A stretch of 64,000 nucleotides of DNA from a virus. The translations under genes were made by a program, and so were the position numbers. This document shows, piece after piece, positions 1 through 64,000 of the stretch (the first letter of the stretch is position 1; each line of letters opens with the position of its first letter). The notes under the pieces are model-generated. The model saw nothing but the letters and a program-made list of their open reading frames with translations. It searched no databases and had not been told where the DNA came from. The stretch is taken from positions 28,875-92,874 of the IMG/VR virus record IMGVR_UViG_3300044641_004856; one strand, 5' to 3'.

Positions 1-1
1 A

Positions 2-760
2 GAGAAAGTCCCTGAAGGGATTACTCGTCCACGTTATAAATACACATGGTCTTGGAATGCAGATGGTTCTGAAGGATTAACTTACAGTGGAGATAAGATT
101 CATTCACGTAAGGGATACAGGTGGACACACCCTGTGCATGAAGTTATGCGAAATTACGGGATGGAAGAGACTCAATCATGGACTGGATTACAGATTCATC
201 ATTTCCCAGACAACACTAAGTCTAGAAGTCAATACTTCCCTTTGTTAGAAATGGCTGTAGCAGAAAGTCCAAACGATGACAGAAATGCACACTACCTAGG
301 TAGAGAGTATTACTTCAATGGAATGTGCGACAAAGCAAAGGCAGAGTTACAACGACATCTTTCGTTGCCAAATGCTGTTTGGAAACCAGAACGTGCTGCA
401 TCAATGCGTTACATTGCTCGTTGTTCTGAAGGTGCTGAAAAAGAAGAGTGGCTAATGAAAGCACAAGAGGAATACCCTGAATCTAGAGAAGCCTTAGTTG
501 AACTATCTGAGTATTACTACAGCATCAGTGATTGGCATGCTTGCCTTCGAATGGCAAAGAGAGCCTTAGACATAAAACAACGACCACTTGAATACTTAAC
601 AGACCCTAAAGCATGGGGTTACACACCATACGATATGGCAGCAATTTCTTCTTATCACTTAGGTTTTAAAGAGGATGCCCTGACATTTGGACAAGAAGCA
701 CTTAACATAGAACCTAATGATGAACGTCTAAAACGTAATTTAGAGTTCTATTCTGCTTAG
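2..760 (+). CDS. Glycosyltransferase with TPR-like C-terminus (5' partial)
   Basis: The reading frame is open from base 2, so the gene starts left of the window and only its last ~252 codons are seen. The motif RKGYRWTHPVHEV near the start is typical of the end of family-2 glycosyltransferases that continue into tetratricopeptide helices. The rest is helical with TPR-like spacing (for example NAHYLGREYYFNGMCDKAKA and AAISSYHLGFKEDALTFGQE). Such enzymes glycosylate proteins or sugars; a virion protein or host wall target is inferred. It is followed after 8 bases by the next structural gene. The catalytic domain is not visible, so substrate cannot be judged. Confidence 0.7.
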   Translation, partial: EKVPEGITRPRYKYTWSWNADGSEGLTYSGDKIHSRKGYRWTHPVHEVMRNYGMEETQSWTGLQIHHFPDNTKSRSQYFPLLEMAVAESPNDDRNAHYLGREYYFNGMCDKAKAELQRHLSLPNAVWKPERAASMRYIARCSEGAEKEEWLMKAQEEYPESREALVELSEYYYSISDWHACLRMAKRALDIKQRPLEYLTDPKAWGYTPYDMAAISSYHLGFKEDALTFGQEALNIEPNDERLKRNLEFYSA

Positions 761-768
761 GAGAGTTC

Positions 769-1395
769 ATGCGGGGAAGTAGATTACAGGGTCGCTTTGA
801 CCTTGAGTATGAACAAAAGCGGATGTATGAAAGCATCAAAGAAGATTTACAACACCCTGTTGGTGTTGAAGTTGATTGGTTCCGTTGGAACAACGATTGG
901 TATGAAGAAAACGTTGCCACTGTAAGAGACCCTCTTTACGACGTTTCAAACTCTGGTTATGTAGGAACAGGTAACGTTGGAGGTCGACGTTGGATTCCTC
1001 CCTTTAGTCTTCCTGCTATTACTGCTCAAATTATTCGTGGTAGCAATGACCTTAATGAGCGAGGCTTCTACGTAGTCGACACTTTGCGATTAGTTCTTAA
1101 CGTAGGAGATGTTGAAAAACTTTTGCCTGGTATGTTGCTAGACCCATCAGACCATTTAAAAGACAGAGTTGTTTATCGTGGGAATGTTTTTAGTCCTTCT
1201 AGAATTAACCCTAGAGGACATTTTGGCTATAACTGGGCTGTTGTAACTGTTGATTTGACTGAAGTTAACTCAGAAGAATTAGTAAATGACCCTCAATTCC
1301 AGTATTTGGCACTAAAAGGTCAGCGAGAAATGATACCTTACGAAGAGTTGTATTACGGATTTAATGGATATGGAGAAGGAAAATATGGTAACTAA
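769..1395 (+). CDS. Virion structural protein, connector-like, unknown
   Basis: This 208-aa protein starts 8 bases after the previous stop with AGGAGAG as ribosome site. I do not recognise a family. It is soluble, mixed alpha/beta, with an aromatic-rich stretch (VDWFRWNNDWYEENV, residues ~33-47) and a motif resembling head-tail joining proteins (DTLRLVLNVGDVEKLLPGMLLDPSDHLKDRVVYRG is split over residues ~104-140). Its place upstream of fibre, neck and tail genes in the late operon supports a structural role. The 3' end overlaps the next small gene by 11 bases, which suggests translational coupling. Confidence 0.5.
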   Translation: MRGSRLQGRFDLEYEQKRMYESIKEDLQHPVGVEVDWFRWNNDWYEENVATVRDPLYDVSNSGYVGTGNVGGRRWIPPFSLPAITAQIIRGSNDLNERGFYVVDTLRLVLNVGDVEKLLPGMLLDPSDHLKDRVVYRGNVFSPSRINPRGHFGYNWAVVTVDLTEVNSEELVNDPQFQYLALKGQREMIPYEELYYGFNGYGEGKYGN

Positions 1396-1537
1396 CGAAG
1401 AGCGTGAAGTTTTAGAAGCACAAAAGATTGTTCTAGAAACCGACATTGCTGATTCTCAGTCTTGGCGAGGTGCTCGTGAGTTAGCAGCAATGGGCGATGC
1501 TCTTGCAAAACTAACAGCGAAACTAGATAGCGAGTAA
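1385..1537 (+). CDS. Small helical protein, 50 aa
   Basis: An ATG at 1385 lies inside the end of the upstream gene, preceded by GGAGAAGG as ribosome site. The product of 50 residues is predicted to be almost entirely helical (EEREVLEAQKIVLE and ARELAAMGDALAKLTAKL). No family recognised. The coupled position between structural genes suggests a virion or assembly accessory. It is too short for firm assignment; the strong ribosome site and tight packing are the main support. Confidence 0.6.
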   Translation: MVTNEEREVLEAQKIVLETDIADSQSWRGARELAAMGDALAKLTAKLDSE

Positions 1538-1540
1538 CCC

Positions 1541-2059
1541 TTGCCTCTCAATCTTCCCAAGCGTGGAGATAACAACTGGGACACGCCACTTAATGCTGCC
1601 TTAGTTGACTTAGACACTCGAGTAACTACGCACACTCACCCTGCATCTGCAACTGCTTATCCAAGCCCAATTGCTTACACACCTGTGTGGTCTGGAACTG
1701 GTTTAGTGCAGTCTTCTAACCTTGCTACAGGAACATACTTTGATTATGGTCAGATGGTTGTTGTGCAAATTACAGTTCCGATGACAAACGTTACTCATTT
1801 TGGTACTGGTGCTTACTCGGTAACTCTTCCAAAACAATCAGCACTTCATGCAAATGCTTGGGGTGGAACTATTCACGACACAAGTCTAAGTAAGTTCTAC
1901 AGTCTTAAGGGGCACTTAGAAGCAAACAGTAACGTTTGCAGTCTTTGGTTTATAAACCAAGCCACTCAAGACCAAACATTTGCTGCAACCACACCTTTTG
2001 TTCTTGCTACAGATGACCTGTTCCACATCAACTTTATTTACCAGGCTAAATCTGCGTAA
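1541..2059 (+). CDS. Fibre-like virion protein
   Basis: A 172-aa protein starting with TTG three bases after the upstream stop. The N-terminus (LPKRGDNNWDTPLNAALVDLD) has the look of the virion-attachment segment of many phage fibre and head-decoration proteins, followed by a Thr/His-rich collar (TRVTTHTHPA). Residues ~45-172 are beta-rich with alternating hydrophobics, like a jelly-roll or C1q-type trimeric tip. It is probably a short fibre or decoration protein. Receptor unknown. Its stop overlaps the next start (TAATG). Confidence 0.6.
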   Translation: MPLNLPKRGDNNWDTPLNAALVDLDTRVTTHTHPASATAYPSPIAYTPVWSGTGLVQSSNLATGTYFDYGQMVVVQITVPMTNVTHFGTGAYSVTLPKQSALHANAWGGTIHDTSLSKFYSLKGHLEANSNVCSLWFINQATQDQTFAATTPFVLATDDLFHINFIYQAKSA

Positions 2060-2325
2060 TGGCTGAAAAAAAGAAACCTGTTAAACCAGAGAAGCCAGTA
2101 ACTATTGCTATTGGAGTTCCTGGTCGTAAGGCTCATATCTCACATAAGGTCACCAAAAATAAAAAAGGCGATGTTGTAGTAGAGCACACAAACTCAAAGC
2201 AGGGTAAATACGATAAGATTAACCTTACTAAAAAAAGCCAAGGCTCAATAAAGTCTGTGGCTCAAGGAGTCAAGGGCGTAAAAGAATGGCATAAGAAAAA
2301 TCCGCACACGAGTAGGAGTACGTAA
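2059..2325 (+). CDS. Small basic protein, 88 aa
   Basis: Starts in a TAATG overlap with the fibre-like gene. The product is strongly basic (MAEKKKPVKPEKP at the start; many Lys in residues 25-80) and has no membrane segment or cysteine. No family recognised. It is first of five consecutive tiny lysine-rich genes (to 3052) in the late operon. A role in binding nucleic acid or a virion surface is possible but unproven. Its own stop again overlaps the next ATG. Confidence 0.6.
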   Translation: MAEKKKPVKPEKPVTIAIGVPGRKAHISHKVTKNKKGDVVVEHTNSKQGKYDKINLTKKSQGSIKSVAQGVKGVKEWHKKNPHTSRST

Positions 2326-2471
2326 TGGCGACTAAAGTTGCTGCAGACCCTTGTTGGAAGGGATATGTTCAAGTAGGTATGAAGACCAAAAACGGCAAAA
2401 AAGTGCCAAACTGTGTTCCTGAAGGTTCTGGAAAGAAAAAAGTAGCAGCCCCCAAGAAAGGCAAAAAATGA
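2325..2471 (+). CDS. Tiny basic protein with paired cysteines, 48 aa
   Basis: Starts in a TAATG overlap and is 48 residues long. The core PCWKGYVQVGMKTKNGKKVPNCVP (written here as PCWKGY, QVGMK and PNCVP elements) is a pattern I know from small proteins of many tailed phages, in which two cysteines flank a GMK turn; function is unknown. The C-terminus is a run of Lys/Gly. Start overlaps and repeated small-basic neighbours support expression. It might be a virion-associated or DNA-binding peptide. Confidence 0.65.
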   Translation: MATKVAADPCWKGYVQVGMKTKNGKKVPNCVPEGSGKKKVAAPKKGKK

Positions 2472-2749
2472 ATTTAGCATTTGAATTAGACTTAGTTGTG
2501 AGGGGATTAATTGAATTCCCTGAAAATGAGCACAACGCTGCAGCATTAGCGGAGGTACGACCAATTGCTGCAAAACTAACTATTTTAAAAGACCAGGTAA
2601 CAGAAGACGTTCTTTCTAAAGAACAAGTTATTACTTCTTTAGAAAACGTAAAGGGAGAGTTAGATGTCCTTGATTCTATTTTGCCTTTTGTTAAAATTGC
2701 TGCTGCAGACCTACTGCGGTTTGTTAACCTACTAAAAGAAAGCGAGTAA
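2468..2749 (+). CDS. Helical acidic protein, 93 aa
   Basis: Starts at an ATGA overlap with the preceding tiny gene. In contrast to its neighbours it is acidic and entirely helical, with heptad-like leucines (residues ~35-75: AAKLTILKDQV, LENVKGELDVLDSIL), suggesting a short coiled-coil bundle. No family recognised. Its position inside the basic-peptide cluster of the structural operon suggests an assembly or virion accessory role. Confidence 0.6.
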   Translation: MNLAFELDLVVRGLIEFPENEHNAAALAEVRPIAAKLTILKDQVTEDVLSKEQVITSLENVKGELDVLDSILPFVKIAAADLLRFVNLLKESE

Positions 2750-2753
2750 GAGC

Positions 2754-2885
2754 ATGTGTGCTGTATGCGGATGCGGTAAGAAAAAGGGTCAGGCTGGATT
2801 TGGTAAAGGTAAAGGCTCTGCTATGGATGACAAAAAGAAAGCCTCTATGCTAAAGGGCAAAGACAAAGACAAGAAGAAGAAGTAA
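2754..2885 (+). CDS. Tiny Cys/Lys-rich peptide, 43 aa
   Basis: ATG at 2754, four bases after the upstream stop. The product begins MCAVCGCGKKK, with three cysteines in a CxxCxC arrangement within the first seven residues, and ends in a lysine run (KDKDKKKK). The knuckle could bind zinc or another metal, with the tail binding nucleic acid; both are inference. No strong ribosome site is seen, so coupling to the upstream gene is likely. Confidence 0.55.
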   Translation: MCAVCGCGKKKGQAGFGKGKGSAMDDKKKASMLKGKDKDKKKK

Positions 2886-2890
2886 CCCCT

Positions 2891-3052
2891 ATGGCTAAAG
2901 AACTCTCACCTAAACAAAAGCAAATTGCTAAAGTTGCTGGAAACCCTAAAAAAATTGAGGGTAAAGACTTCCAAGCGTTAAAGGCTATGAAAAAAGGCTC
3001 TGGCGTAAAAGGTAAGACTCAAAAGCAATTGCCTCGTAAAAAGGGTATGTAA
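2891..3052 (+). CDS. Tiny basic protein, 53 aa
   Basis: ATG at 2891 just after the previous stop; 53 residues, about a third Lys or Arg, no cysteine. The segment LSPKQKQIAKVAGNPKKI is a pattern shared by several small phage proteins, where it often carries the same NPKKI turn, but no function is known to me. It is the last gene before the hairpin terminator at 3074, so it closes this transcription unit. Confidence 0.6.
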   Translation: MAKELSPKQKQIAKVAGNPKKIEGKDFQALKAMKKGSGVKGKTQKQLPRKKGM

Positions 3053-3073
3053 TCCTTAAAAGAATTAAAGTTT

Positions 3074-3100
3074 AAGCCCCCGACTGGGGGCTTTTTCTTT
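3074..3100 (+). terminator. Rho-independent terminator
   Basis: Perfect 8-bp stem AAGCCCCC / GGGGGCTT with a GACT tetraloop (3074-3093), followed by TTTCTTT. A second, weaker inverted repeat (AGCAAGA / TCTTGCT, 3112-3135) followed by GTTTT lies just downstream. Together they separate the fibre/small-protein genes from the tail genes. Confidence 0.85.
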
Positions 3101-3170
3101 ATCCTTGTCTTAGCAAGAACCATGCGGGTCTTGCTGTTTTACTTGCTGATTTAACTGCTGCTTTAAGGGG

Positions 3171-3365
3171 ATGTCTATGTCTACTCCATGGTACGAACAG
3201 GTTGCTGAGATGCAGTCTGCCAGTGAGCGTGATGAGTTTGTAAAAGGTATGTACGGTTTTAAACCGCATAATCAGCATAATTTTGTAATTGGTCTTTTGG
3301 CTGGGTATGTCGGAACTAAACTACTTTTTAACTCAAAGAAGTCACGCCGTGAGACAAATAACTAA
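3171..3365 (+). CDS. Small membrane-anchored protein, 64 aa
   Basis: ATG at 3171 follows AAGGGG; a second in-frame ATG two codons later is possible. The N-terminal half is hydrophilic and helical; residues ~38-53 (FVIGLLAGYVGTKLLF) form one potential membrane helix followed by a basic tail. No family recognised. The end overlaps the following gene. A membrane peptide in a tail operon may act in lysis or entry, but nothing in the sequence proves it. Confidence 0.6.
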   Translation: MSMSTPWYEQVAEMQSASERDEFVKGMYGFKPHNQHNFVIGLLAGYVGTKLLFNSKKSRRETNN

Positions 3366-3669
3366 ACTCAAGCCAGCATTTATAAAAGCAGCCCGTCAAA
3401 CCGCTCAATTCATGACGCTTGAATTGCGTAATGAAACACGAGCCAGTGGTTGGAACCCTGATGTTGTTGACGCTATTAAAGTCTCCTATTCCAACAACCA
3501 CCTAAGTATTAACATCCCTGCAAAATATAAGCCGTTGGCAGATAACTGGGAGTTTGGTACTCCTAATCGCCAACCTACTGGGGCAATCCGACGTTTCTCA
3601 AATCGCCCAGAAGAGGCAGAGAAGTTTCTTTTAAAAAGCGTTAAGACTTCTTTAAGAGGTGTCCTATGA
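3349..3669 (+). CDS. Neck/tail-completion protein, HK97 gp10-like
   Basis: I prefer GTG at 3349, which overlaps the upstream stop by 17 bases; an ATG at 3289 would overlap it by 77. The 106-aa product has a helical N-terminus (TKLKPAFIKAARQTAQFM), then beta strands and a PxxxxWEFGTPNRQPTGAIRR segment. The 'W.fGt..r.ptp..R' type motif is characteristic of the HK97 gp10-like neck protein family. Placement just before the tail terminator-like and sheath genes agrees. Confidence 0.6.
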   Translation: MRQITKLKPAFIKAARQTAQFMTLELRNETRASGWNPDVVDAIKVSYSNNHLSINIPAKYKPLADNWEFGTPNRQPTGAIRRFSNRPEEAEKFLLKSVKTSLRGVL

Positions 3670-4310
3670 CACTAGGTCCTTTATTTTTAGAAGAAGACAA
3701 CATGCTCAAAGAAAAACTTAAAGGCATTCTTGTCCATGACCAACGAGCAGACAACGAAAAAATTGGTCGTCCTGTGCAGGTATGGTTTGGTCAACCTGAC
3801 GTTGAACTTAGAGACCAGACTTACCCATTTATTACTATTGACTTAATTGACATTCTTGAGGACCGTGCTCGCTCACATAGAGGCAAGGTTAACAAAACTA
3901 CCGCTCCATATTTAGAGCCTGCAAATTTTCCTGTTAACAAGGCTTGGGAAATTGATTACCCAATTCCAGTAAACCTTGATTACCAAGTAACGACGTATTC
4001 ACGTCAACCTCGACATGATAGAGAAATTCTTGCTGAACTTCTCTACTCAAGATTAAAGTTTCGCAATGCGACTTTAATCGGTAATGACGATACCGTCCGT
4101 CGTCTTGATGTTCTCGATGTCTCAAAACGAGATGTTGTAGAACAGGCTAAACGCCTGTTTGTAAATGCAATTACTGTGCGTGTTTCAAGTGAAATTCCAC
4201 AGGATATGTATGAAGAGTTCTACAAGGTGCAAAAAGTTAAAGTCACTGGTTCCGCTCCTGCTCCAAGGCAGAGGATTATCGGAGTCAACTACGAACAAAC
4301 ATCTCGCTAA
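3666..4310 (+). CDS. Tail completion/terminator-like protein
   Basis: Starts in an ATGA overlap with the neck gene. The 214-aa product has PFITIDLIDI (residues ~57-66), a strand pattern found in tail terminator proteins, and a later DREILAELLYSRL helix. It carries no enzyme motif. In contractile-tail phages the gene immediately upstream of the sheath commonly encodes the tail terminator that caps the tube and joins it to the head, so this call rests on position and fold impression. Confidence 0.5.
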   Translation: MTLGPLFLEEDNMLKEKLKGILVHDQRADNEKIGRPVQVWFGQPDVELRDQTYPFITIDLIDILEDRARSHRGKVNKTTAPYLEPANFPVNKAWEIDYPIPVNLDYQVTTYSRQPRHDREILAELLYSRLKFRNATLIGNDDTVRRLDVLDVSKRDVVEQAKRLFVNAITVRVSSEIPQDMYEEFYKVQKVKVTGSAPAPRQRIIGVNYEQTSR

Positions 4311-4349
4311 TAATCGGACCCCCTACCAACAACCTAGATAGGAGAAATC

Positions 4350-5873
4350 ATGGCAGTTTATAAAAGACCAGGAATTTACATCAGTGAAGTCCTGCTCCCT
4401 GCTCCAATTACTAACTCCATAACAGCACAGGCTGCTGGTATGGTCGCTGCACCATTTGCCCAAGGACCAACAACATTAACCTTGGTTAACTCATGGTATG
4501 AATTTACAAAGCATTTTGGTGGTTACAATTCATTGTTCCCAGCCACATTTGCTGTCTCTCTCTTTTTCCAAAATGGTGGAAGAGAGTTGTATGTTAAAAG
4601 AATTATGGGCCAAACAGCACAGGCTGCAACTGGCGTAGTTCCTCGTGCTTCTGGTGCTGGAACTGTTTTAACACTAACTGCAAAAAATAAAGGAACTGAC
4701 GGTAATAACTACCGCGTTCAAATGTCAAACGGAACTGCTGTTGGAAACTCTCTAAATATTGCTATTTACAAAGAGGGAGTTCCTGGAACTTCTACTAGCA
4801 TTCAAGACGATATTTTAGTTGAACAGTACGACAACGTTTACACAGATGAACCACTTTCTAATAGTTACGCACCAACAGTGATTAACTCAGTTTCACAACT
4901 TTTTACTTGTACTGTTAGTGATAACACAAACCTTCCAAGTGTTAACGTTGTGCCATTTACTGGTGGAACTAATGGAAATGCAATAATTGATACCGACTAC
5001 TCTAGTTCAACAGATGGCGTAATTGCATCCATTGCAACTATTGACCGTCCTTTGGTAGTGTTTTTACCTGGTCTTTATGATTTGTTGACCGCAAACGCAG
5101 CAACACAAATTCAACTTGATGTTGCTGCTGCATGTGAGAGTTCACAAAAGAACTTCTACGTTGGAGAAACTCAAAAAGACCGTACAGTTACACAAGCGTT
5201 GACTACTGCCGATTCACTTGGTGGTGGTAGAAGTTTTGCTGCTGTTTACTATCCTCACGTATTTGTTTCTGACCCTCTTGGTGTAGCCACAGGTGCTACA
5301 CGTAAGGTAGGTCCTGCAGGTGCAGTTGCTGGTTTGTTCTTAAGAACTGATGCAACTGTTGGTCCATTCAAAGCCCCTGCTGGTTTAACAGCAAACCTTG
5401 TTGGAGTTGTTTCTACAGAAAAGACATTTACTACTACTGAGTTAGATACTTTAAACTCAAGTAAGTATCCAATTAACCCTATTCGTCAAATCCCAGGTGC
5501 GGGTATCTCAGTAATGGGTGCACGTACTCTGCTACAGGACGGAACAGCAAACAAGTATGTAAATATGCGTCGTTCTCTTATTTACATCCGCAAGAGTTTG
5601 CAAAACCTAACAGAGTTTGCGCTATTCGAAAATAACAATGAGCAGTTGTGGGGTCGTATTACTACAACCCTTAACACCTTCTTAAATGAATACCGCAATC
5701 AAGGAGGATTACGTGGAAATTCTCCATCAGAAGCGTACTTTATTAAGTGCGACGCTGAAAACAATACTGCTGCCTCTATCGCTAGTGGCGAAGTTCGCAT
5801 CGAAGTCGGTGTGGCTTTGCAGTACCCTGCGGAATTCGTGGTTATTAACCTTAGCCAGAAGACCTTAAACTAA
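4350..5873 (+). CDS. Tail sheath protein
   Basis: 507 aa behind an AGGAGA ribosome site. The N-terminus (YKRPGIYISEVLLPAP) is the hallmark of contractile tail sheath subunits: 'PGVYi.E'. The C-terminal region, including RRSLIYIRKSL, ALFENNNEQLWGRI and a final IEVGVALQYPAEFVVINL, matches the conserved sheath core that makes the interlocking beta handshake. Length is in the usual range. It forms the contractile outer tube that drives DNA injection, with the tube gene directly downstream. Confidence 0.93.
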   Translation: MAVYKRPGIYISEVLLPAPITNSITAQAAGMVAAPFAQGPTTLTLVNSWYEFTKHFGGYNSLFPATFAVSLFFQNGGRELYVKRIMGQTAQAATGVVPRASGAGTVLTLTAKNKGTDGNNYRVQMSNGTAVGNSLNIAIYKEGVPGTSTSIQDDILVEQYDNVYTDEPLSNSYAPTVINSVSQLFTCTVSDNTNLPSVNVVPFTGGTNGNAIIDTDYSSSTDGVIASIATIDRPLVVFLPGLYDLLTANAATQIQLDVAAACESSQKNFYVGETQKDRTVTQALTTADSLGGGRSFAAVYYPHVFVSDPLGVATGATRKVGPAGAVAGLFLRTDATVGPFKAPAGLTANLVGVVSTEKTFTTTELDTLNSSKYPINPIRQIPGAGISVMGARTLLQDGTANKYVNMRRSLIYIRKSLQNLTEFALFENNNEQLWGRITTTLNTFLNEYRNQGGLRGNSPSEAYFIKCDAENNTAASIASGEVRIEVGVALQYPAEFVVINLSQKTLN

Positions 5874-5893
5874 GAAAAGGAGCCTAACTAAAA

Positions 5894-6502
5894 ATGGCAT
5901 TCGTAGATAAAAACAGGTCAAGTCTTGCGACTGACCCAATTAGAAACTTTAGGTTTTTGGTCAGATTTCTTCCTCTGAACTCAAATGACACTAATCTTTC
6001 TGATTTAAGTACAGCAACTATGGGCTTTACTTCAGTTTCAGGAATGGCTGTAACCACAGACTCTATTCCTTATCGTGAAGGTGGCTACAATACTACTGTT
6101 CACCAAATTCCTGGACAAACTTCTTTCCAGCCAGTTACTCTTCAAAGAGGCGTACTTATTGGAAATAAGCAAGGCTGGAACTGGATGAAGAACATGTTCT
6201 ACACAGTTCAAAATGGTGGAAACAGAACTATCAATCAAAACTTCCGTTGCGATATTGAAATTTCTGTTCTTCCACACCCAATATCAAATCAAACAATTGC
6301 TGCAGGTGCACAAGAAGACACTGCAATGAGGTTTAAGTTTTACAACTGCTGGCCTACAGCAATTGCTTACTCAGACCTTAACGCTGGTGACAACTCTCTC
6401 CTTGTTGAACAAATGACAATGGTGCATGAAGGATTCGATACATCGTTTGCTTCATTTGATGCTGCTAAGAAGTTTGTTTCTGCACCAGCAGTTGACGCGT
6501 AA
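5894..6502 (+). CDS. Tail tube protein (T4 gp19-like)
   Basis: 202 aa, following an AAGGAG site 21 bases after the sheath stop. The DPIRNFRFLVRF opening and later EGGYNTTVHQIPGQTSF and LQRGVLIG segments are typical of the gp19-type tube family, whose members form stacked hexameric rings inside the sheath. No extra domain. Gene order sheath-tube-chaperone-tape measure is standard, giving strong support. Confidence 0.92.
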   Translation: MAFVDKNRSSLATDPIRNFRFLVRFLPLNSNDTNLSDLSTATMGFTSVSGMAVTTDSIPYREGGYNTTVHQIPGQTSFQPVTLQRGVLIGNKQGWNWMKNMFYTVQNGGNRTINQNFRCDIEISVLPHPISNQTIAAGAQEDTAMRFKFYNCWPTAIAYSDLNAGDNSLLVEQMTMVHEGFDTSFASFDAAKKFVSAPAVDA

Positions 6503-6525
6503 CTAACTAACTAAAGGAAAATAAA

Positions 6526-7332
6526 ATGACTACTCAAACCGTAAAAGCATCTGAAAATCCAGACCTTGTAAACCAAATGGTTGCCCAAGCACTGGCCGAA
6601 CCTGAAAAACAACAAGAATCAGTTGTAGTTACTCCTCCTTCTGATGTTCACGTTACTCTCCCTGGCGGATTTATAAATTCTGCTGGGGAGAGTGTGACAA
6701 CAGTTGAGGTTCGTGAATTAACTGGAAAAGACGAAGAAGCAATTGCAAGAGCACAGAATCTTGGCAAGGCTCTTCTACAAGTACTAAGCCGTGGAACTGT
6801 CAAAATTGGAAAAGAACCTGCTACTGAAGATGCACTAGATGCAATGTTGGCTGGCGACAGAGATGCTGTCATGCTAGGTATCTACAAAGCAACTTTTGGT
6901 AATACACCAGAACTACAAGGTTTTTGTGGCGGATGCAACGCATTTAAGCCAGTTACCATTAACCTAAATGAAGATATTAAAGTAAGAACTTTAGTAGATG
7001 AGCCTAGTTTTGTTGTAAACGCTAAATGTGGAGAAGTAGTGGTTACCCTACCAACAGGTTACTGTCAAAAAGAGTTAGTGAATAACTCAGATAAAACTAT
7101 GTCTGAGTTGACAACGATTCTTCTTGAGAACTGCATTCTTAAGATTAACGGTCGTCCCGTTATTAGTAAAGGACAGATTCAAAACTTAGGCATTAGTGAC
7201 AGACGCTTAATTGGCGAAGCAATTAATAAACACGCAATTGGCCCAGTTTTTGAAGATATTTCAGTTACTTGTCCTGACTGCGAAGGTGAGGTAAACACTC
7301 CTATTAACTTAGGAAGTTTGTTTCGCTTTTAA
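6526..7332 (+). CDS. Tail assembly chaperone (gp26/gpG-like), zinc-binding
   Basis: 268 aa between tube and tape measure, after AAAGGAAA. The LPGGFINSAGESVTTVEVRELTG segment (residues ~44-66, in part) is the beta-start of the T4-type baseplate/tail chaperone family. Two cysteine pairs, CGGC (~residue 138) and CPDC (~residue 253), could bind zinc. The gene ends TTT-TAA-A, and the +1 frame runs open for another 46 codons past the stop; a programmed shift would give a 314-aa product, as in many tail chaperones upstream of the tape measure. Confidence 0.7.
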   Translation: MTTQTVKASENPDLVNQMVAQALAEPEKQQESVVVTPPSDVHVTLPGGFINSAGESVTTVEVRELTGKDEEAIARAQNLGKALLQVLSRGTVKIGKEPATEDALDAMLAGDRDAVMLGIYKATFGNTPELQGFCGGCNAFKPVTINLNEDIKVRTLVDEPSFVVNAKCGEVVVTLPTGYCQKELVNNSDKTMSELTTILLENCILKINGRPVISKGQIQNLGISDRRLIGEAINKHAIGPVFEDISVTCPDCEGEVNTPINLGSLFRF

Positions 7333-7333
7333 A
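7321..7333 (+). other. Candidate programmed +1 frameshift site
   Basis: The final sense codon TTT (7327-7329) is followed by the stop TAA and preceded by CGC. A Phe-tRNA can re-pair with the overlapping TTT at 7328-7330, after which AAA-ATT-TCT is read in the +1 frame. This is the layout of the RF2-type shift: a slippery codon next to a slow stop. No clear pseudoknot or upstream Shine-Dalgarno stimulator was recognised. Confidence 0.5.
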
Positions 7334-7354
7334 ATTTCTCAATATCCAGTTTTG

Positions 7355-7471
7355 ATGGCTGAATGGTTAGCCTTATCAGAGAGACATCAAGGATGGACCC
7401 TTACTGAAATAAAAGAACTTTCAGTAAGAGAACGAAAAAATTGGTTAGAACTTGCTAAAGAAGGTTACTAA
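7355..7471 (+). CDS. Tail chaperone C-terminal extension frame (38 aa if independent)
   Basis: Reads MAEWLALSERHQGWTLTEIK and onward to a stop at 7469. The frame is open back to 7319, so the segment more likely starts by a +1 shift from the upstream gene than from this ATG, which lacks a ribosome site. The content (tryptophan-spaced helix, ELSVRERKNWLELA) resembles the short C-terminal domain of long tail-chaperone isoforms that recruit the tape measure. The tape measure begins ten bases later. Confidence 0.6.
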   Translation: MAEWLALSERHQGWTLTEIKELSVRERKNWLELAKEGY

Positions 7472-7480
7472 GGAGTTGAC

Positions 7481-10195
7481 ATGGCAGAATTAAACGATTC
7501 GTTAAAACAAACCGACGAATTGTTATCCAGCATTGTCAAAAGTCTGACCTCTGCTGAGCAAATAACTAAACGCCTTGAAGGTTCTATGGGTGGAGTTGCT
7601 GGAAAAGCAAAGTCTGCTAAGGGTGGTGGTGACCGACATATCGGTACGGGTCAACATAGCCAAATGCCACACATGGACAAAGTAACTTTTAGTGGACAAG
7701 AAAAAGTTGATAGCACTGCAGAAATTGCTATGCGAGAGGGTATGGAGGCCACTAGATATGGCTTAACCCCTACTCGTGGTCAAAAATTATTGGGAGTTGG
7801 TCAAGGACTTGCACAAGCAACCTTTGGTATTGCTGCTGGAGCAATGGCTGCAATGCCAGGAGTTGCCGAAGTTGGTGCAAGTGCTGGTAACTATTACGGA
7901 GCATCTATTCGTTCTAATATGAGCCGTACTTCAATAATGAATGCCACTTTTGGTGGTTTAGCAGGTGGAGTTACGAGCACTCTTTCTTCTTCAAATATTG
8001 CAAGTATTGCTGCAGCAAGAGGCATTATGCCAGGAAGTGCTCAATACAATGCTTTAGTTGCAGATGTTGGTGGTGCTGCACGGTATATGAACATGGCAAA
8101 TGAAAACGCTATGGTTGCCATGTCTGGTTTTACTCAAGGAGACTTTTCCTCTCGTTTATACAACATTGGTGTTAGCACTTACGATTCAAAAACTGGTAAG
8201 GCTCGAGGCCAAGATGAAATTTTTGGTCAACTCTACGGTCGTCTCACTCAAGGTCAAGGAAAAATGAGTGTAGAAGAGACTATGAATAGTTTTCAAGCAG
8301 GTGGTTTTAACAAAGCAGTTACTGATTTAGGAATGACAGAAGACCAAAGACAACTTTTTATGCAATATTCTGTTGATAGAGCAGCAGGAAAACCAACTGA
8401 TTTATCTAAACTAGGGTACGGACAAAATCCTCTAGCGGATAAAATGCGTATTACCGCATCTGATACATCGGTTTTAAATACGTACACCGAACCCGTATTA
8501 AAAGGACTTAAAGCAGCAGCCGATTTAATTGAGACCACAGTTAATCCTGCATTAGAAAAATTGGCTGGTACTGCAGGAGTGGCATCAGGATTTTTAGGTG
8601 GTATGGGTGAATCACGTGCAGGAATGGGCATGGGTATCGCTGGTGGTGGAATTGTTCAAGGATTGATGACTGCTGGTGGTGCTTTCTTAGGTGCTAAAGG
8701 TGCTCAAGGTCTTTTAGGCAAAGGCGGTTCTAGTGGGGTTAAAGCAGGAGGTTTTAAAGGTCTTTTAGGAAAAGCAGGACTTGCTGGATTAACCTACATG
8801 GGATTAGAGCAAGTACAAAAGTTTTTTAACAAAGCAGATGTTCCAGATGAAATGCGTTATATCGCAAACCTTTTATTTGACGCAGGTCAAGGTGGGTTGA
8901 CTGGATTAGCAACAGGAAACCCTTATGCAGCCCTTGCTGGTACAGTCGCAGGCACTGCTGGTGGTGTTGCAAACCCTTACGGTGGTAAAGGCGGTGGTAC
9001 TCCAGGATTTGGTGCTGCTTTTGGTTCTAGTGGCGTAAATAGTGCAAACCCCTCTTCACCAATTACTAATGGTGGTGTAGGAACACCTTACGGTGCTACG
9101 GGAAGTTTATGGTCTGGGGGAAGTCACACAGGTCAAGATTACCCATGTGCTGTTGGAACTCCTGTTCACGCATCATTAGGTGGAATGGTTATTAATACAA
9201 ACCCTGGTTCAGATTACGGTAAAACTGTAGAAATTGACCACGGAAACGGTTATCAAACTTTGTACGGACATTTATCGGAAGTACTGGTCAAAGTTGGAGA
9301 CACTGTTACGCAAGGACAGTTAATTGCAAAAAGTGGTGACACTGGAAAAGTTACAGGTCCTCACTTGCACTATGAAGTACGTAAAGGAAAAAATAACCCA
9401 GTAAATCCTGATGAATTAAGCAAAGCAGGAGGTTCTGGTTTAGCAGGAGTTCTGGGTGCAAGTGGCAATAATGGAACATCTACTAACGGGCAACAGTTAT
9501 CGGCTATGGTTGGTTCTAAATCTTTACAAGAATTACTAAGTGGGGGTATAGGAAATCTTCCTGCTGAACTTTTGGGTAGTGCTAGTAGTAGTAGTGCTAC
9601 AAGTGGTGGAGCAAAGGTAATCCTTGGAACTGGTAGTGAAAAAGAATGGGCTACTGGTCTTCTTCAAAAAATGGGTGCTCCAGTCAGTGATGCTTCTATA
9701 AATGCTCTTACTACATGGATGCGTCATGAAGGTGGACACTGGAAAAACTCTGCTCACTACAATCCTTTAAATACCACATTAGACATGAGTAACAATGAGT
9801 CTATGAATAGTGTGGGAGTAAAACGCTACAAATCTTGGGAAGAAGGATACGCAGCAACTATAGGAACGTTGACAGGAAAAAATGCTGGGGACCGTGGGTA
9901 TACAGCAATTGTAGATGCTTTAAAGTCAGGTGCTTCGACAGATGCTATTTTAGCAGCAGTAAATAACTCAGCATGGATGACTGGTAAAACGGGAAAAAAC
10001 CCTTATAAGTTCCAAGGTGGAGGCTCACCTTCAGTTGCAACACTTAACTCTTCAGCAGGACTAAATATATCTCCGTCTATCACAATTAATGTAAGCGTTC
10101 AACAAGCATCTTACGCTGAGGCTATGAGTCTTGTTGAAATTGTTAAAACTCAACTTGAAAAAGAAAATTTACTTAGAATAGTAGGTGGGAAATAA
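7481..10195 (+). CDS. Tape measure protein with M23 peptidase and lysozyme-like domains
   Basis: 904 aa after AAGGAG. Residues 1-70 are hydrophilic; ~80-500 are Gly/Ala-rich with hydrophobic segments (for example GLAQATFGIAAGAMAAMPG), typical of tape measures. Residues ~540-640 form an M23 endopeptidase: HTGQDY (His ~549), YGHL and HLHYEV (~628) give the zinc ligands. Residues ~720-845 look like a lysozyme-fold hydrolase (MRHEGGHW, HYNPLNTT, SVGVKRYKSWEEGYAA). The protein sets tail length and, on ejection, probably opens the peptidoglycan. Its stop overlaps the next start (TAATG). Confidence 0.88.
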   Translation: MAELNDSLKQTDELLSSIVKSLTSAEQITKRLEGSMGGVAGKAKSAKGGGDRHIGTGQHSQMPHMDKVTFSGQEKVDSTAEIAMREGMEATRYGLTPTRGQKLLGVGQGLAQATFGIAAGAMAAMPGVAEVGASAGNYYGASIRSNMSRTSIMNATFGGLAGGVTSTLSSSNIASIAAARGIMPGSAQYNALVADVGGAARYMNMANENAMVAMSGFTQGDFSSRLYNIGVSTYDSKTGKARGQDEIFGQLYGRLTQGQGKMSVEETMNSFQAGGFNKAVTDLGMTEDQRQLFMQYSVDRAAGKPTDLSKLGYGQNPLADKMRITASDTSVLNTYTEPVLKGLKAAADLIETTVNPALEKLAGTAGVASGFLGGMGESRAGMGMGIAGGGIVQGLMTAGGAFLGAKGAQGLLGKGGSSGVKAGGFKGLLGKAGLAGLTYMGLEQVQKFFNKADVPDEMRYIANLLFDAGQGGLTGLATGNPYAALAGTVAGTAGGVANPYGGKGGGTPGFGAAFGSSGVNSANPSSPITNGGVGTPYGATGSLWSGGSHTGQDYPCAVGTPVHASLGGMVINTNPGSDYGKTVEIDHGNGYQTLYGHLSEVLVKVGDTVTQGQLIAKSGDTGKVTGPHLHYEVRKGKNNPVNPDELSKAGGSGLAGVLGASGNNGTSTNGQQLSAMVGSKSLQELLSGGIGNLPAELLGSASSSSATSGGAKVILGTGSEKEWATGLLQKMGAPVSDASINALTTWMRHEGGHWKNSAHYNPLNTTLDMSNNESMNSVGVKRYKSWEEGYAATIGTLTGKNAGDRGYTAIVDALKSGASTDAILAAVNNSAWMTGKTGKNPYKFQGGGSPSVATLNSSAGLNISPSITINVSVQQASYAEAMSLVEIVKTQLEKENLLRIVGGK

Positions 10196-11523
10196 TGCCT
10201 GACGTAAAGGGTTTAGGTGCTAAAGCAGACCAAGAAAAAAGGTTGGCTGCTTCTCTTAAGGCTGCAGAAGATGCAAATGAGAAAGCAAAATTTGCTAAAA
10301 GCGTAGCGGAAAGGGCTAAGTCTAAAGAAACAACCTTAAAAGGACTAATAGCACAACTTGATTTGCTGCAGGCTGAAAAAACAAGGCTTTCTGGTTTAAG
10401 AACTTTCTATCAAAACAACCTTAATAATTTAATCCTTAGTAATGCCAGTGAAGCAAACATTGCTGCTGCTAAAAAACTTTGGGTTGATACAGATAACTCT
10501 ATTAAAAAAATTGACACTAATATTGCAAAAAAGGCTAAAGAATACGGAGATGCAGCCAATAATGGTAAAGTTTCTGCACGAGCAGGGGCTGCACAGTTTC
10601 GAAAAGAAGCCAAGGTTAGGCAACAATTAGCAAAGGCTAAAAACGACAAAGCCAATCCTAATGGAAGTAAAAATACTAAAGAAGATACTGATGGTGCAAA
10701 TGAAAACCCTATTAGATTTAATGCTCCTATGGTTAGGTCAGCATACTTTGGAACAAACCACCATTCAACTAAGTATTTAACCGCTAAAGGAGCATTACCG
10801 CCTGCTGCTTCACAACTTCTTGCTGACCTCGGTAACTTTGGTGACGGACAAACTAACAGAGGGTTTATTATTCCAAACAAAAGGTCACAAGAGGCAGCCT
10901 TGTCTAAACTAGATGCTAAAGATAAAGCAATAGTTGGTGGGTATAAAGTTCCTTACGGATTTAGGTTTCATTACAATCCTCAATTTGTAACACAATCTTA
11001 CGGTTCCATAACAGGTATTTCCCCAGAATTACTTGAGTCTGGAAAAGACAAGACAAACATGATAACTACTCCTGCTTCTAGTAGTTCAATTTCAATTACC
11101 TTGTACTTAAACAGAATTGAAGACATGAACGCTTTGGCAAACTTTAACGTTAAAGAACCAAGTTATTTTGCTCCCATTAACTCTGATGAGAAATCTCTAA
11201 AGTACTACCCAGAAATAGTTTCAGCATCAGACCGTAAACTAATTAAAGACTTTGGAACAATGTACGATTTAGACTTTCTTTTTAAAACAATAAACGGTGA
11301 TATGGGTGGATACAAAAGCCCATTGCGTGGAATACAAACTGGCGATGTTGGCTGGTTAAACGGTATTGCAGTTGAGGTTCACATGGGAAGAAAACTAAGA
11401 TATTTAGCAAGAGTAACAAACATCAGCGTTAATCATGTTCAGTTCACTGAAAATATGGTTCCAACATTAACTACCGTAGTTCTTACTATGGCACGGTTTC
11501 ATGATGCAATGGTTAAGGATTAA
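10195..11523 (+). CDS. Tail/baseplate protein with N-terminal coiled coil
   Basis: 442 aa. Residues ~10-165 are charged and heptad-rich (AEDANEKAKFAKSVAERAKS, KTRLSGLRTFYQNNL), a long coiled coil. Residues ~245-442 are beta-rich and begin VPYGFRFHYNPQFVTQSYG, a start I associate with tail proteins placed between tape measure and LysM/hub genes in actinophages; they often anchor the baseplate hub to the tube. No enzymatic motif. It sits in exact gene order between the tape measure and the LysM-like protein. Confidence 0.6.
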   Translation: MPDVKGLGAKADQEKRLAASLKAAEDANEKAKFAKSVAERAKSKETTLKGLIAQLDLLQAEKTRLSGLRTFYQNNLNNLILSNASEANIAAAKKLWVDTDNSIKKIDTNIAKKAKEYGDAANNGKVSARAGAAQFRKEAKVRQQLAKAKNDKANPNGSKNTKEDTDGANENPIRFNAPMVRSAYFGTNHHSTKYLTAKGALPPAASQLLADLGNFGDGQTNRGFIIPNKRSQEAALSKLDAKDKAIVGGYKVPYGFRFHYNPQFVTQSYGSITGISPELLESGKDKTNMITTPASSSSISITLYLNRIEDMNALANFNVKEPSYFAPINSDEKSLKYYPEIVSASDRKLIKDFGTMYDLDFLFKTINGDMGGYKSPLRGIQTGDVGWLNGIAVEVHMGRKLRYLARVTNISVNHVQFTENMVPTLTTVVLTMARFHDAMVKD

Positions 11524-11525
11524 AA

Positions 11526-11807
11526 GTGATTCCTTTATCTAGTAGATACGCTGATGGCCTTTTGTTAAAGGCTTACCACCCAGTCAAATTAAGTTTTGAA
11601 GTTGGTGTTTATCGTGTTTTCCCTAATAACGTCTCTGGAGTTTTTTACTACTCTTGGGTAGAAGGTGACCGCCTTGATATTTTAGCAAGCAGATTTTTGG
11701 GTGACTCTCGTCTTTGGTGGGTTATCATGGACTATAACGATGACATCCATAGTCCTTTTGAATTAGTTCCTGGTCAACAGTTAAGGATTCCAGTTCATGT
11801 CTTATAA
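11526..11807 (+). CDS. LysM-like baseplate protein (tail protein X / gp53-like)
   Basis: 93 aa from a GTG start two bases after the upstream stop. The C-terminal half, GDRLDILASRFLGDSRLWWV followed by DIHSPFELVPGQQLRIP, is a clear LysM-type fold of the tail X/gp53 type: 'D.la...yg....w..I...N......l..G..L.iP'. In contractile tails this small protein joins hub and wedge. The stop overlaps the hub gene by 11 bases. Confidence 0.8.
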   Translation: MIPLSSRYADGLLLKAYHPVKLSFEVGVYRVFPNNVSGVFYYSWVEGDRLDILASRFLGDSRLWWVIMDYNDDIHSPFELVPGQQLRIPVHVL

Positions 11808-13044
11808 TCAAAAGTATTCTTCACGTGAACACAACTCTTTTTCTGTAGAGTTTCCTGATTATCCAACTTTTGGTTTTTCTGCTGACAATATAACGTTAGA
11901 ACAAAAAGTTAATACTCACGACGTTCTTACTATAGCCTTTACAAATTTTAATTTGGCTATGCTAAAAGGGCTAAAAACACAATCGCCAGTAGTCGTTAAT
12001 TGGAAAACTTCTAATCAAGTACGTGGAACTTTTTATGGGGTTGTTTACGGAGTCCAAAGAACTCATGCTGTTCAATCCAGCAAAGACGTTCAAATTATTT
12101 GTTTAGGGTTGACTTTTTTAATGAAAGAGTCGAGGTCTGGTATTTGGACAAATAAAACAATTAATGAAGTAGTTAGTATTGTTGCAAAAAGAAACAAACT
12201 AAAAGCAGTAGTTAGTGGTCATCCAGCAAGATACTCTCAGATTACACAACAAGGAGAAAGTGATTGGGAGTTTTTACAAAGACTAGCGGATGATAGTGGC
12301 TATACCATCGCTATTAAAGATAAAACTATTCTCTTTAGAACCATTGACGAAATTGTTTCTGAGTCTATTGGTGGAATGCCTATTTTATACCAAGAGCAAA
12401 CCTTTATGCCAGCATTTTCTAGCCTACAAGAACAAACACTAGATAGACTGACTCCGTTGTATGGAGACTACTTAGAAAGCCCTGACTTGCCTAACAACTC
12501 TAACAAAATTACTAGAGGTGTTGACCCGATAAAAGCACTTACGTTTACTTCTACTGAGTCACCAAAAAATAAACAACAAACAAGAAAAGTTAAATCTGAC
12601 CCCATTTTCAACCAAGAACTTACTAACGTAGTTGTTAATACAAAAGAATTCTCTCAATCTGTAGCAAAAGCAAAGGCTGCTAAAGCACGTTTTAACATAC
12701 CTGCAAAATTTAAAAGCCAAGGTGACCCACGAATAGTTCCAAATTCTTTGGTAGAAGTTAAGGGGATACTAGGAGATGCCGATGGCTATTGGTTAGTACA
12801 CAAGGTTACTCACTACATAAACGTTAATGGTGTGTACCAATGTAACGGCACTTTGCTTAGTGACGGTAAAGAACAAAATTATAGAAAACAACCTAACACA
12901 AATACACAGCCTGATAGTCCGTATGTAAACATACAGGCTGTACTAAAAAACCAAACCGCAACAAAAAATAAACCTTCGTATACCGCACCAACAATTTTGT
13001 TTAAAAATGGAAAAGCCACAACACTAACTGGGAAATGGAGTTAA
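11797..13044 (+). CDS. Baseplate hub protein (late control gene D / gp27-like)
   Basis: 415 aa. The pattern 'IWTNKTINEVVSIVAKRN' then GESDWEFLQRLADDSGYTIA (residues ~147-166) is diagnostic for the gpD/gp27/VgrG-like hub family, in which it packs beneath the tube and holds the spike. The C-terminus is polar and low-complexity (KNKQQTRKVKS and later NTQPDS). It overlaps the LysM-like gene at its start and the gp25 region at its end. Confidence 0.82.
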   Translation: MSYNQKYSSREHNSFSVEFPDYPTFGFSADNITLEQKVNTHDVLTIAFTNFNLAMLKGLKTQSPVVVNWKTSNQVRGTFYGVVYGVQRTHAVQSSKDVQIICLGLTFLMKESRSGIWTNKTINEVVSIVAKRNKLKAVVSGHPARYSQITQQGESDWEFLQRLADDSGYTIAIKDKTILFRTIDEIVSESIGGMPILYQEQTFMPAFSSLQEQTLDRLTPLYGDYLESPDLPNNSNKITRGVDPIKALTFTSTESPKNKQQTRKVKSDPIFNQELTNVVVNTKEFSQSVAKAKAAKARFNIPAKFKSQGDPRIVPNSLVEVKGILGDADGYWLVHKVTHYINVNGVYQCNGTLLSDGKEQNYRKQPNTNTQPDSPYVNIQAVLKNQTATKNKPSYTAPTILFKNGKATTLTGKWS

Positions 13045-13046
13045 GC

Positions 13047-13451
13047 ATGTCGTATGAATCCGCAATAAGTTTTCCAATTCGCTTAGACAGTTATGGGAAT
13101 CTTGCAACCACGGTTGACCCTAGTAAAATTTGGGCTGATAGAGTAACCTCTGTAATCGGTACTATGGTTGGTGAAAGAATCAATCGTCCAAATTTTGGAA
13201 CACGTATTGCTCGTCAATGGATGAATGGATTGAGCGGTATTCAAGGGGATATAGAGTCTGAAATTCAACAGGCGTTTATATCGTTTCTTCCTTTACTAAA
13301 CTTGCTTGAAACTTCTTTTGAACACGACGATGCAAATGGGTCTCTTAAAGTTATACTTACCTACGCACTACCAAACGATAAGGAAGAGTCTACTGTAATT
13401 GCTCTTGTCAGTATTGGCAATAAACAACCTCAGTATCAGGAGAACATCTAA
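13047..13451 (+). CDS. Baseplate wedge protein gp25-like
   Basis: I use ATG at 13047, which has GGAG at the right distance and follows the upstream stop by two bases; an earlier ATG at 13035 overlaps that stop. The 134-aa product has the gp25 signature: 'v...i..il.T..GeRinRPnFGtrI' (here VGERINRPNFGTRIAR). gp25 forms the inner ring of the wedge that starts sheath assembly. Its stop overlaps the next gene's ATG. Confidence 0.88.
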   Translation: MSYESAISFPIRLDSYGNLATTVDPSKIWADRVTSVIGTMVGERINRPNFGTRIARQWMNGLSGIQGDIESEIQQAFISFLPLLNLLETSFEHDDANGSLKVILTYALPNDKEESTVIALVSIGNKQPQYQENI

Positions 13452-15004
13452 TGGCAATTAATCAAATCCCAATAACAATTGACTATACAAGCAGGGACTA
13501 TGAAGCCCTTCGTGAAGAATTAGTTGCTCGAATTAAGGAACGAATTCCTGAATGGAATGGTTCCGATAATGGTGACTTCGGCGTAGTTTTAGCAGAAGCA
13601 TTTGCTTACATGGGAGATGTTGCAAACTACTACATTGACCGAATTGCTAACGAGTCTTTTTTATCAACAGCAACTCAACGCGAAAGTATTTTAGCAATTG
13701 CGGAGACGTATGGTTACGTGCCTTCTGGGTATAAAAATGCTTCAGTCGATGTTGTTTTTTATAATAACTCTGCTTCTGCTGTAACTATTCCAGCAGAAAC
13801 TCGTATAGATGGCGAAGTAATTGCAAATGACACGGTAGAAACAGTCACTTTTACAACAACAGACAGCCTTATAGTTCCACCATTTTCTAATCAAGCACGA
13901 GGTGAAGCCACAGTTCTTGCGTATCAAGGAAAGTTAAATACTGTTGAAGCAAACGATGTTTATGGTGTTCTACTCGGAACCTCGGATGCAGAACCTTCTC
14001 AAACTTTTATTATTGATGACTTCCCAGTTGTAACTAATAGCGTTGAAATATACGTTCAGGGAGGAACTGCTTGGAAAAAATGGCAGAGAGTAACTCATTT
14101 AATTGATTTTAGTGCAAATGATGCAGTCTTTACTACGCGTTTAACACCAGATAATGAAGTAATCGTTCTTTTTGGAGATGGTATCTCTGGAGCAATTCCT
14201 ACATACCAATCAGCAATTAGAGCAAAATATGTTGTAGGTGGAGGAAATTCAGGGAATGTCCCAAGCGGTACTTTAATTAATATTGCCCGTGTTCCTGGTC
14301 TTTCACAAACACAGGTTTCTGCTTTAAACGGTGTAATAGACGTTAATAACGTAAATGCTGCTGTTGGAGGAAACGAGCCAGAAGATAATGAATCTATTCG
14401 TGCTGGTGCACCATTATTTTTACGCACTCAAAACAGAGCAGTAACCCTCGATGATTTTCAAAATTTAGCCTTGTCTGTCGAAAATTGCGGTAAAGCAAAA
14501 GCAGTTGGAACATCTGCTACTGCTGTAACTTTGTATGTTGCTCCATACCGTGATTTTTCTGACTTTGATGCTACTCCTGGTATTGAAATAATCAGTAACG
14601 TACCAACTGCAACTCTTGAGTGGAACCTGTTAAAAACAGACGTACAAAACTTTTTAGCAAATAAAATGCTTGTTGGAACAACTTTAAGTGTTGTTAAGCC
14701 TGTTTACGTTCCAGTAACAATGAACCTTCAATACACTCGAGAGCCAGAATTTAGCCAAACTGTTGTTGAAAAATCAATAAAAGCAGCAATCGTTGAAAAC
14801 TACTCGTATAACTTTGTTGATTTTGGACAAGAACTAACTATTCAAAATGTCGAATCTCTTCTTCAAACCGTTGAAGGTGTAAAATTTGCTAAATGTAGGT
14901 TTCTTTATAAAACAGGTGGAACCCCAAGTTTAGCAGCCATTTCTGCTTTACCGAATGAAATATTTACTTTTGCTGAACCAGATGTGGTGCTTGAGGTTCT
15001 TTAA
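13451..15004 (+). CDS. Baseplate J-like protein (gp6-like wedge)
   Basis: 517 aa. N-terminal IDYTSRDYEALREELVARI and NGDFGVVLAEAFAYMGD (residues ~8-60) are the standard start of baseplate-J proteins, followed by the beta-rich core ending VLFGDGISGAIP (~residue 240) and NVPSGTLINI. Length is normal. The protein forms the wedge arms that change shape on receptor binding. Between gp25 and gpV-type genes, the order is as expected. Confidence 0.9.
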   Translation: MAINQIPITIDYTSRDYEALREELVARIKERIPEWNGSDNGDFGVVLAEAFAYMGDVANYYIDRIANESFLSTATQRESILAIAETYGYVPSGYKNASVDVVFYNNSASAVTIPAETRIDGEVIANDTVETVTFTTTDSLIVPPFSNQARGEATVLAYQGKLNTVEANDVYGVLLGTSDAEPSQTFIIDDFPVVTNSVEIYVQGGTAWKKWQRVTHLIDFSANDAVFTTRLTPDNEVIVLFGDGISGAIPTYQSAIRAKYVVGGGNSGNVPSGTLINIARVPGLSQTQVSALNGVIDVNNVNAAVGGNEPEDNESIRAGAPLFLRTQNRAVTLDDFQNLALSVENCGKAKAVGTSATAVTLYVAPYRDFSDFDATPGIEIISNVPTATLEWNLLKTDVQNFLANKMLVGTTLSVVKPVYVPVTMNLQYTREPEFSQTVVEKSIKAAIVENYSYNFVDFGQELTIQNVESLLQTVEGVKFAKCRFLYKTGGTPSLAAISALPNEIFTFAEPDVVLEVL

Positions 15005-15474
15005 TGAATAACGAGTACACGGGAACTTACCGAGGTGTCGTTACTAAAAATAAAGACACTGATGGTCACAGGCGAATTAAGTGTAAGGTTCCTCAATTAT
15101 TTGGTGACGCAGAACTAAATTGGGCATGGCCTTTAGAAACATCAAGCCTTAAAACACAAGTTCCAGATGTTGGTGAAGGTGTTTGGATTGCCTTTGAAGG
15201 TGGAGACCCAGGCTACCCAATTTGGAGTGGCAACTTTGGAAAACCAAAAAACGGTAAGCGAGTAAATGTTAAGGTCTTGTCAGACTCCGTTTCTTTAACT
15301 GGACTGACCCCTTATTTTAAAACCGAACGTACTGCAAATGGGACTACAGAGATTGACCTTGTTGCTACCTTACTAGCCATGGCTGCTGCTTTAAAAGACC
15401 ACGAAACACGCATTGCTACCTTAGAAACTCAGATAACTCAGAAAGCAAACGTTAGCCACAGCCATCCTGCCTAG
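15004..15474 (+). CDS. Baseplate spike protein (gpV/gp5 OB-fold)
   Basis: 156 aa, starting in a TAATG overlap. YTGTYRGVVTKNKDTDGHRR then IKCKVPQLFGDA (residues ~5-37) is the OB-fold start of gpV/gp5-type spikes, and VGEGVWIAFEGGDPGYPIWSG is the second conserved block. The C-terminal half has a coiled segment (ALKDHETRIATLE) and ends in SHSHPA, a His-rich tip that could bind metal as seen in gpV spikes, although no long beta-helix is present. It punctures the outer envelope. Confidence 0.85.
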   Translation: MNNEYTGTYRGVVTKNKDTDGHRRIKCKVPQLFGDAELNWAWPLETSSLKTQVPDVGEGVWIAFEGGDPGYPIWSGNFGKPKNGKRVNVKVLSDSVSLTGLTPYFKTERTANGTTEIDLVATLLAMAAALKDHETRIATLETQITQKANVSHSHPA

Positions 15475-15550
15475 TCATTCATAGCCTGTTTAGGGAGTCA
15501 AACTCCTTGTTTAACGTCAAAATTGACCTTAGTCGTTTAGGAGAATAATT

Positions 15551-16219
15551 ATGCCCGCTTCGTATCCCGCAGGTGTCAAAGGTTTTACTACCAAGGTTGA
15601 CTTTACCGACCTCGTATTAGCCGACCACGTTAATGCTCTACAAGATGAAGTTCGTGCTCTACAAGCAACTATTGGCACAGACCCACAAGTAAGTAGTGGT
15701 TGGGTTGGAACTCTCGATAAAACAACCCAAACTTGGGCAACGTTAAAAGCACGTATTGCAAATCTTGAGTACGGAGTAGTTAACGACTCACACACCCAGT
15801 ACACACATAACACTGGTGGAGATACTATTCAGGCTAATGGTGCAACCATTATTCCTCTTAAACTAAAAGGTTTTACTAGCCAAACAGCAGACTTACTAAG
15901 ATTTGAAAACTCAGCAGGAACAACCTTAACTAAAGTTGATAAAGACGGAAAACTTTTCATTAACAATCAAGAAATCAAACCTGTTCTTCATCAACAGGCT
16001 CAACCAGATGGTGTGGCATTAGGATTACCTCAAGGAACTCTTTGGGTAGATTCTGATTCAAACCCTGCAGTTTTATCTGTGGACACAACTATTCAAATTA
16101 CTGGTGGAACCCTAACTGGTGACCAAGCATTGACTTCCCGCCTTCGTAATATCACCGTGTCTACTTCTGACCCAACTGGCGGAAATAACGGAGATATTTG
16201 GCTTAAGTACACTGTGTAG
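15551..16219 (+). CDS. Tail fibre/baseplate appendage protein
   Basis: 222 aa behind TTTAGGAG. After a short N-terminal arm (YPAGVKGFTTKVDFTD) comes a coiled coil (HVNALQDEVRALQATIG), then beta repeats (FENSAGTTLTKVDKDGKLFI) and a C-terminal NGDIWLKYT. These features are typical of trimeric fibres and upper baseplate proteins that present receptor-binding tips. A 76-base gap upstream contains small inverted repeats but no clear terminator. Confidence 0.65.
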   Translation: MPASYPAGVKGFTTKVDFTDLVLADHVNALQDEVRALQATIGTDPQVSSGWVGTLDKTTQTWATLKARIANLEYGVVNDSHTQYTHNTGGDTIQANGATIIPLKLKGFTSQTADLLRFENSAGTTLTKVDKDGKLFINNQEIKPVLHQQAQPDGVALGLPQGTLWVDSDSNPAVLSVDTTIQITGGTLTGDQALTSRLRNITVSTSDPTGGNNGDIWLKYTV

Positions 16220-16230
16220 GTCTAGGTACT

Positions 16231-17547
16231 ATGCCTATTCAGATTAAAGTCGCCAACAATTACGTTTCTTCAGGCTCTGCGTTTTTTAAAAGCGGTGGTG
16301 CTTGGATAAAGGCTAAAGAAGGTTACGTAAAAGTTGAAGGCACTTGGCGTAAGTTTTTTGTGTCGGAGTTTAAAGACTTCTTTGAAAGAGCAAACGCTTC
16401 AACATTAGGCACTTCTCCTACTGGACAAGCCTGGACAGTTGGTAGAGGCACTTGGAACATACTTGATGGTAAAGCACAAATTGCTACAGCAAAGTCAACA
16501 TACCCAATTGCTTTAGTTGATGTTGGACTAACAGATTTTGAACTACAGGCAAATGACATGGTTCCAGGAGTTGGCGTAATAATTAGGGCAGAGTCTTCTA
16601 CTACTTGGTGGGGCTTAGTTGGTTGGAATAACCAAGTTGCTTACACATATTCTTTTTGCCCACAAGCACTCGTTAATCAAGGCTACTGCATTGTAGATAA
16701 TATTTGCCAGCAAACAATTTGTCCTGGTGGGTATCAAACAGGGCAAAATTGTTCCCAAGGTCCTTGTTTAGTGCGTGAGCCAGACCAATTAGTTGGTATT
16801 GATTGTACGTATGCTTACTATCCAGGAACAACAACCTGTACTCCCGTCTCTACGCCACAAACAACTTGCCAAAACGTATGCATTAAAAACTGTACTAAAA
16901 CAACTTGTACACCAGGAAAAACAACCTGTACCAACTACCCTAAATGGGGAAGACAGTGTTACACCAGTGAACCAACCTGTACCTCTTCCTCTTTCTGTTG
17001 TGATAGAGATACGGTATGCAGTACAACAATTGTTATAACGCAATCTTGCACAACATCAGCAGGTAGTTATCGAGAAACGTGTGCTGGGTACTCTAGTCAG
17101 CAAGGAGCGTGTACCTCCTATGGTGCAGACGTTTGTACATCTTTTTCAACTTGTCCTGGTGGAACTACAACTCAAAACGTTGTCTGCGGTTACCCAGACT
17201 GTGCACAACTAGGTTCACGTCAAGTATGCCCAGTTGCAGAACAAACGGCGACTGGATACAATTACTTCTATAAACTTTACCTAATTAAGTCTGTAAATGG
17301 CGTTATAACCGTAGAACAACAATTTGATATTGGGGAAAACTTCAAGGCTCTTGGTGTGCTTGGAGTCGGTCCTAACTTAGCAGTAAACGTGTATAGAGAT
17401 AACGCCTATAACGACCAGATTAAGGTGTTGAGTTACTCGTCGTTTACCTCCCCAGCAGGAAGTAACTTCGGTATATTTGGCTATCCTTCAAATTACCAAG
17501 AAGGTAATACAATTGGTTCAATACAAGTAAAGCAACCAGGAGCATAA
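16231..17547 (+). CDS. Receptor-binding/fibre protein with lectin-like fold split by a 26-Cys insertion
   Basis: 438 aa. Residues ~1-45 repeat a strand pattern (SSGSAFFKSGGAWIKAKEGY) used by fibre proteins. Residues ~50-140 look like a concanavalin/LamG lectin half: DFFERANASTLGTSPTGQAW, GVIIRAES, WWGLVGW. Residues ~143-333 then hold 26 cysteines in a Thr/Ser/Pro/Gly-rich stretch, after which the lectin pattern resumes (YNYFYKLYLIKS, QFDIGENFKALGV) to the end. The Cys segment is likely an insertion that is disulphide- or metal-stabilised. It lies among fibre genes, so host recognition is the likely job. No signal peptide. Confidence 0.75.
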   Translation: MPIQIKVANNYVSSGSAFFKSGGAWIKAKEGYVKVEGTWRKFFVSEFKDFFERANASTLGTSPTGQAWTVGRGTWNILDGKAQIATAKSTYPIALVDVGLTDFELQANDMVPGVGVIIRAESSTTWWGLVGWNNQVAYTYSFCPQALVNQGYCIVDNICQQTICPGGYQTGQNCSQGPCLVREPDQLVGIDCTYAYYPGTTTCTPVSTPQTTCQNVCIKNCTKTTCTPGKTTCTNYPKWGRQCYTSEPTCTSSSFCCDRDTVCSTTIVITQSCTTSAGSYRETCAGYSSQQGACTSYGADVCTSFSTCPGGTTTQNVVCGYPDCAQLGSRQVCPVAEQTATGYNYFYKLYLIKSVNGVITVEQQFDIGENFKALGVLGVGPNLAVNVYRDNAYNDQIKVLSYSSFTSPAGSNFGIFGYPSNYQEGNTIGSIQVKQPGA

Positions 17548-17548
17548 T

Positions 17549-17830
17549 ATGAGTGAAAAAAGTCCGTGGCAGTTATGGAAAGAAAAAAACCCAGGTGATG
17601 CTGTTCGTCCATGGGATTTACTAAATCCTAATGTAAAGCGAGTCGACGATGAAACTCGGGATTACCGACTTAACCATTGTCTAGGATGCAAACATTTAAT
17701 TAAAGCCACTAAAACATGTACTAAATGTGGCTGTTTTATGACAGAAAAAACTAAATTAGCCCATGCTTCATGCCCCATTGGACTATGGGGTGCTGTTACT
17801 ATAGAACCTACAAACACAGAAGGAGAATAA
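17549..17830 (+). CDS. DUF6171-like zinc-ribbon protein
   Basis: 93 aa. The central NHCLGCKHLIKATKTCTKCG followed by CFMTEKTKLAHASCPIG has the cysteine spacing CxxC...CxxCxC...C of a small phage family I know as DUF6171. The function is unknown; the cysteines probably bind zinc. It begins one base after the cysteine-rich fibre stop and is followed by another fibre-associated small gene, so it may help fold or chaperone tail proteins. Confidence 0.7.
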   Translation: MSEKSPWQLWKEKNPGDAVRPWDLLNPNVKRVDDETRDYRLNHCLGCKHLIKATKTCTKCGCFMTEKTKLAHASCPIGLWGAVTIEPTNTEGE

Positions 17831-17831
17831 A

Positions 17832-18017
17832 ATGGCGGAGAACCAAAGATTTTTAGCGTTTGTCCTTGATGGAGAAGTAGCAGAAATACTTCAGACCGAT
17901 GACAAACTTGCTGCTATTTTTCTAAGTCAACCAAAAGTAGTTGAATTTGATAGAGAAAAAGACGGTGTTGTTGCTGGTATGAAGTACGACGGCACGAAGT
18001 TTAGTAACCCTGAGTAA
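17832..18017 (+). CDS. Small conserved phage protein, 61 aa
   Basis: Preceded by AAGGAGAA. The product has one short beta sheet: FLAFVLDGEVAEILQTDDKLAAIFLSQP, with a C-terminal VAGMKYDGTKF. Similar short proteins ('fa.vvdg.vv.......er..Ai..s.p..v') occur in fibre regions of myoviruses, including cyanophages, with no assigned role. No cysteines or membrane segments. Confidence 0.6.
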   Translation: MAENQRFLAFVLDGEVAEILQTDDKLAAIFLSQPKVVEFDREKDGVVAGMKYDGTKFSNPE

Positions 18018-18019
18018 AA

Positions 18020-18457
18020 ATGCCTACATATAGAGAAGTATACGTTTGGAATGGGAACGCTTGGGACTCCCTTGCTATTGCCCTACCCGATTTAACTTCC
18101 TATGCCTCAAAAGTTGCTGACAATACCTTTTCAGGTGCTCAAACTTTTTCTGGAAGAATTACTCGAGAAGGACAAGTTCCTTACGCTATTGAAACAGGGA
18201 CAGTCAACCTCACTACAACAACTACTGGTGACCAATTAATTATTGGAACTAGAACTTTTGGAGTAGGGCGATTTACTTCAACACCTCTCGTATTTCTACA
18301 AGTTCGATACGGAACAACTGTTAAAAACGGTTATGCAACAGCAAAGGCAGTTAGTTCAACTCAGTTTGGTTACGAAGTAGTTATGAACGTTGCCATTACA
18401 GATTCACAAAGTCCTATAACACTATTTGTTGATTATCTCGCTATCCAGATGGTCTAG
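18020..18457 (+). CDS. Short tail fibre protein
   Basis: 145 aa. The start YREVYVWNGNAWDSLAIALP is typical of fibre attachment segments; the middle TSYASKVADNTFSGAQTFSG repeats a fibre motif found in many phage tails. The C-terminus (residues ~60-145) is an all-beta tip similar to H-type lectin domains. It ends 11 bases before the next gene. It probably forms a small receptor-contact fibre with the neighbouring large gpI-like protein. Confidence 0.65.
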   Translation: MPTYREVYVWNGNAWDSLAIALPDLTSYASKVADNTFSGAQTFSGRITREGQVPYAIETGTVNLTTTTTGDQLIIGTRTFGVGRFTSTPLVFLQVRYGTTVKNGYATAKAVSSTQFGYEVVMNVAITDSQSPITLFVDYLAIQMV

Positions 18458-18468
18458 GAGGTGAACCA

Positions 18469-20661
18469 GTGGCAAAATATGCTGGTTCCATTTATCGTGG
18501 AGCGTATTATGGTAACTCTCCGCGTCTTGTTTACAATGTTACCCCCTTCCTTGCTTCTGCATTAACTTACGACAAAGTACAGTTATTTTGGCAATTACCT
18601 CAAGGAGATTTTTCTCAATTTAGGCTTGTTAGAAATAATACTAACTTTCCTGAAAGTGCTGAAGATGGAACAATCGTTTGGCAACAAGTTTCTGCCACAA
18701 ATATCAGTGGTCAAGTATCTAGAAACTCAATTATTGATGGTGAAGATAACGTTAGCGAAACTTATTACAAAGGCCTTATTCCTGGTCAATTTATTTACTA
18801 TACCGTATTTCTTTACACTTCAACCAAGGTTTGGGTTGCTGCGGGTTCTACCTACGTCCTGATACCTAAAAAGTTAAGCAGCACAGACACTTTGTACAAC
18901 ATGCTTCCTAGAATCTTTACTACTAAAGACGGAAGTCCTACAGGACCAATGGAAAAAGATACTTTTCTGTATAATTTCTTAGATTCTTTTGGGTTTACTT
19001 ACGACCAGATATTAACTTATGCCGACTTAATTAAACCTTCTTTTGGAGAGTCTAAACTTCCCCCTCAATTTTTAGGGTATAAGTTTTTAAGTTATGGTCT
19101 TTATTTAGAACGAGGATTAGCCTTTAAAAACCAAAAAAAGTTAGTTCGTGAATCGGCTAGACTTTTTGCATTAAAAGGAACTGAACTAGGCATCAATAAC
19201 TACATAGAGTCTTTAAGTGGCTATGCACCTGTTTTAGTAAAATCTCCTAACCTACTTTTAGATATGCAAGATGCCACTTTTAAAAATGGTTTTGGTCGTT
19301 GGATTGCAACGGCAGGAACTTTAACTGCGGATAACACACAGACTTTAGCAACGGGAACCAACGCTATTGACACAGTTTGGTCTGGAAAAGTAGTAACCAT
19401 TTTGCCAACAGTTACCTTTAAACAAAGGTTGAATGACGTGGCTCAGTTAACAACTAACGTAGCCCACGGTTTAGAAGTTGGTGATACCGTTACTGTTGCA
19501 GGTGTAGATGCTAACTACAACGGAACCTTTACTGTTACAACAGTTCCAACACCAACAACTTTTACTTATGCAAGTGTCAACGCTCCAATGATTCCAACTG
19601 CTGCAACAGGAACTGCTGCTGGGGGAACTGCTATCTCTCTAGGTCGAGATGCTCCTATTACTAAAGGAATTCCAGTTACACCTCAAACTGCTTATACGCT
19701 ATCTTTTTATGCAAAAACTGTTGCCAACGGAACTTTAACACCTGCTTTATACTGGTATGACGAACTAGGTAAAATAATTGGCTCTAGAGTTATGGGCACA
19801 GAACTCGGAACAATTGGTCAAGTTCAAAGAACAACTTTGGCTGCAACTTCACCAGCAGGTGCTGCTTATGCTGGAATTAGGATTTACTTAACCACTACAG
19901 GAACTTACTATATTGATATGGTTCAATTAGGAAAAACCATAGACATAACTAATTACGACGAACCACGTAGTATTGATGTATTTTTAGAGCCAAGGAAAGT
20001 AAATTTAATTAGTAACCCGTCTTTTGAAACAAACGGCAATTTATGGACTACTAACTCTTCAAAAACCCTGGTTGCAGATGTTCCAACGGGTGTTCCAGGA
20101 GCACAGTCTCTTCGACTTAGTGGAACAAACGCACTTTCTGTAACAACTACCTGTGCAACCTCTTCAACTTACACAATTTTTGATGACAATAACTATGTGT
20201 TTTCTATTTACCTAAAGGCAAGTGCCCCTTGCACTGTAAACATAACTTTAGGTGTTACTGATGAAACAGGGACAGATGCGGAAAGTGCTGTTCAAACTTG
20301 TAACTTAACCACTGATTGGCAAAGGTTTTACACTACTGTGTATATTCCAATTGACTTTTCACCCCAAAATACTATTACAATGACTGCAAGTGTTTCAGGA
20401 ACATTGACAGGGCAAACAGTTACATTAGACAACGCTCAGGTAGAACGTGGTTACCAACCATCAGAATATTTTGACGGTTCTATGCCGTCCGATTACGGTG
20501 TTGTATGGTCAGGAACTGCCCATGCTTCAAGGTCATTCTACTATACAGACAAAAACATTAAAATCCCTAGACTTCTTATAAGCCTTCCAGATTGGATTCC
20601 ACGGCATATTCCTTACCGTATCAGAAGTTACGCTGGTGTCGAAGGAAGTTACGCTCCATAG
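18469..20661 (+). CDS. gpI-like baseplate wedge protein fused to carbohydrate-binding domains
   Basis: 730 aa starting GTG behind the near-perfect TAGGAGGTGA. Residues ~40-120 resemble a fibronectin type III segment. Residues ~140-260 contain the tail protein I pattern: LYNMLPRIF, FLYNFLDSFGFTYDQIL, and FLGYKFLSYGLY then LVRESARLFALKGT. Residues ~270-640 are beta-sandwiches like carbohydrate-binding modules (AYTLSFYAKTV, NLISNPSFETNGNLW and RFYTTVYIP). gpI-type proteins end the wedge and hold fibres; here the fusion would place sugar-binding modules directly on the baseplate. Confidence 0.75.
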   Translation: MAKYAGSIYRGAYYGNSPRLVYNVTPFLASALTYDKVQLFWQLPQGDFSQFRLVRNNTNFPESAEDGTIVWQQVSATNISGQVSRNSIIDGEDNVSETYYKGLIPGQFIYYTVFLYTSTKVWVAAGSTYVLIPKKLSSTDTLYNMLPRIFTTKDGSPTGPMEKDTFLYNFLDSFGFTYDQILTYADLIKPSFGESKLPPQFLGYKFLSYGLYLERGLAFKNQKKLVRESARLFALKGTELGINNYIESLSGYAPVLVKSPNLLLDMQDATFKNGFGRWIATAGTLTADNTQTLATGTNAIDTVWSGKVVTILPTVTFKQRLNDVAQLTTNVAHGLEVGDTVTVAGVDANYNGTFTVTTVPTPTTFTYASVNAPMIPTAATGTAAGGTAISLGRDAPITKGIPVTPQTAYTLSFYAKTVANGTLTPALYWYDELGKIIGSRVMGTELGTIGQVQRTTLAATSPAGAAYAGIRIYLTTTGTYYIDMVQLGKTIDITNYDEPRSIDVFLEPRKVNLISNPSFETNGNLWTTNSSKTLVADVPTGVPGAQSLRLSGTNALSVTTTCATSSTYTIFDDNNYVFSIYLKASAPCTVNITLGVTDETGTDAESAVQTCNLTTDWQRFYTTVYIPIDFSPQNTITMTASVSGTLTGQTVTLDNAQVERGYQPSEYFDGSMPSDYGVVWSGTAHASRSFYYTDKNIKIPRLLISLPDWIPRHIPYRIRSYAGVEGSYAP

Positions 20662-20684
20662 AAATTTAGGTCTAAGATACACCT

Positions 20685-20939
20685 ATGGACCTACTTATAG
20701 AACTACTTGTAATCTCTTTTGCTGTTGCATATTTTACTGAAGCAATTCAAGCCTTCTACGATTTAAAAAAACTACGTGGGTTTGTTGCCTTGCCATTTGC
20801 TGTTTTGTTTTGTTGGTTGTTTGGTTACCCATGGATAGAAACAGCACTGTTTGCTCCCGCTAGTTCTTTCTTAGCCTTAGCAATTACAATGTTTATTACT
20901 AAAGAAGAAGTAAGTGTTCAACCAATTCGACGATACTAG
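20685..20939 (+). CDS. Small membrane protein, possible holin
   Basis: 84 aa with about three hydrophobic segments: LLIELLVISFAVAYFTEAI (residues ~3-21), GFVALPFAVLFCWLFGYPW (~32-50) and ASSFLALAITMFI (~59-71). The topology and small size suit a class I holin, and the gene sits at the end of the structural block, but no lysin adjoins it and the charged C-terminus is short. A structural membrane peptide is the alternative. Confidence 0.6.
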   Translation: MDLLIELLVISFAVAYFTEAIQAFYDLKKLRGFVALPFAVLFCWLFGYPWIETALFAPASSFLALAITMFITKEEVSVQPIRRY

Positions 20940-20948
20940 GAGTATAAA

Positions 20949-21416
20949 ATGACGCGATTATTAATTGTTGGTAGTGCTGATGACATAGATGTAACAGTTG
21001 GTTTGCGACAGTTGTTGGATAAAAGAGTCATTGCAGAGATTGTTCTTCCCTCTAGTGAACCAAATGAAACACAAGACCAAATCATCCTCACTGCTTCTGA
21101 AAAAGGCATTCCTGTTAGCACGGGAGGAGATTTAGATACGTTGATGGAAGTTTTTGTTGCGGATGATATTTTGGCAGTTGCATGGGATGAATCAGATGAG
21201 TGCTTTGAGGCTATTGAATGGGCACATGACAAAGGCTTAGATATATGGGACATTTCAAATGGCTTAAATATCGTTGATACACAGACAGAGGCTTTGGAAG
21301 AACACCTAGATGAAGTGCTTGCAGACTTTACTGAATCCTTGTCAGCATTGATTTACAAGATGGTGATGGACCAAATTAACGGCGATGGTAAGCACAAATA
21401 CCGTCGCTCTGAGTGA
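20949..21416 (+). CDS. Rossmann-like protein of unknown function
   Basis: 155 aa, starting after AGGAGTAT. It opens with a strand-turn-helix (RLLIVGSADDIDVTVGLRQLL) followed by IAEIVLPSS and DILAVAWDESDECFEAIEWA, the alternating layout of SLOG or nucleoside-deoxyribosyltransferase-like proteins, where an aspartate such as that in VAWD is often active. I cannot name the substrate. C-terminal residues ~105-155 are helical. Its end overlaps the next gene by four bases. Confidence 0.5.
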   Translation: MTRLLIVGSADDIDVTVGLRQLLDKRVIAEIVLPSSEPNETQDQIILTASEKGIPVSTGGDLDTLMEVFVADDILAVAWDESDECFEAIEWAHDKGLDIWDISNGLNIVDTQTEALEEHLDEVLADFTESLSALIYKMVMDQINGDGKHKYRRSE

Positions 21417-22378
21417 GCCTTTCATCTCGGCTGCTCGACGCGAATTTAAGCCATTTTCAATTTCGTCTCTTCGTTACACTGTGGTCCTTAGCGACCTCTG
21501 ACGGGGTGGTAGAGCAGTCAATGGATACTCTCGGCTGCTCGACGCAGGCTAAATCTAGGAACACCGTCAGAGAGGCTATACGAGCCTTAGAGGACAAGGG
21601 GCTACTTGAAACACAACGCAAAAAGCGTGGGCGAGGGTTCTATTCTGGGAACACATACCAGTTGTTATGCCCTCTGTGGGAGGCATCAGTATGCCCTGCA
21701 GAGAGGGCATCTACAGATAGAGCAGATAGTAACTATGACTACCTAGTTAATAGACTATTAGTACCTAATAGTCATATTAGTCAAACTAGTTATGAAAATA
21801 TAAAAATACAAAAAGTAAGTGAGGAATCAATGAATAAAAGTTGGCGTGAAGAACAAGCCAAGGATGATTCCATTGGTGGTATTGGAAAGTTGGAGTCAGA
21901 GACACCGAGGACACCGCCGAGCAAGAAAGACACTAAGACACGAGGACTGCGACCAGAGGCAGAATGGACAAGTCGCGATGTAGCAGCAGAGTTTTCTTAC
22001 CTTGTTGGCAAGAAGTTTCCCTGGCTTCCAGGAACTGTCAACGTCGGTCACCTTGCAGGAGCACTCGCCAAGCAACGCAGCCAGTATCAGACGACAGCCC
22101 TGGTCGAACTAGAGTTGTTAAAGATGTTTATGGCTGACCAAAAGAACTTTATAGGTATCGGCAACGAGGCTCCTTATCTCTATAAGAAGTTTCTCCAGAT
22201 GTTTAGGACCCACCTGGTCAAGGCGCACAACAATCTTGGGATAGTCCTGCCGAATGTCGAGGGCGTGTCAGAAGAGATTAATACCGATGTCGTCTATGCT
22301 TCTGACGGAAGAACATTCGACAACACGATTGCAGGTCGGTCTGCGCTAGAAAGGTATGAGAAAAAGTTAAATGCCTAA
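21413..22378 (+). CDS. Replication initiator-like winged-helix protein
   Basis: 321 aa from GTG at 21413. Residues ~1-90 form a winged helix: FRLFVTLWSLATSDGVVEQS, then the recognition helix SRNTVREAIRALEDKGLLET and a basic wing RKKRGRGF. A linker (residues ~95-185) is polar. The C-terminal ~190-290 helical domain (VAAEFSYLVGKKFPWLPGTV...) may contact the helicase loader. It resembles the first gene of phage replication modules (initiator/DnaD-like). Base use is more GC-rich than neighbours. Confidence 0.6.
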   Translation: MSLSSRLLDANLSHFQFRLFVTLWSLATSDGVVEQSMDTLGCSTQAKSRNTVREAIRALEDKGLLETQRKKRGRGFYSGNTYQLLCPLWEASVCPAERASTDRADSNYDYLVNRLLVPNSHISQTSYENIKIQKVSEESMNKSWREEQAKDDSIGGIGKLESETPRTPPSKKDTKTRGLRPEAEWTSRDVAAEFSYLVGKKFPWLPGTVNVGHLAGALAKQRSQYQTTALVELELLKMFMADQKNFIGIGNEAPYLYKKFLQMFRTHLVKAHNNLGIVLPNVEGVSEEINTDVVYASDGRTFDNTIAGRSALERYEKKLNA

Positions 22379-22541
22379 GTATGATTTTAAATGCGATACC
22401 TGCGAAGGCAGTCTTGTAGAAATGCACTTGACTTTTGAATCTACTGAGCGACCTAACTGTGACCGTTGTGGCAATGCGATGAGCAAAGTATTTACACCAC
22501 CTGCAGTTCAATTCAAAGGCGGAGGATGGGGAGGTCAGTAA
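22371..22541 (+). CDS. FmdB-like zinc-ribbon protein, 56 aa
   Basis: An ATG at 22371 overlaps the upstream gene end. The product MPKYDFKCDTCEGSLVE with C8, C11 then CDRCG (C30, C33) is a zinc ribbon of the FmdB family, ending with a Gly/Trp-rich tail (KGGGWGGQ). FmdB ribbons are small regulatory or RNA/DNA-binding proteins; no further role is visible. Its TAA overlaps the next ATG. Confidence 0.75.
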   Translation: MPKYDFKCDTCEGSLVEMHLTFESTERPNCDRCGNAMSKVFTPPAVQFKGGGWGGQ

Positions 22542-22705
22542 TGCAGTGTGTTGCTAAAACCGCTACAGGTAAACCTTGCAAAGTAGTTGGGGAAGAATCT
22601 CGAGGCGGTCTGTGTCATGTCCATGACCCAAATGGAAAGTATCAAGTGCAGCACCCTAAATTTGCAGAAGCAGTTAAAAGAATTCAGGAAAAGGAATTAA
22701 CATGA
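22541..22705 (+). CDS. Small zinc-binding protein, 54 aa
   Basis: I start at ATG 22541 because it overlaps the upstream stop and follows GGATGGGGAGG. The product has CVAKTATGKPCK and GGLCHVHDPNG, a Cys/His set that looks like a small zinc finger seen in many actinophage proteins (the 'C..t...G..C......g.lC..H' type). The function is unknown. Confidence 0.65.
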   Translation: MQCVAKTATGKPCKVVGEESRGGLCHVHDPNGKYQVQHPKFAEAVKRIQEKELT

Positions 22706-22785
22706 ATCTTGCACTCATCATCGGAATCTTAATTGGTATTCCTATTGGAATGCTCATACATGCCTGGGTAGAAAACGATGGCTAA
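22702..22785 (+). CDS. Tiny membrane peptide, 27 aa
   Basis: ATG at 22702 overlaps the upstream stop (ATGA) and follows AAAAGGAATT. The peptide is one hydrophobic helix (LALIIGILIGIPIGMLIH) with a short acidic tail. The overlap on both sides (next gene begins at 22778) supports it as a real, coupled gene. Such mini-membrane proteins occur in early phage regions with unknown roles. Confidence 0.55.
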   Translation: MNLALIIGILIGIPIGMLIHAWVENDG

Positions 22786-22981
22786 AAAGAAAAAAGATTT
22801 ACCCGTTTTTGCTATTGTCACTATGCCCAAGTGGAAGTCTAAAATTTTAGATGTTATTGTCGGCATCTTGTTTCCAGGAGAGTTGTATTTTGTTTTAACA
22901 ATCCAAGAAACAGGTATGACTACAAACGGTAAAGGCAAATACACCGACGACAGAGGAGTATCAGTTGACTTATCAGATTGA
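22778..22981 (+). CDS. Small basic protein, 67 aa
   Basis: ATG at 22778 overlaps the mini-membrane gene. The product starts MAKKKKDLP and has a hydrophobic stretch (ILDVIVGILFPGELYFVLTI, residues ~25-44) that may cross or sit in a membrane. No family recognised. The following gene begins within its end on a TTG codon. Confidence 0.55.
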   Translation: MAKKKKDLPVFAIVTMPKWKSKILDVIVGILFPGELYFVLTIQETGMTTNGKGKYTDDRGVSVDLSD

Positions 22982-23687
22982 ATCGTTATCTCCTTTCAAA
23001 CGACATTGGATACTCCGTAATTCAAATATCCCCCGACGTTTTCTTGGGTTAGAACCTTCTGACATGTTGTCTGAGTTTCCAGAAACAGTCGTTGATTGGC
23101 TGGACGAGATAGTAACGGGCAACGTTATTAAGCAGGTTGGTGGTCTTGGTTTAACAGGCGTTGGGTTACTTTTTGATGGAGGACCAGGACTTGGCAAAAC
23201 AACTCACGCAGTTGTAGCAGCCATGGAGTTTGTTAAGAATTTACCTGACGATGAAGACACTGCTAAAAAAGTTCTTGAATACAAGTCAGGCTCAGATTAC
23301 GGAATGTTATCTCGCCCTATTTATTACTTAACCTATCCTGAGTTTCTGTCTCGCAAAAAGGCTATGTTTGACGCAGATGCTGATGAAAAGCGTGAGATGA
23401 ACCGTGAAATGGAGGGGTTTCACGGACGTGCAAAAGAAGATTGGTTAAACGTTAGGTTGTTGATACTTGACGACTTAGGTAAGGAATACGGCTCTAACTA
23501 CGACAACACTTCTTTTGACGAGATTTTACGCAGTCGATACGACAGAGCATTGCCTACAATAGTAACTACCAACGAGATGCTGGAAAATTGGGGAGCCAAA
23601 TACAGCAACGCGATGGCGAGTTTTGCTAATGAGGCATTCCAAAGAGTTCGCCTAGTTAACAAAGACTTACGGAAGGCACGAGCATGA
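22965..23687 (+). CDS. DnaC-like AAA+ helicase loader
   Basis: 240 aa beginning with TTG behind GAGGAGT. Walker A is GGPGLGKTT (residues ~72-80), Walker B is LLILDDLG (~168), and PTIVTTNE (sensor 1) follows; this is the IstB/DnaC-type ATPase that loads the replicative helicase. N-terminal residues 1-60 likely bind the helicase. It is followed by SWIM and helicase genes, which supports the replication context. Confidence 0.85.
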   Translation: MTYQIESLSPFKRHWILRNSNIPRRFLGLEPSDMLSEFPETVVDWLDEIVTGNVIKQVGGLGLTGVGLLFDGGPGLGKTTHAVVAAMEFVKNLPDDEDTAKKVLEYKSGSDYGMLSRPIYYLTYPEFLSRKKAMFDADADEKREMNREMEGFHGRAKEDWLNVRLLILDDLGKEYGSNYDNTSFDEILRSRYDRALPTIVTTNEMLENWGAKYSNAMASFANEAFQRVRLVNKDLRKARA

Positions 23688-23986
23688 AGAAAGGCTCAAA
23701 TTTGGAGACGTGGAGAACGGTCCAGTTATTTCTCTCGACTACGGGGGTGTACGAGGTACAACTACGCCCTGGTGATACGAATGCGAAATGTAACTGCCCT
23801 TCTTACCGAGTTAGAAGCAAATGTAAACACACCGAATTTATTCAACAGCGCATGCTAGAAAACTCTGGGCAGTACGCTATTTTAGTTCCTGAAGACGTGC
23901 CAGAAGATGAGGCTGCTAAAGCCAACGATTCTGCAGACGCGTTTAGAAATTTTATTTTAAAATACGCGAGAGTAGAAGTGTTGTGA
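23684..23986 (+). CDS. SWIM zinc-finger protein
   Basis: 100 aa starting in an overlap with the loader gene. CNCPSYRVRSKCKH (residues ~44-57) matches the SWIM pattern CxC...CxH, which binds zinc and is found in DNA-acting ATPase partners. The rest is helical. In this setting it could assist helicase or recombination proteins. No other domain seen. Confidence 0.75.
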   Translation: MKKGSNLETWRTVQLFLSTTGVYEVQLRPGDTNAKCNCPSYRVRSKCKHTEFIQQRMLENSGQYAILVPEDVPEDEAAKANDSADAFRNFILKYARVEVL

Positions 23987-24399
23987 GAAATGGCGACATC
24001 TCTAATGAAACACCTTCGCGTTTAATTGTTCTTGCAGAAGTTGTTGCCCAAACTGAAGAAGTAAAAGAAAAGAAACTTTTTAAATCTTCTACATATCTTC
24101 GCATTAGTAACATAAATAAAGAAGCAGTTGCACAGTTATGGATTTTAACTAACAAATACGGTTTGTCCGTAGAACTTGCAGGTATTGAGGAAAGTGGTTT
24201 AGATAAATCTGACTTAGACCACATTATGGAAATTCTTGACAGGAGAGGAGGTAACCCGTTTAATTTTGCACAGATTTACATGACGACACAGGAGTTAGTA
24301 GATGACTTGCCCTATCGCGTAAATCTAAAAGGTGTGATAGACATTCCCCCTAGATTGGGAAGATATGGTTCTTGGGGTATTGAATTAAATCGTTTATGA
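23983..24399 (+). CDS. Hypothetical protein, 138 aa
   Basis: GTG start overlapping the SWIM gene. Mixed alpha/beta with YLRISNINKEAVAQLWILTN (residues ~42-61) and a C-terminal beta part (YRVNLKGVIDIPPR...). No family recognised, no cysteines. Inside the replication operon, so an accessory replication function is likely but not shown. Confidence 0.5.
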   Translation: MRNGDISNETPSRLIVLAEVVAQTEEVKEKKLFKSSTYLRISNINKEAVAQLWILTNKYGLSVELAGIEESGLDKSDLDHIMEILDRRGGNPFNFAQIYMTTQELVDDLPYRVNLKGVIDIPPRLGRYGSWGIELNRL

Positions 24400-24414
24400 G
24401 AGGAGAATAAATTC

Positions 24415-25668
24415 GTGGCAGCAGATAATGAACACAGACTAGTAAGTAAAGTAATTCGTGACCGCGACATTCTCCCAGTATTACAACGCGGAGTTACATT
24501 TGATTGGTTTTTAGATGACGACAATTCTCGCGTATGGAAATTTGTTGTAAAGCACTATGCAGAGTATTCAGAAGTTCCAACTGCTGTAACTGTTAAAGAC
24601 CATTATCCAACATACAAAATTTTAGATGTTCAAGATTCACTTGAGTTTTTAGTTGACCAAGCCGTAACGTTTAGAAGAAAACTTCTTGTAAGACAGGGTT
24701 TAGAAAACTCTGTTCAAAAATTAACAGAGAATGACCACGAAGGTGCTTTGGTTGCTATGGAAGCAGCCATTACTCGTGTTAACTCACAGGGTGTTCAGGG
24801 AACTAACGAACTTGATTTAACAAAAGATGCGGAAGCAAGATTTGCTGAGTATCAAGCATTAGCAAACCAAACAATGCTGGGAATTCCAACAGGCTTCGAC
24901 AAAATTGACGAGGCAACTGCTGGATTACAGGGTGGGCAGTTAGTGACAGTTATTGCTCCTCCTAAAACAGGTAAGTCACAAATAGCACTAGCAATAGCGA
25001 TACACGTGCATCGTGACGGCAAAGTGCCAATGTTCCAGTCTTTTGAAATGACTAACAGAGAACAACAACAACGGCATGACTCAATTCGTGCTCAAGTTTC
25101 TCATGGTCGTCTTCGTCGCGGAAAACTCTTTCAAGATGAAGAGACTCGTTATATTGATATGTTAAAAGGCATGGACGGAATGAAAGAATCGTTCCATCTT
25201 GTTGACGCTGTAAATGGGTTAACAGTTGCCTCTTTATCTGCCAAGATTTCAAAGTTACAGCCAGACATTGTGTTTGTTGATGGTGTTTATCTCATGATGG
25301 ATGAAATGACTGGTGAGATGAATACGCCACAATCTATTACAAACGTAACGCGAGCATTGAAACGTCTTGCTCAACGTCACGACATTCCAGTAGTTGTAAC
25401 TACTCAGACTTTGTTATGGAAGATGAAGGGCGGGAAGGTAACTGCAGACTCTATTGGTTACTCCTCATCATTCTTCCAAGACTCAGATGTCATCCTTGGT
25501 TTAGAACCCGTTCCAGATTACGACGATTTAAGAACTTTAAAGATTGTTGCAAGCCGTAACTGTGGTCCTAGTGAAACAAGTTTGACATGGAAGTGGGAGA
25601 CAGGGTGTTTCCACGAAGAATCAAAAAACTCAACTTGTGCTGTTTGTAAGAGAGGCTTAGTAATATGA
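24415..25668 (+). CDS. Replicative DNA helicase (DnaB-like)
   Basis: 417 aa from GTG after GAGGAG. Residues 1-120 are a helical N-terminal domain (RDILPVLQRGVTFDWF), then the RecA-like core: IPTGFDKIDEATAGLQGGQL, Walker A APPKTGKSQ (~180-188), SFEMTNREQQQR (H1a/DnaB motif), PDIVFVDGVYLM (Walker B, ~282) and VVVTTQ. Length is shorter than bacterial DnaB, as usual for phage. The C-terminal CAVCKRG may bind zinc. It unwinds DNA at the fork with the adjacent primase. Confidence 0.88.
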   Translation: MAADNEHRLVSKVIRDRDILPVLQRGVTFDWFLDDDNSRVWKFVVKHYAEYSEVPTAVTVKDHYPTYKILDVQDSLEFLVDQAVTFRRKLLVRQGLENSVQKLTENDHEGALVAMEAAITRVNSQGVQGTNELDLTKDAEARFAEYQALANQTMLGIPTGFDKIDEATAGLQGGQLVTVIAPPKTGKSQIALAIAIHVHRDGKVPMFQSFEMTNREQQQRHDSIRAQVSHGRLRRGKLFQDEETRYIDMLKGMDGMKESFHLVDAVNGLTVASLSAKISKLQPDIVFVDGVYLMMDEMTGEMNTPQSITNVTRALKRLAQRHDIPVVVTTQTLLWKMKGGKVTADSIGYSSSFFQDSDVILGLEPVPDYDDLRTLKIVASRNCGPSETSLTWKWETGCFHEESKNSTCAVCKRGLVI

Positions 25669-26627
25669 CGGTTGTAGATGTTGTTAAAGTTTTGGATAAA
25701 TTAGGTGTATTTATCATAAGAGAACGTGGCGATGAAATGCTTGCTCATTGTCCTGGTCATGAAACTCGGACTGGACAAAAAGATGTTAACCCTTCTTGGT
25801 ACATCAACCAACGAACAGGTGCTCACATGTGTTTTTCTTGTGGATTCAAAGGAAACTTATTCTCTTTAGTTGGGGAAGTCCAAGGCTTCTACATTTCAGA
25901 GGACATTGATTACAGCGCAGTTAGTAAATGGATTGCACAGATTGAAAACATTACTCCACAAGAATTGGCTGCTCGTCTAAAAGAAGCACCGCAGTATGTA
26001 GCACCAAAACAAGAATTACCTATGGACGATTCACGATTGGCTTTATTTACAGAGCCTCCAGCATGGGCTTTAGAATCTAGAGGCTTAACAGCCGAAGCAT
26101 GTCGTAAGTATGAGGTGCTGTGGGCAAAAGAAGATACGTGGATACTTCCAATTAGAAACCCACATGACCACACTTTATGGGGTTGGCAAGAAAAGCATTC
26201 GAAGCAACGTTTGTTTAGAAATAGACCTCTAGGTGTTACAAAATCTCGCACATTATTTGGTGCACACGAAGTAACTCCAGAGCAATCAATTTTAGTTGAG
26301 TCACCTCTTGATGCTGTACGAATTGCTTCTGCAGGAGTAGTAGGGGGAGTGGCTGCCTTTGGAGCACAGGTAAGTGAGTCTCAACTTAAACTCCTACGGT
26401 ATTCCGATGTGGTCATTGTTGCGTTAGACAATCCAAAAGTCGACCCTGCTGGAAAAAAAGGTTGCGAAGCATTTTTACAAGGGGCTAAGAAGTTAGGCAT
26501 TACTGCTAAGTTCTTTAACTACGCTTCAACAGGTTTAAAGGATGTTGGCGATATGGCTAACGAACAAATTCTTTGGGGCATAGAGAATGCTATTGACATG
26601 ATTTATGGGGAGAAGGCGTATCTCTAA
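25665..26627 (+). CDS. DNA primase (DnaG-type, CHC2 zinc finger and Toprim)
   Basis: 320 aa. The N-terminus carries CPGH and CFSCGFKGNLFSLV, a CHC2-type zinc finger that binds template. Residues ~207-275 form the Toprim fold: ILVESPLDAVRIASAG with the catalytic Glu, and VVIVALDNPKVDPAGKKG with the acidic metal site (normally DxD, here DNPKVD). Shorter than bacterial DnaG and lacking the C-terminal helicase-binding domain. It makes RNA primers, coupled to the DnaB-like helicase upstream. Confidence 0.82.
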   Translation: MTVVDVVKVLDKLGVFIIRERGDEMLAHCPGHETRTGQKDVNPSWYINQRTGAHMCFSCGFKGNLFSLVGEVQGFYISEDIDYSAVSKWIAQIENITPQELAARLKEAPQYVAPKQELPMDDSRLALFTEPPAWALESRGLTAEACRKYEVLWAKEDTWILPIRNPHDHTLWGWQEKHSKQRLFRNRPLGVTKSRTLFGAHEVTPEQSILVESPLDAVRIASAGVVGGVAAFGAQVSESQLKLLRYSDVVIVALDNPKVDPAGKKGCEAFLQGAKKLGITAKFFNYASTGLKDVGDMANEQILWGIENAIDMIYGEKAYL

Positions 26628-28207
26628 TGTTTACAGGCACTTTAAAACCGTATCAAGTTGAAGCCGTTGAACGTATGGCAAAGCAAAAGAAAATGCTGGT
26701 TGCCTATGAGATGGGTTTAGGAAAAACTTGCATGACGATTGCAGCACTTGAAGAGTTGCGGGAAAGAAAAGAAATTACCCAACCCACATTAGTTATTGTG
26801 TTAGCAAGTTTAAAGTATCAATGGGAAGCAGAGATAACAAAGTTTTCAAACGCCACAGTTACCGTCGTAGACGGGTCAAAAGCAGTACGAACTAGGCAAT
26901 ACGTAGATGGCACATACACGGACTACATAGTGACTAACTACGAGTCTATTGTTAATGACTGGGAGTTCCTAAAAGGTTTGCTATTTGACGCTATTGTGTG
27001 TGATGAGGCTACTGCTATAAAAGGTTTCCGTTCTAAAAGAAGTAAGAAGGTTAAAGAACTCGCAACAAAAATTCCCGTTAAGTATGCATTAACTGGCACA
27101 CCTATTGAAAATGGAAAGCCAGAAGAGTTGTATAGCATTATGCAGTTTGTTGAACCATCGATGTTAGGTCGTTTTGATTTATTTGATAAAACCTTCATTG
27201 TAAGAAATCATTTTGGCGGGGTACAGAGATACCGCAATCTTCCGTTACTACACGAGAAGATTAAAGAAGCGTCGGTTAGGAAGGCTCAGTCAGACCCTGA
27301 TGTTGCCCCCTACCTACCCGCCACTATTCATTTAAGCCCTATCAAGGTTCGCCTAAACAAACCTGCTCGAACTCTGTATGACAAAATTAAGTTAGATTTA
27401 ACAACTGACTTAGAAGAAGCCCAATCTCTTTTTGGAGGGGGTTTTTCTTTAGACGCAATTTATGGGCAAGGACAAGCCTTTGGCGGACCTGTAGACGCAA
27501 TGCGTGGGGCTATCATGTCTAAAATTACTGCGTTGCGTATGGTGTGTGACAGTCCTTCGTTACTTGTTGATAGTGCGACAAAATACAAATTAAACCAAGG
27601 CTTAGGAGGTAGTTCGTATGCTTCTTACCTTGACGATGAGGGTTATCTAGAAAACTTAGACTTAGGTGCGTCTAAGTTAGATGCCGTAGTGAGTTACGTA
27701 GTTGACCACTTAGAAACAGACGAACTTTCTAAGGTTGTAATTTTTACAAGTTACATTGGAATGTTGACGTTGCTCCAAAACGCTTTGGCAGAAAAGAAGA
27801 TAAAAAGCCGTATTTACTCAGGACAACTGAATGCTAAAGAAAAAGAAGATTCAAAACTAGATTTCCAAAACTCAAAAGAAGTTAGGGTTTTAATCTCTAG
27901 TGATGCTGGAGGTTACGGCGTTGACTTGCCTCAAGCAAATTTACTGGTAAATTATGATTTACCTTGGTCAGCAGGTAAAGCGGTTCAACGTAACTCTCGA
28001 ATACGACGTGCGTCAAGTAAATGGCCTTCCGTTATTATTCAAGACTTCTTAGTGTTAAACTCGATTGAAGAACGCCAGTTTGAAATGCTAAACCAAAAAA
28101 ATTTAGTAGCAGATGCTGTTGTTGATGGGACAGGGATTAACATTAAAGGAGGCGTTGACTTAACAGTCGGCAGTCTTTTGAACTTTTTATTAAACGCAAC
28201 TATTTAA
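26627..28207 (+). CDS. SNF2-family DNA helicase/translocase
   Basis: 526 aa. Motif I is YEMGLGKTCMT (residues ~25-35), motif II is VCDEATAIKG, motif III YALTGTPIENG, and the C-terminal helicase half holds KVVIFTSYIGML, SSDAGGYGVDLPQANLLVNYDLPWS and QRNSRIRR (motifs V and VI). This is an SF2/SNF2 family ATPase. Phage members remodel recombination or replication intermediates. Motif II is DEAT, not DEAH. Confidence 0.87.
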   Translation: MFTGTLKPYQVEAVERMAKQKKMLVAYEMGLGKTCMTIAALEELRERKEITQPTLVIVLASLKYQWEAEITKFSNATVTVVDGSKAVRTRQYVDGTYTDYIVTNYESIVNDWEFLKGLLFDAIVCDEATAIKGFRSKRSKKVKELATKIPVKYALTGTPIENGKPEELYSIMQFVEPSMLGRFDLFDKTFIVRNHFGGVQRYRNLPLLHEKIKEASVRKAQSDPDVAPYLPATIHLSPIKVRLNKPARTLYDKIKLDLTTDLEEAQSLFGGGFSLDAIYGQGQAFGGPVDAMRGAIMSKITALRMVCDSPSLLVDSATKYKLNQGLGGSSYASYLDDEGYLENLDLGASKLDAVVSYVVDHLETDELSKVVIFTSYIGMLTLLQNALAEKKIKSRIYSGQLNAKEKEDSKLDFQNSKEVRVLISSDAGGYGVDLPQANLLVNYDLPWSAGKAVQRNSRIRRASSKWPSVIIQDFLVLNSIEERQFEMLNQKNLVADAVVDGTGINIKGGVDLTVGSLLNFLLNATI

Positions 28208-28217
28208 GGAGAACATA

Positions 28218-28661
28218 ATGGCAAAAGCGATAGATGAACCAAGAGACTTTCTTGGAGACGATAGCCTTGAAGGACAGGTAAAAGAGTATGCCTATCTAAA
28301 AGGCGTTGTTGATGATGCTGAAAAACGCCAAAAAACTCTGAAGGAAAAACTATTTGCGTATATTGAAGAAAATGGTTTTGAAGACGGTAAGGGGCATTGG
28401 TGGTATGAATTTACTGAGCCTATTGAAGGAGTCAACTCTGTTCAGAAAGAAAAAAGAGTTTCTCGTACAAAAATTGACGACTTAGTTGCTGACAGAATCA
28501 TTGAAGAAAAAGGACTTGCAGACAGACTGTATAAAACAGTCCAAGTAGTTGACGAAGATGCACTATGGGCAGCCTTGTACGAGGGCGTATTGACTGCAGA
28601 AGAGGTAGATGCAATCTTCCCTCCTAAAGTTGTTTGGGCACTAAAGTTAAGTAAGAAGTAA
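28218..28661 (+). CDS. Conserved hypothetical, replication operon
   Basis: 147 aa after AAGGAGAA. Helical start with EYAYLKGVVDDAEKRQKTLKEKLFAYIEE (residues ~26-54), then GKGHWWYEFTE and a C-terminal helix pair ending VVWALKLSKK. This type occurs in replication operons of actinophages; I know no function. Acidic overall, no metal motif. Confidence 0.55.
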   Translation: MAKAIDEPRDFLGDDSLEGQVKEYAYLKGVVDDAEKRQKTLKEKLFAYIEENGFEDGKGHWWYEFTEPIEGVNSVQKEKRVSRTKIDDLVADRIIEEKGLADRLYKTVQVVDEDALWAALYEGVLTAEEVDAIFPPKVVWALKLSKK

Positions 28662-28663
28662 TC

Positions 28664-29143
28664 ATGGCTGGATTGCGTAGCGATGATGAGATTGAAAAAG
28701 CATTTGCGGATTTGAAATACAAGCCTGGTTCTAAACAACAAAGACGGGCTATAAATCCAGAAGTTTCTAAAAAACGAAAGGCTAAAGAAGAATCTCCTTG
28801 GGATTCTTTAGCCATAAAGAAACAACTGAATGGAAAAGAAACAGAGGTTTTCACGATTGGTGCTATGGCTCAAGCATTAGAAAAGAGCATCATTAGTATC
28901 AGGTCGTGGGAAAAACGAGGGTATCTACCGAGAGCACCTTATCGTTTGCGGTCCAAAACTCTTAACGGAGTAAAAGTTGCAGGCAATAGGGTCTACACAA
29001 GAAGACTCATAGAAATAACTATTGAAGAGTTCTCCAAAAGAGGGCTTTTAGGAGTTTCTCGTGTAGAATGGTCTAAGCACCATGATTTAACTATTGCGAT
29101 AACTTCGCGGTGGAAAGAACATGTTGCTAACGAGAGTCAGTAG
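28664..29143 (+). CDS. MerR-type helix-turn-helix protein
   Basis: 159 aa, three bases after the upstream stop. Residues ~64-125 hold a MerR/HTH_17-like fold: FTIGAMAQALEKSIISIRSW then EKRGYLPRAPYR, with YTRRLIEITIEEF. The N-terminal ~55 residues are basic and disordered. It probably binds DNA as a regulator or a replication site protein. No effector domain seen. Confidence 0.6.
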   Translation: MAGLRSDDEIEKAFADLKYKPGSKQQRRAINPEVSKKRKAKEESPWDSLAIKKQLNGKETEVFTIGAMAQALEKSIISIRSWEKRGYLPRAPYRLRSKTLNGVKVAGNRVYTRRLIEITIEEFSKRGLLGVSRVEWSKHHDLTIAITSRWKEHVANESQ

Positions 29144-29190
29144 ACCTCAAATCCAACCGAGAGCGTAAGCCTCATAACCGAAAGAAGAAC

Positions 29191-29841
29191 ATGTCAATAA
29201 CCAATCCAACAGTAAATGCTGCATCGTATTTAGATGTAGATAACGAAGATGCAACACCAAAAGTCGGAACAACCGTTCAATCTGGTTGGGATTCAGCCGA
29301 TGCCCTATTACGTCAAGACACAACAGAGTTCCCAACTGATTTTAAATTCAGTGAAGAACCTCAACTTATTAAATTCCTAGAAGACGGTCCATTCCGTGTG
29401 TATGAACAGCACTGGATTGAACGAACTGGGAAAAAGTCATTTGTTGCTTTAGAAACCGATGACCCCTTTACAGATTTACTTGGAAGCAAACCAAGAGCAC
29501 GTTTTGCGTTTAACGTTATTGCATTGAGTGGTGACACACACACCGTTCAAATCCTTACCGCTCCTCCTTCATTTGCACGTCAAATTCGTCGTGCACACGA
29601 AGATGAGAGAAAGGGACCTCTAAGTAAAGAGTTTTGGGAAGTTTCTCGAATGGGAAATGGTCCAACTACTCAATACACTTTAAATTATGTACGTGGTCGT
29701 GACTTGGAAGAGGAATGGAATCTCAGCCTCGAATCAGTTAACGCCATTTTAAAAGATGCTGTTTGTTTTACACCTGACGTTATCAAGGAGACACCTCGAG
29801 AAGAGATGTTAAAAATTGCCCGTGAAGTAGCAGGCGCATAA
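29191..29841 (+). CDS. Putative single-stranded DNA-binding protein
   Basis: 216 aa directly upstream of the polymerase. FLEDGPFRVYEQHWIERTGK and RARFAFNVIALSGDTHTVQIL suggest an OB-fold-like beta barrel; the C-terminus is acidic-then-helical (REEMLKIAREVAGA), not the classic acidic SSB tail. The position between helicase/primase genes and PolA matches phage SSB (gp32-type) genes. Sequence alone is not diagnostic, so this is an inference. Confidence 0.5.
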   Translation: MSITNPTVNAASYLDVDNEDATPKVGTTVQSGWDSADALLRQDTTEFPTDFKFSEEPQLIKFLEDGPFRVYEQHWIERTGKKSFVALETDDPFTDLLGSKPRARFAFNVIALSGDTHTVQILTAPPSFARQIRRAHEDERKGPLSKEFWEVSRMGNGPTTQYTLNYVRGRDLEEEWNLSLESVNAILKDAVCFTPDVIKETPREEMLKIAREVAGA

Positions 29842-29853
29842 CTTACTGAATAA

Positions 29854-29883
29854 GGGGAGTCTGTGCCGTCACACAGACTCCCC
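29854..29883 (+). other. Strong 12-bp hairpin in the polymerase leader
   Basis: Arms GGGGAGTCTGTG (29854-29865) and CACAGACTCCCC (29872-29883) pair perfectly around a 6-base loop CCGTCA. No T-tract follows, so it is not a normal terminator. It lies 21 bases before the polymerase ATG, and could control processing or translation. Confidence 0.7.
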
Positions 29884-29904
29884 ACTTCTATAACAAGGGG
29901 CATT

Positions 29905-31917
29905 ATGAATATCATTACAACGGCTATTGCTTTACAGGAAATGGTCGATTACTACTTAGACCAACCTGCTTTTGCTTTTGACGTAGAAACAGTTGGACCT
30001 GATGACTTTTCTCGCCTTCATCCCATGCTAAATGAAATCACTTGGATTTCTTTTGCTACAGAAGGACGTGTTGATGTTATTCCAATGGGACACCCAAATG
30101 GAGAGTTTTTGCACTGGAATAAACCTTTATTAAGTTCTGCACAGGCTAGAGCAGATGAGGGCTTAGAAATCCGTGAACAAGATTTTTCAAGACGTGAAAC
30201 AAGTTGGACCCCAGTATTTGATGTTCCACCAGAACAACTATTACCAGGAGAAGTTTTTGCAGCCTTAAAACCTTTAATGTTTAGCGATAAACTAAAAATT
30301 GGCCATAACTTAAAATTTGATTTAAAGGCTATAGCCAAATATTACCGTGGAGTTGTTTGTTCCAAACCTTACTTTGACACTTTGATGGCTGCTTTTATTA
30401 TCGATAACAGAACAAAAAACGGCTTATCTTTAGATGCTTGTGCTGCTCGTGAACTTGGCATAGAGGTCACTAAAGGAATTGGAAAAGCAGTTGAGCGTCA
30501 TTCTTTTAGCGATGTTGCTAACTACGCTGGAATTGATGCAGAAACAACTTGGAAATTATACAAAGCGTATGAACCTAGACTAAAAGATTACAACTTACTT
30601 ACAGTATGGCGTTTAGAGATGGACTTGCTTCTAGTTCTTGCAGACATGGAACTAACTGGAGCACACATGGACGAAAATGAGTTAAGTCTTTTAGCAAAAA
30701 GGTTAGAAAAAGACTTAATTGAAGTTACTGGTAACGCTTACCGATTAGCGGGAAAAGAGTTTGCATTGAACTCAATTCCTGAAAAACAAGCCTTGTTATT
30801 TACACCTAAATCCGAAGGCGGACGAGGAATTAGACCAAATACTAAGATTAAGATTGCTCTAACTCCTAAAGGACTAGAGGCTTCAAAGAAGGGTGAAGAG
30901 TTAACAACTCGTCATTACTCAACTAGTGCAGAAGCACTCGAGTATTACAGAGAAAAAGACCCTTTAGTTGCAGAGATTTTAAAATATCAAGATTTAAATA
31001 AGATAATGACAACTTACGTAACTCCCTATACAGGGGGTGAAATTACGAGAACCACGGCTGGTAAGTCTAAAACTTCTGAAAAGCACAGTTTGCTAGTCAA
31101 TGGAAAAGTTCATACAAACTTTAAATCTCATGGAGCCGAGACTGGTCGTTTTTCCAGTAGTGAACCAAATTTACAAAACATTCCAACCGATGGAGCCTAC
31201 GGTAAGTTAATTAGAAATCTATTTATTGCTCCTCCAGGACATAAGTTAGTAGTTGCTGACTACTCACAAATTGAACCAAGAATTATCGCTTCTTTTTCTA
31301 AAGACCCTGAGTTCGTAAAAAACTACTTAGACGGAGGAGACATTTACACAACCATTGGAGAACGAATGGGTGTAAATAGAAAAGCAGGGAAGGTTTTAGT
31401 TTTAGCAATTGCTTACGGAATTGGTCCAGAAAAAATTGCAGACCAACTTAGTTGTACTGTAAAAGAAGCACACCAACTCATGGACTTGTTTAATGATAGG
31501 TTTAGAGATATTAACCGTTATAGGCATCAATTAATTCGCCTTGCATCACAACAACGACCTATACCTTATGTGTCTACTGTGTTAGGAAGACGACGCTATA
31601 TTCCAGAGATTCTAAGTAAAGACCTTGGGCAAAAATCACGTGCCGAACGTCAAGCGTTTAACACGGTTATTCAAGGTTCGGCTGCAGACTTAATTAAACT
31701 AGCCATGGTTAGAGCACACTCATGTTTTATAAATGAGCCTACGGTTAACGTTATATTGACAGTTCATGATGAACTAGTAACAGTTACTCCCGACGCATTA
31801 GCCGAACAAGTTGGCGAAGCCATAAAAGAGTCCATGGAGGGAGTAAGATTGCCTGATATGGTGGTTCCGCTTATTGCGGATATGAAAATTGTGGAAAAGT
31901 GGGGTCAAGCAAAATGA
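29905..31917 (+). CDS. polA: DNA polymerase I (family A) with 3'-5' exonuclease
   Basis: 670 aa from ATG 29905, which follows ACAAGGGG; an upstream in-frame start at 29863 lies inside the leader hairpin and was rejected. Exonuclease motifs: AFDVETVG, IGHNLKFDLK and YAGIDAETTWKLY. Polymerase motifs: DYSQIEPRIIASF (motif A; Pro where Leu is usual), KVLVLAIAYGIG (O-helix) and TVHDELV (motif C). The residue equivalent to E. coli Phe762 is Leu (31402-31404), often linked to temperate phages. No 5' nuclease domain. It is the replicative polymerase. Confidence 0.92.
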   Translation: MNIITTAIALQEMVDYYLDQPAFAFDVETVGPDDFSRLHPMLNEITWISFATEGRVDVIPMGHPNGEFLHWNKPLLSSAQARADEGLEIREQDFSRRETSWTPVFDVPPEQLLPGEVFAALKPLMFSDKLKIGHNLKFDLKAIAKYYRGVVCSKPYFDTLMAAFIIDNRTKNGLSLDACAARELGIEVTKGIGKAVERHSFSDVANYAGIDAETTWKLYKAYEPRLKDYNLLTVWRLEMDLLLVLADMELTGAHMDENELSLLAKRLEKDLIEVTGNAYRLAGKEFALNSIPEKQALLFTPKSEGGRGIRPNTKIKIALTPKGLEASKKGEELTTRHYSTSAEALEYYREKDPLVAEILKYQDLNKIMTTYVTPYTGGEITRTTAGKSKTSEKHSLLVNGKVHTNFKSHGAETGRFSSSEPNLQNIPTDGAYGKLIRNLFIAPPGHKLVVADYSQIEPRIIASFSKDPEFVKNYLDGGDIYTTIGERMGVNRKAGKVLVLAIAYGIGPEKIADQLSCTVKEAHQLMDLFNDRFRDINRYRHQLIRLASQQRPIPYVSTVLGRRRYIPEILSKDLGQKSRAERQAFNTVIQGSAADLIKLAMVRAHSCFINEPTVNVILTVHDELVTVTPDALAEQVGEAIKESMEGVRLPDMVVPLIADMKIVEKWGQAK

Positions 31918-32336
31918 AGTTCTTTAAGAAGAAGAAGCAGGCTTCTTTTGATATTGACGCTTTACACGCAGAGATAATGTTTAGAATCCGTGCTTTATTT
32001 TTAGACTCTGGCATGGAAGACCCTTGGGGTATGAGTGTTATGGCTGGAACGTCTTTCACCAGTAAAGAAGTTGCAGATATGGAAGAACTAGAAAGCAAAC
32101 TTCGAGTTTCAAAAATCATTCACTTATTCCCTTTGCTTATTGCTCATGCAACTACCCTCTCAAAGGGAACAACAGAACTGCAAAGAACTAAAAATATTGA
32201 AATGCAAATGCCTGAAGAATTTTGGGATAAGTTAGAGGAAATTCATAAAGAAGTTGCTTTTTCTGCTATCTGTGGTTCACTGGCTCAATTAGTAGATTTA
32301 CAATTAATTTCAGTTGGACCAAGGAGACCAAAATGA
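31914..32336 (+). CDS. Hypothetical protein, 140 aa
   Basis: I start at ATG 31914, which overlaps the polymerase stop (ATGA); an earlier start at 31899 is less likely. The protein starts with a basic cluster (KFFKKKKQ), then is helical (IDALHAEIMFRIRALFLDS, MEELESKLRVSKIIHLFPLL). No family recognised. Its place between PolA and a zinc-ribbon/RecA pair suggests a replication accessory. Confidence 0.55.
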   Translation: MKFFKKKKQASFDIDALHAEIMFRIRALFLDSGMEDPWGMSVMAGTSFTSKEVADMEELESKLRVSKIIHLFPLLIAHATTLSKGTTELQRTKNIEMQMPEEFWDKLEEIHKEVAFSAICGSLAQLVDLQLISVGPRRPK

Positions 32337-32710
32337 GTTCAGACTGGTGGGCAAAAAAACTACAAGGACAAGCACCTGCTGTTGGAAGACCTGACCCAAC
32401 ACCACCGATGCCTCCTTCGCAACAACCTATGACACGCTATGTTGCCCCTGTAGTTCAACCCCCTGCTCCTTCTAAAGCACAAAGCGTGAATCAAACACAG
32501 CAATGTCCTGAATGCGGGTCAAACAATTACTTAGCGGTCAACGCAAATGTCGCACCCCGTTGCTACGATTGTGGTTATCCGATTTCTCAATCAGGAAGTC
32601 GTTACGGCTCTTTAACTGGAGCACAAGTAGAGGGAACAACAAAAATGGCAGCAGGTAATGAACTCGGTAACAATTGGAATCCCCAAGGGATTATAGGAAG
32701 AGTGGATTAA
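32333..32710 (+). CDS. Zinc-ribbon protein with Pro-rich N-terminus
   Basis: 125 aa starting in an ATGA overlap. Residues ~15-50 are Pro/Gln-rich; CPECGSNNY then CYDCGYPISQSGSRYG (~residues 59-90) is a zinc ribbon of the CxxC-CxxC type. Similar small ribbons stand next to recA in related phages. It may bind DNA or a RecA partner. Its end overlaps the recA start. Confidence 0.65.
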   Translation: MSSDWWAKKLQGQAPAVGRPDPTPPMPPSQQPMTRYVAPVVQPPAPSKAQSVNQTQQCPECGSNNYLAVNANVAPRCYDCGYPISQSGSRYGSLTGAQVEGTTKMAAGNELGNNWNPQGIIGRVD

Positions 32711-33723
32711 TGAACGATGAAGCAAAGAAAATCGTTGCACAACTCAACAAGAAATTTGGCAACAACGTCGTGGTTTGTGCTTCTGACATTAGGGCTGACC
32801 TTATTCCTCGCATTACCAGTGGTTCTACTACATTGGATTACGTCCTTGGAGGAGGATTTCCAGGAAACCAGTGGAACGAATTAATTGGTGAGTCTTCTCA
32901 CGGTAAAACTGCTGTTGCTTTAAAATGTATTGCTGCTAATCAAAGACTAAATCCCGATTACACAACTGTGTGGGTTGCTGCAGAGCAATGGGTTCCCGAA
33001 TACGCAGAAATGTGCGGGGTTGATGCAAGTCGCGTTATTGTTATTGAGACAAACATTATGGAAGAGGCGTATCAAGCAGTAATTGATTTTGCTGAATCCA
33101 AATCAGTAGATGCAATAGTTATTGATTCCCTCCCAGCACTATCTCCATTACCTGAAATGGAAAAAAACATGGACGAAATGACTGTCGGTAGAGGTGCTTT
33201 GCTAACAAACAAGTTTTTTAGAGTTGTTGGTTCTGCCATGAAAAGAAGTTTAGTTGAAGACGAAAGAGCCGTATTAGGTTTGATTATTAATCAATACCGT
33301 ATGAAAATTGGCGTAATGCATGGTGACCCACGCACTACCCCTGGTGGAGAAGGTAAGAATTATGCTTTCTTTACTCGCTGTGAAGTTAGAAGAGATGAAT
33401 GGATTGAGATTGGCCCTAGTGGAAATAAAATCCGTATTGGGCAAACTATCAAGGTTCGTAGTCTAAAGAATAAAACGGCACCTCCTCAACGAGTTGCTTA
33501 CTTTGATTTTTACTTTGCTCCTGGCGGTGACTGCACTCCTGGCGAATATGACTTCGCTAAAGAAATTGCAGCCATGTCAGTAGTCCACGACATTGTAGAA
33601 AGAAAAGGTGGCTGGTACTACTACGGTGAGAGAAAATGGCAAGGAAACGAGTCCTTAATCGCCAGTATTAGAGAAGAAGTCGACCTAAAAGAAGAACTGT
33701 CTAAAAAGGTATTATCATTATGA
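32710..33723 (+). CDS. recA: RecA-like recombinase
   Basis: I use ATG 32710, overlapping the upstream stop. 337 aa. ITSGSTTLDYVLGGGFPGN, Walker A GESSHGKTAVALK (residues ~60-72), VDAIVIDSLPAL (Walker B, ~137) and the later conserved segment with GLIINQYRMKIG fit the RecA/UvsX fold. It drives strand exchange in repair and recombination-dependent replication. Its end overlaps the nuclease gene, implying a shared module. Confidence 0.85.
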   Translation: MNDEAKKIVAQLNKKFGNNVVVCASDIRADLIPRITSGSTTLDYVLGGGFPGNQWNELIGESSHGKTAVALKCIAANQRLNPDYTTVWVAAEQWVPEYAEMCGVDASRVIVIETNIMEEAYQAVIDFAESKSVDAIVIDSLPALSPLPEMEKNMDEMTVGRGALLTNKFFRVVGSAMKRSLVEDERAVLGLIINQYRMKIGVMHGDPRTTPGGEGKNYAFFTRCEVRRDEWIEIGPSGNKIRIGQTIKVRSLKNKTAPPQRVAYFDFYFAPGGDCTPGEYDFAKEIAAMSVVHDIVERKGGWYYYGERKWQGNESLIASIREEVDLKEELSKKVLSL

Positions 33724-34040
33724 GGTCTGAGGGACAAAAACAATCTCAAAAGCACGAAAAGCGTTTAGCCAAAAAAGTTGGTGGAACACGAACTGCTGCT
33801 TCTGGGGCATTCTGGTCAAGAAAGGGAGACGTTCGTTCTAAAGAACTTTTAATTGAGCATAAGTGGACTGGTAAAAAACAGGTCACTATCAAGTCCGAAG
33901 TTCTAAAGAAGATTACGAGAGAGGCAATACTAGATAGCCGAATACCCGTGCTCGGCTTACATTTAGATGGGGAGAACTACGTGGTTCTTCTTGAAGACGA
34001 TTACTTGGAAATGAGAGAGACCGTTGAAAAGGAATCGTAA
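33720..34040 (+). CDS. PD-(D/E)XK endonuclease, Holliday-junction resolvase-like
   Basis: 106 aa. SQKHEKRLAKKVGGTRTAAS supplies the conserved Glu and helix; GAFWSRKGDVRSKELLIEHK gives Gly-Asp-Val and Glu-x-Lys (the D..ExK core, residues ~36-49). This is the small archaeal-Hjc-like/phage nuclease type that cuts branched DNA. It is adjacent to recA and upstream of another PD-(D/E)XK enzyme. Confidence 0.7.
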   Translation: MRSEGQKQSQKHEKRLAKKVGGTRTAASGAFWSRKGDVRSKELLIEHKWTGKKQVTIKSEVLKKITREAILDSRIPVLGLHLDGENYVVLLEDDYLEMRETVEKES

Positions 34041-34043
34041 AGC

Positions 34044-34361
34044 ATGGATGAACCGTCTTACACATGGCGGTATAAAGCAAAGTGTCGCGGAGAAGATACT
34101 GACACCTTTTACCCACCTCGTGATAAAGAAAAGTACACAATCATTGCAGATAGAGCAAAGACGTTTTGTTTTGGAGCCACAGGGAACAAGCCCTGTCCAG
34201 TTCGTTTAAATTGTCTGTGGGATGCTGTAGAAAGGGATGAGCCACATGGAATTTGGGGAGGCCTGTCTCATCGAGAAAGAAATGCTCTAATTCGCAAATG
34301 GAAAAAGAAGTACAAAAAAACTATGTCGTTAGAACAATACATTAAAGAACTAGAGGATTAA
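34044..34361 (+). CDS. WhiB-family iron-sulphur regulator
   Basis: 105 aa, starting four bases after the previous stop. WhiB cysteines C14, C42, C51 and C57 with the WhiB turn GIWGGLSHRERN and a basic C-terminus. The usual CxxC is stretched to C-x8-C by a FGATGNKP segment, and C-x5-C is normal. WhiB proteins bind a 4Fe-4S cluster and the sigma factor, and are confined to actinobacteria and their phages, which identifies the host group. It probably redirects host transcription. Confidence 0.88.
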   Translation: MDEPSYTWRYKAKCRGEDTDTFYPPRDKEKYTIIADRAKTFCFGATGNKPCPVRLNCLWDAVERDEPHGIWGGLSHRERNALIRKWKKKYKKTMSLEQYIKELED

Positions 34362-35216
34362 ATGAACGCAGAGTTAAAGAGGTTTCTAGAGGCTAAGAAG
34401 ACTAACCCTAGACTTGTAGGGGATGTTGAACGGCACTTGCTTTCTAGAGCACCCGAACCACGGTCTACTACCGTCTTACACCCTTCGGAGATGGTAAAAA
34501 AAGATTGGTGTTTACGAGCCTCTTACTTTGCATTAACTGGAGCGACTGTTAAAAAAGAAGCCCCAAACCTACGTTTGCAATCCATCTTTGATGAAGGCCA
34601 TTTTATTCATCACAAATGGCAGACATGGTTTCGAGAAATGGGTGTATTGCACGGACAGTGGCACTGCATGGTTTGTAGCAAAGAGATGTTTGCTACCTCC
34701 CCAATTGTTTGTTTAAACTGTGGTGCTAAAAGTCTGTTCTTAACTTACAGTGAAGTCACTTTGGCTGACCCTGAAACAAGAATTCAAGGTCACACAGATG
34801 GCTGGATAAAAGGTATTGGCAACGATTGTTTAATTGAAATAAAATCAATTGGTGCAGGAACTCTACGCTTTGAAGCCCCTGACTTGTTAGCCAAGAACGA
34901 GGGAGATGTACAAAAAACGTGGCGGTCAATTAAGCGTCCGTTTAATACACATTTACTTCAAGGTCAAATTTACCTAGAACTTATGCGACGAATGCTACAG
35001 CCAGTAGACGAGATTGTTTTTCTTTACGAGTTAAAGGCTGACCAAGATTATATGGAATTTACTATAAAAGCCGACTTTGGCATGGTTGAGGAACTATTTG
35101 AAAAAGCAAAAATAGTCTGTGCTGCGGTTGAGGCTAAAGAACCTTTAGAGTGTAATATTGGTGGAAAGTTTGGTTGTAAGTCATGCCAACAATTTGGAGG
35201 AGAAAATGTCGCTTAA
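34362..35216 (+). CDS. Cas4/RecB-like PD-(D/E)XK exonuclease
   Basis: 284 aa, adjoining the WhiB stop. Residues ~30-60 (STTVLHPSEMVKKDWCLRAS) are the usual start of such enzymes; IQGHTDGWIK (Asp), CLIEIKSIG (ExK) and QGQIYLELM (Q..Y) form the core. Four zinc cysteines (CMVC, CLNC, ~105-125) sit before the core; the C-terminal GCKSCQQF adds a further pair of the Fe-S type common in Cas4-like proteins. It likely resects DNA ends in recombination. Confidence 0.72.
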   Translation: MNAELKRFLEAKKTNPRLVGDVERHLLSRAPEPRSTTVLHPSEMVKKDWCLRASYFALTGATVKKEAPNLRLQSIFDEGHFIHHKWQTWFREMGVLHGQWHCMVCSKEMFATSPIVCLNCGAKSLFLTYSEVTLADPETRIQGHTDGWIKGIGNDCLIEIKSIGAGTLRFEAPDLLAKNEGDVQKTWRSIKRPFNTHLLQGQIYLELMRRMLQPVDEIVFLYELKADQDYMEFTIKADFGMVEELFEKAKIVCAAVEAKEPLECNIGGKFGCKSCQQFGGENVA

Positions 35217-35694
35217 ACTAGGGCAAGCAGCAAAACAAGCAGTCGAAGAATTATTAGACCAGGGGTTTATTATTTCACCAACACAATCTACTTACCCAGT
35301 CCCCCACCCAGACTTAACTATTTTAGACAGTGAAGAGTTAAGTAGATTATTTAGTCAGTTAACTGCTTGGACTAATTATGTTGCAACTCAATTAGCAGCA
35401 GCACAAATTGATGAACGTGCTGCAGAAAAATTGTTAGATACACAAACTGCAAAACGTATGATTTTACGGTCAAGTTCCACCGCTAAAACACCTGTCGCTG
35501 CTATGAAGGCTGACGTTGCAGGAAGTCCTGAGATTATAAAATTATCTGAGGAATTAGAAACACTGTATGCGTATAGGAAAATGATTGAGGTAATGTTCTT
35601 TAACTTAGAAAGAGACTCTGCTTTAATTTCTAGAGAACTAACTCGTAGAGCATCTGACTTTAGAGCCAACAGGCAGGACAAAGCCTCATGGTAG
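35206..35694 (+). CDS. Hypothetical helical protein, 162 aa
   Basis: ATG 35206 follows TTTGGAGGAG and overlaps the nuclease end; a start at 35158 is rejected for lack of a ribosome site. Long helices (SEELSRLFSQLTAWTNYVAT and KLSEELETLYAYRKMIEVMF) suggest a coiled dimer. No family recognised. It ends in an overlap with the DUF6378-like gene. Confidence 0.55.
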   Translation: MSLKLGQAAKQAVEELLDQGFIISPTQSTYPVPHPDLTILDSEELSRLFSQLTAWTNYVATQLAAAQIDERAAEKLLDTQTAKRMILRSSSTAKTPVAAMKADVAGSPEIIKLSEELETLYAYRKMIEVMFFNLERDSALISRELTRRASDFRANRQDKASW

Positions 35695-35975
35695 ATGAAA
35701 CAGTTTTATACGAGGCACAGCGTTTAATTACTAATGACCGTAATAAAGCCTACGACCACCCATTAGATAATTTTGCTCGTATTGCAAAGGGTTGGTCTGT
35801 AATTTTTAATAGCGAAGTAACTGAAGAACAAGTTGCTTTAGCAATGACGTGGGTAAAAATATGCCGAGAGGTTCATCAGCATAGTCGAGACAACATTGTT
35901 GATGGTGCTGGTTATTTAGGCACATTGCAGATGGTCATAGATGAGCGTGAACTGCGTGCCAACAAAAACGATTGA
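35688..35975 (+). CDS. DUF6378-like protein
   Basis: 95 aa. LITNDRNKAYDHPLDNFARI (residues ~9-28) and ALAMTWVKICREVHQHSRDN (~57-76) match a phage helical family I know as DUF6378, whose shape suggests an all-alpha NTP pyrophosphatase-like fold. Function is not established. Its ATG overlaps the previous stop region; its end overlaps the RuvC-like gene by 35 bases. Confidence 0.6.
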   Translation: MVDETVLYEAQRLITNDRNKAYDHPLDNFARIAKGWSVIFNSEVTEEQVALAMTWVKICREVHQHSRDNIVDGAGYLGTLQMVIDERELRANKND

Positions 35976-36531
35976 CGGTGGGTTAACAAGAAAAACTGAC
36001 GTTTACATTGGCATTGACCAGTCGTTAACGGGGTTTGCTTTAACAGCCCTATCCGAAGATAACCCCTTAGAGTTTTTTACGTGGGTATACAAATCTCCTT
36101 ATTTTGGTATTGAAAGATTAGTAGATATTAAAGAGTGGCTTGAAGATACTTTAGATTACATTCAAGAACATGGTGCAGAGTTACTAGACGTATCTATAGA
36201 AGGAAGTGTGCTACAAAGTCCTGCTGCTCTTAAGTTAGGGGAGTTAGCAGCGATTGTTAAACTTGCTTTATACGAAAGAGAAAAGATATTTCCTTTACAA
36301 GTTTCTCCCATGACCCTAAAGAAGTTTGCTGCGGGTAAAGGAAACGCCAAAAAACAAGAGATGCTCCTACAGATGTACAAACGTTGGGGTGTTGAGTTTA
36401 ATGATGACAACGCTGCCGACTCCTACGCCTTAGCCCGTCTAGTCTCAGGAAACGGGATAAACAAGGTAGAAACCGAGATTATCGAACAAATGTCTAATCC
36501 AAAGTACAGAGATGAACCACGTTTAGCCTGA
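35941..36531 (+). CDS. RuvC-like Holliday junction resolvase
   Basis: 196 aa; ATG 35941 overlaps the previous gene by 35 bases, and GTG at 35956 is an alternative. VYIGIDQSLTGFALTAL (first catalytic Asp), LLDVSIEGSVLQ (Glu) and DNAADSYALARL (final Asp pair) follow the RuvC/RNase-H-like order. It resolves junctions made by the RecA-like protein. Unlike the neighbouring PD-(D/E)XK resolvase candidate it has the RuvC layout, so two resolvase types may act. Confidence 0.75.
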   Translation: MSVNCVPTKTIDGGLTRKTDVYIGIDQSLTGFALTALSEDNPLEFFTWVYKSPYFGIERLVDIKEWLEDTLDYIQEHGAELLDVSIEGSVLQSPAALKLGELAAIVKLALYEREKIFPLQVSPMTLKKFAAGKGNAKKQEMLLQMYKRWGVEFNDDNAADSYALARLVSGNGINKVETEIIEQMSNPKYRDEPRLA

Positions 36532-36549
36532 CTTTTAAGGGTTTCTTCT

Positions 36550-36569
36550 CTACCTTTATGAGTAGGTAG
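36550..36569 (+). other. Short inverted repeat upstream of spoVS
   Basis: CTACCT (36550-36555) pairs with AGGTAG (36564-36569) in the 72-base gap after the resolvase gene. No T-run follows. Beyond it is AAAGGACTACT (36589-36599), which is repeated upstream of the gene at 37649. Confidence 0.4.
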
Positions 36570-36603
36570 GGCACTACAAATCGAACTTAAAGGACTACTA
36601 ATT

Positions 36604-36894
36604 GTGACTAAAGAACCAACCCCCGCTTCAGAAGAAGCGTTTTTACGTGTAAGTGCTGGAAGTAACCCTCAAAGCGTTGCTTCTGCGATTGCTCATGCTT
36701 TGTATTCAGGTGGGCAAGTAAAACTACGAGCCGTAGGTGCAGGAGCCGTTAATCAAGCGGTTAAAGCCCTAGCGATTGCTCGAGGCTATGTTGCTCCACG
36801 AGGATTGGATTTGACTTGTAAACCAGGGTTTACAACCATTGAGAGCCGTGACGGAGAAATTTCTGCAATTGTTTTTAGCATTGAAGCAAGGTAA
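36604..36894 (+). CDS. spoVS: SpoVS-like protein
   Basis: 96 aa from GTG. FLRVSAGSNPQSVASAIAHA, then VKLRAVGAGAVNQAVKALAI and ARGYVAPRGLDLTCKPGFT match stage V sporulation protein S (about 86 aa) along almost the full length. SpoVS forms an Alba-like fold and binds nucleic acid in some bacteria. It is shared by many actinophages. It opens a new small operon after a 72-base gap, and its own role in a phage is unclear. Confidence 0.85.
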   Translation: MTKEPTPASEEAFLRVSAGSNPQSVASAIAHALYSGGQVKLRAVGAGAVNQAVKALAIARGYVAPRGLDLTCKPGFTTIESRDGEISAIVFSIEAR

Positions 36895-36929
36895 AAAAAG
36901 GTATTATTAAGGTAAGCAAAGGAGTTTAT

Positions 36930-37331
36930 ATGTCAGATTATCGTCAGATGGGACAGGCTATGCGTCGTCGTGCAGGTGCATCAAGCAGCACACTAGGTGG
37001 TGCTGATAAAAAAGTTTCAGTTGAAGTTCCTGATGCAATTAGCGACATGCTAAATGCGTCAAGTGCTCGTCTGTCTGTGGGTGCAGTTCGTGGAAAGTTA
37101 ATTCCTAAGAAGAACACACAAGCAGCAGACCCAACAGTTATGGGACCAAAAGCAAAGCGTGCTCCTATGCAAGCAGGTGCTGAAAAACTTGGACCAGCAT
37201 GCAGAATCACTTCTTCATATTCTGTTACTTCTCCAGAAGCAGCATCAACCATGAGAAATGGTAGAATTGTTTCAAGCACAATGGGAACTCGAGCATCACT
37301 TACAGATTCCATTCACGACTCAAGAGCGTAA
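36930..37331 (+). CDS. Hypothetical protein, 133 aa
   Basis: Starts after AAAGGAGT. The N-terminus (MGQAMRRRAGASSSTLGG) and middle (VGAVRGKLIPKKNTQ) are basic and low in structure, and the end is Ser/Thr-rich. No domain recognised. Similar disordered, basic small proteins follow through 43 kb. Expression is supported by the ribosome site and by compact packing. Confidence 0.5.
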   Translation: MSDYRQMGQAMRRRAGASSSTLGGADKKVSVEVPDAISDMLNASSARLSVGAVRGKLIPKKNTQAADPTVMGPKAKRAPMQAGAEKLGPACRITSSYSVTSPEAASTMRNGRIVSSTMGTRASLTDSIHDSRA

Positions 37332-37332
37332 C

Positions 37333-37575
37333 ATGAGTTCGAATGCTCTATCTGCTGCACAAGGTGGAGAGATGCCAAAACCATATAGGTATTCTGGCTA
37401 CACTGCTCCAAAAGGATTAGGCAGCGTAAACGCAACCACACAAAGTAAGCGTACTGCGTGGACAAATGACAGCGACCCTTACGGAACCCCACAGCCTTTA
37501 TCAAAGCAGACACAAGGGTCTTATTACAAGTGGGATGATGGAAGTGCTTCTCAACCTAGCGTTGAAAAAAGATAG
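37333..37575 (+). CDS. Hypothetical protein, 80 aa
   Basis: I start at ATG 37333, two bases after the upstream stop. The protein is Gly/Thr/Ser-rich, aromatic-bearing and apparently unstructured (PKPYRYSGYTAPKGLGSVNA). No family. Its low-complexity, positively charged style matches the other unrecognised genes around 39-43 kb. Confidence 0.45.
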   Translation: MSSNALSAAQGGEMPKPYRYSGYTAPKGLGSVNATTQSKRTAWTNDSDPYGTPQPLSKQTQGSYYKWDDGSASQPSVEKR

Positions 37576-37602
37576 GTCGTGTCGCAGTAGTTTTCGTTAA
37601 AT

Positions 37603-37630
37603 AGTTTGTATACTAATTCGTAGACAAACT
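37603..37630 (+). promoter_or_regulatory. Candidate promoter with overlapping inverted repeat
   Basis: TATACT (37609-37614) is a good -10 candidate, though no clear -35 element is seen. AGTTTGT (37603-37609) and ACAAACT (37624-37630) form an inverted repeat that spans it. AAAGGACTACT (37637-37647) then leads to the ATG. A regulated promoter for the gene at 37649 is inferred. Confidence 0.35.
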
Positions 37631-37648
37631 CTTAACAAAGGACTACTT

Positions 37649-37903
37649 ATGGCAGACGAGTCGCTTCTTTCAGTTCTTGACGAACTGTTAGCAAAAGCAG
37701 AAGCCCCCACGGTTCGCCCATGGACATGTAAATTTGCTAAGTGGTTAGAGACGTTAACAGCCGATGAAATATCTCGCGTTAATAAGATAATGGAATCAAA
37801 CATAACTCATGCAGAACTTCATCGATTACTTTCGAGAGTGTGTGATGTTAGTCGGGACACCATCAGGACTCATAGAACAGGACGCTGTGCATGTCGAAGT
37901 TAA
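37649..37903 (+). CDS. Small helix-turn-helix-like protein
   Basis: 84 aa behind AAAGGAC. Two helix pairs (ADEISRVNKIMESNITHAEL) and a possible HTH (CDVSRDTIRTHR) are followed by a GRCACRS tail resembling the GCRC motif of other actinophage proteins. The tail is too short to form a finger, and DNA binding is suggested only. Its end overlaps the phosphoesterase by 13 bases. Confidence 0.55.
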   Translation: MADESLLSVLDELLAKAEAPTVRPWTCKFAKWLETLTADEISRVNKIMESNITHAELHRLLSRVCDVSRDTIRTHRTGRCACRS

Positions 37904-39105
37904 ACCCAGAAGATTTAGATAAGGTTCTTACCGATGCTGAACAACTAGTAGTTGAGTCAAAAATTAATGAAGTCCTACAGAAAAACGGAATTAACCGCGA
38001 GGAAGTTGGGAAGATTTCTCGGGTTAGTGTATCTACTTACCAAACGGTTACTAAAGGTGAAGACGGCGAACCAGTCATCAACGACCTTGAAGCGGTTAAG
38101 GTTGTTCTCCATCCTTCTTGGGAAGCAGGACCGCAATGGGAAATAATTCGTCCTGCAACCCCAGTAGAAGTAAAACTACCTTGGAAACCCCAGGTTAAAA
38201 AGAAATCTGAAACAGATTTAAAGTGTGCTTTTATTTTACCTGACCCTCAAATTGGTTACCGTAAATACGAAGATGGAACGCTAGACCCCTTTCATGATGA
38301 CCAAGCCATTGATGTTGCTTTACAAATCATGGCGTTTGTTCAAGAAAAATATGGCATTGATGTAGTAATTAATCTTGGAGATTTCTTAGATTTACCAGAA
38401 CATTCAAAATTTATTCAGGAAGCAGCCTTTGCTGGAACAACACAACTAGCCATTAACTATGGTCACGAATTTTTAGCAAAACAAAGGGCTATTTCACCAG
38501 AAGCCCGTATTGTTTTACTTGAAGGAAACCACGATAATCGTTTGAACCTTTATGCAACTAGAAATGCTCAGGCTTCTTATGGACTAAAAAAAGCGGGGGA
38601 TGTTAACGGAGACCCTGTATTAAGTGTTCAAAACCTTTTATGCTTAAAAGAATTAAACGTTGAGTTTTACGATAAGTACCCTTCTCAAGAGTCTATGGTT
38701 TGGTTAGGTAAATACTTGCGTGCCATGCATGGAAATAAAGTCCGAAGTAATGGAAACACAGCAGTTGCTTACACAAACGATACCCCACACCTATCAACTA
38801 TTTTTGGTCACATTCATCGCATTGAGATGCAGTACAGAACAACGTTTGATGCAGATGGTCCGATTAGAAGCGTTTCCGTCAGCCCTGGATGTTTGTGTCG
38901 AGTTGATGGTGCTGTTCCAGGAGCAAACTCTGGAGTTGGTGGAGATGGTCGTCCAGGGAAACACTATGAGAACTGGCAACAGGGTCTTGCTGTAGTTTGG
39001 TATAACGAAACTTCGGGAAGATTTTCGGTAGAGACTGTTAACATTATTGAAGGAACTGCTCTATACCAAGGTCAAGAATTTCTAAGTTCTAAAACCTCTA
39101 CGTAG
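37891..39105 (+). CDS. Metallophosphoesterase
   Basis: 404 aa. The N-terminal ~110 residues are separate (helical, SRVSVSTYQTVTKGEDGEPV). The catalytic fold has LPDPQIGYR (DxH variant, here D-x-Q), NLGDFLDLP (GDxxD), GNHDNR (GNHD/E) and GHIHR (GHxH). It would bind two metals and hydrolyse phosphomonoesters or diesters. DxH has Gln in place of His, which may lower activity. A phage DNA-repair or nucleotide-cleaving role is possible. The 3' end overlaps a minus-strand small gene. Confidence 0.78.
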   Translation: MSKLNPEDLDKVLTDAEQLVVESKINEVLQKNGINREEVGKISRVSVSTYQTVTKGEDGEPVINDLEAVKVVLHPSWEAGPQWEIIRPATPVEVKLPWKPQVKKKSETDLKCAFILPDPQIGYRKYEDGTLDPFHDDQAIDVALQIMAFVQEKYGIDVVINLGDFLDLPEHSKFIQEAAFAGTTQLAINYGHEFLAKQRAISPEARIVLLEGNHDNRLNLYATRNAQASYGLKKAGDVNGDPVLSVQNLLCLKELNVEFYDKYPSQESMVWLGKYLRAMHGNKVRSNGNTAVAYTNDTPHLSTIFGHIHRIEMQYRTTFDADGPIRSVSVSPGCLCRVDGAVPGANSGVGGDGRPGKHYENWQQGLAVVWYNETSGRFSVETVNIIEGTALYQGQEFLSSKTST

Positions 39106-39242
39106 TGCATTTCAATTTCAAATTTAGCCATATCAATATCTGAAGTTACTGAACCGTGCCACCCACATTTAGTTGGGTTACAAGTGGCTTGGTAAAGGAC
39201 ATCACTTACGATAGCGACCACAGCGTGGTGTTTTAAGCCCAT
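39072..39242 (-). CDS. Small zinc-knuckle protein on the opposite strand, 56 aa
   Basis: On the minus strand, GGGAG precedes an ATG at 39242 by 7 bases. The product MGLKHHAVVAIVSDVLYQAT, then CNPTKCGWHG and a helix (DIDMAKFEIEMH) has a regular pattern: strand, CxxxxCxWHG turn, helix. It is the only minus gene in a run of more than 49 kb of rightward genes and overlaps the phosphoesterase end. No family named, but composition and ribosome site favour a real gene. Confidence 0.65.
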   Translation of the reverse strand: MGLKHHAVVAIVSDVLYQATCNPTKCGWHGSVTSDIDMAKFEIEMHYVEVLELRNS

Positions 39243-39294
39243 TTGGTACTCCCTTTATCCTGACAAACGCTATCTTATCTTAGAACATATAGGT

Positions 39295-39915
39295 ATGAGT
39301 AATTCAGCCCTTAGTGATGGTCAATTTGCGGAGCACTTAAACAACCCCAACACGGGTGGAGCCTCCTTGAACTTTAAAGACCGAACAGAGGTTTCAGGTA
39401 AAGGGTTTATGACGGCTTTTTCTGGGGCTGAGAAAACACTACCACTACCCGCAAAAGAAGAAGACATAACTTCTTTTAAAGAAAAGAATAAACCTGCAGT
39501 TGAGGGTAATGCAGCAGCAGTTCACGGTGCTTGGAAATACCCAGAGGGACATTACACTCAAGATTTATCAGTACAAGTGTCGACTCCTAGTGCATCTCAA
39601 AAAATGGGAGAAGAGGAAAAACAACAGGCTGCTTACGCATTGCCTGGAAGTCGAGTGTCCAGTCGAGGACATCACCTTAAAGAAGGTGGCGATGTTTTAT
39701 TCCACACTGCTGACTTAGGAAAAAATGATTCAGACCCACGCTATCGCCCAGGTGCGTTAGATATGGCAGGCGGTAAAGGTAGTTTTACTCGTAATCAATA
39801 CGCAAACAAAGACTGGAAAAAAGTTGGTGGAACCTTAAATGGTAAACCAGTTAATTACGAAAGCGTTTTAAGAACAATAAATGAAAACCGCACAAATCGT
39901 ATGAGAGGTGAATAA
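39295..39915 (+). CDS. Hypothetical protein, 206 aa
   Basis: Follows a gap with ATATAGGT before ATG. A largely hydrophilic protein; central DLSVQVSTPSASQKMGEEEKQQAA and C-terminal GRYRPGALDMAGGKG-type Gly turns (SDPRYRPGALDMAGGKGSF is about residues 148-165) give no known family. It opens an eight-gene block of basic or disordered proteins (to 42954). A structural or internal-virion role is conceivable, since such blocks often travel with head genes. Confidence 0.5.
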   Translation: MSNSALSDGQFAEHLNNPNTGGASLNFKDRTEVSGKGFMTAFSGAEKTLPLPAKEEDITSFKEKNKPAVEGNAAAVHGAWKYPEGHYTQDLSVQVSTPSASQKMGEEEKQQAAYALPGSRVSSRGHHLKEGGDVLFHTADLGKNDSDPRYRPGALDMAGGKGSFTRNQYANKDWKKVGGTLNGKPVNYESVLRTINENRTNRMRGE

Positions 39916-40445
39916 TGCCTAGCAGCAGCATGTCTCCAAATCAAGATTGGCAAGCACTTGGTGCAGGTGGTTTGTACGGATATAACAACCAAGGGGGTTC
40001 GGGTGGACCTGCTGTCAGAGATAATTTAGATTTTCAAAGATTAGGTGTAGGACGAGTTCCGTCTGCTGAGTATCCTGACGGATATTTAGGTACACTTACT
40101 ACACGTCGTCGAGATGACAAACTTCTTGATTCACTCAAGAATAACGTTAACAAGAAGGCGTATCAACGAGGTGTTCACAAAGGTGAACGCATTGAGCCAA
40201 GTGGTTATTACTGGCCTACCGAGTTGCAACCGACCCGTGGATTATCACGCCAAATGAATGCGAAAATGGATAATGCCAACGGGACAGTTGTGTATCGGGT
40301 GGCTCGCAATAGCCCAGTGGTTGAACTGACCCCTGCCCCGCATCTCGTTAATGATGGAAAAGCAAACTTACGTGCCGACCAACCTGGACAATTAAATCCA
40401 AAGAGAGCATCTCAACTTTTAAACATGCGTCCTTCTTGGAGATAA
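39915..40445 (+). CDS. Hypothetical protein, 176 aa
   Basis: Start overlaps the upstream TAA. Basic (RRRDDKLLDSLKNNVNKKAY, residues ~66-85) with a Gly-rich N-terminus and a C-terminal HLVNDGKANLRADQPGQLNP segment. No domain recognised. It may be a DNA-associated protein of the block. Confidence 0.45.
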   Translation: MPSSSMSPNQDWQALGAGGLYGYNNQGGSGGPAVRDNLDFQRLGVGRVPSAEYPDGYLGTLTTRRRDDKLLDSLKNNVNKKAYQRGVHKGERIEPSGYYWPTELQPTRGLSRQMNAKMDNANGTVVYRVARNSPVVELTPAPHLVNDGKANLRADQPGQLNPKRASQLLNMRPSWR

Positions 40446-40446
40446 C

Positions 40447-41079
40447 ATGGCAGAGGAATTAGCAAAGCGGGTTGTTTTTAGCCCCATCATGTCGCAACAG
40501 TTGATGCAAAAGAATGTTGACAACATTACTTCTCGCTTCAAATCAGCCACTAAAGAACAACGGGCTGAAGGTGTAGATTGGTATAAAAGAGCCAATGACA
40601 TAGCCTTTGAATTAGGAAAAGGCGATGTTAAAAAAGGTGCTGGCATTTTGTCAGCATTAAGCCCTGCCATGGAGTGGAACCGTAATATCCGTGCTGCTAG
40701 AGAACTAGTAAACACAGGGGAAACAACACATCAGTATTACTCTTCAACAGTTGTTAAAGCCAAAAGAATTTTAGAGGGCGAAGACCCAGACACACTGTTT
40801 AATGAAAAAACAGGTGCAAAGACACTTAATTTTTATCACAATATTGCAAACCCTGAAGACCCTTTGCCAGTAACTATTGACCGTCATGCTCATGATATTG
40901 CGGTAGGTGAAAAAGGTTCTATGACAAAAACCTTAAGCGGTCACTTAGCAGGACCTAGGTATCGCCACTTCTCTGAAGCCTATAGAAACGCTGCTCACGA
41001 ATTAGGTATACCAATTGCTAATCAAGTTCAAGCGGTAACATGGGGAACTCAACCAAAGGGAAGACAGGCAAATGGCTAG
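40447..41079 (+). CDS. DUF7178-like helical protein
   Basis: 210 aa starting one base after the upstream stop. Helices with GVDWYKRANDIAFELGKGDV and a hallmark ITIDRHAHDIA-type His segment (here VTIDRHAHDIAVGEK) followed by AAHELGIPIANQVQAVTWGT. This matches a phage family I know only as DUF7178. The H-x-H-D motif could bind a metal, which suggests but does not show an enzyme. Confidence 0.6.
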   Translation: MAEELAKRVVFSPIMSQQLMQKNVDNITSRFKSATKEQRAEGVDWYKRANDIAFELGKGDVKKGAGILSALSPAMEWNRNIRAARELVNTGETTHQYYSSTVVKAKRILEGEDPDTLFNEKTGAKTLNFYHNIANPEDPLPVTIDRHAHDIAVGEKGSMTKTLSGHLAGPRYRHFSEAYRNAAHELGIPIANQVQAVTWGTQPKGRQANG

Positions 41080-41443
41080 AGGTAGTGGAACAGACGGTCG
41101 TTATGACCACACAAAGCCTTGGACTCAACGTCCTCCATTTATGCCTGACCAAGTTGCAAAACGCTGGCAATATAGCGGTCCTTGGTCTTCTAACGAAGAA
41201 CGTTTAACTTCTCAAGCACTAATGGTTATGAATGTTCCAGGTGCAGACATTCAAGCAATGGTTCGCCCTAACCTTCCTCAAATTCGTTTATTTCCAGAAA
41301 AATACGGCTACAACAGAAAAACTTTAGGCATCGATGACATAGTTACTATCGACCGTAATTACATTGAACCAAGAGTTGGTTGGTACTCAGGAGGAGTAGC
41401 AGGTTACACAGGTTCTATGAGAAACAGTTTGGGGAATAATTAA
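41072..41443 (+). CDS. Hypothetical protein, 123 aa
   Basis: Overlaps the previous gene by 8 bases. Central LTSQALMVMNVPGADIQAMV then RLFPEKYGYNRKTLGIDDIV suggests a small folded domain; the ends are Gly/Arg-rich. No family recognised. It sits between the DUF7178-like and zinc-ribbon genes. Confidence 0.45.
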   Translation: MARGSGTDGRYDHTKPWTQRPPFMPDQVAKRWQYSGPWSSNEERLTSQALMVMNVPGADIQAMVRPNLPQIRLFPEKYGYNRKTLGIDDIVTIDRNYIEPRVGWYSGGVAGYTGSMRNSLGNN

Positions 41444-41643
41444 TGGATGAAGAATCAGGCGGTTTAACTTTGGATATGCAAGCCAAATTAGTTATGGATA
41501 ACACCGTAAAATATAACGGCTCTGCTCCTTGCCCACAGTGTGGTGTTATTATGGACCCTGTGTCTATGATGTATAGCAAAGGTATGTGTCCACAGTGTTT
41601 CTCCCAGCATTCTGCAAAACGTCTTAAGGATAGAATGGCATGA
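41443..41643 (+). CDS. Small zinc-ribbon protein, 66 aa
   Basis: ATG in overlap with the upstream TAA. APCPQCGVIMDPVSMMYSKG then MCPQCF gives CxxC...CxxC (residues ~29-49) with basic C-terminal residues. A small ribbon of unknown job, possibly binding nucleic acid or a partner of the next gene. Its own stop overlaps the next start. Confidence 0.6.
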   Translation: MDEESGGLTLDMQAKLVMDNTVKYNGSAPCPQCGVIMDPVSMMYSKGMCPQCFSQHSAKRLKDRMA

Positions 41644-42242
41644 GCAAGAAACCACGGACAAAAACTAAAAGCGGTAAGCCACTACTTAAGTCAGGAAAAA
41701 TTGCTGTCCCTACAGTAAAAAGAGGTGAAGACGGAAAGTTAGTTGGCACTTCTCCTCAAGAAAGGGAGGCTGCTCGTAGAACAGAACTACCTACGGCTGA
41801 CAGAAACAAAATGGGAGTTCCAGAACCAACGGTTGGTTCAGTCCAAAGAGTTTCAGCAGTTCGTGGTGTTGGCACACCCGCAAAAGGTGCAGCAGGTTCT
41901 TACCCTGTTATAAAGGGTCTTGTAGACCAAGCAAGAATGCACCTAAAGAACATGCAAGAAACTCACGGAACCCCAGCCTTCCATGAGCACCATGAGTCCT
42001 TTAACCAAGTCCATGCAACCCTAGCCATAGGTGCTCCAGACATTCATGTGTCCCTCAAAGTGGCAAAAGACCAAGTGGTGAACCCCACCGAAAACTCTTC
42101 AAAGCACTTAGCCCTGGCTCATCAAGCAATTGATGACAGACTTAGCATTTATAAGAACTCCTCAGAGAGTAACATTGAGAATAGTCAAGCAGGCTATCAG
42201 GAACGTATGAGAAAAATTCGTGCTGAAAGGAACAACTCATGA
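41640..42242 (+). CDS. Hypothetical basic/helical protein, 200 aa
   Basis: ATGA overlap. The N-terminal ~90 residues are basic and unstructured (TKTKSGKPLLKSGKI). Residues ~100-170 are helical with several His (HEHHESFNQVHATLAIG), and the C-terminus is charged (QERMRKIRAERNN). It could be a DNA-condensing or tail-like accessory, with no recognised domain. Confidence 0.45.
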   Translation: MSKKPRTKTKSGKPLLKSGKIAVPTVKRGEDGKLVGTSPQEREAARRTELPTADRNKMGVPEPTVGSVQRVSAVRGVGTPAKGAAGSYPVIKGLVDQARMHLKNMQETHGTPAFHEHHESFNQVHATLAIGAPDIHVSLKVAKDQVVNPTENSSKHLALAHQAIDDRLSIYKNSSESNIENSQAGYQERMRKIRAERNNS

Positions 42243-42556
42243 ATTGGAATGACCGCCGTAAGGCAAAAAATGCTGCAAGTTCAGAAATGAAAAAAAACCT
42301 TTCTGCTATGGCAAAAGCGGGAACTTTACGTGCAGAACCAAAGCGTTCCGCAGATAACTGGTCAAGTACTGGAAAAGACGAACGCCGTGCTGTTTCTAAT
42401 GAAGCACGTCAAGTTGGTTGGGAAGCAGGCAACGACCCATACGCTAGAGCAAAAAATTACAAGACTGCAGCAAAACGTGTCTCCGACAACCCTGCAAAGT
42501 ATCACTTGAGTGATAAAGAACCAATGCGAGCAAATCCAAAGAAGGCAGGTAAATAA
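42239..42556 (+). CDS. Basic protein, 105 aa
   Basis: Overlaps the upstream stop (ATGA). Lys/Arg/Ala/Asn-rich (RRKAKNAASSEMKKNLSAMA) with predicted helices, no cysteine. No family recognised. Charge suggests nucleic-acid binding, but nothing else indicates function. Confidence 0.45.
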   Translation: MNWNDRRKAKNAASSEMKKNLSAMAKAGTLRAEPKRSADNWSSTGKDERRAVSNEARQVGWEAGNDPYARAKNYKTAAKRVSDNPAKYHLSDKEPMRANPKKAGK

Positions 42557-42558
42557 TC

Positions 42559-42765
42559 ATGGCAGTTAACTCATCACGTTCAATGAACGCTTCACTAGAT
42601 GCTGGTGCAACAGACGGTAAGTATCGTAAGGCTCGTCCTGATACTGAAGTTGTTGCAGGTGCAGGCACTGAAGAAACTTTGGCTAATCGCCAAGCACTAC
42701 ACCCATTTCTTAACTATGGTTTTGCAACTACTGAACATCCAAATAAGGTAAACCCTGGTAAGTAA
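42559..42765 (+). CDS. Small protein, 68 aa
   Basis: Starts two bases after the upstream stop after AGGTAAATAATC. Composed of SSRSMNASLDAGATDGKYRK and a C-terminal ALHPFLNYGFATTEH. Largely disordered. Stop adjoins the next ATG. No function seen. Confidence 0.45.
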   Translation: MAVNSSRSMNASLDAGATDGKYRKARPDTEVVAGAGTEETLANRQALHPFLNYGFATTEHPNKVNPGK

Positions 42766-42954
42766 ATGACGAAAAAAAGACCTCGTGGCATTGGTGCTAA
42801 AGCAGGTAAAGGTGGAGCAAAGCAAGTAAGAGTTGAGTTCACCGAAGAACGTAAAGAAGGTGGTGGGGCAAAGCCTAACCGTAAAAAAGGTGGCAAAGTT
42901 AGAAGACCAATTCCAACCGTTGGTGGTAGGAAGCGTCGCGTTCAAATAGATTAA
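42766..42954 (+). CDS. Very basic protein, 62 aa
   Basis: Starts immediately after the previous stop. About 40% Lys/Arg with Gly (KKRPRGIGAKAGKGGAKQ, then RKKGGKVRRPIP). No fold, no cysteine. Charge and size suggest an RNA/DNA-binding or packaging peptide. It closes the basic block. Confidence 0.45.
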   Translation: MTKKRPRGIGAKAGKGGAKQVRVEFTEERKEGGGAKPNRKKGGKVRRPIPTVGGRKRRVQID

Positions 42955-42994
42955 TTAACGGTAGACTTACCGTTTACTAAACAAGGAGTAATAC

Positions 42995-43549
42995 ATGGGC
43001 CAAATCCCTCTATTGGGTTCTCGTAAATCTGATGACCACAACTCTGGTCCAGTCATTCGTCTTTTGCACTGCAAAGTGTGTAACAGTATTGAAGAACTTC
43101 CACCTTACACAGGTGCTCCAGAACAAGACTACTTATTAGAAATTGCTTGCGAAAAGCATAAGTTTCCTTCTGGAGAAGAACATAAAGGATTGCTCTTTAT
43201 TGTTCCAGTAAAGGCGTGGGCTAATACAGATGCTCGCAAAGATATGATTCGCCAAATTAAAGGTGGTGGCTCTAAAGGCCTTGACGAAATTGACTCTACT
43301 TTCTACGATACTAAGAGTCAATTTGGTGAAGATGCCATGAACTGCTGGAAGAGCAGAAATAGACCACAAGACAGTTGCCCTGATTATCAGACTGACAGCA
43401 AGAAACTTGTGCCTAATACAAAAAAGGAAAGAAAAGAGTTAGGATTAGACACAACGATGGCAGGACCAAAAAATTACTTGTGTCATTTTTGTCCAATCCA
43501 CGCTAAGGTAGTCCAACGTAAACGACAACTGATGGGAATGTATGACTAA
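42995..43549 (+). CDS. Cysteine-containing conserved phage protein, 184 aa
   Basis: After AAGGAGTAA and a 40-base gap. CKVCNSIEELPPYTGAPE (residues ~27-44), NCWKSRNRPQDSCPDY and YLCHFCPIH suggest several zinc sites; the middle (LLFIVPVKAWANTDARK) is a short beta-helix segment. No family name known to me. Function could be a structural zinc protein. Its end overlaps the next start. Confidence 0.55.
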   Translation: MGQIPLLGSRKSDDHNSGPVIRLLHCKVCNSIEELPPYTGAPEQDYLLEIACEKHKFPSGEEHKGLLFIVPVKAWANTDARKDMIRQIKGGGSKGLDEIDSTFYDTKSQFGEDAMNCWKSRNRPQDSCPDYQTDSKKLVPNTKKERKELGLDTTMAGPKNYLCHFCPIHAKVVQRKRQLMGMYD

Positions 43550-43898
43550 CATGGAAAACGCTAACCTAGACCTCGATTTCTACTTTGTTGTAGGAGTTGA
43601 AAAAGACGGAAATATCCAAACTTACAAGGAGTTACCTTCAAACGTAACTACTGAACGTCAAGCATCAACGTTTGACATTTACAAAGTTGCAAAAGAGATT
43701 GTCTCTGACATTGAGGCTTCACTACTTGCAGACCGCGTAGTTGCTGGTGTTATGAATGCTATGGCACAACGTGACATGACAGTTCAAGAAAGAATTGCTC
43801 AAAACCTAAAAGAACGCGGTGTTGAGTTTGACGCAAGCAACGGTCAAGAAGTTTCTTTTTCAACCGACCCTGTTGAAGCAGAAGTTGTAGAAGACTAA
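43542..43898 (+). CDS. Hypothetical protein, 118 aa
   Basis: ATG 43542 overlaps the upstream gene by 8 bases. Residues ~1-40: LDFYFVVGVEKDGNIQTYKE, a strand pair; ~47-90 are helical (VAKEIVSDIEASLLADRVV). The C-terminus is acidic. No family recognised. Confidence 0.5.
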   Translation: MTNMENANLDLDFYFVVGVEKDGNIQTYKELPSNVTTERQASTFDIYKVAKEIVSDIEASLLADRVVAGVMNAMAQRDMTVQERIAQNLKERGVEFDASNGQEVSFSTDPVEAEVVED

Positions 43899-43899
43899 A

Positions 43900-44112
43900 A
43901 TGGTTGCCATTGAGATGTCTTGTGCTTGTGGGGCTTCGCTAAGCCTTACAGGAGACAAAGAAGAGACTGAACAACTATGGCATCTCACACATAGGTTTAC
44001 CAACGCTCATACAGTTTGTGGCTTCATTGATGCTCCTGCTGTAGATAAAGAGCGACGTGTTCCTATGAAAAAGCACTTCTTCAAGCCGATAATTGAGGAC
44101 GATGAAGAGTAA
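43900..44112 (+). CDS. Small zinc-knuckle-like protein, 70 aa
   Basis: Starts two bases after the upstream stop. EMSCACGASLSLTGDKEET has CxC, and HTVCGFIDAP adds a third Cys; the end is acidic (PIIEDDEE). The Cys-His layout (SCAC, LWHLTHRFTNAH) would fit a small zinc finger. No function assigned. Confidence 0.5.
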   Translation: MVAIEMSCACGASLSLTGDKEETEQLWHLTHRFTNAHTVCGFIDAPAVDKERRVPMKKHFFKPIIEDDEE

Positions 44113-44121
44113 AATAAAAGC

Positions 44122-45063
44122 ATGAACCGCAACGATGCTTTAACGCGAGTGGTTGGCTCAGTAAACATTTCTGAGGCAACCACTTCGTATTTTTCTAACC
44201 CTGAAAACGAGTTAGACCCTATTTTATTCCAAGGACAGACTGTAAAGCCATGGATTCGTAACAGTCTTTTAAGAATGATAAAAGATTGCTTAGACACAAC
44301 TTATAGGTCACAAGAATCTTGGGCAACTGCGTGGTTAGCAGGTTCAGGTGTTTCTTACCAATGGAAAGTGCAACGTTCACCTGCAGACCTTGATGTATTA
44401 ATCGGCGTGGATTATTTAACCTTTCGACGAAGTAATCCTGAATACACGCAGTTATCTGATACTGAAATTAGCAAGATGATAAACGATGACTTTCGCACCA
44501 AACTTATGCCCAACACTAAAAATTGGGAAGGCTATGAAGTCACCTTCTACGTAAACCCTGGTGCTACAGACATTCGTGTTATCAAACCTTATGCTGCTTA
44601 CGATTTAACACATAGTGAGTGGACAGTGCACCCTGACCCACAAGCACAACCAAAAAGTAATAGAGCATGGGAAGACGCAACACTTCGGGATAAACAAAAA
44701 GCCGTTGAGTTAGTCTCTAGGTATTCAACTGCAACTACAACATTACAAGCAGCCACTAACCCTGCTTCTCGAAGAAACGCTGAGTCACAATTACTTACTG
44801 TTTTAGAACAAGCATCTGCTTTGTGGGATGACATCCACAGTAGTAGAAAGAAAGCCTTTTCTGAAGCAGGAGAAGGCTACGGAGATTTCTACAACTACCG
44901 ATGGCAGGCAGGAAAAAAACTGGGGACTATTGCAGTTCTTCGCGTTATGAAAGATTACCTAGATTCTTTTAAAGAAACCGATGAGTTAGAAACTTACGGC
45001 GTAACACTTCCAGATACACAAACACTTATTCGTAGAGCAGCGACATACAGAACAGGCAGATAA
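44122..45063 (+). CDS. Nucleotidyltransferase-like protein
   Basis: 313 aa after AAATAAAAGC. WLAGSGVSYQWKV followed by SPADLDVLIGVDYL (residues ~72-98) resembles the GSx(n)DxD core of nucleotidyltransferases, in which the two Asp bind metal. The remainder is helical and has a Glu/Lys-rich coil. It may add a nucleotide to a substrate, perhaps RNA or protein, but the acceptor is unknown. Followed by a HAD-like and a TGT-like gene. Confidence 0.55.
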   Translation: MNRNDALTRVVGSVNISEATTSYFSNPENELDPILFQGQTVKPWIRNSLLRMIKDCLDTTYRSQESWATAWLAGSGVSYQWKVQRSPADLDVLIGVDYLTFRRSNPEYTQLSDTEISKMINDDFRTKLMPNTKNWEGYEVTFYVNPGATDIRVIKPYAAYDLTHSEWTVHPDPQAQPKSNRAWEDATLRDKQKAVELVSRYSTATTTLQAATNPASRRNAESQLLTVLEQASALWDDIHSSRKKAFSEAGEGYGDFYNYRWQAGKKLGTIAVLRVMKDYLDSFKETDELETYGVTLPDTQTLIRRAATYRTGR

Positions 45064-45064
45064 C

Positions 45065-45559
45065 TTGAACATACTCGTAGCATTAGAAGGTGTATTAAGT
45101 TCGGATAACAGTGATAACCCAAGCAGAGTCGGTGCTATGGTTTATTACGGATTTAAACCTGCTCATAGAGTTGCAATTTTTACTTCTTGGAGTAAACCTC
45201 AAGCAGAGCATTGGCTAAACGTAAATGGGTTTGTTGGTTATGACGAACTCATTGACAACACCTATGACCTTATTGGTGATGAGTTGGCTCAACGCCAAAT
45301 TACCGTTGCACGGTCAAGACAACAGGTAGAACTCTTGGTCACTGGTGACCCAAAGTTGGCAGCATGGGCATTTGAGCAAGGGCTACCTTCTTTAGTATTA
45401 GCCCACCCAGACACAATGCTTGTGCAAAATCGTCCCGATGCCCCAAAGAAGATGCGGGCTTGGACAGACATTGAAGACGTAATCACCAAAAGAAACATCA
45501 AGCGTTCTTTAGACATGTCTAAAGACGATGATGGTGCTCTTTTTAGATTTGATGACTAA
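45065..45559 (+). CDS. Degenerate HAD-like protein
   Basis: 164 aa from TTG. The order of elements (NILVALEGVLSSDN, VAIFTSWSKPQAEHWL, LVTGDPKLAAWAFEQGLPSL) resembles the HAD fold, but the catalytic DxD position reads ALEGV, so phosphatase activity is likely lost. The SDNSD stretch at codons ~13-17 includes GGATAACAGTGATAAC, part of a repeated DNA motif described elsewhere. It may be a binding protein. Confidence 0.45.
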   Translation: MNILVALEGVLSSDNSDNPSRVGAMVYYGFKPAHRVAIFTSWSKPQAEHWLNVNGFVGYDELIDNTYDLIGDELAQRQITVARSRQQVELLVTGDPKLAAWAFEQGLPSLVLAHPDTMLVQNRPDAPKKMRAWTDIEDVITKRNIKRSLDMSKDDDGALFRFDD

Positions 45560-45561
45560 TT

Positions 45562-47079
45562 ATGAACATTATCTACGGGGGCACCGAAGTTGGCAGCAAC
45601 CGAACGCTGCTCGAATCCATGGGTGTTACCCGCATGGCACTTTCTTTTTACGCTTTAAAGAAGCGTGGATTACCCCAAAAGAAGTTATGGCTAGTCTCTG
45701 AGCACTTCCTACCTACACTAGACATCTTGGTAGATTCTGGCATTGCCCAGGCTGAACGTGATGGGCTGTCTAAAGAGGAACTAACTTCTTTAGGGGCTGA
45801 ATACCAAGAGTTTGTCGCCAATAACCTGGATTCTATTCTGGGGTTTGTTGAAGCAGACTCTCAGACCCTAGGGTTAGATTGGATTCTCCAAGAGCGGGCT
45901 TCCTTTGAGCATGACCCTAAATTGTGGGTTGTATGGCATGACTCCTACGGGCTTCCAACCCTGCGAGAATGGGCTAGACGTTACTCAAATATCGCCATAC
46001 CCCACGCCACTATTGAAGCCTCTACGAGCCTTGCAGGGGTTACTAGAGGGCTGTCTAGCCAGTATGGGACGAAGTTCCACGCCCTAGGCTCAGCCAAGCC
46101 TGATAACCTTCGTCAGATACCGTTTACAACCGCTACGACCCTATCGTGGCTATCTCCCATGAGAAATGGGGAGACCATAATTTGGGACGGAACTAAAATA
46201 GTTCGGTATCCCAAGAAGATGATGGGGCAAGCGAGAAAACGCTACTCGTCAGTAATAGCCAAGGCTAATTTAGACTACGATGCGTTCTTAAAGAACAATG
46301 GGGTGGAATCCTCTAAGGTTGCAGTCTGGTCATACCAACAGTTGGAGAAATCAATGGACAAGAAACGCCCCGACCTTCACATAATTGAGGGGGGAAAAGA
46401 GCCTCTGTTATCTGATAACAGTGAGACACCCCTACTAAGCACTTTCGCGGAAACATGGGGTCACCCTTCTGATAACAGTGACCTAGAGATGCGGAAAGAT
46501 TCTGCGGTAGAAGAGCCTAAAAAGTTGATTGAAAGAGACCCTGAAGAGGTCACAAGCCTACCTGTCTTTGGCTACAAGATGAAGACGATTGTAGACACAG
46601 ATGACGAGGGAAATGACGTTCTAAAAGAAGTCCCTCTAGTCCAAACTACTGGCACTTCTTTACGCCAATGTGACACCTGTTTTGTTGCTTCGAACTGCCC
46701 AGCCTTCAAACCACAGAACTCCTGTGCCTTTAACCTACCTGTTGCTATTCAGACTAAAGAACAGTTAAAAGCCCTATTAAATGCCGTTATAGAGATGCAA
46801 GGAGCACGAGTTGCCTTCTCTCGGTTTGCAGAAGAGTTAAACGGAGGTTACCCTGACCCCAATACTTCGCAAGAGATTGACCGCCTTTTCAAGTTAGTAA
46901 AGGGTATGAAAGAGTTGGAAGAGAACCGCGAGTTCATTAGAATTACAGCAGAACGACAGTCTTCAGGAGGGGTGCTTTCAGCCATCTTTGGAGACCGAGC
47001 ACAGGCACTAAAAGACCTTCCAAATGGGGGTTTGAACGAAGCAGAAACTACGAAAATTATTCAACAAAGCCTAGAATAG
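45562..47079 (+). CDS. TGT/DpdA-like TIM-barrel protein (candidate)
   Basis: 505 aa. Residues ~1-60: IIYGGTEVGSNRTLLESMG, MALSFYALKKRGLP, then LDILVDSGIAQ with a DSG motif like the TGT active-site loop (DSGGFQ). Later EADSQTLGLDW, LWVVWHDSYGLPTLREWA, and KFHALGSAKPDNLRQIPFTT then LSWLSPMRNG are in the order expected of a tRNA-guanine transglycosylase/DpdA barrel. C-terminal ~370-390 has CDTC, NC and SC, a possible zinc site. It may exchange a base in DNA or RNA. No queC/D/E or folE genes are in the window. The family call is inference. Confidence 0.5.
   Translation: MNIIYGGTEVGSNRTLLESMGVTRMALSFYALKKRGLPQKKLWLVSEHFLPTLDILVDSGIAQAERDGLSKEELTSLGAEYQEFVANNLDSILGFVEADSQTLGLDWILQERASFEHDPKLWVVWHDSYGLPTLREWARRYSNIAIPHATIEASTSLAGVTRGLSSQYGTKFHALGSAKPDNLRQIPFTTATTLSWLSPMRNGETIIWDGTKIVRYPKKMMGQARKRYSSVIAKANLDYDAFLKNNGVESSKVAVWSYQQLEKSMDKKRPDLHIIEGGKEPLLSDNSETPLLSTFAETWGHPSDNSDLEMRKDSAVEEPKKLIERDPEEVTSLPVFGYKMKTIVDTDDEGNDVLKEVPLVQTTGTSLRQCDTCFVASNCPAFKPQNSCAFNLPVAIQTKEQLKALLNAVIEMQGARVAFSRFAEELNGGYPDPNTSQEIDRLFKLVKGMKELEENREFIRITAERQSSGGVLSAIFGDRAQALKDLPNGGLNEAETTKIIQQSLE
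46407..46419 (+). promoter_or_regulatory. Palindrome GTTATCTGATAAC, copy 1
   Basis: Perfect 13-bp palindrome, extended to CTGTTATC/GATAACAG (46405-46421). It lies inside the TGT-like gene. A half site TCTGATAACAGTGA recurs near 46469, and an exact 13-mer recurs at 47079. Operator-like, function unproven. Confidence 0.4.
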
Positions 47080-47091
47080 TTATCTGATAAC
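47079..47091 (+). promoter_or_regulatory. Palindrome GTTATCTGATAAC, copy 2
   Basis: The same 13-bp palindrome as at 46407, here starting on the last base of the TGT-like gene's stop codon and running into the gap before the reductase gene. A possible binding site upstream of the ribonucleotide reductase; the gap (47080-47218) holds no other gene. Confidence 0.4.
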
Positions 47092-47218
47092 AGCAGGTGG
47101 AGAGACGTGGAACAAGGTGGGGGAAAATGGAGGCTTATTGTCAGGTGCATTAACATGATTTACCCAGCAAACTTCTACCTCTAATCTTCCTAAATCTTCC
47201 CTCCCGAAAGGTCTTTCA

Positions 47219-49264
47219 ATGTCATTTTTGTCTTTTAATCTTAACGAGGATTTTGTCTCAGGCTTCCGCTCAAAGAAGCCTCCTTTTGGCTACACCGATG
47301 CTGCTGGTAATTCTGTCGGGGAGATAACCTTCTTAAGAACCTATAGCCGTCTCAAAGAGGACGGAACTAAGGAGACTTGGGTTGACGTTTGTGAGCGTGT
47401 AATCAATGGAATGTATTCCCTACAGAAAGACCACGCTAAATCCCAGCGTCTACCTTGGAATGACTCCAAGGCTCAGTCTTCGGCAAAAGAAGCCTTCGAA
47501 CGTCTTTTTGAATTAAAGTGGACTCCACCTGGTCGAGGACTTTGGGTAATGGGAACTTCTTTAGTAAACAAGCACCGCAACTCAGCAGCACTACAAAACT
47601 GTGCTTTTGTCTCTACCGTCGAAATGACCAAAAACAACCCCGCCAAACCTTTTGCTTTCCTCATGGAGGCTTCAATGCTAGGCGTGGGTGTGGGCTTTGA
47701 CGATAAGGGAGCGGATAAAGACTTTACTATCTATGAGCCTTCTAAAGCAGAGGCTAACTTTCAAACCTACGTAATCCCTGATACTCGTGAAGGCTGGGTC
47801 GAGTCTGTAACTCTTCTTTTGAACTCTTACTTAAAGGCTGACCAACCACGTTGGATTTTTGACTACTCTCTGATTCGCCCTGCAGGTGCACCTATCAAAA
47901 TCTTTGGTGGCACTGCTGCTGGACATGAACCTCTTTTGAGACTGCACGATTACCTTTATAAGATGTTTGAAAATCGGGCTGGTGAAAAGGTCACTCGTAA
48001 GGACATAGCAGACATTGGAAACCTTATTGGAGTCTGTGTTGTTTCAGGCAACGTCCGTCGTTCCGCAGAACTTCTTATTGGACGTATTGATGATGAAGAT
48101 TTCCTAAACCTAAAGAACGCAGATGTCTACCCTGAGCGTAACTCCTATGACCCTAAAAATCCTGGTTGGGCTTGGATGTCGAACAACTCTGTAGAAGCAA
48201 CTGTTGGCTCTGATTACTCTAAAATTGTTGACGGCATTATTCTTAATGGAGAACCAGGAATTGTTTGGCTAGATGTTTCAAGAAAATACGGAAGACTTGC
48301 TGACCCTATCAATAACAAAGACCACCGTATCGCTGGCTACAACCCTTGTGCAGAGCAAAGCCTAGAGTCTTTTGAATGTTGCACCTTGGTGGAGACGTAT
48401 CTCAACCGCCACAAAAATAAAGAAGACTTCTTAAGAACTCTAAAGTTTGCTTACCTATACGCAAAGACCGTAACTCTTCTTCCTACACACTGGGAAGAGA
48501 CCAACGCAATCATGCAACGCAATCGTCGCATTGGAACTTCAGTTTCAGGCATGGCTAACTTTGCTGACAATAAAGGCTTACCTGTTTTGCGTGATTGGCT
48601 TAACGAAGGCTACAAACTTGTGAAGAGTTACGACAGCACTTACTCAGAATGGCTTGGTGTTCGTGAGTCAATCAAGATGACAACGGTAAAGCCTTCAGGA
48701 ACAGTTTCAATCCTTGCTGGAGAATCTCCAGGAGTTCACTGGGCTTCAGGTGGTAAGTTCTTTAACAGAGCAATTCGCTTTGCTAACTCTGACCCAATGC
48801 TTCCTCTTTTCAAAATGGCTCAGTATCGAGTTGAGCCTGCTTCTGAATCTCCTGAAACAACTTCTGTTGTCTTCTTCCCGATTAAGACAGAGGCTAAGCG
48901 TGCTGAAAAAGAAGTTTCAATCTACGAAAAAATGGACTTAGCAGCAACTGCTCAGTTCTACTGGAGCGATAACTCTGTATCAGTTACAGTAACTTTCGAC
49001 CCTGAAAAAGAAAGTAAAGAGATTGGAACGGCTTTAAGAATGTTTGAGGGAAGAATGAAAACTGTTTCGTTCTTGCCGATGGGTAACGCTGTGTATCCAC
49101 AAATGCCTTACACGCAGATTACTGAACAAGAATACGAAGATGCAACTATGAAGTTGTTCCCTATTGACCTTGAAGGTGTTTATGCAGGTATGGCTTCAGA
49201 CGCTATCGGTGAGGCTTACTGCACTACAGATGCTTGTGAAGTTAAACTTATAAAAGAAGGTTAA
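47219..49264 (+). CDS. nrdJ: Adenosylcobalamin-dependent (class II) ribonucleotide reductase
   Basis: 681 aa with AAAGG before ATG. NPCAEQSLESFECC (active-site Cys), the preceding NCAFVSTVEM with the N-terminal redox Cys, VCVVSGNVRRSAE, TVKPSGTVSILAG and a C-terminal redox pair CTTDAC. The single-chain layout is that of monomeric B12-dependent triphosphate reductases. It makes deoxynucleotides for phage DNA. The need for cobalamin links it to the CobS/CobT-like genes at the right end. It converges with leftward genes at its stop. Confidence 0.9.
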   Translation: MSFLSFNLNEDFVSGFRSKKPPFGYTDAAGNSVGEITFLRTYSRLKEDGTKETWVDVCERVINGMYSLQKDHAKSQRLPWNDSKAQSSAKEAFERLFELKWTPPGRGLWVMGTSLVNKHRNSAALQNCAFVSTVEMTKNNPAKPFAFLMEASMLGVGVGFDDKGADKDFTIYEPSKAEANFQTYVIPDTREGWVESVTLLLNSYLKADQPRWIFDYSLIRPAGAPIKIFGGTAAGHEPLLRLHDYLYKMFENRAGEKVTRKDIADIGNLIGVCVVSGNVRRSAELLIGRIDDEDFLNLKNADVYPERNSYDPKNPGWAWMSNNSVEATVGSDYSKIVDGIILNGEPGIVWLDVSRKYGRLADPINNKDHRIAGYNPCAEQSLESFECCTLVETYLNRHKNKEDFLRTLKFAYLYAKTVTLLPTHWEETNAIMQRNRRIGTSVSGMANFADNKGLPVLRDWLNEGYKLVKSYDSTYSEWLGVRESIKMTTVKPSGTVSILAGESPGVHWASGGKFFNRAIRFANSDPMLPLFKMAQYRVEPASESPETTSVVFFPIKTEAKRAEKEVSIYEKMDLAATAQFYWSDNSVSVTVTFDPEKESKEIGTALRMFEGRMKTVSFLPMGNAVYPQMPYTQITEQEYEDATMKLFPIDLEGVYAGMASDAIGEAYCTTDACEVKLIKEG

Positions 49265-49597
49265 TTACTTCTTTTTGTTTTTAGGTGCTGGAGTTCTGGC
49301 ACGCTTTTTAGCAAGTTGTGCTTTTTGGGCTGCAGCAGTTCTATCTTTACTTGCTTTGGCTTCTGCTTCACGCTTTTTTGCTGCGTCATTAACTTCTTGC
49401 ATAGGTATAAGTTCACGAGAGGCTTTGATAATGTGAGGCTTGTTGTTTACAGTTGCTGTAACAATAGTTATCTTGTGGTCAGGGTTTTGTGGGTGTCTTC
49501 CAGTATGACGTGTTTGTCCATTACCTAGGTCTGTTTTAGTTCCTCGCTGAACTACGTAGTTTGCTTCGTCAGGAGTTGGTTTGTTCTCAGTTGCCAT
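49265..49597 (-). CDS. Basic protein, 110 aa
   Basis: The ATG at 49597 is preferred over one five codons earlier that falls near the terminator. Its TAA abuts the reductase stop on the other strand. The N-terminal half is beta-rich (HKITIVTATVNNKPHIIKAS), the C-terminal half a long basic helix (AAKKREAEAKASKDRTAAAQ then KKRARTPAPKNKKK), typical of nucleic-acid binding. No family recognised. A bidirectional terminator lies between it and the gene upstream. Confidence 0.6.
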   Translation of the reverse strand: MATENKPTPDEANYVVQRGTKTDLGNGQTRHTGRHPQNPDHKITIVTATVNNKPHIIKASRELIPMQEVNDAAKKREAEAKASKDRTAAAQKAQLAKKRARTPAPKNKKK

Positions 49598-49610
49598 AAG
49601 AAAATGATAC

Positions 49611-49650
49611 AAAAAAACCCCCCACAGCAGTTGCTGTAGGGGGTTTTTTT
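49611..49650. terminator. Bidirectional Rho-independent terminator
   Basis: AAAAAAACCCCCCACAGCA pairs with TGCTGTAGGGGGTTTTTTT around a GT loop, with runs of A and T at both ends, so it can end transcription from either side. It covers the stop codon of the leftward 51-aa gene and lies upstream of the 110-aa gene's start. Confidence 0.9.
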
Positions 49651-49804
49651 ACTTACCTAATCGTGTTTTTGCTTCGTTAGACTTAATACTGGAGTATCCA
49701 GTCTTCTTTTTATTCATACTTCCTGGAACTTTGCCACCAGGACCTTTATGATTGGCTTTACGAACTTCAAGACTTGCTTGTATTTTATCTAGGTGTTTGC
49801 CCAT
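49649..49804 (-). CDS. Small basic protein, 51 aa
   Basis: Minus strand, GGAGGAAATAAAC before ATG 49804. The product (MGKHLDKIQASLEVRKANHK and onward) is 51 residues, basic, with a Gly-rich turn (GPGGKVPGS). Its stop TAA lies within the terminator stem. No family known. Ribosome site and composition support expression. Confidence 0.6.
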   Translation of the reverse strand: MGKHLDKIQASLEVRKANHKGPGGKVPGSMNKKKTGYSSIKSNEAKTRLGK

Positions 49805-49835
49805 GTTTATTTCCTCCTCATAGTTGTAGGTTACA

Positions 49836-49870
49836 GCAAAAAGCCTTCTGCTATCAACACAGAAGGCTCT
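49836..49870 (-). terminator. Leftward terminator
   Basis: On the minus strand AGCCTTCTG (49868-49860) pairs with CAGAAGGCT (49850-49842) across a 9-base loop, followed by TTTTTG. It ends transcription after the lysozyme-like gene. The stretch 49805-49886 otherwise holds no gene; readthrough or an own promoter must serve the two genes to its left. Confidence 0.75.
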
Positions 49871-49886
49871 TTACTTACTGCTTGTA

Positions 49887-50456
49887 TTACTTCGGAAACT
49901 TCTTTAGCCATTCTTGTGCACGAGGGGTCATACCCTTCCATGCAGACCAATCAGTTCCGCCCTTGCTCATGTAATAAGCAATTTGGGCATTTGTCACAGG
50001 GTCTAACAACATCGCGTTAGATACCATGCCGAACTTCTCCCTGCGTGAGTCTCCTACTTCTTCAATCATGTTTATCTGAAAGATTCCGTAAGAGTTATCT
50101 CCTGTCTTCTCGTTGCCGTTGTAGGCATGAGAACGACAGTTGCTTTCACGCATGACGATAGCCCATGCTTGTTCTAAGGCTTTGCCTTTGAACCCAACTT
50201 CTTTTAAAAGCCCTTTACATTCTACGTGAGAGAGTTTTACCTTGTTACGGTAGTTCTCTAACTTGTCTGAAGGGGCTTTTATTTTTAGTTCTTTTTCGAC
50301 TGAGGATTGGAGTAAAGGAACTGGCTGTGCCTCTACTGCTTCTGTGGGAATTGTTCCTAGGGCTTTTGCTACAACAAAGCCACTACAAAACAATGCCCCT
50401 GCTACTGTCATAATTGCTATTGCAATTACTTTCTTTCCACGTTGTGTTAGTCGCAT
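49887..50456 (-). CDS. Membrane-anchored lysozyme-like transglycosylase
   Basis: 189 aa, with AAAGGTGAG before ATG. Residues ~9-32 (KVIAIAIMTVAGALFCSGFVVA) form a membrane/signal helix. The catalytic domain has AIVMRESNCRSHAYN (Glu at the centre), SYGIFQINMIEEVGD and LDPVTNAQIAYYMS, the layout of SLT/goose lysozyme-type enzymes. It cleaves peptidoglycan. In a leftward operon with the integrase it may serve lysis or a lysogeny-expressed role. Confidence 0.8.
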   Translation of the reverse strand: MRLTQRGKKVIAIAIMTVAGALFCSGFVVAKALGTIPTEAVEAQPVPLLQSSVEKELKIKAPSDKLENYRNKVKLSHVECKGLLKEVGFKGKALEQAWAIVMRESNCRSHAYNGNEKTGDNSYGIFQINMIEEVGDSRREKFGMVSNAMLLDPVTNAQIAYYMSKGGTDWSAWKGMTPRAQEWLKKFPK

Positions 50457-50462
50457 AGTTTC

Positions 50463-51758
50463 TCACCTTTCTCCCAACAGATACTCGTCCGCAAGTTCCC
50501 CTGCTTTCGACTGCTGGTGACGGATACGGTGTAAATACCGCTCCGTAGTTGTGATTGACTGATGACCCAAACGTTCCTTAACCTCATGCACATCAACACC
50601 CTTCTTTAACAGTTGAGTGGCGTTTGCATGTCTTAAGTCGTGCGTTTTTGGATACCAACCAATACCTGACTTTTCTATGGCTTCGTTCCAAATGGTTCTC
50701 CACTTGGTTCGACTGAGGTGACCTGAGCCGATACTTTGGCTAAGGCTGTCTCTGCCTTTTGATTTGTCCTTTCTGTATTGTTTGCGATAATCCTTTATCG
50801 CTTGTTTACACAGGTCACACCTGCACTTTCCCACGTTGTAAGCGTAAGGAGTTGCATGGTTGAAGACCCTACCTTTGACAGTAAAGGTCTCGTTAGTTCT
50901 TATGGAAGAACTACCTGCATGAATTAGTTTACCAACTTCGATGGTGTTATTGCCAAACAAGAGGTCATTATTAGATAACTTTTTATCTGCTATAAAGGCT
51001 TTTAACGTCTTTAAGAGAGTTGTGCTAATAACTACTGTTCTTTTATGATTGTTTTTAGTTGTATGCACTACTAAAAAACGCGACCCATTATTTGCATCTT
51101 TACCAATGTCGCATACAGTTCTACGAATGTAAACTTCTTTAGACTTAAAGTTAAAGTCTTTCACCCGTAACTCTGTTGCTTCTCCAAAGCGACAGCCTGT
51201 TGCAATTAAAAACTGAGCAAACAACTTTGCTCCGTCTGTAGGCAACTTGGCAACTATTTGCTTGAAGTCGTCAGGCTCTAACGTAATGAATGGGTCAGTC
51301 TGAGGCACTTTCACCCTAACCCCATGCGTAGGGTTTGCCACCATTCGCTCATCTTGAACAAGCGGACGGAAAGCAGACCCCAAGGCAATCTTCACATGGA
51401 GAACGGTGGAAAGGCTTACGCCTTCTTGAATTAGTTTTTCAAAAAGGCTACGAACATCACGTTTTGTTATAGACAAGACCTGCTTATTTCCTAAAGAAGG
51501 AATGACATACTTCTTTAACGAAGTCTTGTAGGTTTTTTTAGTTATTAAGCGAACATCTGTTCTAATCAACCATTCCTCTAGGTATGCCTCTAAGGTTTGG
51601 TTAGATTCTGACTCATCAACTGACAGCCCACCTTCCGCAAGAATTGCAGAGGATAAGGCTTTGGCTCTTGAGTCAAACGTGCCTGCGGACACTACGCGAT
51701 TATTTTTGTTGCGGAAGTAACCTGTGTGACGTTTATTTCGGGTAATTACATAAGCCAT
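50463..51758 (-). CDS. int: Tyrosine integrase with inserted GCRC-type zinc motif
   Basis: 431 aa. N-terminal arm/core-binding ~1-150; catalytic Arg190 (ATGCR), His373/Arg376 (HDLRH), His399 (LGHQ) and Tyr408 (RYLH). Between the second beta sheet and HDLRH there is an extra ~45 residues (~296-340) with HATPYAYNVGKCRCDLCK, a motif like the HGT...GCRC..C of many actinobacterial proteins, probably zinc-binding. It catalyses site-specific insertion into the host. The excisionase-like gene is just upstream in transcription. Confidence 0.9.
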   Translation of the reverse strand: MAYVITRNKRHTGYFRNKNNRVVSAGTFDSRAKALSSAILAEGGLSVDESESNQTLEAYLEEWLIRTDVRLITKKTYKTSLKKYVIPSLGNKQVLSITKRDVRSLFEKLIQEGVSLSTVLHVKIALGSAFRPLVQDERMVANPTHGVRVKVPQTDPFITLEPDDFKQIVAKLPTDGAKLFAQFLIATGCRFGEATELRVKDFNFKSKEVYIRRTVCDIGKDANNGSRFLVVHTTKNNHKRTVVISTTLLKTLKAFIADKKLSNNDLLFGNNTIEVGKLIHAGSSSIRTNETFTVKGRVFNHATPYAYNVGKCRCDLCKQAIKDYRKQYRKDKSKGRDSLSQSIGSGHLSRTKWRTIWNEAIEKSGIGWYPKTHDLRHANATQLLKKGVDVHEVKERLGHQSITTTERYLHRIRHQQSKAGELADEYLLGER

Positions 51759-51787
51759 ACACTTGCTCCTCTCTCGTTTAGTAAGTG

Positions 51788-51988
51788 TTAGTTATCTTGT
51801 TTTTGAGGCAACCTTCTTCTGCTTTGAACCCAAGCCTCTGCGGTTTCCGATTTCCACACAGGAGTCCTCCCGAAGTAAGTATCGGGTTTGGGAAGGGTGT
51901 TTAAGTTTCGATAGAGATAGTTCTTTAACGTGTTCTGACTTATCCCTGCTTTTTCTGCCAAGTCTTTTTGAGTTAGCCACTCTTGCAT
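51788..51988 (-). CDS. Excisionase-like helix-turn-helix protein
   Basis: 66 aa behind AAAGGAGC. EWLTQKDLAEKAGISQNTLK then NYLYR and a WKSETAEAWV C-terminus are the AlpA/excisionase-type HTH (HTH_17). It is 29 bases upstream of the integrase in transcription, consistent with control of integration direction or of the operon. Confidence 0.78.
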   Translation of the reverse strand: MQEWLTQKDLAEKAGISQNTLKNYLYRNLNTLPKPDTYFGRTPVWKSETAEAWVQSRRRLPQKQDN

Positions 51989-52012
51989 TTGTTGCTCCTT
52001 TCTTGAGCATGG

Positions 52013-52252
52013 TTACATCTTACCCAACTCGGCATGGGCTTTGATAACGGCAGCATGATTTTTCATGATTTCTGTAAGTTCTTTTGAAGCCTCCAACATG
52101 GTGTCTAAGAACCGTCCTGCTGTTAAATAGTTAGCAGGTTGATAGCCTGAGTCAAGCATGTCCGCATAGATTTGGACAGCAAGTTTCAAAGACTCTCCAC
52201 ACAGGCTTAGTTGACCAGCAAACTTTAAGTCTTCTTTAACAGTATTGGTCAT
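52013..52252 (-). CDS. Helical protein, 79 aa
   Basis: Mainly helical: LKFAGQLSLCGESLKLAVQI, and AGRFLDTMLEASKELTEIMK. No family recognised, no charged tails. It ends 24 bases before the excisionase-like gene. It may modulate integration, but the sequence does not show it. Confidence 0.5.
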   Translation of the reverse strand: MTNTVKEDLKFAGQLSLCGESLKLAVQIYADMLDSGYQPANYLTAGRFLDTMLEASKELTEIMKNHAAVIKAHAELGKM

Positions 52253-52410
52253 TTGTTTACCCGCTCACTTTGCAAGATTCGAATAGTTCTTATAAGTTCT
52301 TTATTAACTCTAAGAAGATTGCGATGAGCATTAACAGAAACAACCATAACTATGCATGAACATACAAGCGCAATCATAATTGCCAATAGGTCAGTTGTTT
52401 GTAGATACAT
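52249..52410 (-). CDS. Small membrane protein, 53 aa
   Basis: ATG 52410, overlapping the previous gene's end by 20 bases, with GGAGAACCCC before it. One clear membrane helix (LLAIMIALVCSCIVMVVSV, residues ~8-26) and a basic helical tail (LLRVNKELIRTIRIL). The following gene begins within its stop. No family. Confidence 0.6.
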   Translation of the reverse strand: MYLQTTDLLAIMIALVCSCIVMVVSVNAHRNLLRVNKELIRTIRILQSERVNK

Positions 52411-52771
52411 GGGGTTCTCCTTCTTTAATCATAGTTTCTAACTCTTTAACTAAGAGTTGTTTCTTCTTTAGGTTTTCTTTTAGTTCTGCAACATACTCAG
52501 ATAAAACAGGAGGATACACAGTTATCTCTCTACGAGAGTTCACTCGCAATACTTTCCAATCTCCCATGTCATAACCTGCAACGAGTTTGTCTGCTTCTTC
52601 AGGGTCAAGCCAAAAGAAGATTTCATCATCAAGTGGGTGTTCATCTTCTCTGCCTTCCCACTCTGCTTGCTTTACCGCAAACATAACCTTGTCTTCGTTT
52701 AAGGTCATTTGCTTTGTTACTGGTTCTTCTTTCCAACGAATAGTTGCTTTGATTACAGATAGTGTTGTCAT
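52391..52771 (-). CDS. Hypothetical protein, 126 aa
   Basis: Residues ~1-80 are mixed with LSVIKATIRWKEEPVTKQMT and a HPLDDEIFFWLDPEEADKLV segment; 88-120 form a coiled coil (LSEYVAELKENLKKKQLLVK). Acidic. No family recognised. It overlaps the next gene upstream by four bases. Confidence 0.5.
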   Translation of the reverse strand: MTTLSVIKATIRWKEEPVTKQMTLNEDKVMFAVKQAEWEGREDEHPLDDEIFFWLDPEEADKLVAGYDMGDWKVLRVNSRREITVYPPVLSEYVAELKENLKKKQLLVKELETMIKEGEPHVSTNN

Positions 52772-53064
52772 AGAGAAATCCTTTCTTCTTTAAGGGTTGG
52801 TTGATGGTGTGCTAACCACCAAGTTTTTGCGTATTCCAAAGTAGTGTCATTGAATTGATAGCACCACTTTTGTTTATGAGTATGGTGTGCATCTAAATCT
52901 TGATTACCTGAGAATAGAACTACTTTTCCACCATACTGGTTTATGTCCATGAGTATGTTGTCTGCAGGTATTCCCCAGTCAAGTAACTTGCCTACCCAAT
53001 CTTTTACTCGGTCTTGTCTGCAAGGTATGCAAGAACACTTGTGTTCTGTTTGATGTTTTATCAT
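52768..53064 (-). CDS. Cys/His-containing protein, 98 aa
   Basis: Begins MIKHQTEHKCSCIPCR: HKCSCIPC resembles a metal-binding knuckle. The centre NILMDINQYGGKVVLFSG and DAHHTHKQKWCY add His/Cys, and the C-terminus has HHQP. Zinc is possible, function unknown. Coupled to both neighbours by overlapping starts. Confidence 0.5.
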   Translation of the reverse strand: MIKHQTEHKCSCIPCRQDRVKDWVGKLLDWGIPADNILMDINQYGGKVVLFSGNQDLDAHHTHKQKWCYQFNDTTLEYAKTWWLAHHQPTLKEERISL

Positions 53065-53294
53065 ACGATAACCCCATAAATAGGGATTTCAGGAAGTGGT
53101 GGAATAACTTCTTCTAGGTCTGTTAAAGAATAACTAGCAGACTTAACCTTTGTGGAATAGTTAGGAAGTTGTTCCAGTTCTTGTTCTCCCATTTCAACAC
53201 GTCTTACCCAGTCTTCTGCTTCTTCTTTAGAGTTAGCGTCAAACGTTATAATTCCATGATTTTCTTCGGCGTATCGAACTACGTATCTTGTCAT
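53061..53294 (-). CDS. Small acidic protein, 77 aa
   Basis: TAGGAGGCAAC precedes ATG. RYVVRYAEENHGIITFDANS then KEEAEDWVRRVEMGEQELEQ: two strands followed by a helix with a conserved Trp, and a later strand pair (SYSLTDLEEVIPPLP). The pattern recurs in small actinophage proteins of unknown function. Confidence 0.55.
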   Translation of the reverse strand: MTRYVVRYAEENHGIITFDANSKEEAEDWVRRVEMGEQELEQLPNYSTKVKSASYSLTDLEEVIPPLPEIPIYGVIV

Positions 53295-53302
53295 GTTGCC
53301 TC

Positions 53303-53629
53303 CTATGCTTTCTTGTAGGTATAACTTACGGTATAGGTTTGAGTGTCTCTGTCATAGACACGAATTGAAGGGCACTTCTTGCCCCTAACTTTGTTAATGC
53401 ACTTGAATACTGCAGGAGTATCTGTGCATTCCCAATGGTGTTCGTGACACTTCTTGCAATTATTTTCATCGCAGTCACGATAGGTAATTTCAAGGCAGGC
53501 TTCACAATAGGTTGCAAAGCATTCTCCACCCTTATGAAAGTTCCAGTAAGAACAATCTCTCCATGACTCTTCAGCGTTACAACACTTACTAAGCGTTGGC
53601 ACTCCTGTGCTTAACTCTCCTGTTTTCAT
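53303..53629 (-). CDS. Cysteine-rich (12 Cys) protein, 108 aa
   Basis: ATG overlaps the upstream stop. Twelve cysteines occur between residues ~16 and ~90: SKCCNAEES, YCEACLEITYRDC, NCKKCHEHHWEC and FKCINKVRGKKCP. With interspersed His this looks like a small multi-zinc protein. No known family; nucleic-acid or protein binding is possible. No signal peptide. Confidence 0.6.
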   Translation of the reverse strand: MKTGELSTGVPTLSKCCNAEESWRDCSYWNFHKGGECFATYCEACLEITYRDCDENNCKKCHEHHWECTDTPAVFKCINKVRGKKCPSIRVYDRDTQTYTVSYTYKKA

Positions 53630-53952
53630 GAAGACACCTTGATACAGAAGTTCTCTTCATCTTTCCATGGAAGTGGTGTGATGAAATAGCCGATACGGTT
53701 TACAACTGCACGTCCATTAACTATGTAAGTGCCTCCGTTGTCTCCGTCAACAAGAGTCCATACGTTGTGGTAATCGCAAGCGTAAACAAAGGCTTGCTCT
53801 TCTCCGTATGTCTCATAAAGAATACCTACACCATTTTCATCTTGCCATGAAGCGTTTTCAACAAGCGTGTTCCCTATCGGCTTGTATGTGTTTTGCCATT
53901 TATCGAGAGTGATACGGCGTTGCTTAGTTGCTGTTGCTAGTTGTGTTTTCAT
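53626..53952 (-). CDS. Hypothetical protein, 108 aa
   Basis: Begins KTQLATATKQRRITLDKWQN and is then beta-rich (GVGILYETYGEEQAFVYACD and GGTYIVNGRAVVNRIGYFIT). It overlaps the two-HTH gene by 29 bases, a long overlap, with an AAAAAAGGAGGCAAC ribosome site before its ATG. No family recognised. Confidence 0.55.
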   Translation of the reverse strand: MKTQLATATKQRRITLDKWQNTYKPIGNTLVENASWQDENGVGILYETYGEEQAFVYACDYHNVWTLVDGDNGGTYIVNGRAVVNRIGYFITPLPWKDEENFCIKVSS

Positions 53953-54568
53953 GTGTTGCCTCCTTTTTTTGTGTTGGGTATTTGATACGAGTTAATGCAC
54001 GTGAGTTACCAGCAGTTTTTCTGTATCCGTAACGAACCAAACGCAGGTTAATTGCGCCAACAGTTAACCCAAGTTCTTGTGCGATTGTGTATGTGCTAAC
54101 TCCTAAGAGAGTCTGCTCATGAATTAAGCGTGTGAACTCTTCTGCTTCTGTTCTGTTCTTAGACCCCTTGCCTCTAAGAAGAGTGGCAGTTGCATGAAGT
54201 TCTTTAAGAACTTTTAGTGCTTCAGGGTCAATAGGAGTTTTCCTATAAACAACCTTCTTTATACGAGCACGCTTTGGAACTGGTTGACTAGCAACTGAGA
54301 GCATGAGTTGGAACGGTTCTCGTTCGAGTTTATCTACGATTAACCTAATCATCTCTCGTGTTACACCAACAGCCTGCCCGATACTTTCAAGAGACCAACC
54401 TTCTTCTTTTCTAAGTCTCCATACGTATTGGTTTCTTTCTTCTTTTGTCTTAAAAGACTTAAAGATTAAATACACTTCAGGAGTTAGCAACTGATTTCTT
54501 ACAGGGCTACCTTCTGTAACTTCTTTAATCTTCTTTACGTAATTGGGATTTATGCTTGGGTATTTCAT
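53924..54568 (-). CDS. Protein with two helix-turn-helix segments
   Basis: 214 aa. Two HTH-like units: EEGWSLESIGQAVGVTREMI (residues ~55-74) and GVSTYTIAQELGLTVGAINL (~157-176), like sigma region-4 or resolvase-type binders, joined by a basic linker (KRARIKKVVYRKT). The C-terminus is basic and Asn/Thr-rich. It is a candidate regulator of the leftward operon or of late transcription. No sigma-2 region is visible. Confidence 0.6.
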   Translation of the reverse strand: MKYPSINPNYVKKIKEVTEGSPVRNQLLTPEVYLIFKSFKTKEERNQYVWRLRKEEGWSLESIGQAVGVTREMIRLIVDKLEREPFQLMLSVASQPVPKRARIKKVVYRKTPIDPEALKVLKELHATATLLRGKGSKNRTEAEEFTRLIHEQTLLGVSTYTIAQELGLTVGAINLRLVRYGYRKTAGNSRALTRIKYPTQKKEATHENTTSNSN

Positions 54569-55161
54569 AGTGCCACCAACCCTTCTACTTGTTCAGCCGT
54601 TAAAGAAGTTATCATTCCGTTTGAATCAGTAACAGCGTTAGTAATTACTACGTTACCTAACAGAACTGTTTCATCATCTTTGCCAAACTCGTTAAGCCAT
54701 AATTTTGTTGCGGTGAAGTTTGGAACTAACCCTAGGTTCTTAAAGCGTGCTTCTTCGTTAAACCATAGTGTTATGTTTTGAGAAGGTAGGGTCTTGCACT
54801 CAACGTATCCTTTGCATGTTGATTGTAAGAACTCTAACTGGTCTTCTGCTTTAACTTCTTGAACTGCTTTCGTTCCGTCTTCGTAAAAGATAACTGCTTT
54901 AACTTCTTTATAATTTACGTAAGCATTGGAACTACCACAAACCAAACACAGAACTTCTTTATCATTCCGTTCTGTATCTTCATTGAAGTTAAAGGCTTCA
55001 ACGTATGGGTCGAAAGGAGTTACCGACTCACAAGGCATACACCATGTCCATTCGATGTTGTCAAACTTTCCGACGTAATCGAATACCCCATACTGTCCAT
55101 GACGTGCATAGACTTCATTACACAAGTCGTAGATGTTTCTCGGTGCAGGGTTAGTTGCCAC
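54565..55161 (-). CDS. Zinc-binding hypothetical protein, 198 aa
   Basis: I start at GTG 55161, preceded by AGGAGGAGTATC; a longer upstream reading frame lacks a ribosome site. CMPCESVTPFDPYVEAF and CLVCGSSNAY give two CxxC pairs (residues ~47 and ~76). The second half is beta-rich (KGYVECKTLPSQNITLWFNE) with DDETVLLGNVVITNAVTDSN. No family recognised. Overlaps both neighbours. Confidence 0.55.
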   Translation of the reverse strand: MATNPAPRNIYDLCNEVYARHGQYGVFDYVGKFDNIEWTWCMPCESVTPFDPYVEAFNFNEDTERNDKEVLCLVCGSSNAYVNYKEVKAVIFYEDGTKAVQEVKAEDQLEFLQSTCKGYVECKTLPSQNITLWFNEEARFKNLGLVPNFTATKLWLNEFGKDDETVLLGNVVITNAVTDSNGMITSLTAEQVEGLVAL

Positions 55162-55513
55162 GATACTCCTCCTGTGTTTGAGCAAACTTGAATGGAGTGT
55201 AAGAAGGGTCGCTATTAATAATTCTTCCCAACTCTTCAAGTTCTGAGTCAGTAAAGTTATCTATTGCTTCCCAATCTTCTTTTGCCCATGAATCAGTATC
55301 AACAACACACAAGCCACTTGCCCAACCGTAGTTAGAATCTTTAGCGATGTATGTTGCTTTATCAAAGTCAACAACACGAATGTAAACTTCGCCGTCAACC
55401 TTAACAACTCCGTCAGCAATTAAAGATAGTCCTGAACCTGCTATTGCATTAGCAAGAGTGCTTAGGTCTATGTCTTCTTTTGAAGAGATAATTATTGCAA
55501 CTTGATTACTCAT
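55151..55513 (-). CDS. Acidic protein, 120 aa
   Basis: GGAGGCATAACTT before ATG 55513; the same string spans the upstream gene's end. VAIIISSKEDIDLSTLANAI and VYIRVVDFDKATYIAKDSNY suggest an alpha/beta fold; FTDSELEELGRIINSDPSYT is a C-terminal helix. No family recognised. Part of the small acidic gene array. Confidence 0.55.
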   Translation of the reverse strand: MSNQVAIIISSKEDIDLSTLANAIAGSGLSLIADGVVKVDGEVYIRVVDFDKATYIAKDSNYGWASGLCVVDTDSWAKEDWEAIDNFTDSELEELGRIINSDPSYTPFKFAQTQEEYRGN

Positions 55514-55516
55514 AAG

Positions 55517-55756
55517 TTATGCCTCCATTTCGTTTTCGATTGCGGAATAGATGTCATCATAAGTTCCTTCAGTATCAAACTCTCCTGAAGCAACACTCTT
55601 CCAAACTTCTTTAGTTAAAGGTTTGTAATTGTCTTCTTCGGAATTGTTATCTTCCCAACTTTCTTCTAAATCCCAAAACGTCCACCATGCAACAACGATT
55701 TCTTCTTTAGGGTCTAGTTTGCTTAACGCTTTGATTACGCTTTCTACTGTTGCCAT
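55517..55756 (-). CDS. Paralogue family member A, 79 aa
   Basis: GGAGGCATAAATA before ATG. Pattern: VIKALSKLDPKEEIVVAWW, then a loop, then LTKEVWKSVASGEF and a C-terminal acidic helix (DDIYSAIENEMEA). Helix-DPxEEI-strand-loop-EVW-helix is shared with genes at 55760, 56710 and 58257. No family name. It ends in EA, encoded by the ribosome site of the next gene. Confidence 0.6.
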   Translation of the reverse strand: MATVESVIKALSKLDPKEEIVVAWWTFWDLEESWEDNNSEEDNYKPLTKEVWKSVASGEFDTEGTYDDIYSAIENEMEA

Positions 55757-55759
55757 TAT

Positions 55760-56026
55760 TTATGCCTCCACTTCTACGAGTTTGATACCACGTTTTTTTA
55801 ATTGCTTTTCAATCATTTCTGAGATGACTCCCTGAATACCCATGATGTCATCTCCTGTTGGTGCTTTATCAATGGCTTTTTTCCAAACGTCTAACGGAAG
55901 AGTTACGCCGTAATCTTCTTTTAGTTCTTCAGCAAAGTCTGAGTAACCAAAGTATGTAACCCATAATTCATCTTCAGGTTTGAAGTCCTTTTGCAAGTCT
56001 TCTATAAGTTCTTTTACTGTTGTCAT
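55760..56026 (-). CDS. Paralogue family member B, 88 aa
   Basis: ATG 56026, with AGGAGGCATAACCTA; an earlier start would run into the upstream gene. TTVKELIEDLQKDFKPEDEL then WVTYFGYSDF and LPLDVWKKAIDKAPTGDDIM follow the family layout (helix, PEDELWV strand, loop, DVW helix). C-terminus basic (EKQLKKRGIKLVEVEA). Function unknown. Confidence 0.62.
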   Translation of the reverse strand: MTTVKELIEDLQKDFKPEDELWVTYFGYSDFAEELKEDYGVTLPLDVWKKAIDKAPTGDDIMGIQGVISEMIEKQLKKRGIKLVEVEA

Positions 56027-56030
56027 TAGG

Positions 56031-56267
56031 TTATGCCTCCTGTTCTGTATAAGCATCGTCGTAGCCTTGGTTATGACCTAACGCCCAAACTTTGTGTAGC
56101 ATTTCTTCTAGTTCTTTAGTGGTAAAGAACTTTAACTTAACGTCTTTTGCAACCTTCACGTCTTTAGGGTTTGCCATTACAACGTGTGTTGCAAAGATGT
56201 TTCTTGCAAGTGTTTCTATTTCTTTCTTATCTTCTTTAGTTGGGTTTCCAAGTTCTCTTTTGCTCAT
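56031..56267 (-). CDS. Small acidic protein, 78 aa
   Basis: AAAGGAGGCTTAACCC before ATG. KRELGNPTKEDKKEIETLAR, then FATHVVMANPKDVKVAKDVK and a C-terminal ALGHNQGYDDAYTEQEA. The GxxxGYDDA end resembles those of the genes at 56271 and 56465. Ends in EA. No family. Confidence 0.55.
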   Translation of the reverse strand: MSKRELGNPTKEDKKEIETLARNIFATHVVMANPKDVKVAKDVKLKFFTTKELEEMLHKVWALGHNQGYDDAYTEQEA

Positions 56268-56270
56268 GGG

Positions 56271-56468
56271 TTAAGCCTCCTTTGATAGTCGTTGTTCTTC
56301 TTTAGTAATTAAAAAGAGAGCAAGACGAATGCCGTCTGCTTTGCCGTCTGTGTAGTGAAAGTTAGAATCTGCTCCGTCTTCAAGAGCATGGCTTATCTCC
56401 ACAGTCTTTAACTCGGAACGTAACTTCTTTCTGATGTTCTCAAGCGGTAGTTGAATCTCTTTAATCAT
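56271..56468 (-). CDS. Small protein, 65 aa
   Basis: ATG overlaps the previous gene's stop (ATGA) with AAAGGAGGCAAGC ahead. LPLENIRKKLRSELKTVEIS is a helix, then DSNFHYTDGKADGIRLALFL resembles the GxxxGxxxA-type end of neighbours. Ends with KEA. Function unknown. Confidence 0.55.
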   Translation of the reverse strand: MIKEIQLPLENIRKKLRSELKTVEISHALEDGADSNFHYTDGKADGIRLALFLITKEEQRLSKEA

Positions 56469-56713
56469 GCGCTTGCCTCCTTTAGTTGGTCTGCTTGTTC
56501 GAATTGAAGTGCATACACAAGTGCATACACTTTTTGCATAGCGTCTGTGTAACCTCTGTGATACTCATAGCCTCCAACAACTGCTTCTTCACCAGTTGCT
56601 TCAGATAAGTTCTTTTGCTGATTGATAATTTCAAGCAAGACTTCTCCATGAATAATTTCATGAATCGGTGTGCCTAGTGCGAGCAGGTTTTTTTGTTGCG
56701 GAGTTGCATTCAT
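56465..56713 (-). CDS. Small protein, 82 aa
   Basis: Starts MNATPQQKNLLALGTPIHEI and continues as a helical protein with a conserved GGYEYHRGYTDAMQKVYALV. The codons for TPQQKN embed CCGCAACAAAAAAA, a string repeated elsewhere. C-terminal KEASA carries the next ribosome site. No family known. Confidence 0.55.
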   Translation of the reverse strand: MNATPQQKNLLALGTPIHEIIHGEVLLEIINQQKNLSEATGEEAVVGGYEYHRGYTDAMQKVYALVYALQFEQADQLKEASA

Positions 56714-56994
56714 ACTGTTACCTCTTCTCTCTTCTTGTTCATGATTGATACGTATTGTTCGTGAATCCAGTCAGCGAACGTGTTTCCCATTTCTTCCCAT
56801 TCGAGAATGTTTTGAACAACTTCAACTAACTCATTCCAAACTTCTTTTGGAACTTCTTCATAGTCCATGGTGTCTTCGAGAAACTCGCAACCCCATTCGT
56901 TGTTATCTGCATACTCCTTTGTAACCCATTCGATAATAATTTCTTCGTCAGGATTGAGTGCTTGTAAGTATTCGATTGCCTTGGATACTTTCAT
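56710..56994 (-). CDS. Paralogue family member C, 94 aa
   Basis: ATG 56994 overlaps the DUF6011-like gene stop; a longer frame upstream is just that gene's shadow. VSKAIEYLQALNPDEEIIIE, then WVTKEYADNN loop, YEEVPKEVWNELVEVVQNIL and a final helix follow the family layout. It is acidic and ends KREEVTV. Function unknown. Confidence 0.62.
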   Translation of the reverse strand: MKVSKAIEYLQALNPDEEIIIEWVTKEYADNNEWGCEFLEDTMDYEEVPKEVWNELVEVVQNILEWEEMGNTFADWIHEQYVSIMNKKREEVTV

Positions 56995-57695
56995 GATTGA
57001 TACTTCCCAGCACACACAGCACCCATACCTCTTGCAACAGATACTGCTCTTGTTAGTGCACGACCACAATGCACACAGCAACCAAACTGAACGCTTAGTT
57101 CGATTGCCTTAGATAAAGTCAAACGATGTTCAGGCTTTAACTCAAAGAGCACCGATTGCTTTGTTGTGTCGTAATCGAATCCGTCATGATTACGATTGAT
57201 TGTCCATACTTGAAGTTTGCGACTATTCAAACCCATACGGATTTGGTAAATAGAGTTATTAAGAAGGTATGCACCAACTTCTTTTATCTCAGGTTCTAAA
57301 GACGGTGCGTCTTTGAGTTGTGTAATTAATCCACTTACTGAATCAATAGACAACTGCTCCAACACAGTTACACCTTCTTTTGAAAGTGTTGCAGAAAGTA
57401 AGGCTTTGCCTTCTTGCTTGTCCTGCACCAGTTTCCCTAGCAACCAAAGTTGCTTTGATGTTGCAAGGCGAACAACGCCTGCTTTGTTTGGGCACTTAAG
57501 AAGATTAGCAATTAACTCAGTTGCTCCTTGCACGTTAAGTAATGCAAAGTCAGGAGTGTCATAAGAATGTTGCTTTGTATCAAGTAACTTCTTTATGAAG
57601 TTTGCCTGCTTCTCACTTGCATAGCGAACCTTGTATTCGCCGTATTGATTACCACCACGTGCACCAGCCTTACGATGTTTTGTTTTTGTAGCCAT
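56991..57695 (-). CDS. DUF6011-like protein with C-terminal zinc motif
   Basis: 234 aa, with AGGGAGGCAAAACT before ATG. N-terminus basic (KTKHRKAGARGGNQYGEYKV); middle helical (FIKKLLDTKQ, KQLWLLGKLVQD). The C-terminus FGCCVHCGRALTRAVSVARGMGAVCAGKY (residues ~205-233, here named by CCVHCGRAL and GAVCAGK) matches the DUF6011 zinc motif found in many actinophage proteins. Function unknown; may bind nucleic acid. Confidence 0.7.
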   Translation of the reverse strand: MATKTKHRKAGARGGNQYGEYKVRYASEKQANFIKKLLDTKQHSYDTPDFALLNVQGATELIANLLKCPNKAGVVRLATSKQLWLLGKLVQDKQEGKALLSATLSKEGVTVLEQLSIDSVSGLITQLKDAPSLEPEIKEVGAYLLNNSIYQIRMGLNSRKLQVWTINRNHDGFDYDTTKQSVLFELKPEHRLTLSKAIELSVQFGCCVHCGRALTRAVSVARGMGAVCAGKYQS

Positions 57696-57711
57696 AGTTT
57701 TGCCTCCCTAG

Positions 57712-57728
57712 TTTTTTTGTTGCGGATT
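57712..57728 (-). repeat. CCGCAACAAAAAA leader repeat, copy A
   Basis: Plus-strand TTTTTTTGTTGCGGATT; on the minus strand AATCCGCAACAAAAAAA lies 17 bases before the DUF6011-like ATG. Similar strings stand before the genes starting at 59571 and 61667. Confidence 0.5.
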
Positions 57729-57731
57729 GGG

Positions 57732-57887
57732 TTATGGATAGAGCAAGTCTTTGCAGAACGAACTCATCTGTTCAACAGGAACTTTGCATTCAGCAGGGGT
57801 AGTTGCATTGAATGCCCAAGCGATAAAGCATAAGAAGATTGCTAACACGACCAACCTTCTTATTCGGTATTTAGTTTGCATTCGCAT
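57732..57887 (-). CDS. Small membrane/secreted protein, 51 aa
   Basis: ATG 57887 with AAGGAGGAAGCAC at the right spacing. Basic N-terminus (MRMQTKYRIRR), a hydrophobic helix (LVVLAIFLCFIAWAF), then a short tail with two cysteines (ECKVPVEQMSSFCKDLLYP). It could be a membrane-anchored or exported peptide with one disulphide. No family. Confidence 0.6.
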   Translation of the reverse strand: MRMQTKYRIRRLVVLAIFLCFIAWAFNATTPAECKVPVEQMSSFCKDLLYP

Positions 57888-58038
57888 GTGCTTCCTCCTT
57901 TGATTGAATTGATACAGGCGTTGCCATGTTCTTGAATCGAATTGCAATTTCTTTTGCTTTTGGGTATTGACTTGCAATTAAAGATTGAAGAACAATACTT
58001 AGTTCTTCATCATTGACTGAAAGAATGTGTAGTGTCAC
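57871..58038 (-). CDS. Small protein, 55 aa
   Basis: GTG 58038 overlaps the upstream stop (GTGA), with GGAGGCAAACTG ahead. Helical: DEELSIVLQSLIASQYPKAK then EIAIRFKNMATP. Its end contains the ribosome site of the next gene (KEEAHANAN). I have seen comparable helical peptides in other actinophages, function unknown. Confidence 0.6.
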   Translation of the reverse strand: MTLHILSVNDEELSIVLQSLIASQYPKAKEIAIRFKNMATPVSIQSKEEAHANAN

Positions 58039-58250
58039 CAGTTTGCCTCCACTTCTTCTATCTTCTCTTCATGTTGAGTTTGGATAAACAAAGGAACAAG
58101 AGTGTCATGAATAAACGCTTCTCCTTTAAACCATTCTGTGTGAGTTCCATACTCTGCACCAAACCATGTGCGTGCAGAGTAATCACCAAACGTCCATTCG
58201 TATTTAACTTCTGTTACTTCTGCTACTGATACTTCTTTTGTATTAGCCAT
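58035..58250 (-). CDS. Small acidic aromatic protein, 71 aa
   Basis: GAAGGAGTAACAATCT before ATG. Beta-rich: VTEVKYEWTFGDYSARTWFG and EYGTHTEWFKGEAFIHDTLV, with an acidic end (HEEKIEEVEANW). No family recognised. It ends in -EANW, encoded by the ribosome site of the next gene. Confidence 0.55.
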   Translation of the reverse strand: MANTKEVSVAEVTEVKYEWTFGDYSARTWFGAEYGTHTEWFKGEAFIHDTLVPLFIQTQHEEKIEEVEANW

Positions 58251-58256
58251 AGATTG

Positions 58257-58490
58257 TTACTCCTTCTCATCTAGTTGGGTTGATAGTTCATGTGCGATTT
58301 GCTCTTGAATTAATTGGTCTGCTTCATCATCATCAACGAATGCAAGTGCCTGTTGCCATACTTTGTCTGTCACTTCTGAATCAAACTTATCTTCAAACTC
58401 TTCTTTAGAGAAGAAGAGAACGTAGATTGAATCTGTATCTTTGAAGTTGTCATTGAGATTTACTTTCAGGTCTTTAACTGTAGTTATCAT
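58257..58490 (-). CDS. Paralogue family member D, 77 aa
   Basis: GAGGAGGAATAA before ATG. TTVKDLKVNLNDNFKDTDSI then YVLFFSKEEFEDK and VTDKVWQQALAFVDDDEADQ follow the family layout (helix, DTDSIYV strand, loop, KVW helix). Ends EKE before TAA, again holding the next ribosome site. Function unknown. Confidence 0.6.
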   Translation of the reverse strand: MITTVKDLKVNLNDNFKDTDSIYVLFFSKEEFEDKFDSEVTDKVWQQALAFVDDDEADQLIQEQIAHELSTQLDEKE

Positions 58491-58715
58491 TTATTCCTCC
58501 TCAGTCGCTGTTACTTCTAGTAATTGAATTGCTGTGCCTACTGCAGACCACACGATTGCGTTGCGTAGATAAAGTTCCAAGTAACGTGTGAAGTCTTCTG
58601 TGTTGATTATCTTCTTTAAGGTTTGCACCTGTCTCTCATTCCAATTAATACGAATTGAAAGAGAGACAGGCGCAGTTAAAGAAGTTTTAGATTTACTCTT
58701 TCCAGAGTTTTTCAT
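58491..58715 (-). CDS. Small basic protein, 74 aa
   Basis: Three starts are possible (58733, 58730, 58715); I choose 58715, which has GAAGAG at a suitable distance. Basic N-terminus (KNSGKSKSKTSL), then a strand (VSLSIRINWNERQVQTLKKI) and a long helix (DFTRYLELYLRNAIVWSAVG). It resembles a ribbon-helix-helix-type small protein, though weakly. Ends in EEE, the next ribosome site. Confidence 0.5.
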   Translation of the reverse strand: MKNSGKSKSKTSLTAPVSLSIRINWNERQVQTLKKIINTEDFTRYLELYLRNAIVWSAVGTAIQLLEVTATEEE

Positions 58716-58974
58716 CGTGCTCTTCTTCATCAACTAAGTGTTGCAAAGTTTCAACAACAGAAGTCTTAGTTGAGTCGTAACGACTAACACCATTTAAGTC
58801 GTTGTAGAAAGTTTCTTTGAGTGCATACCAACCCCACTCGTTACTTGCAAACTTAAAAACAACCCAACGCAAGTCTTCTGATACGTAAACAGAAGAAGAG
58901 TTGTATGCATTGTTTGGCAGAGTTACTGTTGGATACTTACTTGCTTCATACTTCTTTAGAACGATTGTTGACAT
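58693..58974 (-). CDS. Hypothetical protein, 93 aa
   Basis: Starts directly after the previous gene's stop. Beta-rich start (VLKKYEASKYPTVTLPNNAY, SVYVSEDLRWVVFKFASNEW) and an acidic helical end (VVETLQHLVDEEEHDEKLW). No family recognised. It overlaps the next gene by ~23 bases. Confidence 0.5.
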   Translation of the reverse strand: MSTIVLKKYEASKYPTVTLPNNAYNSSSVYVSEDLRWVVFKFASNEWGWYALKETFYNDLNGVSRYDSTKTSVVETLQHLVDEEEHDEKLWKE

Positions 58975-59571
58975 TTATGCCACCTCTTCTTTCTTGTCGT
59001 AGACGAGTTCGATTAAACGTTCCATGTCACGCAAAGTAATACTTACTCTTGCATGACTAGAGTCTGAGTAGTAAGGCACTTCGATGTTTACGTCATCGAA
59101 TAACTTTCCACCCAGTAGTGACTTAATTGTGTTTGGCATAGTTAACTTTGCACGTTCTGCATGTTCTTGAATCTGTTTTTTCTTTGCACGAACGATTGCT
59201 TCTTGTGCTTCTTGTTCTGCACGTAGTCGCTTCTCTTCTGCTTCACGTGCATTCCATACACCTTGAACGATGTCATAGCGTGCAACGATACTTGCAACTC
59301 GTGTGACGTAATAAAACGTCTCACCATTATCGTCTGTAATTGTAAAGAGCAAACCAACTCCCTTTACTTCTTTCTTTGGTGCAGGAGAGAAGTCTGCTTC
59401 TTCTTTTGAAGGGCGAGTATCTTTCCAGTAATACTTATCCTTGGAGACAAGTTTTGCTTTGTAGATGTTGTGCCTCTGCACGTGGTTAAGGTCAACAGCA
59501 TTACGCTTTGTGTATGTGAATGAGTTAAGAATTGCATACTCAACACCTACTTCGAGTTCTGAAAGTTTCAT
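58975..59571 (-). CDS. Hypothetical protein with central coiled coil, 198 aa
   Basis: Residues ~1-95 are alpha/beta (LSELEVGVEYAILNSFTYTK, VGLLFTITDDNGETFYYVTR). Residues ~100-150 form a charged coil (EAEEKRLRAEQEAQEAIVRA). The final part is beta (PYYSDSSHARVSITLRDMER). No family recognised. It is the first small gene after the VWA protein, and its leader holds a CCGCAACAAAAAA repeat. Confidence 0.55.
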   Translation of the reverse strand: MKLSELEVGVEYAILNSFTYTKRNAVDLNHVQRHNIYKAKLVSKDKYYWKDTRPSKEEADFSPAPKKEVKGVGLLFTITDDNGETFYYVTRVASIVARYDIVQGVWNAREAEEKRLRAEQEAQEAIVRAKKKQIQEHAERAKLTMPNTIKSLLGGKLFDDVNIEVPYYSDSSHARVSITLRDMERLIELVYDKKEEVA

Positions 59572-59601
59572 AAGAAGTTACCTACTTTCTTTTGGTTGGT
59601 G

Positions 59602-59617
59602 GATTTTTTGTTGCGGT
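59602..59617 (-). repeat. CCGCAACAAAAAA leader repeat, copy B
   Basis: Plus-strand GATTTTTTGTTGCGGT; minus-strand CCGCAACAAAAAATC lies ~32 bases before the ATG at 59571. The same 15-mer appears at 61683. Confidence 0.5.
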
Positions 59618-59627
59618 GAAAGATTGT

Positions 59628-59657
59628 GCAGGGCAGAGAGGGAAGTCTCTGCCCTGC
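59628..59657. other. Strong 12-bp hairpin after the VWA gene
   Basis: GCAGGGCAGAGA (59628-59639) pairs with TCTCTGCCCTGC (59646-59657) around a 6-base loop. It lies between the VWA gene stop and the next leftward gene. No T-tract follows, so it may be an attenuator or a processing/stability hairpin, not a full terminator. Confidence 0.6.
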
Positions 59658-59690
59658 TAGTTAGTTGGAGAGGCAACTACAACTAACTCC

Positions 59691-61667
59691 TCATTGAGAT
59701 ACCAAACGACGTGCGATTGCAGTTCGCACTAGTGATTGACCAAGAGACAAGATGTCTTTGGCTTCACCAATTCGTTTGATTATCTCAAAGTTATGTCTGC
59801 ACCTTTCTAATCCTTCATTCGAAACTTCATTAGGATAGAGAAGTGCTTGGCAAGTGAGAACACCTGCTTCTTTCATTCTTCTTACAGACTCTTCCGCTTT
59901 ATCTCCGCCCCATGCACCGTCAGTAATCATGAAGAGAATGCGGATTGGCTTGTCTGTAGTAGCAAGAATGTTTTGTGCATTTAAGATTGCAACTTCAGGT
60001 TGTGTTGTTCCACTTGCACCTGAATCTCTTACTGTTGTATCTGCTTTTTCATCTGCAGAATAAAGTAAGTGAGTATGTGAATCAAACGTGTAAACAGTTG
60101 TGCGTGCCTGCACTTTGTCTAAAGAACGTTTGATAGCCCACAAACTTTTGTATGCTTCTTTTGCATTGTGACCTTGCATTGAAGAAGAACGGTCAAGAAG
60201 AATAACTGCTTCGATTGCAGTTACGTCATCGCGACCGCTTTGCCACTTGTTAAACAAAGTGCGAACACTTGCACCTTGCATGTAACGATTGGCATTTAAC
60301 TTTCCACTTCGTTGCTCAGTTAACCATGAAGGGTCGTAGTTTGCTTTGAGTCTTTCTAACTCACGAGCAAACGAACGTTGCACCATTACTAAGTCTGCAG
60401 TTGCAGATACAGAACGGTAATCAGCACGTGATACCGACTCTGCATTAACAGTTCCCATAAGAGGTTTACCAACAACCTGCATTGATAACTTATTTAGATT
60501 ATCCATAAGTTCTTCAGTAACTGATTGGATAATCTCTTCCATGGTGTCTGTAACTTCTTGAGAGTTTGCAGTTTTACTTTTACCACCAGCACCAGCATGA
60601 CGGCTTAAGTTATCTGCTTCATAAGAATCATCAGACTCTGAATCATCATCAGAATCTTCAGCAACAGTTACGTCACCAAAGTCAGAAGAAGAATCGGAAT
60701 CTTCTTTTGAATCTGAATCATCATCTGAATCTAATTCATCATCAGAATCATTACCACCATTACCACCTTTATCGTTTGGGTCTGCAAAGTTATCTGAAGA
60801 AGAGTTAGATTGTGAATCTGAATCTGAATCTGAATCATCATCAGAATCTGAATCATCATCAGAATCAGCAGAAGAAGATTGTGTATCTTCTTTATCTAAT
60901 TCTTTTTCTTGCTTCTCTGCATTCTTACGGTCACGCTCTTGTTCACGCTTTGGTGCAGGACGTGAATCAGAAGACTCATGACCTTGGAATGGTCTCGCTT
61001 CATGACCGTTTGGGTCTGCAAGATTATCGCCCTGAATTAATTCTGCGAATCGTGCAATTAATTCTTTTGCACGTTCTGTATCGTCAGGGAATAACAGCAA
61101 ACGGTATTCATCAATTACTTCACCAAGTGCAACTATGTTTTCTTGTTTTGCATAGTGCTTGCGTGCAAGTTGACGAATCTCAAGAGGCAAGTATCTGCGA
61201 CCGCGTAATAACGGATACGCATTCTCGATTGCTTCAGGAGTATTAAGAATGAATTGTGCAACAGTTGCAGTCAACCAATTAACAGTTGAAGGGAATCTGC
61301 CAACCATAAGTGTTTCGATACGTTGGTCTTCTAACGCATTGAATGCTTTCCAGTAATTGTTTTCAATTACCCATAAGCAGATGTCAGAACCGTTACGTGG
61401 TGTGTAACGAACGTGTGCTAACTCGTGAAAGTCCAAGCCTTGGATTGATAACAAAGTCTCTGTATCAAACTTGTCATTAATCTTTGCTTCGTTGAACCAT
61501 ACGTCGTTAGCACCCGACCAAGCAGGAGCACCGTCAGGTTGATTGACGATGTGCACTTTAATTGGACGAAGTGCAATAACAGAATTAGCACGTTGAAACA
61601 CTTGTGCTAATCGAAGTAATCTATCGCGCTTTTCGTTCTGTTGTTCTTGTGTTGTTAGTTGTTGCAT
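59691..61667 (-). CDS. CobT-like metallopeptidase-VWA protein
   Basis: 658 aa. HELAH (residues 81-85) is an HExxH zinc motif and ALEDQRIE (111-118) supplies the usual third Glu. Residues ~265-355 are an Asp/Ser-rich acidic linker. The C-terminal VWA domain has LDRSSSMQG (DxSxS MIDAS, 491-499). CobT-type cobalt-chelatase subunits and HExxH-VWA proteins share this plan and pair with a MoxR/CobS AAA+ ATPase, which is encoded next door. A chelatase-like or chaperone role is inferred. Leader has a CCGCAACAAAAAA copy. Confidence 0.75.
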   Translation of the reverse strand: MQQLTTQEQQNEKRDRLLRLAQVFQRANSVIALRPIKVHIVNQPDGAPAWSGANDVWFNEAKINDKFDTETLLSIQGLDFHELAHVRYTPRNGSDICLWVIENNYWKAFNALEDQRIETLMVGRFPSTVNWLTATVAQFILNTPEAIENAYPLLRGRRYLPLEIRQLARKHYAKQENIVALGEVIDEYRLLLFPDDTERAKELIARFAELIQGDNLADPNGHEARPFQGHESSDSRPAPKREQERDRKNAEKQEKELDKEDTQSSSADSDDDSDSDDDSDSDSDSQSNSSSDNFADPNDKGGNGGNDSDDELDSDDDSDSKEDSDSSSDFGDVTVAEDSDDDSESDDSYEADNLSRHAGAGGKSKTANSQEVTDTMEEIIQSVTEELMDNLNKLSMQVVGKPLMGTVNAESVSRADYRSVSATADLVMVQRSFARELERLKANYDPSWLTEQRSGKLNANRYMQGASVRTLFNKWQSGRDDVTAIEAVILLDRSSSMQGHNAKEAYKSLWAIKRSLDKVQARTTVYTFDSHTHLLYSADEKADTTVRDSGASGTTQPEVAILNAQNILATTDKPIRILFMITDGAWGGDKAEESVRRMKEAGVLTCQALLYPNEVSNEGLERCRHNFEIIKRIGEAKDILSLGQSLVRTAIARRLVSQ

Positions 61668-61682
61668 GACTGCCTCTCTGTA

Positions 61683-61700
61683 GATTTTTTGTTGCGGATT
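61683..61700 (-). repeat. CCGCAACAAAAAA leader repeat, copy C
   Basis: Plus-strand GATTTTTTGTTGCGGATT; on the minus strand this lies ~16 bases before the VWA gene ATG. It shares its first 15 bases with copy B and the CCGCAACAAAAAA core with copy A. Confidence 0.5.
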
Positions 61701-61730
61701 TTTTTATAAAGAATGTTGCAAGAGTGCAGA

Positions 61731-63131
61731 TTAATTATCTGCACCCTTGTCAACGTTAGGAGTATTGATTGCAACTTCATACTCTTCTGCGATGTTGGTG
61801 CTGTAAGCCTCCAACAACAACTTAACGCTTGAACGCTCTTCTTCGTTGAAGTGATTAACAAAGCAACGAACAGCGAAGTCGAAGTTGTAATTGATTACGT
61901 GATACTGAAAGCCCTTAAGAAGTCTGAGACTGATTGGTGTCTCATACTCTCCACGAACAGACTCTGCACGCATTTGCGTTGCAAGTTCCAGTAACGACTT
62001 TGACTTAATGATTTTCTTTTCAATAGTCGAGTCGTATTCGTAAACTAATTGAGTTGTGAATCTATCTGCAAACGCCTCATTTAATTTACGAGTTCCGCGA
62101 TAACCTGCGTTGTATGCACCGATGATAAGAAGTTCATCATGACCTTGAATAACTTCATTGTCGTTGCCACGCAAAGTAATCTGTCGCAGATTATCAAGTG
62201 CATTGTGCATGTCAGCAGAGCAACCTTCTTTAATGAATGAAAGTTCATCAAGAAGAACAACACCACCGTATTTAAACGCGAGTGCTAACTCACCGTAAAC
62301 AAACTTAAGTGTGCCGTCTGCTTGCGGTTCAAGTTGTCCTTTGTAATCAGAAGGTTCACTTGCAAGGTTCATGCCGATTGCATAGAACGGTAAACCTTTT
62401 GAAGAAGCGAATGCTTTTGCGGAAGTTGTTTTACCAGTTCCAGCATGACCTTCTAACAATACGTTTTGTTTATTAATCAAAGCACGTTCGAAGATGTCAA
62501 ACTCTTTTATACCGTCGAATGTGCGTTGAATGTAGTTCGCAACTTCAGGGTCAGTTGGTGAAGGCACATACTTGTTTTTAATTTCAAGTGGAATGTCATC
62601 ACGAACAGCAACAGTTGCAACAGGAGCAACAGGAGCAGTTTTAATTGGTGCAGAAGCGATGTTGATTTGCTTGTAGTTTGTAGTTGCAGTTTTATCTGCA
62701 CGACCGTCACTACGAAACTTCACAAGCGAATTGATGTCAGTTGCTAAGCAAGTATCAACGTCTGCAACAACGTCACTTAGTAATTGACCAGTAAGTGTTT
62801 TATCGCGTAGTGCGAATTGTTTTGTTAACTTCTGAATCATGTTGAATGCAGAGTTATCAGTAAACACGTCCTTGATGTCAGTTGGTGTAAGTGGTGAAGA
62901 TAGAACAGAACCAACAACTAATTCATTACCAAACTTATTAGTAGTGAATGAATCGTAAGTTGAATCAGTCCATGCGTTTGATACACCACGACCGCCGTTA
63001 GTAACACGTGTCCAAACTTTTACACCGCGTTCGATGTCAGCAACAACTAGTTGTTGTCGAAGATAACCGAGTTCAGTTGTTTGCGATGTAACTAATACTG
63101 CATAACCAGTTGTGATTGTTGTTGTAGTCAT
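61731..63131 (-). CDS. CobS/MoxR-like AAA+ ATPase
   Basis: 466 aa, GAGAGGC before ATG. The N-terminal ~190 residues are not recognised. The AAA+ core: LLEGHAGTGKTTSAKAF (Walker A, ~230-246), GVVLLDELSFI (Walker B), IGAYNAGYRGTRKLNEAFADRF (sensor/Arg region, split here as IGAYNAGYRG and LNEAFADRF). It is the CobS/MoxR family that partners VWA proteins such as the next gene. Phage cobS is known from cyanophages; whether this one serves cobalamin is unproven. Confidence 0.8.
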   Translation of the reverse strand: MTTTTITTGYAVLVTSQTTELGYLRQQLVVADIERGVKVWTRVTNGGRGVSNAWTDSTYDSFTTNKFGNELVVGSVLSSPLTPTDIKDVFTDNSAFNMIQKLTKQFALRDKTLTGQLLSDVVADVDTCLATDINSLVKFRSDGRADKTATTNYKQINIASAPIKTAPVAPVATVAVRDDIPLEIKNKYVPSPTDPEVANYIQRTFDGIKEFDIFERALINKQNVLLEGHAGTGKTTSAKAFASSKGLPFYAIGMNLASEPSDYKGQLEPQADGTLKFVYGELALAFKYGGVVLLDELSFIKEGCSADMHNALDNLRQITLRGNDNEVIQGHDELLIIGAYNAGYRGTRKLNEAFADRFTTQLVYEYDSTIEKKIIKSKSLLELATQMRAESVRGEYETPISLRLLKGFQYHVINYNFDFAVRCFVNHFNEEERSSVKLLLEAYSTNIAEEYEVAINTPNVDKGADN

Positions 63132-63134
63132 TTA

Positions 63135-63308
63135 TTAGTTTGCCTCTCTGTAGTGATTGATTGCGATTTGTAGTTCAGTTACTGCCTCTTCTAAAAGAAG
63201 ATTGTTCAAACGTATTTTGCGAATTGAATTACGTTTTGTATAACTGCGTTCGATTAGTTCGTCAGCAGTTAGGTATTTATCTTTTGTATCTTTGTATGTC
63301 TTAGCCAT
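63135..63308 (-). CDS. Small protein at operon start, 57 aa
   Basis: ATG 63308 behind AAGGGAAGTC. Charged, helical: YKDTKDKYLTADELIERSYT and KIRLNNLLLEEAVTELQIAI. It ends four bases before the AAA+ gene ATG and carries that gene's ribosome site in EAN codons (GAGGCAAAC). The first gene after the control region; no family. Confidence 0.65.
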   Translation of the reverse strand: MAKTYKDTKDKYLTADELIERSYTKRNSIRKIRLNNLLLEEAVTELQIAINHYREAN

Positions 63309-64000
63309 GACTTCCCTTTCATAGTGTGTAGTTCGATTAACTACACAAGGCGTATGACTAACAACGTGAAGTAGTTAGTCACACACCTTGCGTATTTAAT
63401 TTTGGAATGTAAGTAGAATAAATAAGATTGCAAGTAACCGTTTGAGTTTGTCGCACTAGGCGTAGTTACTAATTATTTATTGTGCAGATTAAGTGCACAC
63501 TTAAAGTCGTTAGCAATAGTTGCGATGTTGTAGAACCAACTATGTAAAAGTTTTGCTGTATGAATTATTTACTGAATCTAAAGAAGTTCGTTTGATTATG
63601 TAATCACGTAACTTGATTGATTGATTGTAAAAAAATAAATAATTACTTTTACTCTCTCACCACGACTAAGACCCTCGGGCTAACGACTTGACGTAATTAT
63701 TGCATGAGGGGTAGCCCACCTGCAAATCGGGGTAAAAGCGGTGTGTCCTGAGCGTAAACGCCAGCCCTCCCCATAGGTATTACTCCCCCTTGGCGAATAA
63801 ATTGTTAAAAAATTACGGGGCAACCAGAATGTTATTAATCGTATTAATTGTTAAAGAAGAATAGATAAATAAAGTAAACAAGTATTACTCCTGCTTGACG
63901 ATTATTTTGTAAAGAATGTAAGTAGTTATTAATACACGTCAAGTAATACTGCTACACACTCGGTTGCTCGGCAGGGACTATTTCGTGCGTCAATTTTAAA
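63309..64000 (-). promoter_or_regulatory. Gene-free control region of the leftward operon
   Basis: About 690 bases with no convincing gene on either strand. It holds an inverted repeat GTGTAGTT/AACTACAC (63326-63346), a second GACTAAC/GTTAGTC with flanking CAAGG/CCTTG (63345-63390), two copies of GTATTACTCC (63777, 63882) with a reverse GTATTACT (63942-63949), and TTGACG on the plus strand near 63688 and 63894 and on the minus strand near 63938 and 63991. A locally GC-rich stretch (~63655-63790) may fold. Promoters and operators are likely, a replication origin possible. Confidence 0.55.

Follow-up and report, generated by a model that had tools for sequence, protein, structure and literature searches.

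The 438-residue protein encoded at positions 16231–17547 of the window (the whole 64,000-nucleotide stretch analysed, which forms the final 64 kb of the 92,874-base virus contig G000) is likely a tail adhesin bearing a disulfide-laddered, two-stranded β-needle of about 25–33 nm that grows from a CBM66/ConA-type sandwich. All 26 of its Cys residues lie at residues 143–333 (nt 16657–17229) and none elsewhere in the open reading frame, in agreement with the first-pass annotation, which had also correctly described this stretch as rich in Thr, Ser, Pro and Gly. The parts of the protein are as follows.

16231–17547, + strand: lectin-type tail-module protein with hairpin, 438 aa (open reading frame call, family alignments, structure model)
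16231–16365, + strand: residues 1–45, small N-terminal module, presumed attachment part (PHROG 25859 matches)
16366–16656, + strand: residues 46–142, CBM66/ConA-like β-sandwich, half 1 (pLDDT 70–91 per block; VIA-align Z 17.6 to Douge gp20)
16657–17229, + strand: residues 143–333, putative disulfide-ladder hairpin, 26 Cys in 13 nested pairs (Cys symmetry, relatives, AF2)
16879–16893, + strand: residues 217–221, CIKNC, N-arm half of the ladder's four-Cys cluster (family alignment)
16927–16959, + strand: residues 233–243, tip loop with closing rung C233–C243 (nested-pair analysis)
16996–17019, + strand: residues 256–263, CCDRDTVC, C-arm motif retained by many, but not all, members (alignments)
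17230–17544, + strand: residues 334–438, lectin-like β-sandwich, half 2 (pLDDT 76–93 per block; alignment A4)

Genomic setting and composition

The hairpin gene sits in a baseplate/fibre module, flanked on one side by baseplate J, base V and a fibre-like gene, and on the other by the gene for a CBM_4_9 protein of 730 aa. The window also encodes a tail sheath, a tail tube and a large tail-type protein containing a peptidase-like domain, together with a DnaB-type helicase, a DNA polymerase, an integrase, ribonucleotide-reductase domains and WhiB. The WhiB-family gene (34044–34361, + strand) hints at an actinobacterial host, and the best baseplate-J matches among named phages are Streptomyces phages (about 28% identity); from general knowledge, these two features together suggest that the phage probably infects actinobacteria. 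The neighbouring late genes mostly encode proteins with 0–0.6% Cys (0.6% in the sheath), and the exceptions nearby are the tail tube (1.0%), the genes at 134–760 (1.4%) and 6526–7332 (2.6%) and the DUF6171-like gene that follows the hairpin gene (6.5%).

The N-terminal module is common to other phage proteins, and PHROG 25859 matches it at E 0.01 or better in 20 of the 22 rows of the A2 alignment. Pfam found no domain in the 438-aa protein, and across 22 family members it gave a single, chance-like match in one of them.

Mirror symmetry of the cysteines

When the Cys residues are paired from the outside inwards, the position sums of the 13 nested pairs are 476, 477, 478, 472, 476, 473, 476, 476, 476, 474, 477, 476 and 476, spanning 472–478 with a standard deviation of 1.6 and equalling 476 exactly in seven pairs. 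None of 200,000 uniform placements of the Cys residues is as tight, and about 25 of 200,000 shuffles of their spacings match it (P = 1.25e-4). Because residues directly opposite each other give a constant sum, the near-constant sums point to one long antiparallel β-hairpin. The first-pass annotation had missed this mirror symmetry of the pairs, in view of which a disulfide ladder is likelier than a metal cluster. A random cluster of Cys residues is ruled out by the symmetry and by the even Cys counts described below, and separate globular Cys-rich domains by the order of the pairs and the strands of the AF2 models. As the pairing is read from sequence alone, the same symmetry test might reveal ladders in other unannotated proteins.

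Family relatives and paired gain and loss

Relatives were gathered by scans of viral contigs, yielding a distinct set of 26 complete members (window protein included) and two fragments, and the most distant members in the A2 alignment are 33% identical to the window protein. The Cys count is even in all 26 complete members of this set (range 16–32), as it is in two further relatives, L164 (26 Cys) and L178 (6 Cys), and hence in 28 of 28 complete members (range 6–32). All 28 carry the Cys-bearing insertion at the same place. The first-pass annotation had taken the Cys block for an oddity of one phage; that view is not supported, since the block is a normal feature of the family, the outcome that the annotation itself had set against its reading, and the architecture is still odder than it had guessed. 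Of the 28 rows of the distinct set, 27 have a spacing-shuffle P value no higher than 0.05, the exception being L079 (P = 0.0625). The family pattern is an even number of Cys residues nested in register on one hairpin, as in a cystine ladder; the exceptions are one four-Cys cluster of ambiguous pairing and L178, whose register is loose.

The L178 relative (2503–3549 of its contig) is a 266-aa protein with a short insertion, encoded by an otherwise unlike phage with a DUF6171-like gene next to it. It is 34% identical to the window protein over its residues 16–170, and its nested sums of 265, 269 and 279 indicate a register that is not constant. This short form is possibly an early or a reduced form of the hairpin protein.

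Consistent with pairing across the hairpin, Cys residues are gained and lost in twos. Among the 12 rows of the close subfamily, all five variable C-arm Cys columns (window numbering) show a presence pattern identical to that of their nested N-arm partners, the pairs being 159–319, 174–302, 224–252, 226–250 and 229–248. The chance of five such matches under row shuffling, with phylogeny ignored, is 8e-11, and the five pairs changed 1, 2, 3, 3 and 1 times when mapped on a FastTree phylogeny of the flanks. In L016 and L017, Cys 192 is replaced by Cys residues at 189 and 194, accompanied by one extra C-arm Cys.

The four-Cys cluster (217/221/256/257; nt 16879–16893 and 16996–17001) departs from this regularity. 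Its CIKNC motif is retained by many, but not all, family members, and the Cys pairing there is ambiguous in the alignment. Cys 221 and Cys 257 are both missing from L070 and L083, and this joint loss suits bonds 217–256 and 221–257, which would cross locally instead of nesting strictly; judged from sequence, the cluster may form crossing bonds or possibly a metal site. The CIK.C and CCDRD motifs recur in many divergent members and are missing in the 16-Cys members L074, L086, L088 and L090. By comparison, the sequence of the tip loop (residues 233–243) varies from lineage to lineage.

No relative turned up in the annotated phage collection when tblastn was run with the full-length protein, the N-terminal part alone, the L016 Cys block, L076, L079 and L178, which gave only a few weak matches, confined to N-terminal residues (E 0.2–5). 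Two scans of genome contigs likewise returned no relative and so no prophage or host, and a PDB profile search gave no match at E up to 10. Two pattern matches, L037 and L042, do not belong to the family, having no open frame with CCDRDTVC, and a third, L038, has a 158-residue open frame that is unlike the family by eye. Fragments (L005, L017, L018, L029, L077, L082, L085, L129 and L130) were not counted as complete members, L017 and L029 being kept as fragment rows in the alignment, the shuffle test and the column comparison. Exact duplicates (L071, L080, L087 and L140) and re-fetched contig copies were counted once; L001 and L032 correspond to the window protein itself. Five proteins that were aligned early (L008, L010, L012, L013 and L015; 20 or 22 Cys) are nearly identical to L007, L009 and L014 and were kept out of the distinct set for that reason.

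Predicted structure

Two AF2 models were obtained. In model 1 (17 rows; mean pLDDT 57), the longest confident stretch lies in the hairpin, with block means of 69–83 over residues 161–310. In model 2 (22 rows; mean pLDDT 76), the lectin part is mostly at 80–93 and the hairpin at 50–84 per ten-residue block, with the lowest confidence at residues 181–200 and 271–290; pLDDT is low over most of residues 1–26. Outside the hairpin and residues 1–40, where blocks reach 70–93, the model is a ConA/CBM66-type β-sandwich. Both models place mirror-image strands about residue 238 (201–227 with 249–275, and 231–236 with 240–245), as read from DSSP output that lists strands without pairings. The structure prediction that the first-pass annotation had called for thus bears out a lectin fold split by an insertion, and turns the Cys-rich arms into the mirror-image strands of a predicted hairpin. 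The insertion falls between sandwich strands 126–142 and 338–355, which suggests that the needle is an overgrown β-hairpin of the sandwich. For the complete long members, arms of 24.9–33.3 nm are estimated at 0.33 nm per residue on the assumption of straight strands, with 8–16 predicted rungs over 151–202 residues.

In VIA-align, the AF2 model ranks first with residues 688–878 of the central fibre protein gp20 of mycobacteriophage Douge (8zdq/8zdp; Z 17.6, rmsd 2.7 over 169 residues), followed by CBM66 (Z 17.5, 148–154 residues). The Douge alignment takes the model range 41–437 as one β-sandwich with only 168–169 residues aligned; the two halves thus align as a single lectin-like domain interrupted by the Cys-rich insertion, as had been proposed from the sequence. 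The Douge protein is likewise a fibre of an actinobacterial phage, but that phage is a siphophage, the identity is 12%, and an insertion of the hairpin's size cannot fit within the 191 residues of its aligned range. The Douge fibre domains, the tip C-terminal domain included, are reported to bind the mycobacterial surface (PMC13033339), and residues 688–878 of gp20 appear to be that surface-binding tip domain. CBM66 of Bacillus subtilis (4azz, 4b1l and 4b1m; Z 17.3–17.5) has the same lectin fold, but with 161–165 residues it is without such a hairpin. Foldseek gave no match in the PDB at E 0.001 or under; in BFVD it matched six proteins of uncultured Caudovirales (E 1.2e-18 to 6.7e-11, probability 1.00) and, more weakly, actinophage minor tail proteins.

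Proposed model and alternative explanations

In the model that we favour, the small N-terminal module presumably fixes the adhesin to the baseplate and is followed by the CBM66/ConA-type β-sandwich. The chain would leave the sandwich for about 95 residues, turn near residues 234–242 and return straight as a two-stranded antiparallel β-ribbon, in which opposite Cys residues (143–333, 153–324, ... 233–243) may make up to 13 disulfide rungs. Such rungs would turn an otherwise unstable ribbon of ~30 nm into a stiff, protease-resistant needle, which could cross the host surface layer and present its variable tip and flanks to the receptor, in a manner comparable to the T4 gp37 needle with other chemistry. 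In the virion the Cys residues would be in the oxidised state, which they would probably reach in an oxic environment once the cell has lysed. Searches of the G000 record for thioredoxin, glutaredoxin and Erv-type oxidases were negative, the last with little weight because the Erv model detected just one of 14 control genomes, and eight related records gave no thioredoxin; post-lysis oxidation is our guess from the lack of an oxidising helper in G000. We infer the strand pairing in one hairpin, the oxidation of the Cys residues, the stiffness and length of the needle, its contact with a receptor and the N-terminal attachment.

With moderate confidence, we regard host contact by the needle as its most likely function, given the adhesin-type fold and locus, the fast divergence of the hairpin and the recurring motifs. 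Between the window protein and its nine nearest relatives the lectin part is 86–91% identical and the Cys block 46–66%, and among such near relatives a hairpin that diverges much faster than the lectin is expected of a host-contacting part; in distant members the gap is small (33–40% versus 26–33%). The fast divergence could instead reflect relaxed constraint. On this account the ladder would be a mere rigid spacer or stabiliser, with the lectin making the host contact and the hairpin drifting as little beyond the rungs matters. The Cys columns are indeed retained while the other residues of the block are 41–61% identical to the window protein in the nine nearest relatives, and the four 16-Cys members dispense with both motifs and L178 with all but six Cys. 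However, survival of motifs like CIK.C and CCDRD in many other divergent members goes beyond the needs of a bare spacer, and no complete member has lost the insertion; we therefore consider a spacer unlikely.

The nature of the rungs is a separate issue. The Cys pairs could be metal ligands, three chains forming a six-stranded needle with a metal ion at each Cys layer. T4 gp37 provides a precedent, as its needle is described as leaving and re-entering the D10 collar domain and holding seven irons on histidines (PMC6957217); such layers would also explain the paired gain and loss of Cys residues, and the 217/221/256/257 cluster could form a single metal site. Nevertheless, successive N-arm rungs of the window protein are 4–13 residues apart, too far for intrachain four-Cys sites except at that cluster, and they occupy a mixture of odd and even positions, so that the Cys residues could not all face one core. 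Nor is there a supply of metal-binding His residues of the gp37 type, with none in the window protein's block and 0–2 in any of the 28 rows. Even counts, gain and loss in twos, rung spacing and few or no His residues together favour disulfides, and a metal needle appears improbable.

Alternatively, disulfide rungs might act as a redox-sensitive trigger, such that the hairpin is released or unzipped when it is reduced at the host surface, as has been speculated for the tail of Agrobacterium phage Milano. That tail is reported to have contracted in vitro with guanidine plus a reducing agent and not with chaotropes alone (PMC10811340). Its key bonds, however, are described as intersubunit and spread across sheath and baseplate, whereas the sheath, the tube and most tail proteins here are Cys-poor, and 8–16 rungs would seem to exceed the needs of a switch; we give such a trigger little credence. 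A membrane-inserting stem like that of β-pore-forming proteins is very improbable, as the weak Foldseek matches to aerolysin-type pores (best E 2.6e-3, probability 0.23) reflect long-hairpin resemblance only, the composition is polar, and the two central arms tested are without hydrophobic alternation (shuffle P 0.54 and 0.69).

The DUF6171-like gene and evolution of the locus

Two small genes follow the hairpin gene directly.

17549–17830, + strand: DUF6171-like gene with a zinc-ribbon-like Cys pattern, directly after the hairpin gene (Pfam, PHROG and pattern matches)
17832–18017, + strand: 61-aa small gene (open reading frame; a similar gene comes after the DUF6171-like gene of L178 too)

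The first of these had been recognised in the first-pass annotation as a DUF6171-type Cys protein, an assignment that our searches support at 23.1 bits in Pfam (below the 27-bit cut-off) and E 3e-15 in PHROG 13558; the DUF6171-like genes of G003 and G009 score above the Pfam cut-off. The gene also fits a C..C / C..CGC / C zinc-ribbon-like pattern, which is our own and not Pfam's definition. For the 61-aa gene, an overly narrow pattern matched 5 of 18 loci.

Of 80 baseplate-J loci fetched, 71 entered a survey of the slot, and in 51 the downstream sequence extended for 1.5 kb or more. Among these 51 loci, 22 have the hairpin gene, or the beginning of it, in the slot (18 complete), and in the other 29, with a downstream reach of 1.5 to 7 kb, no Cys-rich gene was found in it. 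All 18 complete hairpin loci, at least three of them exact duplicates, contain the DUF6171 motif, versus 0 of 29 loci without the hairpin gene. Likewise, a DUF6171 profile search of 14 whole records, which may be fragments, detected the gene in all eight with the hairpin protein and in none of the six without it in the slot. Genomic linkage between the two genes thus stands, whereas the functional assistance that had been suggested for the DUF6171-like protein is not supported. The hairpin-bearing group is also nearer by baseplate-J identity, and the linkage could therefore stem from one event. The contig of L178, which pairs the 6-Cys short form with a DUF6171-like gene and carries major head, portal, terminase and primase-like genes, is unlike the others, and so provides a second genome context for the pair; 6.3 kb of it had no match in the phage collection.

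DUF6171 is not specific to the ladder in general, look-alikes being present in 50 records of other phages, among them IME-SM1, in which it lies among genes not annotated as tail genes. Nor does it always lie beside a thioredoxin-like gene: among four records examined, such a neighbour occurs only in Synechococcus phage S-IOM18, where the DUF6171-like gene (L148, 4640–5294) overlaps a small CPQC-motif gene that is thioredoxin-like by eye. In Synechococcus phage S-SRM01 (L150, 3883–5336), an annotated adhesin tip complex with 11 Cys lies directly 5' of the DUF6171-like gene, and this 11-Cys gene is without ladder-type symmetry by eye.

A tentative and rather doubtful reading of the locus is that the adhesin and the DUF6171-like gene form a mobile cassette, in which the lectin loop gained its rungs one at a time, to give ladders of 3 to 16, and the product of the DUF6171-like gene holds the Cys residues separate or loaded with metal until the ladder closes upon lysis or later. 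If true, phages would have in it a general means of building receptor-binding needles that are very long and covalently stiffened, present both in a contractile-tailed lineage and in the otherwise unlike phage L178.

Comparison with known systems

A lectin-type phage adhesin is a known entity; the structural element that it carries here is one for which we could not find a description. No disulfide-laddered needle of this kind was found described for a virus in the open-licence literature, as judged from titles and the openings of abstracts. In T4 gp37 (D10/D11), the chain is described as exiting the head domain, reaching a receptor-binding tip and returning (PMC6957217), as is proposed for the needle, but gp37 is described as trimeric and built on His–iron sites, whereas the protein here has Cys pairs and no His in its block, and we claim no kinship. 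Cystine ladders, as in θ-defensins and the CLL motif of HAP2, are likewise described as stacked parallel disulfides (PMC6327110), though on a smaller scale, with 18 residues in θ-defensins and three bonds in a 37-residue loop in HAP2. In bovine antibodies with ultralong CDR-H3, a β-ribbon stalk from a loop of a β-sandwich is reported to present a binding tip, which resembles our model, but it comprises 50–70 residues with disulfides in the knob and not in the stalk (PMC8602281). The Milano virion is described as contractile-tailed and extensively cross-linked by disulfides, with receptor-binding proteins included, although its network is largely intersubunit across sheath, tube and baseplate (PMC10811340). 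The premise that phage fibres rarely use disulfides is accordingly only partly true.

If our model is right, the adhesin would represent a new structural principle in phage host recognition, a ~30-nm two-stranded ribbon held by a dozen disulfides in a protein presumably made in the reducing cytoplasm. It raises the questions of how a virus without a detectable oxidase of its own oxidises 13 in-register disulfides and which surface such a needle has to reach. The rung-by-rung variation among relatives offers a natural series for the lengthening of a β-hairpin needle.

Three other regions of the window are worth recording. An open reading frame of 108 aa at 53303–53629 (− strand) contains 12 Cys and several CxxC motifs and has no Pfam match at E 0.001. 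At 45562–49264 (+ strand), a ribonucleotide reductase gene that includes a B12-type insertion domain comes after a Queuine tRNA-ribosyltransferase-like gene, and a VWA-domain protein adjoins an AAA_5 ATPase at 59691–63131 (− strand).

Follow-up and report, generated by a model that had tools for sequence, protein, structure and literature searches.

The fused gene and its surroundings

The window is a 64,000-nucleotide stretch that comprises bases 28875-92874 of the IMG/VR record G000 (92,874 bp), which looks like a contractile-tailed phage from its gene content as read from the ORFs. An ORF on the plus strand at 45562-47079 begins with ATG and encodes a protein of 505 amino acids, and it occupies positions 74436-75950 in the numbering of the full record. 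The protein joins a DpdA-type barrel to a Cys-cluster/helical domain, and is called the fused protein here. This ORF is a real gene, because relatives are found in more than 500 IMG/VR viral stretches, dN/dS is low, and just 2 nucleotides separate its start from the gene before it, within a gene order that is conserved. Both the barrel and the Cys domain are under purifying selection, with dN/dS ratios of about 0.07-0.15 and 0.03-0.10, respectively, which are rough because dS is saturated in several pairs. The ratio for the linker exceeds those of both flanking domains in most pairs. The features of the locus are as follows.

39915..41443, plus strand: block genes b, c and d, of which b and d are conserved and c less so
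39915-40445, plus strand: gene b, at 126 of 131 loci, in Streptomyces phages and at four actinobacterial chromosome loci
40447-41079, plus strand: gene c, at 57 of 135 loci; matches phrog_3842 (unknown function), E 1.8e-42
41072-41443, plus strand: gene d, at 131 of 136 loci, in Streptomyces phages and at two of the four chromosome loci of gene b
42995..43549, plus strand: gene j, Cys-rich, in the same conserved block; at 146 of 148 loci and also in Streptomyces phages and actinobacterial chromosomes
44122..45063, plus strand: nucleotidyltransferase-like gene (named by motif), AGS...DxD...E conserved
45065..45559, plus strand: HAD-like gene (named by eye), immediately upstream of the fused gene
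45562..47079, plus strand: fused protein, 505 aa (nucleophile-less DpdA-type barrel, variable linker and Cys-cluster/helical domain); phrog_887 match, purifying selection
45562..46359, plus strand: DpdA/TGT-type TIM-barrel domain, aa 1-266, from AF2, Foldseek, hhalign and a DpdA-only profile
45733..45741, plus strand: D58-S59-G60, counterpart of the DSG general acid/base loop, whose D is present in 10 of 10 aligned DpdAs
46135..46137, plus strand: T192, in the column of the DpdA nucleophile Asp, from alignment with ten DpdAs
46360..46551, plus strand: linker, aa 267-330, variable and probably disordered; pLDDT mostly about 30, raised dN/dS
46669..46725, plus strand: CxxC-x5-CP-x7-C cluster (C370, C373, C379, C388), a probable Zn or Fe-S site; all four Cys in 159 of 159 relatives
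46747..47031, plus strand: helical terminase-small-subunit-like region, aa 396-490, from a TerS profile match; AF2 confidence is low here

There are five Streptomyces phages that carry relatives at about 30% identity over almost the full length, and copies of the fused gene are also found on chromosome contigs of Nonomuraea, Saccharothrix and Streptomyces. The 505-aa protein has no match in Pfam or NCBIfam. It is matched over amino acids 1-484 by PHROG 887 (E 5.7e-53), which bears the name 'queuine tRNA-ribosyltransferase', and gene 181 of phage GiJojo is already annotated as a 'dpdA-like tRNA-guanine transglycosylase'. The likeness to PHROG 887, BRock gp36 and GiJojo gp181 encompasses the fused architecture from end to end (about 30% identity) and the gene block. 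Unlike BRock gp36 and GiJojo gp181, the window copy comes from a lineage in which a ribonucleotide reductase gene adjoins. This gene, of the B12-dependent type, lies directly downstream (window 47219-49264) and is present at 160 of 176 viral-contig loci, and none was found at the corresponding position in the Streptomyces phages. The fused proteins all fall on one side of a branch with support of 100/100 in an unrooted tree.

The order b-d-j-nucleotidyltransferase-HAD-fused gene is conserved in viral contigs, and largely so in Streptomyces phages and at actinobacterial chromosome loci. An earlier reading of the DNA from its sequence alone suggested that the nucleotidyltransferase- and HAD-like neighbours could belong to the same system as the 505-aa protein. 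They do travel with the fused gene (166 of 169 and 177 of 183 loci, respectively), but their names have no support from Pfam, PHROG, NCBIfam or the PDB, and are therefore kept as motif-level labels. Residues A73, G74, S75, D89, D91 and E139 of the nucleotidyltransferase-like protein are each conserved in about 100% of 136 relatives. The first Asp of the DxD motif in the HAD-like protein is present in just 7 of 128 relatives, and thus two adjacent genes at this locus look like disabled enzymes.

The barrel and its catalytic positions

Some phages introduce a modified guanine into their DNA by means of the enzyme DpdA. The sequence-only reading placed the protein in the fold of tRNA-guanine transglycosylases (TGT) and phage DpdA, and this is borne out by PHROG 887, a DpdA-only profile, hhalign, AF2 and Foldseek. 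The homology to phage DpdA/TGT barrels spans residues 38-223 and is far above chance, with hhalign aligning the fused-family barrel to DpdA over this interval at a probability of 99.05 (E 2.2e-18). The AF2 model has a pLDDT of about 63-94, mostly 70-94, for residues 1-266, and the order of strands is that of a barrel. Foldseek matches among viral models include DpdA-type proteins of Arthrobacter and Microbacterium phages (E 9e-8 to 5e-7), and those in the PDB are generic TIM barrels along with a weak match at rank 11 to the mouse QTRT1/2 complex. Searches of the PDB by sequence, with protein and profile queries, gave nothing usable, and the fold call thus rests on viral relatives and AF2. The DpdA-only profile, built from Sonali, phiFN37, PS25B.1, Knocker, MT835752 and BS162P1, matches the fused gene in G000 (E 4.8e-12). 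It has exactly one match, at a DpdA-type locus, in each of 17 of the 19 other fused-type genomes, the two without a match being the divergent members G013 and G014. None of these 20 genomes yielded a second DpdA with this profile.

The window protein shares with phage DpdA (e.g. Escherichia phage CAjan gp35, Arthrobacter phage Sonali gp87 and Bacteroides phage BS162P1_00087) the barrel, the DSG loop, a counterpart of D99, the VWH and H..G motifs, and an SW motif that follows the nucleophile column. The fused family differs from phage DpdA in that Ser, Thr or Ala replaces the nucleophile Asp, the DSG Asp drifts, preQ0 genes are missing, and an additional C-terminal Cys/helical domain is present. 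The identities of the nucleophile and acid/base Asp residues, which we take to be those established for TGT and DpdA, were placed on the fused proteins by alignment with ten DpdAs, including those of CAjan, TA17A (a Rosebushvirus) and Salmonella 7-11. The nucleophile Asp is present in all ten, within xxDSS or a motif close to it. Among the 159 distinct full-length fused relatives used for residue counts, this column holds Ser in 134, Thr in 22, Ala in 3 and Asp in none. Representative motifs are SCDSSSW in CAjan, TTATTLSW in the window protein and SVSSTSW in BRock, and four actinobacterial chromosome copies likewise lack the Asp (SVASTSW, SASSTTW, SAASTSW and GAASTSW).

The DSG loop that had been noticed in the window protein is indeed found at residues 58-60, and the Streptomyces-type members also retain its Asp. 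However, the Asp is not a constant feature of the family, and is present in just 43 of 159 relatives, with Glu in 79, Asn in 10, His in 8, Tyr in 8, Phe in 6, Ser in 3 and Thr in 1. Residues E97, H173, K179 and D181 are near-invariant among the fused proteins, and therefore catalysis by another nucleophile, or some new chemistry, is possible. The transglycosylase chemistry itself has very probably been lost. Absence of the catalytic aspartates from an alignment is the outcome that the sequence-only reading had itself named as refuting its proposal. The lack of the nucleophile Asp in all 159 relatives speaks against an active transglycosylase but not against the fold, and the earlier proposal that the protein inserts 7-deazaguanine or another base into DNA is not supported. 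The public names of PHROG 887, BRock gp36 and GiJojo gp181 imply an activity for which the nucleophile is lacking. An intact DpdA is needed for modification in CAjan, where deletion of dpdA abolishes it (PMC6884629).

A total of 22 genomes, 20 of them of the fused type and two of a split type described below, were searched with models for QueC, QueD, FolE, Radical_SAM and YhhQ. The lack of preQ genes that had been reported for the window holds for the whole 92,874-bp G000, a possibly incomplete record in which these models match nothing. There are no matches to QueC, QueD, FolE or YhhQ and no recognisable queE among the 20 sizeable fused-type genomes, whose records may be fragments. One of these genomes encodes a lone radical-SAM protein (G015:C1:23055-23477) of a kind not identified as QueE. 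QueC, QueD and a QueE-like protein are found in both split-type genomes, which are Bacteroides-type phages with an intact DpdA (BS162P1 and MT835482), and FolE is present in BS162P1.

Genes for preQ0 supply or transport usually accompany phage DpdA but are not obligatory. The occurrence of DpdA in phages that lack preQ0 genes is already known, and Hutinet et al. (PMC6884629) list 76 of them. Among such DpdA-only phages, they report Orion to be unmodified and Salmonella 7-11 to have traces, with low dADG. The fused family resembles this group (group 3 of Hutinet et al. 2019: Salmonella 7-11, Mycobacterium Orion) in carrying a DpdA-type gene without preQ0 genes, but Salmonella 7-11 retains the nucleophile Asp and has no fused Cys domain.

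The C-terminal domain and terminase small subunits

The Cys cluster (CDTC...NC...SC, residues 370-388) had been proposed to be a zinc site. The cluster is invariant and probably binds Zn or an Fe-S centre, but it is not the zinc site of TGT enzymes. That site has the pattern CxCxxC...H at the end of the barrel, whereas the pattern here is CxxCx5Cx8C in a separable domain. The TGT pattern is also absent from the aligned phage DpdAs.

The split arrangement is represented by just two genomes, BS162P1 and MT835482. Each carries a separate dpdA gene with its Asp intact (SVDSVTW in one, and SSDSS before an intein-like insertion in the other), and the next gene encodes the Cys-cluster domain, with the same motif. 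No further stand-alone genes for the C-terminal domain were found in the viral contigs searched. The insertion, in the human-gut phage MT835482 (L101:2473-4713), interrupts a dpdA that is canonical in other respects, exactly at its DSS/TTW catalytic motif. The gene directly upstream of the terminase large subunit gene (TerL; L237:8805-12057) in BS162P1 encodes QueD, and the TerL homology there is split in two by a gap of about 0.9 kb, which suggests an insertion.

The C-terminal domain of the fused family resembles terminase small subunits (TerS). The comparison of a TerS C-terminal profile with the fused-family C-terminal profile by hhalign gave a probability of 84.7 (E 6.7e-6) and a score of 41.3, and the top score among 40 column-shuffled controls was 23.1. 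The BRock protein matches phrog_6902 (terminase small subunit) weakly (E 0.0064), and in the reverse direction the Cys regions of the GTE7 and Mbo2 TerS proteins match phrog_887 with E values of 5e-4 and 0.055, respectively. A tblastn search with a chromosome copy also pointed at the TerS of Rhodococcus phage Mbo2 (E 3). This 455-aa protein is encoded directly upstream of TerL, and its relatives are found in 115 records of Gordonia, Tsukamurella and Rhodococcus phages.

The TerS proteins of this group (phrog_6902 and phrog_16015; GTE7 gp1, Jumbo gp6, Mbo2 gp1) share with the fused proteins a CxxCx5Cx7-8C motif and a helical C-terminal domain, and their total length is similar (455-544 aa). Those from Gordonia and Rhodococcus phages carry the same Cys motif as the fused proteins. 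However, their genes lie directly upstream of TerL, unlike the fused gene, and no relationship to DpdA is detectable in the sequence of their N-terminal half. Profile comparison of the N-terminal halves of TerS with those of DpdA and the fused proteins was non-significant, even when ReqiDocB7 gp001 was used. The AF2 model of the TerS of Gordonia phage Jumbo is poor (mean pLDDT 53.8). Foldseek searches with this low-confidence model recover the fused-family member A0A6J5L5L3 (E 1.7e-5), A0A6J7XEC0 and A0A8S5QQE4, which are the first, third and second matches of the window protein. Thus, C-terminal kinship between the fused family and the Gordonia/Rhodococcus TerS proteins is likely, and full-length kinship is only suggested. 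The Gordonia TerS names are labels given by annotators, and these labels are probably based on gene position. No obvious description of a link between DpdA and terminase appears in those parts of the literature covered by our search.

Two further features of these terminase loci were observed. The gp001 and gp002 genes upstream of terL in Rhodococcus phage ReqiDocB7 (L269:152-1548) correspond to the two halves of a Gordonia-type TerS, and the first three cluster Cys fall outside the annotated ORFs, which points to a defect there, either in the annotation or in the gene itself. The TerL homology of Gordonia phages GMA3 and GordDuk1 (L243, L247) is interrupted by a roughly 1-kb insertion that is an intein or intron candidate.

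TerS genes usually adjoin TerL. The TerL (7525-9123) and portal genes lie at the left end of G000, and the fused gene is located about 65 kb away from TerL. The fused or related gene does not adjoin TerL in GiJojo or the Bacteroides phage either. The gene upstream of TerL in G000 has a homologue shortly upstream of GiJojo TerL and no known function in PHROGs, and no terminase small subunit was recognised beside TerL or among the head-region genes of G000 that were tested.

Possible functions of the fused protein

The fused protein probably grips DNA and does not modify it, because its catalytic residue is lost and it carries a domain that resembles one of DNA-packaging proteins. We consider, with a probability of roughly 0.5, that the fused gene encodes a catalytically disabled DNA-binding protein of DpdA descent, which may act in packaging as a TerS-like factor. 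A DNA-binding role seems fairly probable, and the more specific TerS or packaging role is put forward tentatively. Perhaps the DpdA barrel has been kept as a module that binds DNA, or modified bases, without base exchange, and the TerS-like C-terminal domain would let the protein serve in genome packaging, or in some related late transaction on DNA, through sequence recognition or oligomerisation. The older state would be an intact DpdA paired with a separate C-terminal protein, and the derived state would combine fusion, loss of catalysis and loss of the preQ0 genes; since the tree is unrooted, we infer this order. The distance of the fused gene from TerL and the confinement of TerS sequence likeness to the C-terminal domain both argue against packaging.

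One alternative to this disabled DNA-binding protein is a non-catalytic DNA- or RNA-binding pseudoenzyme that acts outside of packaging with its nucleotidyltransferase- and HAD-like neighbours, for example in anti-restriction, replication or late regulation. This is possible, if somewhat doubtful. The block from gene b to the fused gene is conserved in freshwater phages, Streptomyces phages and actinobacterial chromosomes, the HAD-like neighbour has no DxD in most members, and the fused gene lies far from TerL. On the other hand, the likeness of the C-terminal domain to TerS exceeds that of shuffled controls, and the place beside TerL holds no recognised classical TerS. Eukaryotic QTRT2 offers another precedent, as it has no catalytic role and yet is the partner of QTRT1. 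The fused protein could be a similar subunit paired with a catalytic TGT or DpdA, which would suit the low-ranking Foldseek match to the mouse complex. Such an arrangement is very improbable, given that none of the 20 fused-type genomes has a second DpdA and that these genomes lack preQ0 genes.

The sequence-only reading favoured an active DpdA-like transglycosylase that uses a host-supplied 7-deazaguanine or some other base, which would now call for a replacement nucleophile. The barrel homology, the DSG Asp in the window protein and the Streptomyces-type members, and the near-invariant E97, H173, K179 and D181 could all belong to such an enzyme, as could the modification traces in some DpdA-only phages (e.g. 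Salmonella 7-11; PMC6884629). Yet Salmonella 7-11 keeps its Asp and Orion, in the same paper, is unmodified, whereas the nucleophile is missing in 159 of 159 fused relatives and the DSG Asp is replaced in 116 of 159, including by Phe, a residue without an acid/base role. We thus regard this enzyme as improbable. The nucleophile is lost and the Cys domain is separate and TerS-like, and therefore there is no need for the host-supplied base, as base-exchange chemistry is unsupported.

A broader evolutionary scheme can be drawn from the disabled DNA-binding protein that we prefer, although we judge it unlikely as a whole. A DNA-modification enzyme would have become a genome-packaging recognition subunit in a large actinobacterial myovirus lineage, its DpdA barrel first being paired with and then fused to a TerS-type domain as the chemistry was lost. 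The large TerS proteins of Gordonia and Rhodococcus phages would then be further-diverged members of the same architecture.

The public names 'queuine tRNA-ribosyltransferase' and 'dpdA-like transglycosylase' would count such genes as evidence of 7-deazaguanine DNA. No part of the fused family should be counted in this manner, as the nucleophile column shows. If the link to packaging is true, an abundant phage lineage with no recognised terminase small subunit gains a candidate for one in the fused protein, and a DNA-modification fold has been put to a second use in DNA recognition. In the Bacteroides-type phages, where adjacent genes encode an intact DpdA and a TerS-like protein, it can be tested directly whether base modification and packaging are coupled.
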